A stretch of 33,551 nt of DNA, from positions 1 through 33,551 of IMG/VR virus record IMGVR_UViG_3300030380_005493, one strand, 5' to 3'. The stretch comes from a virus. The notes beneath the pieces were generated by a model. That model had not been told where the DNA came from and did no database searches. It saw nothing but the letters and a program-made list of their open reading frames with translations. Position numbers and translations under genes: made by a program. Of this stretch, positions 1-33,551 are shown piece by piece. Numbering within the stretch: the first letter of the stretch is position 1; each line of letters begins with the position of its first letter.

Positions 1-1
1 G

Positions 2-175
2 ATTGCAGAATTAGAAAGAATAGAGGCTGAACGTATTGCTGCAGAAGAAGCAGAAGCTGCAAGACTAGAAGCAGAAAGACTTGAACAAGAACTGCTTACA
101 CTAAAGGAGCAAGATGAAGTCAGCACTATCGAGCCTGTTATTGACCCTGTGCCTGTTAACGTCCACAACGACTAG
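2..175 (+). CDS. C-terminal end of a coiled-coil protein (partial)
   Basis: An open frame runs in from the left edge and stops with TAG at 173-175. The visible 57 residues are almost pure charged helix (I-A-E-L-E-R-I-E-A-E-R type heptads, rich in Ala, Glu, Arg and Leu), followed by a short Pro/Val tail ending in NVHND. This is a coiled coil and nothing more specific can be said. The next gene starts inside it at 114, a 62-bp overlap, which suggests both are translated from one message. The N-terminus and the function lie outside the window. The frame is supported by coding-like composition and by the clean stop. Confidence 0.6.
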   Translation: MAELERIEAERIAAEEAEAARLEAERLEQELLTLKEQDEVSTIEPVIDPVPVNVHND

Positions 176-1727
176 TACAGAAATAAACACAGGAAATATT
201 CTTAACAACTCCACTTTTGGAACTGGCAGCACTACAACTACAACTGGTTGGTCAACAGACGGTGATGACGGTATTCATACTCACGGTGCCTGGAATGGAT
301 TTCCATATGAAACAGGCATGGACAGCAGTGGTGGTGTATTAGCATTCGAAGGACATGAAGAAGACAATGTATACCAGGATGTAGATTTAGTTGATGATGG
401 TCACTTAACACAATCACAAATGAATCAAGGTTTTACCTCAACCATGGGAGCAGACGTATGGTTTTGGAACAACATAGATAACACACTTACTCTTAAACAA
501 ACTATTACAGGAGCTGATGGTTCAGTATCTACGCAAGTTAGAGAAATAACTGGCACCAGTGGTTCAACTGGCAATAAGTTTACTAATTATACAAACGTAC
601 ACATCGAGGGTTCAAATACACAAACAGATATTACAATTAGAGCAGAGTTATTTAATGAAACTTCAGGTACAGCTTATGACAATTCTCATCGTGGACCAGA
701 TGTAGATAACGTTACATTAGATGTAACATATCAAAATGTAGCTCCTATTAACGAAGATGCACAAGAAGCTATAGATGACATAGAAGACAACATACCTGAC
801 ATACCTGACGATATATTTGATGAACCAGATTTTATATTTGAGGAAGAATATTTTGTTTGGGAAGAAGATTTTTATTTTGATGATAGTTTTGCAATAGAAG
901 ACGAATTCTCTGTTTACGAAATGCCAGAAGAATTTGAGATTATAGAAATGCCAGAAGAATTTGAAGAGATGGTAATGGAGATGCCTGAAGAGATGACAAT
1001 GGAAATGCCAGCTGACATGGAAGATGCTTTTGCTGTAGTGTCAGATGATTTACCAGAAATGGAGATGACAGAAGAGATGGAAGAAGAATTTGTAGAAGAT
1101 GAGATAATAGAAATGGAGGAAGAACCTACAGAAATAGCCACAAACGAGGAAAGTGTTGACATGGAAGCTGAAACAGATGAGAGTGTAACAGAAATGCCTA
1201 GTGAAGAGGCAGAAGAAATGGAGGTGGTTGAAAATGAAAAACCCCAAAAGAATGAAGAATCTTCTGAAAGTTCTGAAGAAGCATTGGAAGAAGAGTCGGG
1301 ATCGGAAGAAAGCGTTTCAGAGACTGTTGAGGATGAGAAAGAATCAATGGCGGAAACAGATGTTGCTGACGGAGGAGAAATTAGAACCAAAAATATTGAG
1401 GTCAGTAAGACTATAAAAATTAAAAATGTGGATATTGGCGAGATAAAAGTTCAAGTCAATCCAAAAGATATATTTAAGGAGGTCGTAAGTTTAGACTCCT
1501 ACGAAGGTAAGGATTTCTACAAAGACAACGGCCTCCAATACGAAGTTAACGACAGCTTTTTTGAGCAAGCTAGCATGATTCAATACAACAAAGAAATATA
1601 CAGTAACATAACGTTGATAGCGTACGTGCAAACTGACCCTGTAGAGATACAAAGAAGGCAGTTAGAGGATTTGGCTATACAAAAAGCAGGCATTATGATA
1701 GAACTTAAGCTCTTGAGAGGAGAATAA
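114..1727 (+). CDS. Secreted protein: carbohydrate-binding-like domain, acidic EMPEE repeat region, C-terminal domain
   Basis: 537 aa. Residues 1-22 look like a signal peptide (basic start, Leu-rich core, small residues). Residues about 24-206 are beta-rich. They open with NILNNSTFGTG followed by GW and close with GPDVDNVTLDVTY, the usual first and last strands of galactose-binding-like/CBM jelly rolls; sugar binding is inferred. Residues about 211-415 are strongly acidic with repeated EMPEE/EMTEE units (268-330), a likely disordered or calcium-binding spacer. Residues about 420-537 form a mixed, less acidic C-terminal domain that I do not recognise. The start is set by AAAGGAG five bases before the ATG. 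It is followed one base later by the next gene. It could be a lysis, entry or surface-attached factor; the family is unknown to me. Confidence 0.8.
   Translation: MKSALSSLLLTLCLLTSTTTSTEINTGNILNNSTFGTGSTTTTTGWSTDGDDGIHTHGAWNGFPYETGMDSSGGVLAFEGHEEDNVYQDVDLVDDGHLTQSQMNQGFTSTMGADVWFWNNIDNTLTLKQTITGADGSVSTQVREITGTSGSTGNKFTNYTNVHIEGSNTQTDITIRAELFNETSGTAYDNSHRGPDVDNVTLDVTYQNVAPINEDAQEAIDDIEDNIPDIPDDIFDEPDFIFEEEYFVWEEDFYFDDSFAIEDEFSVYEMPEEFEIIEMPEEFEEMVMEMPEEMTMEMPADMEDAFAVVSDDLPEMEMTEEMEEEFVEDEIIEMEEEPTEIATNEESVDMEAETDESVTEMPSEEAEEMEVVENEKPQKNEESSESSEEALEEESGSEESVSETVEDEKESMAETDVADGGEIRTKNIEVSKTIKIKNVDIGEIKVQVNPKDIFKEVVSLDSYEGKDFYKDNGLQYEVNDSFFEQASMIQYNKEIYSNITLIAYVQTDPVEIQRRQLEDLAIQKAGIMIELKLLRGE
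918..1200 (+). repeat. EMPEE-type acidic repeat tract
   Basis: Within the 537-aa gene, a 20-base unit coding for EMPEEF occurs exactly at 918-937 and 945-964 (27-bp period). Degenerate copies (EMPEEM, EMPADM, EMEMTEEM, EMPSEE) follow to about 1200. Low complexity here also creates long open frames on the other strand, which are artefacts. Confidence 0.75.
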
Positions 1728-1728
1728 A

Positions 1729-2217
1729 ATGAAATTAATAGAAAAATTGTCTACATATGCTGCACTCCTTGGCGTCATAGGGGCCATTGGCGGAGGTTTT
1801 TACACCTGGGGCCAATTTAACTCACGTCTTGATGCGATAGAAGCAACACCAGCTGTTGATTTATCTTCATTACACGCAAAAGATAAAGAGATTTCCAAGA
1901 AAGTTGATGAAGCTTTATTATATGCAAATGAATATAAAGTAGATTTGATAGACAGAATTAAAAAAGTAGATGACAAAATTGTACCTGTTGATTTAACTAA
2001 AGTGTTTAAAGAAATAGGTAAAGTAAGAGAACAGATGGCTATGATAGATATACCAGAGGCAGCTGATCTAACACCGATTTCTAATGCCATAAAGGGATTA
2101 GAATCAGCTCTTTCAGAGCTGTCACAACAAGTAGCTATTGCCCTAAAAGAAAATGAATTGCAAGATATTCAAATAAAAGAAATAAAGGCATCAAGCAGTA
2201 ACCCCTTAAGTAAATAG
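1729..2217 (+). CDS. Single-pass membrane coiled-coil protein
   Basis: 162 aa. Residues about 10-27 (YAALLGVIGAIGGGFYTWG) form one hydrophobic, Gly-rich membrane segment. The rest (about 30-150) is hydrophilic helix with heptad-like spacing, so it probably anchors in the inner membrane with a long coiled coil on one side. This architecture is seen in phage i-spanins and in some tail or lysis accessory proteins, but I see no specific family signature. It begins one base after the stop of the secreted protein, with GAGAGGAG upstream as ribosome site, and is followed eight bases later by the Lys-rich gene, so the three are one operon. A role in lysis or envelope contact is only a guess. Confidence 0.7.
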   Translation: MKLIEKLSTYAALLGVIGAIGGGFYTWGQFNSRLDAIEATPAVDLSSLHAKDKEISKKVDEALLYANEYKVDLIDRIKKVDDKIVPVDLTKVFKEIGKVREQMAMIDIPEAADLTPISNAIKGLESALSELSQQVAIALKENELQDIQIKEIKASSSNPLSK

Positions 2218-2225
2218 GAGAACTT

Positions 2226-2582
2226 ATGAAAAAACAAATGAAGAAAAAAAGCAGCAAAGCTAGTAAGTTTGGAATGCTTTCTGTAAAGGCAGGAATAGAT
2301 AAAAATCCTAATCCTACAAAAGCAGATAGAATTGCTGGCGCCAAAAAAGGCAAAAAGAAAATGATGGGCGGAGGTATGATGAAAAAAGATCCTACAGCTG
2401 TCGGTTATGCAGAAGGTGGTAAAGTCAAAAAAGGATACCACAGAACCAAGGACGGCAGAGTAGCCAAAAAAGGTTTATATTATTATATGAACAGAGCAAA
2501 GAAAAGAGGAACAAGTAAACCTGGTAAAGGTACTGTTACCGATAAAGCTCTAAAAAGATCTGCAAAGACTGCTAAGAAATAG
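2226..2582 (+). CDS. Lys-rich basic protein
   Basis: 118 aa, roughly one third Lys/Arg, with Gly/Met-rich stretches (KKMMGGGMMKKD) and an AEGGKVKKG segment near residues 64-72 that resembles the Gly-Gly motifs in the virion proteins on the other strand. Composition suggests nucleic-acid or membrane binding, for example a DNA-condensing virion component; this is inference. It is similar in style but not obviously in sequence to the 120-aa Lys-rich protein at 22639-23001. The start has AGGAG seven bases upstream. Its last 11 bases overlap the convergent sufE gene, and a terminator is built into this overlap. Confidence 0.7.
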   Translation: MKKQMKKKSSKASKFGMLSVKAGIDKNPNPTKADRIAGAKKGKKKMMGGGMMKKDPTAVGYAEGGKVKKGYHRTKDGRVAKKGLYYYMNRAKKRGTSKPGKGTVTDKALKRSAKTAKK

Positions 2583-2602
2583 CATACTCTTTAATTTTTT
2601 TT
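2564..2602 (+). terminator. Intrinsic terminator of the + strand operon, embedded in gene ends
   Basis: AAAGA (2564-2568) and TGCTA (2570-2574) pair with TAGCA (2580-2584) and TCTTT (2588-2592) around an AGAAA loop, followed by eight Ts at 2595-2602. The stem is AT-rich with one internal loop. It spans the stop codons of both the Lys-rich gene and the convergent sufE gene. Read on the other strand the hairpin is followed only by a weak T run, so it is mainly a + strand terminator. Confidence 0.55.
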
Positions 2603-2973
2603 AACATGCCATGGACGCCGTTGTTGCGTCCTGGCGTTAATATTGTCTCCAATTTTAAAATATTAAATTCATCCTGATCAAAATTTACTATCTCTTTTGC
2701 AGTAGATCCACTGTAAACATCAGCAATTAAATTTACCATACCCTTACTAATTAATGCAGCTGAATCTGCAGTAAAATAAATTTTATCTTCTACAAAATGC
2801 GGAACTAACCAAGTTTGTGTTTGACAACCTTGTACTTCAAATGATTTTACTTTGTGTTCTTCATCAAACAAATTAGAATTTTTACCAAACTCCATGATCC
2901 AAACAAATTTGTCTTGGTCACCGTCTATATTATTTAGAACTTGTGCGTATCTTTCTAGTTTTCTTTTTATCAT
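2572..2973 (-). CDS. sufE: SufE-like sulfur acceptor (Fe-S cluster assembly)
   Basis: 133 aa, about the length of cellular SufE. SufE takes persulfide sulfur from the cysteine desulfurase SufS and passes it on, normally to the SufBCD scaffold. The diagnostic block is present: FEVQGCQTQTWLV with Cys50 as the expected persulfide cysteine, then ADSAALISKGMVNLIADVY, then TAKEIVNFD, and LTPGRNNGVHGMLKKI near the C-terminus; these match the SufE/CsdE fold throughout. No SufS is visible, so host SufS would be needed. It is the last gene of the operon. The start overlaps the preceding small gene by 44 bp and has only a weak ribosome site, but the N-terminal length fits the family. SufE function is confident; the phage use is open. 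Confidence 0.9.
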   Translation of the reverse strand: MIKRKLERYAQVLNNIDGDQDKFVWIMEFGKNSNLFDEEHKVKSFEVQGCQTQTWLVPHFVEDKIYFTADSAALISKGMVNLIADVYSGSTAKEIVNFDQDEFNILKLETILTPGRNNGVHGMLKKIKEYAIS

Positions 2974-3085
2974 CTTTAACTTCTTTCATCCAACTTTCTT
3001 TAGGTCCGTAATAATATGCTGTTGTTTCTTCGTATGGATATACTTTTCTTTTTTCTTTGTAAGTTTGTAAAATATATTTAGACAT
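2930..3085 (-). CDS. Small basic hypothetical protein (51 aa)
   Basis: A 51-residue frame starts at ATG 3085-3083 and stops with TAA at 2932-2930. It begins MSKYILQTYKEKRKVYPYEE, has three Tyr before GPKESW, and ends in a Lys/Arg-rich tail. Its first eight bases (ATGTCTAA) overlap the stop of the upstream 104-aa gene, the same junction style used elsewhere in this operon, and it fills the stretch between that gene and sufE that would otherwise be empty. It overlaps the sufE start by 44 bp. No family recognised. Junction type and position support it; its small size keeps confidence moderate. Confidence 0.55.
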   Translation of the reverse strand: MSKYILQTYKEKRKVYPYEETTAYYYGPKESWMKEVKDDKKKTRKIRTSSK

Positions 3086-3392
3086 TACAAGTCTCCAACA
3101 TTTTTATGCATGCAACTTTATCTACAGATGTAGGCAAAGGTTCAAGGTCCTCGATTATTATTTCGTTGTCATCTTGCATCTCATTACTTTTTATGTATGA
3201 ACAACCTGAAACTAGCAAAAAGAAGATAAAGAAGTAAAAAACCATCAAACTGCCCCATAGAATCACCCGGGTCATCCGTTTAAACCCCGATAGCGGGTCG
3301 TTTTTGGCCTTTTTTATTTCGCGGAATTCAGCCATTTCTTGGTCATAGGTCCAAACAGCCATTTCTTCGTTTTTTCGCCATTGATTAGTCAT
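3078..3392 (-). CDS. Small membrane protein / possible lipoprotein
   Basis: 104 aa: a charged N-terminal part (1-39), a hydrophobic segment (about 42-62) ending in LLVSGC, which fits a lipobox with Cys64, then an acidic tail (about 70-104) with two more Cys. A strong TAGGAGG lies before the ATG at 3392, supporting the long form as a membrane protein with its N-terminus inside. An internal ATG (Met40, at 3275) would give a classical 65-aa lipoprotein with Cys25. Either way it would sit at the inner or outer membrane; an o-spanin-like lysis role is possible but unproven. It overlaps the oxygenase gene by eight bases (ATGACTAA). Confidence 0.65.
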   Translation of the reverse strand: MTNQWRKNEEMAVWTYDQEMAEFREIKKAKNDPLSGFKRMTRVILWGSLMVFYFFIFFLLVSGCSYIKSNEMQDDNEIIIEDLEPLPTSVDKVACIKMLETCNV

Positions 3393-4008
3393 TTTTCCTC
3401 CTATCTGGCATATTGATTACATTTGACTCCTCTTTAAAATTTATTTTTGCATTAAATGCAATTGTAATACGTTGTCTGTTACTTCTATTTATATCTACGT
3501 CATGTAAAAGATAAGATGGAAAGCAAAGTACATCACCATCACTAGGTGAATGCGCTATCATGTTTGCATGTGGCATGTGATTAGGTATCATACGATACAT
3601 TTGTTCATGTGTAGCAAATCTAATTAGACCTGTGTTAGCTCCTTGTACATAATACACACCTGATAGATCTGCATCTGCACGGTAGTGTGAATGAAATATA
3701 TTATTGCTGCCTGTCTCGTTTACATTTGTCCAATAAGTTATCTGTGCATCCATAGGTTTTTTAGGAAAGTAATGATCCATGTATGCTGATAGTATCATGC
3801 CTATTGGTTTCATAAGTTCTTGTTCACATTTATATTTAAACATACTACGCCAACAACCAGGATTAGTGCTTATCATACCACCAGGATTATTACCTCGCTC
3901 TTTTTCTATTTCTGCCATTAATAAATTATTTAAATTTTCATGATTGTTCCAACGTTTATAAAACAATCGTGTGTCTTGTATTGGTATTTTACTTATTATT
4001 TCTGTCAT
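3385..4008 (-). CDS. 2OG-Fe(II) oxygenase (TIGR02466-like)
   Basis: 207 aa. Double-stranded beta-helix dioxygenase motifs are visible: HSH at 106-108 followed by DLSGVYYVQG, then GDVLCFPSYLLHDV with the distal His169, and RQRITIAFN with an Arg (178 or 180) for 2-oxoglutarate. Such enzymes use Fe(II), O2 and 2-oxoglutarate to hydroxylate proteins, nucleic acids or small molecules; the phage/cyanobacterial TIGR02466-type group has no firmly known substrate. The start was moved to ATG 4008 because GGAGG lies five bases upstream; the longer frame from 4035 lacks such a site. It lies between the zinc-finger and lipoprotein genes, in the same operon as the PP-loop and SufE genes. Confidence 0.82.
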   Translation of the reverse strand: MTEIISKIPIQDTRLFYKRWNNHENLNNLLMAEIEKERGNNPGGMISTNPGCWRSMFKYKCEQELMKPIGMILSAYMDHYFPKKPMDAQITYWTNVNETGSNNIFHSHYRADADLSGVYYVQGANTGLIRFATHEQMYRMIPNHMPHANMIAHSPSDGDVLCFPSYLLHDVDINRSNRQRITIAFNAKINFKEESNVINMPDRRKND

Positions 4009-4189
4009 AGTCCTCCGTTGAGCATGCTGGCCCACAAAAAAATATCATTCTATATTCTTGTTCAGCATGAAATTTTCTGTCCTTCCAATATAATAATTTT
4101 TTAAACCATTGTCTACATACAGAACATCTAAACTCTGGTCCTTCTCTTAGATCCTCCTTTTTATACTCCACATATACCTTCGCACTCAT
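3989..4189 (-). CDS. Small zinc-finger protein
   Basis: 66 aa from ATG 4189. Four cysteines in a C-x2-C...C-x3-C layout (22, 25, 52, 56: CSVC and CGPAC) with aromatic and basic residues between them point to a single zinc-binding treble-clef or ribbon. It could bind nucleic acid or act as a partner of a neighbouring enzyme. The start is uncertain: ATG 4189 lies inside the end of the PP-loop gene and has no clear ribosome site, while an ATG at 4219 gives 76 aa. A strong AAGGAGG at about 4151-4158 is followed by no usable start in this frame. The 3' end overlaps the oxygenase gene by 20 bp. Confidence 0.65.
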   Translation of the reverse strand: MSAKVYVEYKKEDLREGPEFRCSVCRQWFKKLLYWKDRKFHAEQEYRMIFFCGPACSTEDYDRNNK

Positions 4190-5282
4190 CTGCAAATTCT
4201 TCATCAAATGTTTCACCAAATAATGATGCTTGTTTTTTTGGTTCTAAGAAATCTATATCTCCCAAAGGCTTAGCTGATTTATGTAAATACAGCTTTGCTT
4301 CAGAATTTTTTAATCCATTTCTAATTAAATTATCTACTTCTACAGCATCTGCAAAATCCTCTGGGTAATTTTTTTGCATGTTTTTCCATTGATCATTGTG
4401 ATGATAAGGACAACCTATGCACGATGATTTGCCAGGCATAGGATGTTTTTTTATATCTTTATACCAATTAAGACAATCCATACGAGACATTTTCATTTCT
4501 ATCAAAGGCCAACGTGACGTTAACCACGGCAATCTAGCATTTTTCATACGCATTGCTTCGTCTGTAGATATACCTATCCATTGTTCTACAATCATGTCTT
4601 TAGGCACTCTATGTTTAGGTTTTACACCAAGTAACTCTCTCATTTTCTTTTGTATAGGGATAACTTTATAATCGTGCGTACACTGACGATAAAGCATCCC
4701 TACACGTCCACCTTCACGTGCAGCAAACAACGGTGGGTTTGGTACACGTCCAGCAAAGGATTTATCCGCTTCTTTAGATCCTGGTTCTGGATTCGCTGCT
4801 TTGATAAGGTCTTCTCTGATGTTTCCTCGCTCCACAGTAATTATAGGACAAATCGTTATTGCTTTTTTTAAATATTCTACATGCTCATACACAAATTTAG
4901 GTTCCCACCCAGTGTCAGCAAATATCATATAATCTGGTTTATGTTTTGTTAATCCTTCTTGCGCCATGAGCGCCAAACAGGATGACTGAACCCCTGCACC
5001 GAGTGATAGAATCCGCAAGGTCGGCTCTCTTTGTTCGCCTTGTCCTTCTGTGCTGTCGTAATCTGCTCTGTTACCGTTTTTAAGTAAGTTAGTTGTTTTA
5101 AAATATTTAGGCTCAACCGTAGCTGCAACTGCTGCCATGTTGTTAAGCCTTTTTTGATCAACTTTCTTAGACATTTGCTCAAGAACTTTTCTCCTTTCGT
5201 ACTCCATTTGTTCTGAATTAATGGCAAAATTGCTTTTTTTAATCGCAGCTCTAACCTTACCCTGTTCTCTGTATTTACTCAT
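4161..5282 (-). CDS. PP-loop ATPase, PAPS-reductase/DndC-like
   Basis: 373 aa. After a charged N-terminal extension (1-88), the adenine-nucleotide alpha-hydrolase core begins with the PP-loop SLGAGVQSS (93-101), then FADTGWEP (121-128). Cys201 (RQCTHDYK), Cys270 and the pair Cys288/Cys291 (SSCIGCPYHH) could hold an Fe-S cluster, as in DndC/CysH-type proteins. The extreme C-terminus is ECEGICGV, reminiscent of the redox-active Cys tail of CysH. Family members reduce PAPS or adenylate a substrate for sulfur insertion into tRNA or DNA; which one applies here is not shown. The start overlaps the polymerase stop as ATGA. Company with sufE favours sulfur transfer. Confidence 0.82.
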   Translation of the reverse strand: MSKYREQGKVRAAIKKSNFAINSEQMEYERRKVLEQMSKKVDQKRLNNMAAVAATVEPKYFKTTNLLKNGNRADYDSTEGQGEQREPTLRILSLGAGVQSSCLALMAQEGLTKHKPDYMIFADTGWEPKFVYEHVEYLKKAITICPIITVERGNIREDLIKAANPEPGSKEADKSFAGRVPNPPLFAAREGGRVGMLYRQCTHDYKVIPIQKKMRELLGVKPKHRVPKDMIVEQWIGISTDEAMRMKNARLPWLTSRWPLIEMKMSRMDCLNWYKDIKKHPMPGKSSCIGCPYHHNDQWKNMQKNYPEDFADAVEVDNLIRNGLKNSEAKLYLHKSAKPLGDIDFLEPKKQASLFGETFDEEFADECEGICGV

Positions 5283-7144
5283 TTAGCATCGCCCCAATTA
5301 TCTTTTATTTTGTAATCAACATTAGATGGCACTTTTAATTTCATAGACGTTTCCATTATATTTTTAATTTTCACAGCCATTCTATCATCTTTGACACTGC
5401 AGTTCAATTCATCATGTACCTGTATTAGAGGAATTATCTTTAACTCCTCATAAATATCTACCATGGCTTTTTTAGTTTGATCAGCTGCTGTGCCCTGTAT
5501 GAGTCTATTTAAAGCTTTATATGTGCCAGCTCTTTTGACATTGCCACCATATTCTGCTTGTGCCTGTTTTAATGGCATGGCTTTATGAAACACACCAGGA
5601 TCGTACCACGCAGGTTCATACAAATCAAAACGACATTTTCTGCCTAGCTCTGTTCTTATTGTACCAACTTGGTTTGCCTTATTCATAACAGCTTCTAGCA
5701 TGCCTTGCATAAAAGGAACTTTATCTCTGAACTCCTGCATTAAATCTTTTGCCTCTTTAGGGGCTATATCTAGGTCTACAGCAAGCTTTTTATACCCCAT
5801 GCCGTACATCACACCAAGACCTATCGTTTTAGCTAATCTACGATCAATTCCAGCCATTTCTGCTGTCTGTTTGTGAAAGTCTAATCCCTTTACAAATGCT
5901 TGTTGCACTTCTTCTGCTCCTTCGTTACCATTTCGTATTGCAAAATGTGTAAGTATTCTAGGTTCTTGTTGTGAATAATCTGCAGATAACCAATACTCTC
6001 CTTGTTCTGGTATAAATAATTTACGAAGTTCAGAGCCATACTCATTTCTTATTGGCATTTGCTGTAAGTTTGGTGCGTACATAGAAAATCTACCAGTAAC
6101 AGTGCCACCACTATCCCCTCTAATTTGATTTATGTGTGCGTGTAATCTACCATTATGTATGTGTTTAGATATGCCATCAATAAATGTTCCTTGCAGTTTA
6201 TTTAATACGCGTGCTTTTGTTATCATTCTTGGTAATTCGTGTGCGTGTGTATCTAAAAAACTTTGTGTAAAACTAGGAGCACCAAGTGTTGTACGAGGAT
6301 ATTCTAAATTAACACTATCGAATGCCTGGGCCACAGACCGAGCTGCAAAGATCTGTACGTCATGTCCTACAATATCTTTTATTCTTTTAAGGTAAGTCTT
6401 TTCTTTGTTTCTAAGTTTTGTTCTAAGTCCTTGAGCTCTATCCATGTCAACTCTAACACCACGCTTTGTCATGTTGTAAATAACTCTTATCAATCTACAT
6501 TCTACATCATATACAGGCTCTAACGCATCTTTCTTAATCTCTACTAATAACTTTTCATGTAATCTAAACGTTAACAATGCATCTGCTTCAGCATATTCTC
6601 CTACAAATTCAGCAGGCAACTTATACATCTCTGCTTTAGGATCTATTCCTAACTCATCTGCTTTTGCTTTTAATGTTTTTTCATCTTTGTATTCGCCAAG
6701 GTACTCACTAACAATGCTATTTAATGTGTAAGAAAATCTATTTTCATTTAATAATGCAGCAGCTATCATTGTGTCATGTATGTAACCCTTTACTTCTATG
6801 CCTAATACACTTAACCAACCAATGTCATACTGTGCGTTGTGAAAAACTTTTTGTATTGATTCATCTTCACAAACATCTTTTATATATTTTAAAACTTGTT
6901 TTTTATCCATGTTACCACCACCATCATGTGAAATTGGATAATAGGCAGTAAAATCACCACTGGATATTGCAATTCCAATTACTTTACCAACTTTTCGAGG
7001 CCAACCAGGACCTAATGCTTTTAATTCTGTGTCACAAGTTTCTAAATCTATGGCTACAACTTTTTTACCCTTCATAGATCTATACTCTGTAGGGTGTAAC
7101 CATTCTGCTTTTACTTCATTTTTATTAAATAGATCCACTGTCAC
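5279..7144 (-). CDS. polA: Family A DNA polymerase with 3'-5' exonuclease
   Basis: 621 aa, the phage replicative polymerase. Exonuclease motifs: VAIDLETCD (Asp33, Glu35), VFHNAQYDIGW (Asp107), YAEAD (Tyr184, Asp188). Polymerase motifs: A, SADYSQQEPRI (Asp389); B, RRLAKTIGLGVMYG (435-448); C, QVHDEL (His577, Asp578). There is no 5'-nuclease domain, as usual in phages. The residue equivalent to E. coli Phe762 is Leu443. The start is GTG at 7144, supported by GGGGAG six bases upstream, and lies 20 bp inside the preceding gene. The downstream PP-loop gene overlaps by ATGA. All catalytic residues are intact. Confidence 0.96.
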   Translation of the reverse strand: MTVDLFNKNEVKAEWLHPTEYRSMKGKKVVAIDLETCDTELKALGPGWPRKVGKVIGIAISSGDFTAYYPISHDGGGNMDKKQVLKYIKDVCEDESIQKVFHNAQYDIGWLSVLGIEVKGYIHDTMIAAALLNENRFSYTLNSIVSEYLGEYKDEKTLKAKADELGIDPKAEMYKLPAEFVGEYAEADALLTFRLHEKLLVEIKKDALEPVYDVECRLIRVIYNMTKRGVRVDMDRAQGLRTKLRNKEKTYLKRIKDIVGHDVQIFAARSVAQAFDSVNLEYPRTTLGAPSFTQSFLDTHAHELPRMITKARVLNKLQGTFIDGISKHIHNGRLHAHINQIRGDSGGTVTGRFSMYAPNLQQMPIRNEYGSELRKLFIPEQGEYWLSADYSQQEPRILTHFAIRNGNEGAEEVQQAFVKGLDFHKQTAEMAGIDRRLAKTIGLGVMYGMGYKKLAVDLDIAPKEAKDLMQEFRDKVPFMQGMLEAVMNKANQVGTIRTELGRKCRFDLYEPAWYDPGVFHKAMPLKQAQAEYGGNVKRAGTYKALNRLIQGTAADQTKKAMVDIYEELKIIPLIQVHDELNCSVKDDRMAVKIKNIMETSMKLKVPSNVDYKIKDNWGDAK

Positions 7145-7418
7145 CGATCTCCCCTGCTATTGCTGCATAGCCTGCTATGTCAACAAAATTATCTATGTTA
7201 AATTTTTTACCTTGATTGTTTCTAGATATCTTTAACAATACCATCATCAAAGCTACGTCTTCAGCAGTTATATTAGCCATAGGTTTTAGTTTATTATCTA
7301 AAAATGTATTCCAATATTCTGCTATTTCTGCATGGTTTTTGTAGGCATCTCCATGTGATACATTTCTATCATTAGAGACAATTTCTTGCGCCTTTATCAA
7401 GATTTCTTCTTTAGTCAT
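7125..7418 (-). CDS. DUF6378-like phage protein
   Basis: 97 aa. The pattern VSHGDAYKNHAEIAEYW, then ITAEDVALMMVLLKISR and NFVDIAGYAAIAGE matches the small all-helical phage/prophage family named DUF6378 as I remember it. Its function is not established; the conserved His, Asp and Glu residues recall nucleotide pyrophosphohydrolase helices, but that is only a suggestion. It sits between the helicase and polymerase genes, overlaps the helicase stop as ATGA and the polymerase start by 20 bp, so its product is made together with the replication proteins. A house-cleaning or nucleotide-pool role would fit this position but is inference. Confidence 0.72.
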   Translation of the reverse strand: MTKEEILIKAQEIVSNDRNVSHGDAYKNHAEIAEYWNTFLDNKLKPMANITAEDVALMMVLLKISRNNQGKKFNIDNFVDIAGYAAIAGEIGDSGSI

Positions 7419-8914
7419 AATATAAATCCTCTTTCTTTTTGTGGATTAATTATATGCAGGGATTGTTTAGCACGCGTCACCCCTACATAAAAAACTCGAT
7501 TAGTGTCATCAGAATCAACCTCCATTTCATCTTGATTAGCGCGTGATAAATCTGTTACTAAAATTACGTTATCGCACTCACCACCTTTTGATTTGTGTAT
7601 TGTGCTTAAATTTATTCTTGGTTTTGTATCTAATTGACCAGTTACATCTAATGCTTGTAGATAATATCTATCCTCGTCACCCATAACTTCTTTAAAAGTT
7701 TCGTCCCAACTTCTATCTACATTTAATAACCCATGATGCATGCTCAACTCTTCTACATTATATTTTTGATTCTCGTCTAATGTCTTACCCCCTTTATATC
7801 CTCTTTCTACACCAACACCAACTTTTAAATTAGAATATATAGCCATAACTTCTTCGTGTGTTATTAAATCAGAATCTAATAATTTTTTCCATGCGTTCAC
7901 TGCTTTCAATAAATTTTCACTGACAGGAAACTTATCGTCTATGGTGTAAGCTAATCCTAAATTTCTTAAATCTACCTGCAGCTCATCTAACATGTAACCA
8001 CACGTTGCAAGTGCTAACCAGTTGCCTTCGTCCATATCAACATATCCTGCATGCTCATGATATTGTACAAATCCTTTTTCTTCTCTAGCTTTCCATTCTT
8101 TAGGTCTTCTGTTTCTTATTCTTTTTACTATATCTCCTGCCATGTTGTGCACCAGCTGCGGGCATCTGTAGGATTGTTTTAACACAGTTACATTACCCTC
8201 CATGTTAATTAATTCGTCTACATCAGCACCCATCCATCTAAATATTGCTTGATCATCGTCACCACTAATGTAAACTCTTTCGCTGTTTTCCCATATCTTT
8301 CTACACATTCTCCACTGTAATTTAGATAAATCTTGTGCTTCATCCACAATTACAACATCTAATTTAGGTGTATGTCCAAAATTAACAAATTGTATCAACA
8401 TGTCATTAAAATCAAATTTACCTTTTTCTTGTTTGTATTCTTCGTAAGATTGATAAACTAGCAACAACTCTCTCCAAGAATAATCAAAATAATTATTGTT
8501 GTAAAAATCTTGTAGTTCTAAATCTTGCATTTTAGATTTATTTATATCGTTCATAAATTTGTTGTCAGTTAAAACTGCACCATAATCTGCATTGTAACTT
8601 GTTGTTAAATCTATTCCATAATTCTTACTAAACTCTTTCATGTCTGCTTTTGACATGACTTCTGATTTTGACATGCCAGTGTTTCTTTTGCCAAAGGCAT
8701 GTAAAGTAGAGAAGTAAGGAAAGTCATCATCTGTTAAATTAAATTTTATTTTAGCTCTGTCTATTGCCTCTTGTGCAGCCTTTTTTGTAAAACTAACAAA
8801 AGCTATTCTGTCAGGAGGCGTTCCATTTTTTAGTTCCCGGTCCACAATCCGCAGTAGGTTTTCAGTTTTACCTGTTCCTGGAGGTCCTAGTATTATCTCA
8901 ATCTTATTGTGCAT
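7415..8914 (-). CDS. UvrD/Rep-like SF1 DNA helicase
   Basis: 499 aa. Superfamily 1A motifs in order: Walker A LGPPGTGKTEN (9-19), VSFTKKAAQEA (Ia), VVIVDEAQDLSKLQW (II), ISGDDDQAIFRWMGA (III), LKQSYRCP (IV), INLSTIHKSKGGE (V) and RVFYVGVTRAK (VI). It should move 3'-5' on ssDNA using ATP and may be the fork or repair helicase of this phage, since no DnaB or T7 gp4-like helicase is seen here. The start was set at ATG 8914 because AAGGA precedes it and Walker A then falls at the expected distance; a longer frame from 9004 would overlap the nuclease gene deeply. Confidence 0.93.
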   Translation of the reverse strand: MHNKIEIILGPPGTGKTENLLRIVDRELKNGTPPDRIAFVSFTKKAAQEAIDRAKIKFNLTDDDFPYFSTLHAFGKRNTGMSKSEVMSKADMKEFSKNYGIDLTTSYNADYGAVLTDNKFMNDINKSKMQDLELQDFYNNNYFDYSWRELLLVYQSYEEYKQEKGKFDFNDMLIQFVNFGHTPKLDVVIVDEAQDLSKLQWRMCRKIWENSERVYISGDDDQAIFRWMGADVDELINMEGNVTVLKQSYRCPQLVHNMAGDIVKRIRNRRPKEWKAREEKGFVQYHEHAGYVDMDEGNWLALATCGYMLDELQVDLRNLGLAYTIDDKFPVSENLLKAVNAWKKLLDSDLITHEEVMAIYSNLKVGVGVERGYKGGKTLDENQKYNVEELSMHHGLLNVDRSWDETFKEVMGDEDRYYLQALDVTGQLDTKPRINLSTIHKSKGGECDNVILVTDLSRANQDEMEVDSDDTNRVFYVGVTRAKQSLHIINPQKERGFIL

Positions 8915-9198
8915 TTGCCGTCCTTTCCCACAAATATAAATTTCATTTTTAATTTTCTTTGTTCTTGTGTAAGTTGTCTGTGTATGCGAGTTCCAGGTTT
9001 CCATGTCTTGCGATAACTTTCACTCTTCACATCATATATCTCAACCCTGCCTTGTTCATCTATTGCTATAAGATCTGCAGGACCTAAACCAAATAAATTT
9101 TTAAACACAAAAAATCCTTTTTCTATTAGATACAGAATAGCTATCTGCTCGCTTTTCATTCCTTTCTTTATTTTTGGTAATTTAAAACGGCGTTGCAT
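8893..9198 (-). CDS. Small PD-(D/E)XK nuclease-like protein
   Basis: 101 aa. GLGPADLIAID (Asp42) followed by VEIYDVKS (Asp56-x-Lys58) gives the PD...(D/E)xK core, with an upstream helix carrying Glu17 and a later LTQEQRKLK helix; this is typical of Holliday-junction-resolvase-like or VRR-like small endonucleases. It probably cuts branched or damaged phage DNA. ATG 9198 is chosen because AGGA stands seven bases upstream; ATGs at 9264, 9216 and 9159 have poorer sites. It overlaps the primase end by 17 bp and the helicase start by 22 bp, so nuclease and helicase are probably made in step. Confidence 0.75.
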   Translation of the reverse strand: MQRRFKLPKIKKGMKSEQIAILYLIEKGFFVFKNLFGLGPADLIAIDEQGRVEIYDVKSESYRKTWKPGTRIHRQLTQEQRKLKMKFIFVGKDGKCTIRLR

Positions 9199-10699
9199 TT
9201 TGTTTCCTAACTTCATAATCAGAATCTTGTTCGTCAAAGGTAGGCACACCCCATGTGTTAACACCTTTACCTTTTAGTTTCCAAAATTTATGCTCACCTT
9301 TTATTTTACGCAACTCTGCAATTATTTGTCCTGTATTGCTGTAATGTGTAAATTTATTTCTAATTAAATAAGCATGTAAATCTTGTAGTCTAAAAAATAT
9401 TCTACCATTTTCTGTATATGGTTTTCGTAGTAACAAATCTTCTTTTATTAATCCCTGTGACCGGCCAGTACAAAACTCCTGGAGGTGAGCTAAAAACTGA
9501 CCGGAAACAGAACCATCGTTGGACACTGGTATCCTAAGAGCTGTTTGCATCTTAGCATTTACCAATTGTTGCCAATCCGATGATTTCATTAGAGGCGGCA
9601 TCATAGTAAGAACTTCCATGCACCTCTTCTGAAACTTTGTTTGTATTTGTAATTCTTCTGTAGTTAATTGTATTTTTAAATCTTGTTCTCCTTCATCTGT
9701 AGGTATTTCTAAAAACCATATAGGCGGCTCTGTTTCTAATTTAGATAAAGATCCTAATTGTTGAGATACATTTTCTGCACCAACTCCATGTTTTCTAGTC
9801 TTGCATAAATTTACATTACAAAAAGAATTTATAGGCTGATCCTTACATTTGTATTGATAGCCTTTTTTGTTTAATTGACCTACAACAGTAGCAACCTCTT
9901 TATGGTCTAAAGGGGGTTGCATGTATTTTTGATTGTACTCTTCTAATAATCTTTCCCAATTGTCTGGATCAAATTTCTTTGTATATACACCAATGTTAAA
10001 CAAACCATTGTTGCGTGTACCAGGAGGAAAACCTTGCCCACATAGAGCCTGAAGACAAGGGGGACCGTCTTTTATGACTTCTTCTTCATTACTTCTTCCT
10101 ATGGTATCTATGTCGTCTACAACGTTTCTATCATAAACTTCATAAAACTCTTCTAGAGTAGCTGCTGTTCCGTTCATTTTCAATGCATAACGAACTGACT
10201 TGTTGCCATTGTAATATGGCAAATTTAAAAAATTACCTAGATCTCCTTTTTCAAGAGATATGCTAGATTGTTTTGGAAATATTTCTGATTGTGAATGACC
10301 TATTAATGCAGCCATTTGTGTTAACTTGTTTCTAATTAATTTAGATGCAATTGGTTTTTTTAAAAATATAAATAAGTGTGCACCACCACTTTTAGATTTA
10401 CAATATACTAAAGGTAAATTTAATTTTTTTATTTTCTTGAAAAGTAAAGTGTGATCCAAAGGATAATCATCAATGTCAATACATCCCCACTTAGAAGTAT
10501 TATCAGCCCTAATAGGAATAATCCCAAGAGACGGACCCTCGCCCTCCAAATGTTTTTTCCAAAGTTCATCAACAACCTCCTGTCTTACAATATACGATTT
10601 ACCTTGCTGCTTACCGTCAGCACGCGAACCGTTAGGTTGGTGCTGACCATAAGCTACGTCTAAACCTTCAAAAATAGATTTAAATTTCTCAACTTCCAC
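9182..10699 (-). CDS. TOTE-type archaeo-eukaryotic primase
   Basis: 505 aa. The N-terminal half is an archaeo-eukaryotic primase (AEP) domain: GCIDIDDYP (72-80, metal-binding Asp75/77/78), YCKSKSGGAHLFIF (99-112, His108), and SEIFPKQ followed by GNFLNLPYY. A PriCT-like helical region follows (about 215-280), with FPPGTRNNGLF and then a Cys cluster (C285, C294, C299; YQYKCKD, CNVNLCKTRKHGVG), as in TOTE conflict-system primases. The C-terminal third is unassigned. It should make primers for the polymerase and may itself polymerise. The start is GTG at 10699 with TGGAGG upstream. A primase of this class in place of a TOPRIM primase-helicase is notable. Confidence 0.85.
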   Translation of the reverse strand: MEVEKFKSIFEGLDVAYGQHQPNGSRADGKQQGKSYIVRQEVVDELWKKHLEGEGPSLGIIPIRADNTSKWGCIDIDDYPLDHTLLFKKIKKLNLPLVYCKSKSGGAHLFIFLKKPIASKLIRNKLTQMAALIGHSQSEIFPKQSSISLEKGDLGNFLNLPYYNGNKSVRYALKMNGTAATLEEFYEVYDRNVVDDIDTIGRSNEEEVIKDGPPCLQALCGQGFPPGTRNNGLFNIGVYTKKFDPDNWERLLEEYNQKYMQPPLDHKEVATVVGQLNKKGYQYKCKDQPINSFCNVNLCKTRKHGVGAENVSQQLGSLSKLETEPPIWFLEIPTDEGEQDLKIQLTTEELQIQTKFQKRCMEVLTMMPPLMKSSDWQQLVNAKMQTALRIPVSNDGSVSGQFLAHLQEFCTGRSQGLIKEDLLLRKPYTENGRIFFRLQDLHAYLIRNKFTHYSNTGQIIAELRKIKGEHKFWKLKGKGVNTWGVPTFDEQDSDYEVRKQNATPF

Positions 10700-10724
10700 G
10701 AAACCTCCAGATGTGGAAAACTAC

Positions 10725-11516
10725 CTAAAAAGGTGCGTCTTCTGTTTTTTGATTGGTTTCGTTATTTATTAGTTTTGGTTCTTCAGGTTTTGCGTCAACA
10801 GCACCACTAGATGCAGATTGAGCAAAAGCCTTACTATCTTGATAGATGGAAGGATCAGTAACTTGATTGCCTTTGTCTATTGCAAAACCAAACCAACTAC
10901 CTCTGTCGTTAGATTCACTTACAGTAGATAATTTGTAAGTAAAAGCATAGGTAGGAGGAGTAAACATCCCAGATGGACCCTTAAGTTTTTGTGATAACAT
11001 TAAGCTGTTCCATCGTCTGCTTTTTTTAAGCTGACTAGAACTCATGCTAATCACAGCATTTTGGTAACCATCACCGGTTAGTATTAACACATAATGATAT
11101 GCTGTTTGTACAATGTGATTGCCATTAGGCAATACTTGTTTGTTAGTCATAGGATCACGTGTGCACTGACCTAGAACGCCACTGTCTGCATCGTGAGATG
11201 CTATGAACCCACCACCTTGCTCTCTAGGTTTCCACTCTACATATTTGAGTGAATAGAAAACAGGAATGACTTCTACATCTGCAAAGACTTCTTGCGTTAC
11301 TGTGTTAAAAAGGTTTCCTGCTTTTGCAGAATCTATATATTCTGGTTTGCTAGGATTTACCTGCGGGCTAGATGTTTGCAGGATGCTTATGTAGGGTATT
11401 GCTGTATCCCTAGATATATCCAGCTTGTCAAAGCCACTCATAGACTGTGCATCATTTGCCATGACTGCAAGGTCTAACTTTTTTTCTTTAGTTACATTAG
11501 TATTTTGTTTATTCAT
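10725..11516 (-). CDS. Putative ssDNA-binding protein
   Basis: 263 aa. The body is beta-rich with aromatic residues, including FADVEVIPVFYSLKYVEW and FTPPTYAFTYKLSTV. It ends in a disordered Pro/Glu/Asn stretch and an acidic-aromatic tip, KTEDAPF, the feature that SSB and T7 gp2.5-type proteins use to recruit partner enzymes. This composition, the place between primase and other replication genes, and the size suggest an ssDNA-binding protein; I do not recognise a named family. ATG 11516 has AAGG six bases upstream and leaves a seven-base gap to the preceding gene; a longer frame from 11567 would run into that gene. Confidence 0.6.
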   Translation of the reverse strand: MNKQNTNVTKEKKLDLAVMANDAQSMSGFDKLDISRDTAIPYISILQTSSPQVNPSKPEYIDSAKAGNLFNTVTQEVFADVEVIPVFYSLKYVEWKPREQGGGFIASHDADSGVLGQCTRDPMTNKQVLPNGNHIVQTAYHYVLILTGDGYQNAVISMSSSQLKKSRRWNSLMLSQKLKGPSGMFTPPTYAFTYKLSTVSESNDRGSWFGFAIDKGNQVTDPSIYQDSKAFAQSASSGAVDAKPEEPKLINNETNQKTEDAPF

Positions 11517-11523
11517 ATTTACC

Positions 11524-12075
11524 TTATTCAGATTTAATTGTTGTTTTTTGACCAACATAAGCGCCAAGTAGTTCCATAGGAAGATCTACCCCTTTCTCAT
11601 ATTGCTCGCGTACGAATGCGCGGAGGGTGGAAGGTTCGACCCACTCGCGTTGCGCAGTATCATATCCTTTCTCATTGAGATCAGATACAAGACTACTAGC
11701 TTTCTCATCTTCATTCCTTCCAAAGCTACAAGTGATTTGGTTCTTTACTAAATCGCCAAACCCATTGTTTCTTAGCCAAGTATGTGCAAGAGGTCTATTT
11801 TCTACTTTAATAGAAGCTCTAAAATACTCGGAAACTGATAACTTACGACCATCCGCAAGTTTTAATTCTGATAAACCAACTTCAGAAAATAAAGTAGGTA
11901 ATACTTCTTCTGATAACCTGGTTATATATTCTTCTTTCTTTTTTAATTTGTGTTTAAGATCTGCAATTTCTTTTTCTGTTTCAGATATATCTGTAGCAAC
12001 TGCACCAATCTTTTCTAATCTATTTTCTGGAAGATCTTTTACGTCCTCCAACATTTGTTTTAATAACTCACTCAT
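11524..12075 (-). CDS. Conserved phage protein with N-terminal coiled coil
   Basis: 183 aa. Residues about 28-56 form a charged coiled coil (EKEIADLKHKLKKKEEYITR). The C-terminal part has a compact conserved-looking block, WVEPSTLRAFVREQ followed by MELLGAYVGQKTTIK, which I have seen as a recurrent ending in phage early proteins of unknown role, some annotated as nuclease-inhibitor-like. It lies second in the replication operon, directly before the putative SSB, so an accessory role in replication or recombination is plausible. The start has GAGG six bases upstream. GC is locally higher around 11600-11650, where the conserved block is encoded. Confidence 0.7.
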   Translation of the reverse strand: MSELLKQMLEDVKDLPENRLEKIGAVATDISETEKEIADLKHKLKKKEEYITRLSEEVLPTLFSEVGLSELKLADGRKLSVSEYFRASIKVENRPLAHTWLRNNGFGDLVKNQITCSFGRNEDEKASSLVSDLNEKGYDTAQREWVEPSTLRAFVREQYEKGVDLPMELLGAYVGQKTTIKSE

Positions 12076-12076
12076 T

Positions 12077-12379
12077 TTACCTCAAGTCTATTTCTAAATC
12101 ATAATATTGTTTTTCGTTGCGGTCCCATTTAAGCACTTTAAATCTACCGTTGTTAACTTGTGCAGCTATTGCTCCACATAGTGCAATGATAGCAGGATCA
12201 CCAATTAAAAGCAAGTAGTCGTTATCATTAAATGTGGATAACTTTTTCTTTAACTCAAAAGTCAAAGGTCCAGAGGACATTATCATTTGTTTTCTGTCTG
12301 GTAGCATGACTTCTAAATCGCCAAACTTTTCTGCAGATCGGACATTGTAGTCCATCAACTGTGGTATGTAAACTGTCAT
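12077..12379 (-). CDS. Conserved early phage protein, first gene of replication operon
   Basis: 100 aa. It has an N-terminal beta part (SAEKFGDLEVMLPD, then a stretch ending in SSGPLTFELK) and a strand-helix-strand block, YLLLIGDPAIIALCGAIAAQ and FKVLKWDRNEKQYYDLEIDL. The second block resembles short proteins found at the head of replication operons in marine phages; no function is known to me. It is the first gene after the strong - strand promoter, with a predicted 14-base leader and no good ribosome site, so it may be translated nearly leaderless. It ends two bases before the next ATG. Confidence 0.68.
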   Translation of the reverse strand: MTVYIPQLMDYNVRSAEKFGDLEVMLPDRKQMIMSSGPLTFELKKKLSTFNDNDYLLLIGDPAIIALCGAIAAQVNNGRFKVLKWDRNEKQYYDLEIDLR

Positions 12380-12391
12380 ATTTTTTATTTC

Positions 12392-12419
12392 TTGATTATA
12401 TTATATCATATGATATAAT
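12392..12419 (+). promoter_or_regulatory. Sigma70-like promoter of the SNF2 helicase gene
   Basis: On the + strand: -35 TTGATT (12392-12397), 16-bp spacer, extended -10 TGATATAAT (hexamer 12414-12419). Predicted start is near 12426, about 19 bases before the helicase ATG at 12445. It overlaps the opposing promoter almost completely, each -10 box lying in the other's spacer, so both cannot be occupied at once. Confidence 0.7.
12400..12419. promoter_or_regulatory. Perfect 20-bp palindrome, candidate operator
   Basis: ATTATATCAT followed by its exact reverse complement ATGATATAAT. It contains the -10 boxes of both divergent promoters. It may be a dimeric repressor site, or simply the geometric result of two overlapping TATAAT boxes; the perfect centre (TATCATATGATA) goes beyond what the two boxes need. 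Confidence 0.6.
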
Positions 12420-12428
12420 GCATTTCAA
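12400..12428 (-). promoter_or_regulatory. Sigma70-like promoter of the replication operon
   Basis: On the - strand: -35 TTGAAA (12428-12423), 17-bp spacer, extended -10 TGATATAAT (hexamer TATAAT 12405-12400). Five of six bases match at -35 and six of six at -10. Predicted start of transcription is near 12393, about 14 bases before the ATG at 12379. It is the only promoter-like site upstream of the 2572-12379 operon. Confidence 0.75.
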
Positions 12429-12444
12429 GAATAAAGAAAGAAAT

Positions 12445-13881
12445 ATGTATAAATTTAAGACGAAGCCTTTTGAGCATCAGAAAGATGCATTAAAAAGATG
12501 TTGGAATAAAAAAGCATTTGCTATTTTTGCAGAGATGGGCACAGGAAAAACTAAAATAGCGTTAGATAATGCTTGCATTTTATACAACAAAGGTAGAATA
12601 GATAGATTATTAGTAGTTGCTCCAAAGGGTACATATATGAACTGGGTCGACTCAGAGATACCAGTTCATGTACCCGATTATATAGAAAAAGAAGTATTAG
12701 CATGGAAGCCTAACCTAACAGAAAAATATAAATTACAATTAAAACAAATAAGAGACGTAAATAATTTTAAATTTAAAATATTTATTATGAACGTAGAAGC
12801 ATTGTCTACAAAAAAAGGTGTAGATGCAGCAAGATTGTTTTTAATTGGTAAGTCAATGATGATAATTGACGAGAGCACTACCATAAAAAATCCACAAGCA
12901 AAAAGAACAAAAAATATATTAGGTCTTGGCAAGGAAGCAAAGTACAAAAGAATATTAACAGGTTCTCCTGTAACACAATCTCCTATGGATTTGTGGTCAC
13001 AAATGGATTTTCTTGACCCCGAGATCCTAGGGCAGTCTAGCTTTTATGCATTTAGAACTAGATATGCAGTTATGATAACAGCTAACGCAGCTGGGGGCAC
13101 ACACAAATACCAAAAGATAGTTAAGTTTAGGAATCTAAAACATTTAGGTGATACGGTTGCACCACACTCTTATAGAATATTAAAAAAAGATTGCTTAGAT
13201 TTACCAGAAAAGTCTTTTATAAAAAGAGAGATAGAACTTAGCGAAGAACAACAAAAAGCGTACGCAGATATGAAAACAAGTGCAACAACTGTGCTGCAAG
13301 GTCAATCTGCTACTGCACTTAATGTGTTGACACAATTAATTAAACTACATCAAATAACTTGTGGGCACATGAAAACAGATCAAGGTGAAATAATAAATTT
13401 AAAAAATTCTAGATTAGACGAGCTAATGCAAATATTAGGCGAAACTTCTGGCAAAGCTATAATATGGGCAAATTATGTGCATGACATATTAAGAATAGAA
13501 AAAGCTATAAAAGAAGAATACGGACCTACTTCTTATTGTACTTATTATGGTGCAACTAAGGCAGAAGACAGACAACGTTGCATTTATGATTTTCAAAATA
13601 AAATGAATGATTGCAGATTTTTCATAGGTAACACGCAAACAGGTGGCTATGGTATTACACTAACAGCTGCCAGCACAGTTATATATTATTCTAATAACTA
13701 TGATTTAGAAAAAAGAATACAGTCAGAAGACAGGGCACACCGTATAGGGCAAAAGAATCCTGTTTTATATATTGATTTAGTTGCTAAAAAAACTGTAGAC
13801 GAAAAAATAATACAGTCACTTAGAAATAAAGTTAATATAGCAAAAGAAATAAGTGGAGAAGAATTGTCTAAATGGATTTAG
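12445..13881 (+). CDS. SNF2-like SF2 helicase/translocase
   Basis: 478 aa. First RecA-like lobe: Walker A AEMGTGKTKIAL, then LLVVAPKGTYMNW (Ia), MIIDESTTIKN (motif II as DES instead of DEAH), RILTGSPVTQSPMDLW (III). Second lobe: AIIWANYVHDI (IV), GNTQTGGYGITLTAASTVI (V) and SEDRAHRIGQKNPV (VI). This is a compact SNF2 translocase without extra domains, expected to move on dsDNA and help replication or recombination, or displace proteins. It is the only gene on this strand between two - strand operons. ATG 12445 is chosen because ATGs at 12361 and 12418 lie upstream of the predicted transcript start. Its last four bases overlap the convergent exonuclease gene. Confidence 0.92.
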   Translation: MYKFKTKPFEHQKDALKRCWNKKAFAIFAEMGTGKTKIALDNACILYNKGRIDRLLVVAPKGTYMNWVDSEIPVHVPDYIEKEVLAWKPNLTEKYKLQLKQIRDVNNFKFKIFIMNVEALSTKKGVDAARLFLIGKSMMIIDESTTIKNPQAKRTKNILGLGKEAKYKRILTGSPVTQSPMDLWSQMDFLDPEILGQSSFYAFRTRYAVMITANAAGGTHKYQKIVKFRNLKHLGDTVAPHSYRILKKDCLDLPEKSFIKREIELSEEQQKAYADMKTSATTVLQGQSATALNVLTQLIKLHQITCGHMKTDQGEIINLKNSRLDELMQILGETSGKAIIWANYVHDILRIEKAIKEEYGPTSYCTYYGATKAEDRQRCIYDFQNKMNDCRFFIGNTQTGGYGITLTAASTVIYYSNNYDLEKRIQSEDRAHRIGQKNPVLYIDLVAKKTVDEKIIQSLRNKVNIAKEISGEELSKWI

Positions 13882-14546
13882 AGCATGCTTTGATTATACA
13901 AATCAAGTTTTTTCATAAATGCATCACCGGCTCTTACAAAATTTTCTCCTTCTAATTCAAATCTTTGGAAAGTAAAATCTCTAGAACACATCAACACAAC
14001 ACCTTGGTCTATATCAGTATCAAATAATTTATTATGAGCATGGGCATATGCTGCTAATTGCATTAAGTAATCCTGCACCCATTCTCTTTTCTTTGGTTTA
14101 TTGCTTTGTTTAAAATCAATAATAGCAGGTCTGCCTTTATACAACCCAACCATGTCAGTGGTACCAGCGTATTTACCAGGATAATACAAATGAACTTCTG
14201 AACCCCACACTTCGTCAATATCTTTAAGGCCTTCGTCAATAATTACCTGGGCCATTTTCTCAGCTTGCACGCCCACATCTGTAAGATCCTTGTAAGAATG
14301 CTTGTTCACATAATGTTCTATGTATAGGTGGAGCGCCGTTCCAATTTTGGCTGCATCAGATATAATTTTCTCAGCTTGTTTTTCTCCTACTCGTCTACGC
14401 CATTGATCTAATTTACTCTTATCTTTAGTCTTGGATAATATTGTGGTAACTGAAGGTAACGATTCACCATCAGGCGTTAAGTACAACCTTTTAGGTCCAT
14501 CTTTTCTTTTTAAATTTTTGTAGTCGTATTTCTGTACGATTTGCAC
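13878..14546 (-). CDS. PD-(D/E)XK exonuclease (RecB/MGME1-like)
   Basis: 222 aa. Motifs of RecB/Cas4-like ssDNA exonucleases: GTALHLYIEH (69-78, His73), WGSEVHLYY (Glu117), YAGTTDMVG (Asp131), IIDFKQS (Asp144, Lys146) and QLAAYAHAH (Gln163). It resembles mitochondrial-type MGME1/phage exonucleases, which trim ssDNA ends during recombination or break down DNA. It is the last gene of the long late operon although it belongs functionally to replication. The only plausible start is GTG at 14546: a TAA lies just upstream in frame and no Met occurs until residue 98. No clear ribosome site. Its 3' end overlaps the SNF2 gene by four bases, tail to tail. Confidence 0.88.
   Translation of the reverse strand: MQIVQKYDYKNLKRKDGPKRLYLTPDGESLPSVTTILSKTKDKSKLDQWRRRVGEKQAEKIISDAAKIGTALHLYIEHYVNKHSYKDLTDVGVQAEKMAQVIIDEGLKDIDEVWGSEVHLYYPGKYAGTTDMVGLYKGRPAIIDFKQSNKPKKREWVQDYLMQLAAYAHAHNKLFDTDIDQGVVLMCSRDFTFQRFELEGENFVRAGDAFMKKLDLYNQSML
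13888..13913 (+). terminator. Intrinsic terminator after the SNF2 helicase
   Basis: CTTTGATT (13888-13895) pairs with AATCAAG (13901-13907) with one bulged T around an ATACA loop, followed by six Ts at 13908-13913. It starts seven bases after the helicase stop and lies inside the 3' end of the convergent exonuclease gene. It would confine the + strand transcript to the single helicase gene. Confidence 0.6.
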
Positions 14547-14562
14547 TACAGCTTATAACATA

Positions 14563-15072
14563 TTAGTCACGTTTTGGAAACGGAATAATTTTTGCCCCTC
14601 TCATGGATTCTTGTTTTCTTTGTCTAGCCACAGCTATCATATATCTTTCATGGTCAGATAACTGACGAAGTTGCATATTTTTTCTAGCCATCTTACCAAT
14701 AGCATCTTGTATCATAGAGTCCATAAATCCTCTGCTCCAAGACCCTACGCCTCCGGTTTCTCTAAACCAATCATCCATAACTTTTCTTTCTTTTGGATTT
14801 AATCTAAAATGATTTGCAATAGCAGTAAATGTTTTAGGATTTTTTACTCTGTGTCTTACGTAATTCATAAAAGTTCCAGGGTGCGGATTCATATATCTAG
14901 CATAACCTTCGTCCAAAGATTGTGCACTAGCCAGTCTAGATGATTCTGCAAACTCAGGATTTTTCATTACCCTTACAGATCTTTCGTTAGGAAATTTTTG
15001 TGCAACTTCTAATGCCCTTTTCATTGCATCTTTTCCTTTCATTTTTTTAAGCAGTGATAGTATACCGTACAT
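14563..15072 (-). CDS. Hypothetical basic protein in late operon
   Basis: 169 aa, rich in Arg, Met and Lys, mostly predicted helical, with a central block GYARYMNPHPGTFMNYVRHR followed by HFRLNPKERKVMDDWFRETGG. The block resembles small basic virion or accessory proteins but I do not recognise a family. It sits between a small membrane protein gene and the exonuclease gene with gaps of 17 and 16 bp, looser than most junctions here. The GGGGAAAG just before the ATG is a modest ribosome site. A virion or packaging-related role is possible from its place at the end of the structural operon, but unproven. Confidence 0.65.
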   Translation of the reverse strand: MYGILSLLKKMKGKDAMKRALEVAQKFPNERSVRVMKNPEFAESSRLASAQSLDEGYARYMNPHPGTFMNYVRHRVKNPKTFTAIANHFRLNPKERKVMDDWFRETGGVGSWSRGFMDSMIQDAIGKMARKNMQLRQLSDHERYMIAVARQRKQESMRGAKIIPFPKRD

Positions 15073-15089
15073 CTTTCCCCAAGCGGCCC

Positions 15090-15302
15090 CTATTTATTCA
15101 TTTTGTCAAGTTTCTTATTTATATTCTTGACTTCTGATTCTATCACTGCAACCCTAGAATCCATTTTTGATAACATTATTATTGCTGTTTCCATACGATC
15201 CATGTCTTTTTCCATTGCATTAATTCTTTGCGAGGTCATACCCCAAGTAGAACCCATTGCAATTAATATTCCTGCAACCCAAATTAAATCTTTAGTTGTC
15301 AT
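15090..15302 (-). CDS. Small membrane coiled-coil protein (holin/spanin-like layout)
   Basis: 70 aa. Residues about 6-22 (LIWVAGILIAMGSTWGM) make one membrane segment, and residues about 26-70 form a coiled coil with regular hydrophobic spacing (INAMEKDMDRMETAI, then VIESEVKNINKKLDKM). This layout, one helix plus short periplasmic or cytoplasmic coiled coil, is common for phage lysis proteins and small tail-linked membrane proteins. It follows the virion genes directly, starting in an ATGA overlap with the 170-aa gene. A lysis role is suggested only by layout. The related-looking 162-aa protein at 1729-2217 has the same architecture on a larger scale. Confidence 0.65.
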   Translation of the reverse strand: MTTKDLIWVAGILIAMGSTWGMTSQRINAMEKDMDRMETAIIMLSKMDSRVAVIESEVKNINKKLDKMNK

Positions 15303-15811
15303 ACTTCCATATCAAAATAATTAAATGGAGGCATTCTGCCTTCGTTCTCTTGTTGTTCTCTCATCTTTTCTTTCATCATAAAGTCTAGCATGAAATCATA
15401 TAAATAATCTTTTTGTTCATCACTTAATTGTTTCTTTATCGTTTCTTTCATTTGAGGTGTATCAACTATGCCGCCTTCTTCAAATTCAAATTTATATCCA
15501 CCATAAAAATTATCAAGACCTCTATCCGCGCCAAACGTTAATATACCTGGGCCACTCGGTAATTCATATCCATAAAATTCTCCTGTTATGCCGTCCTCTG
15601 GGGTTATTTTTTCAGGTATAAAAGGTTCTACCTTATTGTAACCTTCTTTAATTCCCGTAATAATAGGGCTATCCATAATACCAGAAGGTATTGCTTCTTG
15701 AATCATGCTTCCAAGTATATCATTATTTATAATTCTATTTGTTTCTTGTCTGGGTTCTTTTGATATTCTAGGATTAGATTCTTTAACCATTCTTCTCATC
15801 ATATTACTCAT
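15299..15811 (-). CDS. Virion-associated hypothetical protein
   Basis: 170 aa. It has a Met/Arg-rich N-terminus, a Gly/Tyr/Pro-rich middle (ELPSGPGILTFGADRG), the motif FEEGGIVDTPQMKE near residues 109-122, and an acidic Met-rich helical end (LYDFMLDFMMKEKMREQQ). The EEGGIV segment is one of several related Gly-Gly motifs in the virion proteins of this window. It begins in an ATGA overlap with the 1129-aa gene and ends in one with the membrane protein gene, so it is made with the putative ejection proteins. Family not recognised; likely a small internal or tail-associated virion component. Confidence 0.6.
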   Translation of the reverse strand: MSNMMRRMVKESNPRISKEPRQETNRIINNDILGSMIQEAIPSGIMDSPIITGIKEGYNKVEPFIPEKITPEDGITGEFYGYELPSGPGILTFGADRGLDNFYGGYKFEFEEGGIVDTPQMKETIKKQLSDEQKDYLYDFMLDFMMKEKMREQQENEGRMPPFNYFDMEV

Positions 15812-18800
15812 GTCAAACTACCTATGCCTTTGGTAAAAGGATTGTCATTCATACCACTTTGCATTTTAACATATTTACCTTGATTATTCATAACTGGATT
15901 TAATTCCATTAGCCCACCTCCTGCAGCGTATTGCGTATTACCGTATTGAGCAGCTAAAGCTGCATCTGTATCACCTGTGTATAGTGCTTGTGCAGCACCA
16001 GAATTCATTGTTGGATTTTGCATAATTGATGACCCAACTCTTGATGTATCGTATCCCTGTGCAAGTGGAGCCTCTGTTGATGTATTGCCAGCTGCAGGAG
16101 GTGGTGGGTTAGAAAGTCTTCTCATTATACTATTGTTGCCTGGTATATTACTTATATCTTTTACAGCTTCGCTAGGGTTTGAAAGATAATTTAATCCAGG
16201 TTGTATTATGTTTTCTGTTATAGCGTCTTTTATTCTTTCAGTTGTAGATCCTGCGGTAACTGCAGCCTGCTGTCTCATGTTTTGTTTTCTTTGCATTGTT
16301 TCCATTTCTACAAGATCTGCATCAAACTGCATCCATTCTTCTGGATACATACGAACAATTCTAAACATGTTTTGTAATCTAACTGTTTCTGGTAAATTTG
16401 TGTTTAATGCATTTTTCATAACTCTCATAGAAACAGGATTTGTTAAAACTTTACCACCATAGTTGACTAACCAAGTTGCTCCTAACATACTCCAAGCTCC
16501 AATGCCCAAGGACCCAGCTGCAAAACCGGCTGCTCCTGCAGCAGCTCTTGATCCAAAAGCTTTTGTAGGCATTACAGATCTAATAGCATTTGAGAATCCT
16601 CCCATAATAGATCTACGCATCATGAACTTTGCAGTATTAGGTATACCGTCAGCAAACAATCTTTCTAATATATCAGTTAATTCTTCTAGTTCTTTTATGG
16701 TAGGCAATTGTCTTGATTCTGCTTTTAATAATCCTTCTGGAACTTCTTCTCCTAGTATATCTTTTATGCCTTTGTTTACTCCTGTTTCATATAACTCATC
16801 GTCAAACTCTTTAAATATTCCTGTTTTAGGATCAAATATTTTTAATTTAGTAACTTTTGGCCCAGGCAATGCTTCACTCATTAATGATTTTAGCGCACTA
16901 CCTTCTTGTCCAATACCTATTGCACCTCTAAAAGCATCTGCATCAAATTTCATTATGCCTTGATCTTCTGATATTGCTTTGTGAAAAGCATTTCTTATGT
17001 AAGTTCCTACACCGTTGTGATAACCTCTATCGCCAACAATTCTTCTTATGGCTGCTAGTTCTGGGTAAGCATTTCTAGGTTTACTCTTTGCTGCATTAGT
17101 TACAACTTCGAATAATCCTTGTCCAGCACGCGTTGTGCTTTCATCAATGTTTATGCTAAACCCTCTCTTACTTACATTTGCAATAGATTGACCAACATCT
17201 GTTCCGTACAACAACATGCCTTTGCTTACAAAATTATCATAAGCTTGAAACGCTTTTGCAACTTCTGGATAACCCATTTGAGCAACAGATCCTATGTCTG
17301 CTTCCCACGCTTTAAATAATCTTGTTATATCATCTGCGTAAGTTGTTTTAGCTAAGGTTGCATCTTCTAATGGTTTTAATAAATCATCCATTTGTTCACG
17401 TATACCTTTCATTTGCTGCACACTACGCATAGTGTGTGTTGCATTTCCTGGTAACGGTTTAATTATTTGCTCTTCTAAAAATTTTATAAGTTTGCTTGAT
17501 ACTTGTTGTGGTATTAAATTTGCATTAACATCGTCAGCATATGCACTTACTTTAGGATCAATTTGTAATTTTTCTCTATATTCTTTTAGTATTTGTTTTG
17601 CATTAGACACAAGATTATAATCAGAAAAACCTTTACCCATGCCCTCTGCTGCTTTTGTAAAATCATCTTCTAGTTTTCTAGCATAAGCTCTAAACCCTCT
17701 CATGTTTGCAGAAGCTAGTTTTGTCCACTCAATGCCCATATCAAAAGCATTTGCGTAAGGTGCAAACGCACCAATCATTTTATCTTTTAATAAATTTACA
17801 TAAAAATCACTTTGTTCTCCTAAAGATTTACTTATGCCAATACCAAATAAAGGCGTAGGAGCCATTGCCCCTTTAACTGCTCTACCTATTCTGCCACCTG
17901 CCATGGTTCTAGACATCATTGTGCCTGGTATTTCTGCAGCTTCAGGAAACCATTCTTTACCGTTATGTTTTACACTGCCAGTTGGACCTAACCAATTAAA
18001 AGCTCTAGAGTTAGTAAGTCTAGTTAAAAATTCTCCTACTTTTGGTATTCCAAGTGGATTAGCAAAAACTAATTTTTCTTTAGGACCATCTTTAGGCATC
18101 CATCTTTTTAAAATTTCTTGTTCAGCATCTAACAATTCTTTGCTGGTGTATACACCAGGAACTTTTTTATCTTTAAACATTCTAAACGGAACACTTCCAA
18201 CACCTTGTCTTAATGCATAGTACAAAGGCCTAGCGCCAAAGAAAGCTGAAGTTATAGCTGCATCCCATTTGAATGCGTTTACAGCATTTCCTACTCTTGT
18301 TTTTTGATCAGGTCTATTTATACCTTCAGGTCCAAAGTCCATGCTGTCAGGTATTACTTCTGCTAACATAGCATCTGCAATAGATGCTCTACCTGGATCA
18401 TCTTTCATCCATTGTTTTGCTTGCCCTGCACGGCTCATAATGTCTAACATTACTTCGTATCCATAATCTGCTGCTGCTGTTCCTGTTGCTCCCCCTATTA
18501 CAACTCCTGCAGTTCTACTTAACCAGTTACCTTTAGAATATTTACCTGAAGTATTTTTAGGATTAGTAAAAAAGTTTTTTCTCATTAATTGTTCACCTTT
18601 TACAGATCCATAGATACCTCCACCTAAATACATACCTGTTTCTACTACAGGATATGGGTTAGGATTGTTTGTCAGTAAACCCATACCATCACGCATTGCC
18701 AATGTTTCAGGGTCAACAGTTATAAAGTCATTCATTTGTAAATTAGATGCAGCCAATAAATCGTTAGTGCCTTGAACCGCTAAATCTAAGAATTTTTTAT

Positions 18801-19197
18801 CACCAGTCTCTTCATATTTTTTTCTAGCAGCATCAGCTATTTCTATTACCTTGTCTCTTACGTCATCTCTTTTTTCTCTGTAAACTCTAAAGTTTTCTAA
18901 CTCTGATTGTCTTTGTGCTTTGTCTGCTTTACTTTGTATTAACCAATTCTGTTTACCTGCTTCCCAATTGCTACCTTTTATTCCAGGTATTTTATTAAAC
19001 AAAGCTTGAAAAGGCGCTGTTACAGGATCTACAAAATAATCTTTTTGAAATTTTCTATTCTTTTCTATTTTTTCTTGTTGTTTTGTTATAGGTATACCAC
19101 CTTCTGTTCTACCTGTTAAATCTTGATACGCATTTTTATGATCAATAAAAGGTTGAACTGTGTTGGCAAATACTGTTTGTGATGCTTTTTTACTCAC
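15808..19197 (-). CDS. Large putative DNA-ejection/internal virion protein
   Basis: 1129 aa, the largest gene here. Mostly helical and charged, with two hydrophobic Gly/Ala-rich stretches (about 227-245, VVIGGATGTAAADYG; and about 885-915, AAAGAAGFAAGSLGIG then WSMLGATWLVNYGG) that could insert in the envelope during DNA entry. The end is Pro/Ala/Gly-rich with AAGGGLMELNP. No lysozyme or transglycosylase motif is seen. Size, position next to other large structural genes and these membrane-like parts suit a podovirus ejection protein such as T7 gp16 or P22 gp16 analogues; this is inference. The start is GTG at 19197, sharing one base with the preceding TAG stop; GGAG lies upstream. Confidence 0.7.
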   Translation of the reverse strand: MSKKASQTVFANTVQPFIDHKNAYQDLTGRTEGGIPITKQQEKIEKNRKFQKDYFVDPVTAPFQALFNKIPGIKGSNWEAGKQNWLIQSKADKAQRQSELENFRVYREKRDDVRDKVIEIADAARKKYEETGDKKFLDLAVQGTNDLLAASNLQMNDFITVDPETLAMRDGMGLLTNNPNPYPVVETGMYLGGGIYGSVKGEQLMRKNFFTNPKNTSGKYSKGNWLSRTAGVVIGGATGTAAADYGYEVMLDIMSRAGQAKQWMKDDPGRASIADAMLAEVIPDSMDFGPEGINRPDQKTRVGNAVNAFKWDAAITSAFFGARPLYYALRQGVGSVPFRMFKDKKVPGVYTSKELLDAEQEILKRWMPKDGPKEKLVFANPLGIPKVGEFLTRLTNSRAFNWLGPTGSVKHNGKEWFPEAAEIPGTMMSRTMAGGRIGRAVKGAMAPTPLFGIGISKSLGEQSDFYVNLLKDKMIGAFAPYANAFDMGIEWTKLASANMRGFRAYARKLEDDFTKAAEGMGKGFSDYNLVSNAKQILKEYREKLQIDPKVSAYADDVNANLIPQQVSSKLIKFLEEQIIKPLPGNATHTMRSVQQMKGIREQMDDLLKPLEDATLAKTTYADDITRLFKAWEADIGSVAQMGYPEVAKAFQAYDNFVSKGMLLYGTDVGQSIANVSKRGFSINIDESTTRAGQGLFEVVTNAAKSKPRNAYPELAAIRRIVGDRGYHNGVGTYIRNAFHKAISEDQGIMKFDADAFRGAIGIGQEGSALKSLMSEALPGPKVTKLKIFDPKTGIFKEFDDELYETGVNKGIKDILGEEVPEGLLKAESRQLPTIKELEELTDILERLFADGIPNTAKFMMRRSIMGGFSNAIRSVMPTKAFGSRAAAGAAGFAAGSLGIGAWSMLGATWLVNYGGKVLTNPVSMRVMKNALNTNLPETVRLQNMFRIVRMYPEEWMQFDADLVEMETMQRKQNMRQQAAVTAGSTTERIKDAITENIIQPGLNYLSNPSEAVKDISNIPGNNSIMRRLSNPPPPAAGNTSTEAPLAQGYDTSRVGSSIMQNPTMNSGAAQALYTGDTDAALAAQYGNTQYAAGGGLMELNPVMNNQGKYVKMQSGMNDNPFTKGIGSLT

Positions 19198-21173
19198 TAT
19201 TCTAACTCCTGCATAATGTTATTGTGTATGTCATTAATATTTCCAATATCTTCTTTTTCATTCATTTGTATGTTACCACCCATTGATTGTTTCCAAGCAC
19301 CAAATACAGGACCTCCTTGAATATCGTGTATGTATCTAGAGTCTTGTTCTCTTAATCCATAATAAGATGCAACATATTTATCCATGCCTTTTATTTTGAA
19401 TGAGTCTGGAGAATATGTATACCCTTTTTCATTGCCAACATTTACATCATCTGTAAATCCTGACGATCTTAATGCTTCCTGCATGTTTCTATTTAATTCA
19501 TTAAATATATAAGTGTAATTGTTTATTACCTGATAAGGTGAAGTAGCAAGATCACTACCTAATCCAGTCATTTTTGTTTCTTCAAATGATCTTCTAAGTA
19601 CATCTGCTAACATACGACCTGTTGGCTGTCTGTTTCTAGCTAATGTTAAACCTAATGTTGTTTCAAATGTTTTTAATGCAGAACGGTTAGGGTTAGATAA
19701 CAACATATCAATACCTCTTTTTGTAGGAATGTATGCTGGTTCTCCCGCATCAATTAATGTTTTACCATCTGCAGCATATGTTGCACCTGCGTTAAATCCG
19801 TATTTGTTTCCACTGTCTACAAAGAAACCTACTTCTTGACCGTCAATAACTTGCGTATAAGTAGGTGTTTCAAATACTATGTAATTATCATTAACCATGT
19901 CTTGTACTAAGTCATTGTTAATATTGCCTAGTTGTTTATTAAAATCTTCTGAGTTTAAAGCTCCGTTGCCTGTAAATAAACCATCGTTTATAGCATCTAA
20001 TAGAGCTTTTTTAGGAGCAGCTAGTTCACCTACACCACCCCAAAAACCTGTTAAAACATCTTTTTGCCCAATAATTAATGGCATGATATAGTCTGCCATT
20101 GTATCCAATGTACGTTTTACATACTTTGCATATTTTACTTGATCATCCATTGCTGCTTTAGATCTAAATCCTGCTTCCCCACCAGCTCCTGCAGCAATAT
20201 CTATACCTTCTTTACTTGCTGATGTGTCTATGAATGTAAATCTATCATAACCAAAGGCACCGTTAATATCCATGTACTGATTAATTTCTGGGCTCGTACG
20301 ATAAAATGTACCAACTCTTTGTTTATCTACAACTATTGGATCTCCTGCACTGTCGTAAACTAATCCTCCATCCTTATCTGTTTTGTAAATATTTTCATAC
20401 ACAACTGTAAAAGGACCACTACGATCATTTTGTTTATCCATTTGATCCATGTACAGGTTAAGAGCTGCAGCACTTATTTCACGTTCTGCTTTTCCTTTTT
20501 CTACGCCCATTTGGAATAAGGTAGGGGCTGTTGCCATGCCTGCTTGACCAACTATGTCTATAAATCCTCCTAGTCCTGTGTCCATAGATTTACCTGACAT
20601 TAACGCAGAGCCAAGCTGCATTAGTAATGCCATGTTTTGCATGTCTTGACCTTCGTCACCAGTATCCATAAATTGTCTTATGACATCTTTGTATCCTTCT
20701 ATTCTTGTTAAACTATCGTTATCAATCAACCCTGCATACAAATTAGATTGTTCTACTAATGCTTGGTCATTTGTTACTGTGTCAGAAACGTTATCGTCAT
20801 CTGTAAGTGTTTCTTCATTTATATCTGTGCTTTGATCCACAGTCTCTGTGTCGTCTTGCTGTATGTCTGGAAAAGTTGTTATACTACTGTCATCTGTTTT
20901 AGTATCTTCTTGTATAGGTGGTTGCTCTACGCTTGCAGGATCTGTTGTTCTAAACAAATCAGTTGTTTTGTTATAGGCATATATAGGTGTGCCTACTGCA
21001 ACTGCTTGTTTTACTCTGCCTTGATTTCCTCTAGCAGCATCCATGTAATTTTTATAGTAAGGGCTGTTATATATGTTTGCACCTACGGCATCCATTGTAG
21101 GTTTCATTTTATACGCAGCACGAGATGCTTTGTCTAAAATAGGTTTAAATAGCGGTCTTAGAAAGGGGCTCAT
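19197..21173 (-). CDS. Large putative virion/ejection protein
   Basis: 658 aa. A basic N-terminus (1-70) is followed by a Thr/Asp-rich acidic linker (about 88-140, TDDDNVSDTVTNDQ) and a helical, Met/Ala/Gly-rich block (about 175-250, ALLMQLGSALMSG, then GFIDIVGQAGMATAP). The C-terminal two thirds is mixed and ends in acidic residues. The helical block recalls internal virion proteins of marine podoviruses; I cannot assign a named family. It starts directly after the stop of the 339-aa gene (TAAATG with GGAGG upstream) and shares its last base with the next gene, so the 339-, 658- and 1129-aa proteins are probably a stoichiometric set of ejection proteins. Confidence 0.68.
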   Translation of the reverse strand: MSPFLRPLFKPILDKASRAAYKMKPTMDAVGANIYNSPYYKNYMDAARGNQGRVKQAVAVGTPIYAYNKTTDLFRTTDPASVEQPPIQEDTKTDDSSITTFPDIQQDDTETVDQSTDINEETLTDDDNVSDTVTNDQALVEQSNLYAGLIDNDSLTRIEGYKDVIRQFMDTGDEGQDMQNMALLMQLGSALMSGKSMDTGLGGFIDIVGQAGMATAPTLFQMGVEKGKAEREISAAALNLYMDQMDKQNDRSGPFTVVYENIYKTDKDGGLVYDSAGDPIVVDKQRVGTFYRTSPEINQYMDINGAFGYDRFTFIDTSASKEGIDIAAGAGGEAGFRSKAAMDDQVKYAKYVKRTLDTMADYIMPLIIGQKDVLTGFWGGVGELAAPKKALLDAINDGLFTGNGALNSEDFNKQLGNINNDLVQDMVNDNYIVFETPTYTQVIDGQEVGFFVDSGNKYGFNAGATYAADGKTLIDAGEPAYIPTKRGIDMLLSNPNRSALKTFETTLGLTLARNRQPTGRMLADVLRRSFEETKMTGLGSDLATSPYQVINNYTYIFNELNRNMQEALRSSGFTDDVNVGNEKGYTYSPDSFKIKGMDKYVASYYGLREQDSRYIHDIQGGPVFGAWKQSMGGNIQMNEKEDIGNINDIHNNIMQELE

Positions 21174-22193
21174 TTAGCCTCCAGTTACATTTTTAAAGCC
21201 CTGATATGCAGCAAGTCCAGATATACCTGTTCCTACAGTTTGTGCTAATGGATTACTACCAGGTGCTGTCCCCATAGATACTGCCATAGCACTAGAAGGC
21301 ATGCCTTGATAGATGTCAGATGTAAATCCAAGTCTTTGATATGGTTCATACAATTGTTGCAAGTTTTGTTGATAACCTGCATCTGCTAGTTGCTGCTCTC
21401 TCTGTTGTTGTACAGATCCTGCAGACATTAGTGATGCAATATCTCCTAATTGTTGCTGTTGCTGTTGACCACCTAGACCGGCCATCTGTCCTCCGGCTGC
21501 TCCTAATCTCCCCATTTGTGATTGAAATTGACCTTGTGCCATTTGTTGTGCTTGACCGTAATTACTTGCAAGTGCTTGTCCTACAGCTTTAGCTTTTTGC
21601 CCAGCTAACTCTGCACTTTGCACTCCTTGTCTAGCCCCTCCAAATGCACCAGCTTTTGCTGCTGATAAATTTGATTGATTTTCTGCTTTTGCAAATTGAT
21701 CTTCTATACCTGACACTACTTCGTTCATGTAAGGATTCATATAATTTTGATAAGAATTAGGATCATAAGCTGCAGTTGATCCCATAGTATATTGTGTTGC
21801 TTGATTTAAATATGGTTGAAATGCACCTAAACCTGATTCTGCTAACCCAAATGCTTTTTGTTGCATAGGGTCAAATTCTGCTACTGGTTGTGTAGGCAAT
21901 CCTCCTGGACCACCAACTTGTCCTTCTTTTACTCTTTGTTCTCTAGTTAAATCTGAAAACTTTGTTCCAACAGCATAACGACCATCCGTTCCTTTGTATT
22001 CATACTCGCCATAATTTTCATCACCTGGTTTTGCGTCAGGATTTACAGGAGCAAAATCGTTCATACCAAACATGGTATACTGTTTTGCAGCATCCATTAG
22101 TCCAAGTTTTAATGCTTCTACTTGTGGTGCGTCTCTAGTATACTGCGTTTGAAACGAAGTATTGCTAGGGGAATCGCCGTCTCCAAAACTCAT
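21174..22193 (-). CDS. Gln/Ala-rich putative internal virion protein
   Basis: 339 aa. The first third is hydrophilic (YTRDAPQVEALKLGLMDAAK). From about 150 it is helical and rich in Gln, Ala and Gly: NLSAAKAGAFGGARQGVQSA, then GQAQQMAQGQFQSQMGR, a run of Gln near 245-250, and a Gly/Ala-rich end. The AKAGAFGGARQG type segment is a feature I associate with phage internal or ejection proteins of podoviruses; function inferred. AGGAGG lies five bases before the ATG at 22193, which overlaps the acetyltransferase stop (ATGA). The low-complexity helix would suit a channel- or bundle-forming protein. Confidence 0.7.
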   Translation of the reverse strand: MSFGDGDSPSNTSFQTQYTRDAPQVEALKLGLMDAAKQYTMFGMNDFAPVNPDAKPGDENYGEYEYKGTDGRYAVGTKFSDLTREQRVKEGQVGGPGGLPTQPVAEFDPMQQKAFGLAESGLGAFQPYLNQATQYTMGSTAAYDPNSYQNYMNPYMNEVVSGIEDQFAKAENQSNLSAAKAGAFGGARQGVQSAELAGQKAKAVGQALASNYGQAQQMAQGQFQSQMGRLGAAGGQMAGLGGQQQQQQLGDIASLMSAGSVQQQREQQLADAGYQQNLQQLYEPYQRLGFTSDIYQGMPSSAMAVSMGTAPGSNPLAQTVGTGISGLAAYQGFKNVTGG

Positions 22194-22642
22194 AATATCC
22201 TCCTATAAGCGTTCGCAAAATGTTCCATACCTATGCGTTTTGCCATGGCGTCAAATTTAGATATGGCACCATCAGATAGACGTGGTTCAAAACGAGCTTC
22301 TCTAGCTCCTTTTATTTTTGCCCACTCTAAAAACTTTTTCATCATAAATATTCCAGTCATTTTTTTTCTATGCTCAGGAATAACATATAAGTCTAATTCC
22401 CTTGCAAAAGTTTGTTTGCTAAAAGGATACTCTAGTATTCTTCCAGCCATAAACCCAATTTTTTTATCACCTTCCTCTACAATTATAGAAAAGTAATTAT
22501 GATCTTTTAATGCAGTGTTAATATAGTTCAATACTTTATCTTCACTGTACTCTACTTCACTCCAATCAGATTCTTTATGGTGATCTTTAGATATTTGTAG
22601 TATCCACTCAGAATCCTTAGGACCCATAAACCTCCAATTCAT
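22190..22642 (-). CDS. GNAT-family acetyltransferase
   Basis: 150 aa, full-length single GNAT domain. Strand beta4 and the acetyl-CoA loop are visible in ELDLYVIPEHRKKMTGIFMM (the RKKMTG part stands for the R/QxxGxG/A loop), preceded by FSIIVEEGDKKIGFMAGRI and followed by FLEWAKIKGAREARFEP. It should transfer an acetyl group to an amine; the target, a virion or host protein or small molecule, is unknown. GNAT genes inside phage structural operons are recurrent. Start at 22642 overlaps the upstream stop as ATGA without a clear ribosome site; an alternative ATG at 22627 has GGAGG only three bases ahead. Confidence 0.85.
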   Translation of the reverse strand: MNWRFMGPKDSEWILQISKDHHKESDWSEVEYSEDKVLNYINTALKDHNYFSIIVEEGDKKIGFMAGRILEYPFSKQTFARELDLYVIPEHRKKMTGIFMMKKFLEWAKIKGAREARFEPRLSDGAISKFDAMAKRIGMEHFANAYRRIL

Positions 22643-23001
22643 TTGCTGTGATGTTTGCTCTTGCTTTTTGTTCTTCTCCTATGTTCATTAACAGCTTGCT
22701 TTAACTGTTTTTTTGTTTTTTCTTTTGCTTGTGCTGCTTTCTTATCCTTACTTTTCATCATAGCATAAGTTCCTGCTGCACCTATTCCAGTTCCTTCTGC
22801 TAACCCTCTGCCATAACTAGCTGGTTTTTTCATTTTAGTTGCAGCTGGTAGTGTAGAAGCTTTAGCAGGTTTTCCTTTCATTTTAGCATAAGCTGCTGAA
22901 GGAGAACCTCTTTTCTTTATACCACTTGGCTTTACTTTTTTAGCCGGGTATTTTTTTGAAGATGACTTTTTAATCATTTTCTTTAATAATCCTGATGCCA
23001 T
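22639..23001 (-). CDS. Lys-rich basic protein of late operon
   Basis: 120 aa, very basic: Lys runs at both ends (LLKKMIKKSSSKKYPAKKVK; RRRTKSKSKHHSK) and a short Gly/Ala-rich, mildly hydrophobic part near 86-103 (GRGLAEGTGIGAAGTYAMM). It may bind DNA inside the head or neutralise charge during packaging; a histone-like composition is what the sequence shows, the role is inference. It begins in TAATG with the 375-aa gene's stop, with GGAGG seven bases upstream. It pairs in style with the + strand basic protein at 2226-2582, although the two do not align clearly. Confidence 0.68.
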   Translation of the reverse strand: MASGLLKKMIKKSSSKKYPAKKVKPSGIKKRGSPSAAYAKMKGKPAKASTLPAATKMKKPASYGRGLAEGTGIGAAGTYAMMKSKDKKAAQAKEKTKKQLKQAVNEHRRRTKSKSKHHSK

Positions 23002-24128
23002 TACATAACCTCCGACATTTGCTCAGATTCTGGATCTAAATAATTCATCATCTGATACATTTTTTTTGCTCCTTGATAACGATTACCGTTACCAAAATTT
23101 TCTACAGCTTTAGCTGTCATTACGAATTCACCATCTGATAGTTTTGCGTCTATAAGATCATCTTTTGGACCACCTGGGCCATCGACGGCGCCCCCAGACT
23201 CAAGAGAAGCTATGCCACCAGCATTAAACATTGCACCTGTGTAATAAGGATTGTACATTTCTCCTTCTATTATATCAGGGTCAACTCCGTACATAAATGC
23301 TAATTCTTTTTTTCTTCTCTCTTTGTTCTTTCTCCAGTTCTCTTCGTTTCTCTCTTCTTGTGTGTCTATATATTCTCCTAATAAACCTGCTCCTTGCGAT
23401 ACTAATGTAGGAACATAGTCTGTAGCTAGATCTCCCCCAATTAATTCACCTGTTGCTGTAGCTTTAATAGGATTTCTTTTTGTAAATATGTTAGCATCTA
23501 AATCCATAGGTGCTTGATCAAATGCTTTAAATCTAGTAGCTTGATCTAATACCTCACCAGTGTAAGGGTCAAAATTACTAACGATACCTTCTGCATCACC
23601 TAAATCTGTTGGTTGATATATTTGAGGCAAAGCTTTACCATCAATTTGACCAGTTAAAATTTCCATAGGAGTAACTTGTGGAGATGCTATTTTATTAAAT
23701 CTAGTAACAGAATTTTGTATAGTTTGTTGTGGATTATACACATCTACAGGAACTCCAGATAAAGAATCTTTACTAAACAAAGGTGCTTGAGTTGTTTTTG
23801 TAGATGTAAACGGTTCTAAATTTTGAAAATCTGATGATGCTTCGTTAAACATGTTTGCTTGTTTTGCTGCTGACATGTAGCTAAAAGGTATTGATGTAAG
23901 TCCTGCATACATTGCAGCTTTTGCAGGGTCTTTTGCTCCTGTTAATGCTGCTGTACCATAACCTAGTGCTGATTGTTTTAATGCGTTTGCCATCAAAGGT
24001 GACATGTTTGCAAATAAACCACTACCTTTTCCTAGTGCACCAAATAAAGGTCCTGCTGCGTATCCTAATGCAACTGGCAATGCCATTTGCACTATTGGGT
24101 TTTTCATTAATTTTTTTAAAAAGCCCAT
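23001..24128 (-). CDS. Putative tail/internal virion protein with GG-GPG-GEFVM motif
   Basis: 375 aa. N-terminus is Gly/Ala-rich and partly hydrophobic (about 10-95: PVALGYAAGPLFGALGKG). Near residues 303-348 it carries GGIASLESGGAVDGPGGP followed by DAKLSDGEFVMTAKAV, a motif widespread in tape-measure and other phage tail proteins (GG-x-GPG-x-D-x-I-x-A-x-LS-x-GEFV). This points to a structural protein that contacts the tail or the ejected DNA; exact role unknown. A charged helix (about 255-280, RNEENWRKNKERRKKEL) precedes the motif. It starts two bases after the stop of the 222-aa gene with a poor ribosome site, so coupling is likely. Confidence 0.7.
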   Translation of the reverse strand: MGFLKKLMKNPIVQMALPVALGYAAGPLFGALGKGSGLFANMSPLMANALKQSALGYGTAALTGAKDPAKAAMYAGLTSIPFSYMSAAKQANMFNEASSDFQNLEPFTSTKTTQAPLFSKDSLSGVPVDVYNPQQTIQNSVTRFNKIASPQVTPMEILTGQIDGKALPQIYQPTDLGDAEGIVSNFDPYTGEVLDQATRFKAFDQAPMDLDANIFTKRNPIKATATGELIGGDLATDYVPTLVSQGAGLLGEYIDTQEERNEENWRKNKERRKKELAFMYGVDPDIIEGEMYNPYYTGAMFNAGGIASLESGGAVDGPGGPKDDLIDAKLSDGEFVMTAKAVENFGNGNRYQGAKKMYQMMNYLDPESEQMSEVM

Positions 24129-24129
24129 A

Positions 24130-24798
24130 CTATTCTAATAAACTCGCTATTCCACCACGGTTCATGTAATTTGGATCCATTCCAAATATTCTGTTTTCAA
24201 ATCCTTTTTCTTTATCAAAAAGATATTCATCTTGTGGTCCATAGTCTATACCAAACTGATCCATTTCTAATACTGATGGTGGTATGAAAGGACCATAATC
24301 GTCGTCATCATACGCCATGCTAGCTTGTTGCACATAATCATTAGGATCTAATCCTGCATCAATTAATTTTAATATTGTTCTGTAATCTGAAGGATCAACT
24401 GCTACAGATTCCATAATACCTTGTTTGCCCATTGGCATGTCGAAAGCCCCAGTTTCTCTGCGCATTTCTTGTTGTGTCATTCCAGCAGGTCCCATCCCTT
24501 CTCTTGGAGCCCTAATATTTGGCATCAAAGCGGGTCGCATTCTTCTTGGCATTTTATCTAGAAAACTGTCTGGGCTAAAAGGACCCATGCCTGGAGGTGG
24601 TTTAAATCTTGGATCTGGAAAAGGATTTGGCATTGGCATTGGCATAGGCACTCTAGGCATTCTAGGAGGATCCATTCGTCCACTGTTATAAAAATTAAAT
24701 GGAACACCGTCAGGTGCTATGTCTCTTGCTCTGTCATCCATTGTGCCAGGTGATCTCATAGGTGGTGATCTTCTACCTAAATCTCTATCTATAGCCAT
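24130..24798 (-). CDS. Pro/Met/Arg-rich virion-associated protein
   Basis: 222 aa. The first 120 residues are unusually rich in Pro, Met and Arg (MPRVPMPMPMPNPFPDP), so probably extended. The second half is acidic with DPSDYRTILKLIDAGLDPND, and the protein ends in MNRGGIASLLE, nearly the same GGIASL motif as in the 375-aa neighbour. The shared ending suggests binding of a common partner or a common processing site. It starts in TAATG with the 82-aa gene (AGGAG upstream). No family recognised. Its Pro-rich composition makes long spurious frames on the other strand. Confidence 0.65.
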   Translation of the reverse strand: MAIDRDLGRRSPPMRSPGTMDDRARDIAPDGVPFNFYNSGRMDPPRMPRVPMPMPMPNPFPDPRFKPPPGMGPFSPDSFLDKMPRRMRPALMPNIRAPREGMGPAGMTQQEMRRETGAFDMPMGKQGIMESVAVDPSDYRTILKLIDAGLDPNDYVQQASMAYDDDDYGPFIPPSVLEMDQFGIDYGPQDEYLFDKEKGFENRIFGMDPNYMNRGGIASLLE

Positions 24799-25046
24799 TA
24801 TACGTCTCCTGATTGTCCTTCTATTATTTTATGAATTGCTGCACTAATAACTACATCTTGTCTAATGTGTTCTGCTTTAGTGTCAGTTGCAGGGTTAGCA
24901 ACATCGTCGTCAGCTTCTTTAGCCGAACCATATTCCTGTCCTGTTACAGTATTGGTAATAGTTATTTCAGCCGGAACAACAATTTTTGGTACCTGTTCTC
25001 CGTTGATCTCGACGTACTCTACTACTCCGTCATCTTTTATAGGCAT
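24798..25046 (-). CDS. Small acidic hypothetical protein
   Basis: 82 aa. It starts with a short beta part (VEYVEINGEQVPKIVVPAEI) followed by an acidic, probably disordered linker (AKEADDDVANPATDTKAE) and a C-terminal helix (DVVISAAIHKIIEGQ). AAGGGGG lies before the ATG at 25046. The 40 bases upstream (25047-25086) separate it from the 101-aa gene and are one of the larger gaps in the operon; they hold only a doubtful promoter-like sequence. It shares its last base with the 222-aa gene's start codon. Likely a minor virion or assembly protein by position; unknown family. Confidence 0.62.
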   Translation of the reverse strand: MPIKDDGVVEYVEINGEQVPKIVVPAEITITNTVTGQEYGSAKEADDDVANPATDTKAEHIRQDVVISAAIHKIIEGQSGDV

Positions 25047-25086
25047 AATTCCCCCTTATAGCAAGTATTTTCCTTACTGGCAATCA

Positions 25087-25392
25087 TTATGATATTTCCA
25101 AAAATGTTACATACACATTTATTGGCTGTGCATTTGTGTTAATTTTTAATACGTCCCCTGCTTCTAAAACATCTGCTCCAGAAACAAAGGTTTTTGAACC
25201 ATTATTAGCTAAACTAGACTCATTATCTATTGATATAGCGTTGACTTTCATGGTTACATTTGCAGCTCCGCCACTAGCATTAAACACTTTTACTGTTTTT
25301 ACTATGGTGGTTGTAGCTGTAGGACAAGTATAAACTGTGTTGTCCCCTGTGCTTGTTAATGCAGATATTGTTCTTTTATATGTATTAGCCAT
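25087..25392 (-). CDS. Small beta-rich structural protein
   Basis: 101 aa, nearly all beta by pattern: KRTISALTSTGDNTVYTCPT, VKTVKVFNASGGAANVTMKV, LEAGDVLKI, INVYVTFLEIS. It looks like a single Ig-like or jelly-roll domain as found in small tail or head decoration proteins; the role is inferred from fold-like pattern and neighbours. It starts in TAATG overlap with the 56-aa gene and lacks a strong ribosome site of its own, so it is probably translated by coupling. Located just downstream of the gp10-like tail protein gene, it may be part of the tail. Confidence 0.65.
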   Translation of the reverse strand: MANTYKRTISALTSTGDNTVYTCPTATTTIVKTVKVFNASGGAANVTMKVNAISIDNESSLANNGSKTFVSGADVLEAGDVLKINTNAQPINVYVTFLEIS

Positions 25393-25562
25393 TAATTTAA
25401 AAACCAGGCAAATGCCTCGTCCTCTTCTCTCAATGTTTCTGGTGTGTAAGAACTATTCAACAACTGTATTAATAAATCTAGTGACTGTATCATTTGATCT
25501 ATTTGCCCTTTACTATATTCTTGTGGTGCTTGTGGTAATCTAGGTATATTTATTTGTGCCAT
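25392..25562 (-). CDS. Small helical protein next to tail protein
   Basis: 56 aa from ATG 25562. It opens with a Pro-rich stretch (INIPRLPQAPQEYSKG) followed by a helix (QIDQMIQSLDLLIQLLNS) and ends EEDEAFAWFLN. The start is fixed by its TAATG overlap with the stop of the 626-aa gene; a longer frame from 25613 would overlap that gene by 52 bases and lacks support. Comparable tiny helical proteins often sit after tail protein genes in marine phages. It may be an assembly helper; function unknown. Confidence 0.65.
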   Translation of the reverse strand: MAQINIPRLPQAPQEYSKGQIDQMIQSLDLLIQLLNSSYTPETLREEDEAFAWFLN

Positions 25563-27442
25563 TATCTCATTCCATCCGGTCTTACGTCTGCACGATAAGT
25601 TCCATATCTCCATGTAGTATCAATTGCACTGTTAGATATTTTTATTGATGCTTGTCGACCACGTGCTCTTGTATCTACTTTAGTTGTTGTAGGTGTTACA
25701 GTAAAAGGTCCATTTGTAGTACTAGAACTTGTAGGGTACAATTTAAAATTTAATTCTATGTTCACATCTCCTGCTTGGTTTTTAAAATCAGGTATAAATC
25801 TTTTTATAGACATTAAATTATCTCCTGCTTGAGGTAAAACAAAATCTCCAGATGTAATAAAAGAAGACAAAGCTAATCCATCAGCATTCTTTCCATTTTC
25901 ATGACTATATAAAAAACTTCTACCAGCAGTTAATCCTGTTATTGTACTAACAGTAGCTGCTGTGCTAGAATTTTCAAACTCTATTGCTTGAGGGAAACCA
26001 TACACTCCTTTATCAAACCACGAAGATCTGGCAAGACTACCAACATACCAAACTTGTTCTGCATAATTATAAGTTACAGACCTGTTAATTACGTTAGAAC
26101 CATTGGAACAATAAAACCAAGTTACCTCATTAAATTCTGTATTTAATCCTGCAAAGGTATCTTTTTGTGAAGCTTCGTCTATATCTTTAAAAACATAATC
26201 TTCTACGCTGCAAGGTATTTTTTGCACAGAACCATCAAACATAAAAAAAGAATCATTGCCCATCCAATAAGATCTACCGTTAGATTCTATTGCTGCATGC
26301 TGACCTACACATCCACACGCAGAACCTAGTTGTTGAAAACCAAATATAAAAGGAGCACCAATTAATTGCATTTGATACAATGCAGTATCAGACCACACAA
26401 GCACAGCACCACGAGAACGTTTTGCTGTTACAAGTTTAGATCCATCAGTTAACCTTTGAGATCCAGCAGTGTTTGTAGATGTAGGTGTCCATTGTGCAGG
26501 GTCTTCTTGATCTGACCAACGAAGAAACATATCATCACGAGTTGACGGTGTGCCTATGGTTGTCTCTGTACCAAAACAAATTACATGTCTATCTGTACCA
26601 GAAACTAAAACAAATCTACTAGATGTAGGTGCTCCAGAAACTTGTGTTCTATTTGCACGTTGCACAGTTGAGGTGCTTGCAGATGTGTCCCAATAATATA
26701 AACTACCGTTAAGTTGTTGTGCTAAAACATCTTCACCCCAATTGTCTAATGACCATTTACCTGAATCAAGCTGTACACTGTTAGGTGCCGCAAGGGATGC
26801 ACGAGATTTATTCCAACCAGGTCCTCCAGATGCACCACCGTAAGGTCCTGCACCCCAACCATATCCTAATATAGAAAATGGTGGTCTAGTATTTATTTGA
26901 TACTCTGCTGTGCCTGTTACACCACTAGCGCCATTGCCACTAGCCGCTGCTTTTGCTGTAATTACATAATTGTTTGTGTCTATTACAGATTGTATTTCAA
27001 ATTCACCTTGTAGATTTGTTGCTGTAATACCATTAGCTGTGCCTGAAACACTGGATATAGTAACAAAATCACCCTCTACAGCACCGTGCGTAGCGTCTGT
27101 TACTGTGACTGATGTAGATGTGTTGGTTGTTGTAAAATTAGTTATTGATGCACCAGTTTCTCTTATTGGCGTGATGTCATGAAAAGCTTGGTTTTGATAA
27201 ACGTATAATTTTTTGTTAGTGCCTGTCATTAAATATTGATCTCCATCTAATGAAAACCAATTTATAATTCCTCTTGCTGCACCTAACAAAGCCTCTGGTG
27301 TAGTCTTTGCCCAACCACCTATTTTTTCTGGTAATCCATATCTAAAACGAACATTATCACAATCTACCCAGCGCCCTTCTGCACCGTACTCAGTGTCTTG
27401 TTTATCTATTCCAGGTGCTAATTCTATTTTTACTAACGGCAT
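25562..27442 (-). CDS. Tail protein, gp10-like (packaged-DNA stabilisation type)
   Basis: 626 aa, beta-rich. The start MPLVKIELAPGIDKQDTEYG followed by WVDCDNVRFRYGLPEKIGGW is typical of podovirus tail/stabilisation proteins that plug the portal and carry the tail needle or fibres (P22 gp10-like in annotation). A Thr/Val-rich insertion (about 100-175) looks like an Ig-like domain. SILGYGWGAGPYGG (about 194-207) and repeated Trp/Gly strands suggest a beta-propeller. It lies between the fibre genes and the small tail genes. The start overlaps the upstream gene by one base (TAATG, GGTGAG upstream). Good confidence as tail protein, less for the exact P22 equivalence. Confidence 0.75.
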   Translation of the reverse strand: MPLVKIELAPGIDKQDTEYGAEGRWVDCDNVRFRYGLPEKIGGWAKTTPEALLGAARGIINWFSLDGDQYLMTGTNKKLYVYQNQAFHDITPIRETGASITNFTTTNTSTSVTVTDATHGAVEGDFVTISSVSGTANGITATNLQGEFEIQSVIDTNNYVITAKAAASGNGASGVTGTAEYQINTRPPFSILGYGWGAGPYGGASGGPGWNKSRASLAAPNSVQLDSGKWSLDNWGEDVLAQQLNGSLYYWDTSASTSTVQRANRTQVSGAPTSSRFVLVSGTDRHVICFGTETTIGTPSTRDDMFLRWSDQEDPAQWTPTSTNTAGSQRLTDGSKLVTAKRSRGAVLVWSDTALYQMQLIGAPFIFGFQQLGSACGCVGQHAAIESNGRSYWMGNDSFFMFDGSVQKIPCSVEDYVFKDIDEASQKDTFAGLNTEFNEVTWFYCSNGSNVINRSVTYNYAEQVWYVGSLARSSWFDKGVYGFPQAIEFENSSTAATVSTITGLTAGRSFLYSHENGKNADGLALSSFITSGDFVLPQAGDNLMSIKRFIPDFKNQAGDVNIELNFKLYPTSSSTTNGPFTVTPTTTKVDTRARGRQASIKISNSAIDTTWRYGTYRADVRPDGMR

Positions 27443-28257
27443 TACTCACCACTTGTATAAAATCTAATCCAACGTTCTGTTCCGTTTATCTTAACTCTTA
27501 TTGCTCCTGCCTTTGTTCCTGCACTTGCTGTAGAACTAGATAAACTTTTAGAACTGTTAGATGCCGATGTTCCTACAAAATTTGTAAAAGCTTCGTCAGT
27601 ATCTAATTGCTCTAATTGTAAAACTGGTATTGCACCAGAAGCTGAAGACTGGTTTATATGTAATTTACCGTTTGGTGTTGGAGCTCCTATACTAACTCTG
27701 TCAGCACTTCCATCTGTTAACAACAAGTTTTGATCAGTATCGCCTTCAAACCTAGCGTCTACTGCTGCACCTGATTGGTTATACACAAAAGATCCACCGT
27801 CAAATGATACATCGCCCGACACTGTAAGTGTGCCTGACAATGCCATGTTAGCTAAATTTTCTGGTATTTGAAACGCTGATGTACCATCAGTGTAAATTAA
27901 ATGTATTGCACCTGCTGTAAGTGTTACTGCACTACCGCCAGAAGGTCCAAAAGTAAGTGAATTACCAGCTCTTGTTGTAGCATCTTTTATTATGTACCAG
28001 TTAGGATTTGCTTCACATGTTAATGCAGTAGAACCTGACAATGTACCTGTTAAATTAAGAACCGCTCTACTTTGTTGGTCACCTGTACCACCGCTAGCAA
28101 CAGTTAATGCTTGTGATGTGCCAGTGATTGCAACACTTGCATATCCTTTAATTGCATTTTCTATTTTTTCTAAGTTATCGTTTGTTTTAGATCCCCATGT
28201 ACCAGCGTTTGCACCAGTGGTCTGGAGGTCTAAATTTAATATTGTCGAATCAGCCAT
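27442..28257 (-). CDS. Tail-fibre/adaptor protein
   Basis: 271 aa. The N-terminal segment LQTTGANAGTWGSKTNDNLE followed by IENAIKGYASVAITG is a common attachment domain of marine phage tail fibres. The middle has TLTVSGDVSFDGGSFVYNQS type beta-helix strands, and the end, AGAIRVKINGTERWIRFYTSGE-like, is a typical beta-strand cap. It should form an elongated trimer linking the tail to receptor-binding parts; this is inferred from pattern. AAGGAG lies before the ATG. It shares one base with the gp10-like gene and follows the repeat-built fibre gene by nine bases. Confidence 0.75.
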   Translation of the reverse strand: MADSTILNLDLQTTGANAGTWGSKTNDNLEKIENAIKGYASVAITGTSQALTVASGGTGDQQSRAVLNLTGTLSGSTALTCEANPNWYIIKDATTRAGNSLTFGPSGGSAVTLTAGAIHLIYTDGTSAFQIPENLANMALSGTLTVSGDVSFDGGSFVYNQSGAAVDARFEGDTDQNLLLTDGSADRVSIGAPTPNGKLHINQSSASGAIPVLQLEQLDTDEAFTNFVGTSASNSSKSLSSSTASAGTKAGAIRVKINGTERWIRFYTSGE

Positions 28258-28266
28258 ATTATCTCC

Positions 28267-28902
28267 TTATCCTGTTGGAACGACAGTCCATGAATTACCA
28301 CTAGAATCGTCTACACCATTCCAGATTGTTAGTTTTGGATCTCCTACTTGTGCTGCAATGCTAACACCAGTTGGAATTACAAGAGCAGAAGCTGATACAG
28401 TTACTGTTCCTAAACCAAATGTTGCCTGCACACCAGCAGGAAAATATCTTGACTCTAATGTAACACTTCCTACAGCAAATGTCGAGGACACTCCTGTTAC
28501 AGGGACATTAGCAGAACCTGATACATTAGGGTCTCCTACAGCAAAAGTAGAAACTACACCTGTAGGTTCTACAAGAGCAGAACCTGCTACAGTTACTGTA
28601 CCAAGAGACGATGTAATTTGTAAACCTGTTGGTATAACTAATACACCAGCTGTTACTACAACATCTCCAACAGACATTGTTGCATCTACACCTGTAGGTG
28701 TTACTACAATCTCTGTTATTACTGTTACAGCACCAACATTAGCAGAAAAAGATATACCAGTTGGTTCTACTAATACACCAGCTGTTACTGTTACCGTGCC
28801 AAGACTACCTGTTAATTGTTGTCCGGTTACCGCTACTACGGCATTTTGATCGACGTCCTCGGAAAAGGCACGCTCACCGAATGATGCAGCGCCAAAAGTC
28901 AT
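28267..28902 (-). CDS. Fibre-like protein built of 22-residue repeats
   Basis: 211 aa. After a short N-terminus (MTFGAASFGERAFSED) there are eight repeats with the core G-x-V-x-V-T-A-x-x-L-V-x-P-T-G-V: the Thr-Gly (or Ala-Gly) anchors are at 26, 48, 70, 92, 114, 136, 156 and 178, that is 22 residues apart six of seven times. A C-terminal non-repeat end (KLTIWNGVDDSSGNSWTV) follows. Such regular Val/Thr/Gly repeats build beta-solenoids or fibres; receptor binding or shaft formation is likely but not shown. Six repeats of identical length suggest recent or constrained expansion. It starts directly after the 74-aa stop with no strong ribosome site. Confidence 0.75.
   Translation of the reverse strand: MTFGAASFGERAFSEDVDQNAVVAVTGQQLTGSLGTVTVTAGVLVEPTGISFSANVGAVTVITEIVVTPTGVDATMSVGDVVVTAGVLVIPTGLQITSSLGTVTVAGSALVEPTGVVSTFAVGDPNVSGSANVPVTGVSSTFAVGSVTLESRYFPAGVQATFGLGTVTVSASALVIPTGVSIAAQVGDPKLTIWNGVDDSSGNSWTVVPTG
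28339..28848 (-). repeat. Eight 66-bp (22-aa) coding repeats
   Basis: Coding repeats of the 211-aa gene, roughly residues 19-188. Anchors recur every 66 bp except one 60-bp unit between the sixth and seventh anchors. The composition produces a long false frame on the + strand (27992-28849). Confidence 0.8.
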
Positions 28903-29127
28903 TTACAGCTTATCCATCTCCGCCTTAACGGCTGTCCAACTTAATTCGCTATGTGGATTAGTTTCACTTAATACTGCTGTTGGAAAATCTGATTTACTGT
29001 TATCAACATCAATAACCCATCTAATTTTATTAAAATCAGATTCACTATTTATTTCTCCATCAAATGTAAATTCTGCATCAGCTTTTAAAGTTTTAATTGC
29101 TGAACAAACTTTTTCTGAATTAGTCAT
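28903..29127 (-). CDS. Small acidic protein between fibre genes
   Basis: 74 aa. Acidic, mixed helix and strand: EKVCSAIKTLKADAEFTFDG, then IRWVIDVDNSKSD and ELSWTAVKAEMDKL. The Trp-containing end resembles small proteins that follow fibre genes in marine phages and may act as chaperones or caps; this is inference. It starts in TAATG overlap with the 192-aa fibre gene. It is one of four small genes placed between fibre paralogues (with those at 29705, 31237 and 32546). Confidence 0.65.
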   Translation of the reverse strand: MTNSEKVCSAIKTLKADAEFTFDGEINSESDFNKIRWVIDVDNSKSDFPTAVLSETNPHSELSWTAVKAEMDKL

Positions 29128-29705
29128 TATGCTAAAATCTCCATTGCTGTTATAGTTGCTTGTGTGCTATTAGTACAAATATCACCATTACTATTTCCGT
29201 TTCTTTTACAATAGACAGCATAAGTTTGTTGAGATGTAGAACTTGGTTCATGTATTCTTGTAAAACTTATTCCATCATTATGAGCAGCACCATCGGATTT
29301 ATAGCCAAAATTACCACCAAATTTATATTCTGCACTTCCGTTTCTATATAAAGAAAAATCTAACCCTTCATTATCTGTACCCGCAATAGTAAAAGTTGGA
29401 ATAGAAATAATAATTAATATTTTTGAACTAGTTGCTACAGGTGTTATATCTACATCTAATGAAGTTAATAAAGCATAACTGCCAGAATTTATTGTTTGAG
29501 TACTTGATTTAACATCCTGCACAATTTGACCAATCTTACCAGTATCAACTGCGGAACTAGCAACTGTAGTGCTACCTGTAAACTTTAAAAATTGTCCAGA
29601 AGTACCAGAAGTTAATCCTGTGCCACCATTACCAACAGCAAGCGTACCTGTAGTGTTAGTCGCTAAGTTAATTGATTGATTCAGTCCTAGTCTAGTTAAT
29701 GCCAT
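29127..29705 (-). CDS. Short tail-fibre protein (paralogue 1)
   Basis: 192 aa. Residues about 18-53 (TTGTLAVGNGGTGLTSGTSG, then QFLKFTGSTTVASSAV) are a fibre linker found again in the 203-aa paralogue at 32796-33407. Residues about 70-192 form a beta-rich globular tip (ILIIISIPTFTIAG, then LDFSLYRNGSAEYKFGGNFG, and ATITAMEILA at the end) of jelly-roll type. It probably binds a receptor or another fibre subunit. It starts in TAATG with the 101-aa gene. Linker shared, tip different: the usual sign of domain swapping among fibres. Confidence 0.75.
   Translation of the reverse strand: MALTRLGLNQSINLATNTTGTLAVGNGGTGLTSGTSGQFLKFTGSTTVASSAVDTGKIGQIVQDVKSSTQTINSGSYALLTSLDVDITPVATSSKILIIISIPTFTIAGTDNEGLDFSLYRNGSAEYKFGGNFGYKSDGAAHNDGISFTRIHEPSSTSQQTYAVYCKRNGNSNGDICTNSTQATITAMEILA
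29547..29630 (-). repeat. Fibre linker repeat, copy 1
   Basis: 84 bp coding for NGGTGLTSGTSGQFLKFTGS followed by TTVASSAV. It matches 33267-33350 closely on both protein and DNA level (for example the same TTTAAAAATTG and CTAGCAACTGTAGT strings on the + strand). Direct orientation, about 3.7 kb apart: a substrate for recombination between fibre genes. Confidence 0.75.
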
Positions 29706-30010
29706 TAAGAATTACTCCTTGCTTCTGCCTCATCATCTCTTACTTTTCTGTTTTTATAATCTGATCTTGCTAAAACTAAATTAACAAAAGATGTCTGATC
29801 ACTTGGAATAGGATCAGTAAAAGAAGAATCATCCATCAATTTTTGTGTCCATTCATTTCTAAATCTTTTCCAACAGTTATTAACTTTACCATTCATTGCT
29901 TCTTGAATCCATGTATCTATTCCTGCATTATCTGTATCATTGTATAAATCATTAGATAATATCTTTTGTTGTGTTTCTGTTAATGTTATAGTTTTTGTAT
30001 GATCAGCCAT
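29705..30010 (-). CDS. Small charged helical protein between fibre genes
   Basis: 101 aa. Helical, charged: ITLTETQQKILSNDLYNDTD, then GIDTWIQEAMNGKVNNCWKR, and SDYKNRKVRDDEAEARSNS. The first part looks like a short conserved phage domain found near fibre or tail genes. AAAGGAGG lies before the ATG at 30010, the strongest ribosome site in this part of the operon. The 29 bases upstream (30011-30039) hold only this site. Possibly a fibre assembly factor; not assigned to a family. Confidence 0.65.
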   Translation of the reverse strand: MADHTKTITLTETQQKILSNDLYNDTDNAGIDTWIQEAMNGKVNNCWKRFRNEWTQKLMDDSSFTDPIPSDQTSFVNLVLARSDYKNRKVRDDEAEARSNS

Positions 30011-30039
30011 TTAAACCTCCTTTAAAGTTAATTGTTTCA

Positions 30040-30660
30040 TTAGACCGCTAAAAATCCAGAGAACTGACTTCTATCTGAATAAAATTCTTGACTTCCATCT
30101 TCATAATTTCTAAATCTCACTAATGCAGTATCACTTGCATCCATATCTGTTAAAACAGATAGATATAACATATCTGCATTTGACCTTGCCGATTTAACTC
30201 TTGAATCCATATTTCTATTAGAAGTTTGTAATCTAATATAAATATCGTTACTTGATGTAAAACCAGATATTCCTAAAGTTATATTAAATTGATATTTTCC
30301 AGTTACAGGAGCAGTAAAAGTATATGTTGAGTTATTATAATCTGATCCAACATCAAAAACTTCAGTTGCATATTTCATAGTTGATTCAGTATCCATACCA
30401 GTTCTTGATTCACCTGTTACTGTTGCATAAAAACAAGGTTGTAATGGTTTATTTATAGAACCATCAGAATTTAATGTCATCCCAGTTCCACTAGACATAT
30501 TAGTAGTTATGCCTGTTACTCCACCACCAAATCCTGTAGCTGTGCCACTGTTTGCAATAGTGCAACCTGACGGAATCGTAATTGTATCGCCTGACTCCCC
30601 TATTTGAGTAGAAGTCCCTGACGCTGGTGTAATCTTATCTACTTTTAGTTCACTTGTCAT
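30040..30660 (-). CDS. Short tail-fibre protein with C1q-like tip (paralogue 2)
   Basis: 206 aa. N-terminal fibre linker IGESGDTITIPSGCTIANSG and TATGFGGG (about 20-47), shared in parts with the 190- and 207-aa paralogues. Residues about 75-206 read like a C1q/TNF-type jelly roll: YNNSTYTFTAPVTGKYQFNI is the typical strand pair, followed by DIYIRLQTSNRNMDSRVKSA and a final FSGFLAV strand. Such domains trimerise and bind ligands, so host attachment is likely. It starts one base after the stop of the 190-aa gene with a GGGG upstream. The matching parts are linker and first tip strands; the rest diverges. Confidence 0.76.
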   Translation of the reverse strand: MTSELKVDKITPASGTSTQIGESGDTITIPSGCTIANSGTATGFGGGVTGITTNMSSGTGMTLNSDGSINKPLQPCFYATVTGESRTGMDTESTMKYATEVFDVGSDYNNSTYTFTAPVTGKYQFNITLGISGFTSSNDIYIRLQTSNRNMDSRVKSARSNADMLYLSVLTDMDASDTALVRFRNYEDGSQEFYSDRSQFSGFLAV

Positions 30661-30661
30661 T

Positions 30662-31234
30662 TTACGTTACCCCTGTTATTCTGTAAGCACCCCAGTGACC
30701 TGTATCTTGGTCTTCTTCAGCGCCACCATTTACATTTTCACTACTGCCTCCATTTTGATAACCATATAATTCTATATAATCATCCGAGTCTAAACGTATA
30801 ACTTGACCAAAAGCTCTAGTAGTTGAATTTGTTTGAAACTGTGTAAATTTTGAAACTAAAGAACCATTTTTGTAAACTGCAATAATACTTGCAGCAATAT
30901 CTGTTCCTGTGTCCATTCTAAATTTACCCCATACCCAATACTTACCTGCTGTGCCTGGAGTAAAACGGTAATTGCTAGTATCATATTTTGAATCAGTGTC
31001 GTAAACTTCTGTGTCCATTTCCATTTTTGTATAAGTAGTGTTTGCTAAACTTTGATTGCCATTCATGTAAGCTTGAAACGAAGGAGTCATAGTTTCTGCA
31101 GTAGCATACGCTGACCCTGCAAGATTAACCGTGTCACCTGTTGTTCCAATATTAATCGTGTCACCTGACTCACCAATAGATATTGACGATCCAGACTGCT
31201 TGATAATTTCGTTTACTTTAATTTGTGATACCAT
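30662..31234 (-). CDS. Short tail-fibre protein with C1q-like tip (paralogue 3)
   Basis: 190 aa. N-terminus IGESGDTINIGTTGDTVNLA (20-39) mirrors paralogue 2. The tip contains MDTEVYDTDSKYDTSNYRFT, then GTAGKYWVWGKF, clearly parallel to TEVFDVGSDYNNSTYTFT in paralogue 2, and ends GHWGAYRITGVT, as does the truncated gene at the right edge (YFGAYKLIGV). It is a C1q/TNF-like receptor-binding head by pattern. Starts two bases after the 72-aa gene's stop, poor ribosome site, so coupled translation is likely. Confidence 0.76.
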   Translation of the reverse strand: MVSQIKVNEIIKQSGSSISIGESGDTINIGTTGDTVNLAGSAYATAETMTPSFQAYMNGNQSLANTTYTKMEMDTEVYDTDSKYDTSNYRFTPGTAGKYWVWGKFRMDTGTDIAASIIAVYKNGSLVSKFTQFQTNSTTRAFGQVIRLDSDDYIELYGYQNGGSSENVNGGAEEDQDTGHWGAYRITGVT

Positions 31235-31236
31235 TG

Positions 31237-31455
31237 TTAAAATCTCTCAATTCTTTCTTTGTCAGCATCTAATTTATTTTGCCATGCTGTTTTAACTTCA
31301 TCTGTCCAATGTTCATTAGCTAAATTTTTAATTTGTTCATCTTCGCTTGATACATCTTGATGAGGGTGAAAAACTTTTCTGTGTCTACCTTGCTCAGTAT
31401 CTTCAGCAACATGAATTGCTTTAAATTCGCCTATGACTTTTATATCTGATATCAT
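31237..31455 (-). CDS. Small protein between fibre genes
   Basis: 72 aa. N-terminal strands (MISDIKVIGEFKAIHVAED), a His-rich stretch (GRHRKVFHPHQDVSSEDEQI) and a C-terminal helix with Trp (EHWTDEVKTAWQNKLDADKE). Similar small proteins with a VFxP-xxDVSxED-x(n)-WT-xEV pattern follow fibre genes in other marine phages as I recall; no function known. Starts in an ATGA overlap with the 207-aa fibre gene. Possibly a fibre chaperone or a competing adaptor for one of the fibres. Confidence 0.65.
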   Translation of the reverse strand: MISDIKVIGEFKAIHVAEDTEQGRHRKVFHPHQDVSSEDEQIKNLANEHWTDEVKTAWQNKLDADKERIERF

Positions 31456-32075
31456 ACTCTATACGTTCCATTTAAACAATAGACAGAACCATTACCAAAT
31501 GGTGGGCCTAAAATTACAAGAGTTGTTGTGTTTCTTGACTGTATAGTATCAAAAGCAGTACCACTTGATTCTGTTTCTCTACCTCTATTAATTGTGTGAA
31601 TTAATCCTGTTGCAGCTGTAGTAAAAGGTAAGTTATAAACTTCTATATTTCCAGAAGCACTGCCATTAGTAGTTATTCCAATAGAAATTTGATAATGAAC
31701 AAGGTTTCCAATTTTTGTATAAAACCCAGTCATAGTACCTTTTGCTGAAAAGCTATTATTTGTTGGGTCTGCGTCTGGTGTAAATGTACCAAACTCATAA
31801 TCATTTAATAAGTTAGAAGCAGTTGCAGAATTGACACCTAAGTAAATTCCTGCATTTGCATTTGCTGGAAGTAAATCATTGTTGCCTCCATTGTTTGACC
31901 AGCCTGTAATACCAAAACCAGTAGCGGTTCCTGCATTTGCTAAAGTTACACCAGCAGGTATGTTTACTGTGTCGCCTGAAACACCAAGATTTATTGTAGC
32001 AGTATTTGTACTGCCAATCTGCATTGTATTAGATCCTGATGGTGTATCTATTGTAATTGTTTCTAGCTTACTCAT
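31452..32075 (-). CDS. Short tail-fibre protein (paralogue 4)
   Basis: 207 aa. Linker INLGVSGDTVNIPAGVTLAN followed by AGTATGFGITGW (28-59) is the counterpart of the linker in paralogue 2. The tip (about 85-207) differs: TFTPDADPTNNSFSAKGTMT, then GFYTKIGNLVHYQISIGI, and a last strand VYCLNGTYRV. The GFYTKIGNLVHYQ pattern is frequent in phage fibre heads that are not C1q-like. It starts in an ATGA overlap with the 157-aa gene. Shared linker with an unrelated tip again indicates modular exchange. Confidence 0.75.
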   Translation of the reverse strand: MSKLETITIDTPSGSNTMQIGSTNTATINLGVSGDTVNIPAGVTLANAGTATGFGITGWSNNGGNNDLLPANANAGIYLGVNSATASNLLNDYEFGTFTPDADPTNNSFSAKGTMTGFYTKIGNLVHYQISIGITTNGSASGNIEVYNLPFTTAATGLIHTINRGRETESSGTAFDTIQSRNTTTLVILGPPFGNGSVYCLNGTYRV

Positions 32076-32545
32076 ACGATAACAAACGTTGCTCCTGATG
32101 GTACGGTTAAGGTCGAACCAGATTGTACCGTAAATGGTCCAGCTACAAGTGCGTTGTCACTTGCTGCTAATGTTAAATTCTGTGTTAGTGTTTGCACGTT
32201 TCGATATACTCCGTTTATGGTTGTCAGTTTCTCAAACGAGATACTTGCATCTGCTGGAGTACCAGCGTCAAAACTATTACCTAGTAAAATACCAAAAAAA
32301 GTATCACTTGATGCTGGTGGTCCTGTAAATGCTATTGTACTACGAGTGCTACCAAAAGTAAATGCGCTATTTGGTTCTTGAATAACGCCAGATATAGAAA
32401 TTATTAATTGGTTAAGACTTGCTATTTCTGCAGTCTCGCCTCCTATTTGTACGTTAAACTCTGTTGCTGATCCGTTAAATCCTGAACTAATGTCATCGAT
32501 TTTCTGAAACGCGCCAAAATCTAAACCTGGTCCAATGTATCCCAT
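32072..32545 (-). CDS. Fibre-associated beta-rich protein (attachment-type domain)
   Basis: 157 aa. FNGSATEFNVQIGGETAEIA, then LNQLIISISGVIQEPNSAFT and FGSTRSTIAFTGPPASSD followed by FFGILLGNSFDAGTPAD are the elements of a domain repeated in cyanophage and other marine fibre proteins. The end is a short beta-helix-like stretch (ALVAGPFTVQSGSTLTVPSG). Here it forms a separate short protein rather than the front of a long fibre, so it may be the tail-proximal adaptor to which other short fibres attach; inference. GGAGG lies six bases before the ATG at 32545. Confidence 0.73.
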   Translation of the reverse strand: MGYIGPGLDFGAFQKIDDISSGFNGSATEFNVQIGGETAEIASLNQLIISISGVIQEPNSAFTFGSTRSTIAFTGPPASSDTFFGILLGNSFDAGTPADASISFEKLTTINGVYRNVQTLTQNLTLAASDNALVAGPFTVQSGSTLTVPSGATFVIV

Positions 32546-32794
32546 CTAACCTCCGTTTGCTGCATCCCATGCATCTTGCAGCTCCTTTAATTTTGCATTG
32601 ACTGCAGACTCTGTTGGTAACTCTGTTACAGGATTATCTACAAGATTTCCATTAACACCAATTTTTTCAGAAAGTTTTAAATTAGCATAAATTTTATTCT
32701 TACTGTCTGACCAACCAAACCATTGATTGTCGTGCATTTTTACTAAAGCATCTTCAATATGATTTGGTCTTAAATGTGGTGCTGTCATATTCAT
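32546..32794 (-). CDS. Small protein between fibre genes
   Basis: 82 aa from ATG 32794. It carries LRPNHIEDALVKMHDNQWFG, WSDSKNKIYANLKLSE and an acidic helix (ESAVNAKLKELQDAWDAANG). No family recognised; it looks like a small adaptor or chaperone such as often accompanies fibre genes. ATG 32794 was chosen because GGGAG stands upstream and it begins two bases after the 203-aa gene's stop; a longer frame from 32827 would lie inside that gene. Confidence 0.62.
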   Translation of the reverse strand: MNMTAPHLRPNHIEDALVKMHDNQWFGWSDSKNKIYANLKLSEKIGVNGNLVDNPVTELPTESAVNAKLKELQDAWDAANGG

Positions 32795-32795
32795 T

Positions 32796-33407
32796 TTATG
32801 TATCTCCCATTCTAATAAACGCAACATGGCTTAAAAGATAGCTACTAGTTGTATAATAAGTTGAGCTATTATTTGTATAATATGCAAATTTAATTTTGCA
32901 ATTTGATGTATCTGTTACATCAAAATATATTTCGTTAAAACCAGATGTGTGAGTATTGTTACTTTGTACACCAGAAACAGAAGTATCAGCACTAGAAAGT
33001 TCAGTATAAGTGTTATTATTAATAGTAGTATAAACTCTTTTAGTTATAGTTCTGTCATCTCCGTTTTTATAAACCGACACAGCAAAAGTAATTTTATAAA
33101 TACCTGTACTTGGAAAAGTAAATATCCCACTGCTTTGTGACATTCCAGTTCCAATTTTATTAAATCCTGTGTCATCAACTCTTTCCCAGTTATTTGCAAT
33201 CGGGTCTGTTGTTGAACTAAAACCACTTGTTACTCTCCACATATCAGCTTCAGTAATACCTGCACTTACGGCTGCACTAGCAACTGTAGTTGAACCTGTA
33301 AATTTTAAAAATTGTCCCGTGGTTCCTGACGCTATGCCTGTACCACCATTCGCTACAGGGATTGTTCCTGTTATTCCTTTTGTTACGTCTATCGTTGCAA
33401 ATGCCAT
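32796..33407 (-). CDS. Short tail-fibre protein with C1q-like tip (paralogue 5)
   Basis: 203 aa. Linker VANGGTGIASGTTGQFLKFT and GSTTVASAAV (18-47) is nearly the same as in paralogue 1. The tip (about 55-203) contains SSGIFTFPSTGIYKITFAVS, the Gly-x-Tyr strand pair of C1q/TNF-like jelly rolls, then FNEIYFDVTDTSNCKIKFAY and a final YLLSHVAFIRMGD. Receptor binding is inferred. AGGAG lies upstream of the ATG at 33407. The same linker with a different tip in paralogue 1 is direct evidence of modular reshuffling. Confidence 0.76.
   Translation of the reverse strand: MAFATIDVTKGITGTIPVANGGTGIASGTTGQFLKFTGSTTVASAAVSAGITEADMWRVTSGFSSTTDPIANNWERVDDTGFNKIGTGMSQSSGIFTFPSTGIYKITFAVSVYKNGDDRTITKRVYTTINNNTYTELSSADTSVSGVQSNNTHTSGFNEIYFDVTDTSNCKIKFAYYTNNSSTYYTTSSYLLSHVAFIRMGDT
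33267..33350 (-). repeat. Fibre linker repeat, copy 2
   Basis: 84 bp coding for NGGTGIASGTTGQFLKFTGS followed by TTVASAAV, the counterpart of 29547-29630 in the same orientation. Homologous recombination between the copies would delete or exchange about 3.7 kb of fibre genes. Confidence 0.75.
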
Positions 33408-33408
33408 G

Positions 33409-33551
33409 TTATACTCCTATTAATTTGTATGCACCAAAATATGTCATAGTTGTAGTTCCGTTCACATTAATAGCTCCACCAGTATCTTGATAAATAAAAG
33501 CTTCAAAATAATCAGTAGCGTTTGAGTCAACTACTCCACCAATATATTGAC
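33409..33551 (-). CDS. C-terminal end of a further C1q-like fibre protein (partial)
   Basis: An open frame enters from the right edge and stops with TAA at 33411-33409, one base before the ATG of the next gene. The visible 46 residues include SNATDYFEAFIYQDTGGAIN and end TYFGAYKLIGV, the same closing strand as paralogue 3 (HWGAYRITGV). It is therefore another member of the fibre array with a C1q/TNF-like tip; the N-terminal linker is outside the window. Confidence 0.75.
   Translation of the reverse strand, partial: QYIGGVVDSNATDYFEAFIYQDTGGAINVNGTTTMTYFGAYKLIGV

Follow-up and report, generated by a model that had tools for sequence, protein, structure and literature searches.

A PP-loop protein related to SspD and its clade-wide SufE neighbour in marine phages: a possible route of sulfur into nucleic acid

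Organization of the locus

The window analysed here is an IMG/VR virus record of 33,551 bases (IMGVR_UViG_3300030380_005493), which has a GC content of 34-38% and contains no tRNA genes over this length. On the minus strand, an unbroken run of genes extends from 7144 to 2572 in the order of DNA polymerase A (PolA), a PP-loop protein, a small Cys4 zinc-type protein, a 2OG-Fe(II) oxygenase, two small ORFs and SufE (Table 1), and its SufE end meets plus-strand genes tail-to-tail. The original prediction, made from the sequence, had placed the PP-loop protein, zinc protein, oxygenase and SufE here, in agreement with the coordinates and family matches; the two small ORFs and the upstream PolA gene were missing from its list.

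Table 1. Genes of the minus-strand run, listed from its PolA end
Gene product	Positions	Strand	Basis and remarks
DNA polymerase A (PolA)	5279..7144	-	PF00476, E 3e-69; opens the run and abuts the PP-loop gene
SspD-like PP-loop sulfurtransferase (predicted), 373 aa	4161..5282	-	phrog_424, PADLOC SspD, trees, hhalign, AF2 model
Small Cys4 (CxxC...CxxxC) putative treble-clef zinc protein, accessory	3989..4219	-	invariant cysteines
2OG-Fe(II) oxygenase, accessory	3385..4035	-	PF13759/phrog_81
104-aa ORF with a hydrophobic stretch, probably membrane-anchored	3078..3392	-	homologs in part of the clade
51-aa ORF overlapping the SufE start	2930..3085	-	conserved in part of the clade
SufE sulfur-acceptor protein, 133 aa	2572..2973	-	PF02657; Cys50 in VQGCQTQTW

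SufE is recognized by PF02657 with an E-value of 1e-31 (109 bits against a cut-off of 27), and its active-site cysteine, Cys50 (GCQ), is the same in all 14 homologs. The oxygenase matches PF13759 (E 5e-16, 59 bits against a cut-off of 27) as well as phrog_81. All four cysteines of the zinc protein (C32, C35, C62 and C66) are invariant in 26 homologs, as expected for the four-Cys zinc protein that had been predicted, and a fold search of it gave weak L24e/TRASH-like matches only, none of them significant. In Synechococcus phage Ssp-JY39, a small NrdR-type zinc-ribbon gene lies directly after the PP-loop gene with a 4-base overlap (locus L101, 6891-7076), providing a second instance of a small Cys4 protein at that position.

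Judging from ATG codons and Shine-Dalgarno sequences, the likely true starts of the oxygenase and the zinc protein are at 4008 and 4189, respectively, the latter falling within the 3' end of the PP-loop gene. Because the two ORFs overlap (4161-4219), the tail of the PP-loop protein (ECEGICG) and the N-terminus of the zinc protein share coding bases. The dN/dS ratio is 0.071 for the PP-loop gene, 0.060 for PolA, 0.167 for SufE, 0.142 for the oxygenase and 0.33 for the zinc gene, the last value being affected by this overlap. The PP-loop gene is under strong purifying selection, and that on SufE and the oxygenase is clear. Hundreds of viral relatives, together with the low dN/dS ratios, confirm that the genes are real and not chance ORFs. 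By PolA and a tail protein, the nearest isolates, 39-50% identical, are HTVC023P/HTVC027P (SAR11) and DSL-LC04 (Gammaproteobacteria).

The PP-loop protein and its relatives

The PP-loop protein matches phrog_424 (E 2e-46) and, across its cysteine-bearing half, the SspD model of PADLOC (E 1.7e-10); its score for Pfam PAPS_reduct is below the cut-off. When the family profile was compared by hhalign, SspD was found at 98.7% (E 3e-16, 213 columns), DndC at 28% and CysH at 13%. In three trees built with DndC, SspD, CysH and CysD taken from genomes, the family forms a supported clade that is sister to SspD (98/92; 92 without CysD; 99 without DndC) and outside the CysH/CysD clade. This clade is long-branched, a caveat to its placement, and separate from SspD, not nested within it. 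The kinship with DNA thiolation that had been considered originally is thus supported by phylogeny and hhalign, both of which place the family beside SspD and not with PAPS reductases.

Motifs common to the family and SspD are RxCTxxxKxxP, (I/V)xxxDE and CxxC, and the invariant residues C201, D241/E242 and C288/C291 correspond to C88, D120/E121 and C173/C176 of SspD, the sulfur-transfer subunit in single-strand DNA phosphorothioation by SspABCD. Both proteins also have a C-terminal cysteine pair, and both would receive sulfur by a cysteine desulfurase route. On the other hand, the phage protein has an additional invariant cysteine, C270, and ends in a C-x3-C tail, whereas the tail of SspD is CxxC. 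The loop SLGAGVQS is invariant in the family, and its GAGVQS part aligns to SGGKDS of SspD; because this signature is altered, ATP pyrophosphatase chemistry of the PP-loop protein is doubtful. To judge from sequence comparison, the protein is SspD-like, SspD being its closest known relative among the families tested, and yet by the loop it does not belong to SspD itself.

The cysteines C201, C270, C288 and C291, which had been named as candidate cluster ligands at exactly these positions, are invariant in 32 homologs together with C371, and C367 is conserved in at least 90% of them. The tail pair C367/C371 (ECEGICGV) is kept across phages, Pseudomonadota and Bacillota, with the general pattern ECEG[ILM]CG[VL], which differs in Streptomyces members. 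An N-terminal extension of about 85 residues is specific to the phage clade. In the AF2 model (mean pLDDT 78), the core exceeds 90 and the tail is disordered; the model matches CysH, APS reductase, NcsA, TtuA and LarE at the superfamily level only, with CysH and APS reductase as the best. The only convincing sequence match in the PDB is 21fy, named 'PptA' (E 5e-4). A literature search found no paper on PptA, and this structure may already explain part of the finding described here.

DndC, which has a role in DNA sulfur, resembles the phage protein in its PP-loop domain and in the FRWCT...K..P and CxxC motifs, but its profile match is weak, it belongs to a separate clade, and DndD/DndE were not seen with the phage gene. 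CysH and APS reductase share with the family the superfamily fold, an S-[LF]-G-A loop and a conserved cysteine in the C-terminal tail, and differ in clade, in the arrangement of cluster cysteines and in the low profile match. The catalytic tail ECGLH of CysH is similar to, but not identical with, that of the phage family, which lacks the ECG(L/I)H form. An identity with CysH was rejected on account of tree, profile and cysteine layout, which equally speak against plain sulfate assimilation, the alternative raised originally from the CysH-like ECEGIC tail. The phage 'PAPS reductases' of phrog_424, including HTVC034P gp12, SSIP1 ORF25, P23-77 ORF3 and those of Mycobacterium abscessus prophages, belong to the same family at about 28-45% identity; the aligned members have no 85-residue extension, and SufE is absent in the four isolate records checked.

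Linkage of SufE to the PP-loop gene

Viral scans with the PP-loop protein, the PP-loop alignment and the polymerase gave 125 distinct clade loci. SufE lies 0.5-3.9 kb 3' of the PP-loop gene at all 34 distinct loci having at least 2.5 kb of downstream sequence, and at 56 of the 59 having at least 1.5 kb. Scans starting from SufE recover the same phages, and in this reverse direction the PP-loop gene is present at every fetched SufE locus whose contig extends far enough upstream. The linkage persists although PolA identity drops to 63% and UvrD identity to about 45%, and although the intervening genes change. The co-occurrence to be sought beyond this contig is thereby supported for this pair, in effect with one origin.

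The zinc gene and the oxygenase behave differently. Both occur at 25 of the 59 loci, the zinc gene alone at nine, the oxygenase alone at seven and neither at 18, so that the zinc gene is present at 34 (absent at 25) and the oxygenase at 32 (absent at 27); SufE is retained regardless. An obligate four-gene cassette was therefore rejected. What stands of the predicted sulfur-relay cassette is the pairing of the PP-loop gene with SufE, the grouping with SspD and the reliance on a host desulfurase; the zinc protein and the oxygenase as core components do not.

Outside the clade, SufE was found at none of seven loci with room for it, carrying PP-loop homologs at 48-51% identity, and it is absent from the whole records of HTVC034P, Salisaeta phage SSIP1, Geobacillus phage PK5.1 and Synechococcus phage Ssp-JY39. 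In the phages next closest to the clade (PolA about 49%), both genes are missing or the PP-loop gene occurs without SufE; more distant polymerase relatives are devoid of both, and two unrelated phages have SufE and no PP-loop gene. As none of the relatives checked outside the clade shows the linkage, it represents one inherited association. The PP-loop gene is close to PolA in every clade member where the contig permits, the two genes adjoining throughout the clade, and no case came to light in which the PP-loop gene and SufE had been lost together. Because these polymerase neighbours are equally universal, the linkage supports a common function less than the raw count implies.

Genomic context of distant homologs

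At bacterial PP-loop loci (L163-L241), an ArdC-type antirestriction gene is found upstream in 29 of 80 and a large ParB_N-like gene downstream in 29 of 80, as raw counts (e.g., L173:6988-7941 and L168:9668-11815). The arrangement looks like a mobile-element module. No Dnd genes were found in 10 genomes of bacteria carrying the family. In sister phages without SufE, the PP-loop gene has a C5 cytosine DNA methyltransferase gene two genes upstream (L155:4577-5680 and L157:4202-5704), and its neighbours in other phages include genes for DNA polymerase, replication, a methylase or a DpdA-like protein. These contexts weakly favour DNA and antirestriction over tRNA.

Proposed mechanism and alternatives

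The presence of SufE a few genes after the PP-loop enzyme throughout the clade suggests that these phages sulfurate nucleic acid, with their own DNA as the likeliest target. It is quite possible, and is the reading preferred here, that an SspD-like sulfurtransferase is fed by SufE from host SufS and probably modifies phage DNA. We infer an Fe-S cluster, a transfer from SufE to the PP-loop protein, the substrate, the DNA target and a protective role along the following lines. Host SufS would generate a persulfide from cysteine, and Cys50 of phage SufE would accept it and hand it on to the PP-loop protein. In the latter, C201, C270, C288 and C291 probably hold a [4Fe-4S] cluster, and the flexible C-terminal tail (C367-x3-C371) could receive the sulfur. 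The activated nucleic acid on which the enzyme would then place it is most likely that of the phage itself, its DNA in the course of replication, a target considered because the PP-loop gene follows that of the phage DNA polymerase. The sulfur mark may protect phage DNA against host nucleases, with the zinc protein and the oxygenase as optional add-ons to a two-protein core. Cysteine desulfurase (PF00266) was absent in 10 clade records of up to 70 kb, which may be incomplete, and the sulfur must therefore come from the host, as had been predicted. In the known Dnd and Ssp systems, the cysteine desulfurase (SspA/DndA) is encoded with the other components or, in some cases, comes from a host gene located far away. 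The fuller proposal, that an abundant marine clade marks its DNA by a minimal sulfuration system consisting of the SspD-like protein, SufE and host SufS, in which the PP-loop is unusual and cysteines of the tail act as a relay, is possible but rather doubtful. The altered loop casts doubt on the preferred reading, as do the SLGA motif and the ECxG tail, which recall CysH. Among the window genes scanned, neither SspB/SspC, the partners that phosphorothioation requires, nor DndD/DndE were seen, the DUF4007 search having run without a positive control; SspA was not found either, and the phage clade has SufE in place of it. The single origin of the SufE linkage and the PP-loop homologs elsewhere without phage SufE also count against this reading.

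The PP-loop homologs that occur without phage SufE equally favour its main rival, in which SufE serves general Fe-S assembly and is functionally separate from the PP-loop gene. Two unrelated phages have SufE alone, SufE is no more universal in the clade than other core genes, and viral sufE in an oxygen-minimum-zone virome has been proposed to assist Fe-S assembly (PMC8940887). The SufE described there is likewise phage-borne without SufS, but has no PP-loop link. SufE in the present clade, however, stays in the same gene run and follows the PP-loop gene at a distance of between a few hundred and a few thousand bases, while the genes between them turn over, and a separate function is accordingly somewhat improbable, though a serious alternative. 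It is less plausible still that the genes are unrelated neighbours kept together by a shared genome plan: the variability of the zinc gene and the oxygenase and the confinement of the association to one phage clade would fit such a history, but all the genes are under purifying selection, and both sulfur genes are universally retained over a diverged clade, which makes it quite unlikely.

Two further alternatives concern the substrate. The pair might thiolate host or phage tRNA in the manner of TtcA, TtuA or NcsA and thereby alter translation during infection. Persulfide carriers are known to feed tRNA thiolation, and the PP-loop enzymes that resemble the AF2 model, at the fold level only, include NcsA and TtuA. 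Nevertheless, profile and trees (the latter without tRNA thiolases) place the protein with SspD, the window has no tRNA genes, and the neighbours of homologs are DNA-modification or antirestriction genes, so that tRNA is an unlikely target, albeit a little less so than the neutral history above. A PAPS/APS-reductase-like enzyme for sulfate assimilation would be in keeping with the best fold matches, the CysH-like SLGA loop, the ECxG-type tail and the common annotation. It is very improbable in view of the CysH value in hhalign, the position outside the CysH/CysD clade, the PAPS_reduct score below the cut-off, the extra C270 and the different setting of CxxC.

Relation to earlier work

Genes for 'PAPS reductases' abound in phages and, as a matter of routine, are assigned to the auxiliary genes of sulfate assimilation. 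Such genes have been remarked to resemble DndC (PMC8092301) and said to deserve study (PMC11437467), and SspD-like matches have been noted in Sinorhizobium prophages (PMC12429752). In the literature searched, with preprints and many subscription journals outside the search, no paper pairing SufE with this PP-loop family was found. The kinship with SspD and, throughout a large clade of marine phages, the constant partnership with SufE bear on the long-standing question of what these phage genes do, in a form testable by mass spectrometry, and they caution against taking phage 'PAPS reductase' genes for sulfur-cycling genes.

Variation among contigs

The window is about 97-100% identical to contig G018 (L297) in most of the genes before about 27.4 kb, and the tail/fibre genes at 27442-33407 of the window are quite different, probably reflecting a swapped receptor-binding region. 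A frameshift in G018 (3093-3409) splits the 104-aa ORF; SufE is split across two frames in G011 (locus L065, 14843-15191), and a weak SufE match in G017 (2659-2877) is interrupted by a stop. These interruptions are either sequencing errors or decay. A GTDB contig labelled Planctomycetaceae TMED10 (L162, NHBP01000011.1) carries a PP-loop gene that is 87% identical; the contig therefore probably belongs to this phage clade and was assigned to a bacterial genome in binning.

Follow-up and report, generated by a model that had tools for sequence, protein, structure and literature searches.

The window, the whole 33,551-nucleotide stretch of DNA that was analysed (IMG/VR virus record IMGVR_UViG_3300030380_005493), carries the gene for an SNF2-type helicase on the + strand within a block of - strand genes. 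The intergenic region between this gene and the PF23992 gene, from which a set of replication genes runs in the opposite direction, measures 65 bp and holds two promoters that face each other.

5279..12075, - strand: replication genes behind the PF23992 gene (PF23984, PF23977, an AEP-type primase, a UvrD-like helicase and a family A DNA polymerase)
12077..12379, - strand: first gene of the divergent operon, 100 aa, PF23992 (Pam3_gp32)
12392..12419, + strand: predicted promoter toward the SNF2 helicase; -35 TTGATT (12392-12397), 16-bp spacer, TGA (12411-12413), -10 TATAAT (12414-12419), predicted start at about 12426-12427
12400..12428, - strand: predicted promoter toward the replication operon; -35 TTGAAA (12428-12423), 17-bp spacer, TGA (12408-12406), -10 TATAAT (12405-12400), predicted start at about 12393
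12400..12419: perfect 20-bp palindrome ATTATATCATATGATATAAT, made up of both -10 boxes with their TG extensions
12445..13881, + strand: SNF2-type helicase, 478 aa (PF00176, Helicase_C; phrog_62)
13878..14546, - strand: PD-(D/E)XK exonuclease, converging on the helicase gene with a 4-base overlap (13878-13881)

The identities of the helicase and the DNA polymerase, respectively, are 54% and 50% to 023Pt_psg01, 51% and 44% to HTVC027P, 50% and 47% to DSL-LC04, and 47% and 49% to HTVC023P. Because the closest helicase and polymerase are found in those phages, the window is a relative of the HTVC023P-type pelagiphages, and we infer SAR11 as the host. Elsewhere in the window (114-1727, + strand), a long, acidic and repetitive protein of 537 aa with repeated EMPEE-like stretches is encoded.

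Direct reading of the site bears out the preliminary description: two near-consensus sigma70 promoters with extended -10 boxes are opposed and interlocked with spacers of 16 and 17 bp, and a perfect 20-bp palindrome at 12400-12419 contains both TATAAT boxes. The window has a single copy of this palindrome, and with up to three mismatches allowed it matches elsewhere only as a shifted self-overlap. Hexamers near consensus at a spacing of 16-18 bp are present on both strands, and the two -10 boxes are separated by 8 bp, each lying inside the spacer of the opposite promoter. The predicted scores of the two promoters are 8.6 and 11.1 on an E. coli-type matrix, not one of the presumed SAR11 host. 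Promoter-like sites are no more frequent in positions 9000-16000 (26) than in shuffled sequence (mean 28.9); within this list the pair comprises the top site (11/12 matches) and one of three sites with 10/12 matches, and only these two carry a TG before the -10 box. In the 33.5 kb, the strongest interlocked pair is this site (8.6), followed by one within a gene (7.0). The interlocked pair is not due to chance: when the 65-bp intergenic region was shuffled 3000 times, a pair with both scores at least equal to those of the window was never obtained. The 20-bp palindrome alone appeared in 16 of 5000 intergenic shuffles, with a mean of 0.13 per shuffle of the whole window, and is therefore weak evidence by itself.

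Relatives of the helicase were collected as two sets of 80 loci (the best 80 of 343 and the best 80 of 465), and the 160 loci including the window, without L221 (which has only 31 bases upstream), were grouped into 90 clusters at 90% DNA identity. A pair was counted where interlocked promoters were reciprocal and both scored at least 6.5. Conservation of the pair was found in 75 of the 82 clusters with a divergent neighbour, as against 10 of 1640 shuffled regions; the clusters are related to each other, so that the counts are not independent events, and L024 is included as divergent although its divergent ORF has only 52 aa. The pair is kept in 27/33 clusters of the window group and 48/49 of a sister group. 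In contrast, none of the eight clusters with a co-directional upstream gene (L223 assigned by eye from the sequence) has the pair, the weaker of the two promoters scoring 2.9-5.8 in them. Six of the seven failing divergent clusters (L005, L008, L015, L023, L028 and L041), which belong to the window-type group, have degenerate boxes in the same place, and the promoters of the seventh, L196, lie apart. In L196, L198 and L199 the helicase-side promoter is kept, the opposite -35 box is lost and a separate possible promoter lies further left, and in L011, L035, L038, L039, L044, L047, L049, L055, L061-L065 and L074 a co-directional gene stands directly before the helicase and the promoter block is absent.

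The individual boxes are conserved along with the arrangement. The helicase-side promoter of the relatives is mostly TTGA(C/T)T-17-TATAAT and the replication-side promoter often TTGAC(A/T)-17-TATAAT, while L147, L149 and L151 contain TTGACA-17-TGnTATAAT on both strands, so that two promoters of perfect consensus face each other. All 27 window-type clusters share an 8-bp gap between the -10 boxes, whose sequences hardly vary; the sister group has TTGAC on both strands in nearly all clusters and a -10 gap of 5-13 bp (12 bp in 24/48). As the gap varies between the groups, it is the overlap that is kept and not one fixed site. The promoter block is also retained where the - side flank differs (L024, L040, L056, L057, L059, L060, L069 and L081). 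A TG extension accompanies 20 of 20 poor -10 boxes (third base not T, or TAT[CG]TT) as against 0 of 52 TATATT boxes, in a grouping that was picked after the data had been seen and with a TG that itself adds to the score used in choosing boxes; compensation of a poor -10 box by TG would be the behaviour expected of promoters. Judged by this conservation as promoters, both look real.

The distribution of the pair was followed by scans from the HTVC027P and HTVC023P helicases, which yielded 60 clusters from 156 usable loci. Counting only rows long enough for the tree, the pair is present in 2/26 rows of the HTVC027P type (L299 and L256) and in 0/32 of the HTVC023P type. Conservation across all HTVC023P-type phages was accordingly rejected, the pair being absent from the HTVC023P group and nearly absent from the HTVC027P group, which mostly retains TTGACT-17-TATATA toward the helicase. 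The best junction scores in the cultured phages are 5.6 (HTVC027P), 5.7 (HTVC023P) and 7.5 (psg01). A quick tree with a midpoint root and long branches, which does not settle the deeper order, places the window group, the sister group, psg01, DSL-LC04 and the HTVC027P group separate from HTVC023P. The HTVC023P-type junctions (L307-L365, upstream of the helicase) carry another conserved element, AATCAATATATTATT...TTTGAT...TGCAAA...AATAAT, and ahead of the divergent gene an AGGAGG-type site; a sigma70-like pair is absent. In pattern scans, TTGAn4-6ATTATAn8TATAATn4-6TCAA lay at the helicase gene start in 35 of 57 contigs (34 by SNF2 and 1 by the divergent neighbour only), and TTGACAATATAn10-14TATATTGTCAA lay there in 118 of 119 contigs among the matches listed. 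In L430, about 517 bp separate the gap-12 motif from the helicase start, which it does not adjoin. General occurrence in bacteria was rejected, as the double-consensus pattern was found in only two genome contigs (uncultured Ruminococcus and Herbivorax), of which one lacked a helicase match and the other had a distant one (24% identity).

The sister-group record G007 has a second interlocked pair, with a score of 9.5, which is flanked by the gene for the terminase small subunit (terS), named from the annotated gene order in psg01 and HTVC027P and the look of the protein, and by a small ORF.

L511 19605-19638 (= G007 59405-59438): second interlocked pair, between the terS-like gene and the small ORF

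A third pattern, taken from this pair, matched at least 120 viral contigs; among the matches listed, 115 lie by terS, 1 by SNF2 and 4 by neither, two of the latter being short contigs. With transcripts assumed to begin 7 nt beyond the -10 box, the matches listed have a predicted terS leader of 0-1 nt in 103/120 and a predicted leader of -2 to 3 nt opposite in 99/120, and the start codons lie 36-40 bp apart (about 38 bp) in 105/120. At the sister-group helicase junction, the predicted replication-side leader is 1-2 nt in 30 of 33 clusters with a gap of 11-13 bp, and the predicted helicase leader is 15-26 nt. Both genes at the terS junction thus look leaderless on these predictions. Since start codons coincide with predicted transcript starts on both sides of the terS junction and on the replication side in the sister group, two leaderless genes could share about 38 bp of regulatory DNA. 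Unlike at the helicase junction, the 12-bp centre of the terS pair, AGGTAACTATCC, has a per-column conservation of 77-100% among 66 distinct sequences and may therefore hold an extra site. The same promoter design is thus re-used independently at the terminase junction. Tentatively, and with rather more doubt than confidence, we suggest that this lineage of abundant ocean phages may have standardised a minimal two-way gene start, in which a pair of near-perfect host promoters is completely overlaid within 34-38 bp, at two unrelated divergent junctions, where exclusion alone could fix the ratio of leaderless genes with no regulator.

The preferred reading of the site, with a probability of about 0.68, is a compact two-way host-sigma70 promoter pair that would co-express the helicase and the replication operon, polymerase occupancy being exclusive in each event. 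Of its components, the elements, the interlocked geometry and the conservation as promoters and not as a palindrome are direct readings. Two complete sigma70 promoters (-35, about 17 bp, -10, often extended) would stand face to face, the + promoter transcribing the SNF2-type helicase and the - promoter the primase/helicase/PolA operon. Host sigma70 polymerase could bind in either orientation, never in both at once, and would probably fire both promoters in the same infection phase. Because one polymerase would be held at a time, the two initiation rates would be coupled, their sum being limited and their ratio set by the box sequences, and with many phage genomes per cell the outcome would be co-expression at a set ratio and not alternative states. 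The preliminary description had likewise assumed mutual exclusion; binding of one polymerase at a time stands, on geometry and established knowledge, but expression of helicase and operon as alternatives is not supported.

Such a pair resembles the bacterial bidirectional promoters described by Warman, Grainger and colleagues, which, in the available parts of these reports, share a -10 element and have starts 7-25 bp apart, 18 bp being the commonest distance (PMC10268837, PMC12825309). In both, symmetry allows two polymerase orientations, mutually exclusive binding and divergent transcripts. However, the phage pairs have two separate -10 boxes 8-13 bp apart (5 bp in one cluster), both -35 boxes near consensus, and predicted starts 33 bp apart in the window and 33-38 bp apart in relatives (30 bp in one cluster), which is outside the range of 7-25 bp given in the accessible text (PMC10268837).

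It is also conceivable, although we place it well short of even odds, that both promoters work with occupancy too low for interference, so that the overlap would reflect compaction only and have no regulatory meaning. The shortness of the intergenic region in the window and the close spacing of the terS start codons agree with this, and genome compaction likely lies behind the origin of the overlap. In addition, polymerases did not compete at the basal activity of five E. coli bidirectional promoters but only when one direction was raised, according to the part of that study available (PMC12825309). On the other hand, many clusters have boxes on both strands that match or nearly match the consensus, which predicts high occupancy and makes interference likely, unlike in the weak E. 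coli cases; from these boxes we infer that polymerases would compete at this site. The overlap furthermore persists with longer leaders, as in L195, where the helicase leader is about 44 nt, and in L024, where the small divergent ORF lies further off.

Control of both promoters by a dimeric phage or host protein bound to the palindrome, as the preliminary description had suggested for a repressor, is an unlikely alternative when the relatives are considered. The window does contain a perfect 20-bp palindrome, and the sister group has symmetric arms of 11 bp, TTGACAATATA/TATATTGTCAA, but the symmetry resides in the -35 and -10 boxes themselves. The palindrome is perfect in only 4 of 27 window-type clusters, which disappoints the expectation that it would be conserved, and symmetry at the four pairs in its centre has frequencies of 0.26-0.78 as against 0.33-0.71 expected from independent sides. 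Of the sister group, 24 gap-12 clusters have a mostly asymmetric centre, and the gap-8 clusters (n = 10, related) show symmetry above the independent expectation. Moreover, the outer -35 to -35 span is not constant (37-38 vs 33-34 bp). With the symmetry not conserved in relatives and the centre no better than chance, the palindromic operator was rejected; the palindrome is best regarded as a by-product that arises because two identical -10 boxes face each other, and the retention of the boxes without the palindrome or the central symmetry indicates that selection acts on two promoters. In E. coli bioO/BirA, overlapping face-to-face promoters lie on a symmetric sequence that binds a repressor; the phage pair shares the face-to-face overlap on symmetric sequence with bioO, but its symmetry is not conserved outside the boxes.

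A switch between alternative states, in which the helicase and the replication operon would be expressed one instead of the other, at different times or in different cells, is more improbable still. The geometry would make polymerase binding mutually exclusive, but steric exclusion alone has no memory, and the predicted strengths are similar, and equal in many relatives, so that the proposed switch without a repressor is not supported. According to the accessible text of PMC4207663, citing Bendtsen et al., an overlapping-promoter switch requires unequal promoter activity and a regulator that acts differently on each promoter. No feedback element was seen, and neither HTH_3 nor integrase was matched in 13 records, most of them fragments; the earlier remark that no repressor gene is visible holds for the families tested, and a lysogeny switch was rejected on the same searches. 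In the pLS20 Pc/Pr system, opposed core promoter elements likewise overlap and polymerase uses one at a time, but a strong and a weak promoter are combined with the regulator Rco and DNA looping, control involving a tetramer and several sites, whereas the two promoters of the phage pair have similar predicted strengths (available part of PMC4207663). Lambda PR/PRM are also divergent phage promoters close together (same source, in part), but they are adjacent and repressor-controlled and serve lysogeny. Finally, chance or an AT-rich replication-origin element that merely resembles promoters, for which the AT-rich sequence adjoining the replication genes might speak, is highly improbable given the boxes conserved one by one with 17-bp spacers and TG compensation, the absence of the pair where the upstream gene is co-directional, and the shuffles.

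The arrangement was not found described in the literature searched on pelagiphages and on bidirectional, overlapping or leaderless promoters, a search that most subscription papers lay outside, and nothing relevant came up on the biotin operon; the word "promoter" occurs 0 times in the accessible part of PMC9599517, and the main text of PMC12753301 gives no temporal class for either of the two HTVC027P genes. These phages supply natural pairs of two consensus promoters in full overlap with graded variants, with which it becomes directly testable whether polymerase exclusion alone sets gene ratios. At the other end of the helicase gene, none of the eight terminator-like sites listed in 9000-16000 lies at the junction with the exonuclease gene, so that late leftward transcription may read antisense through the helicase gene into the promoter pair.
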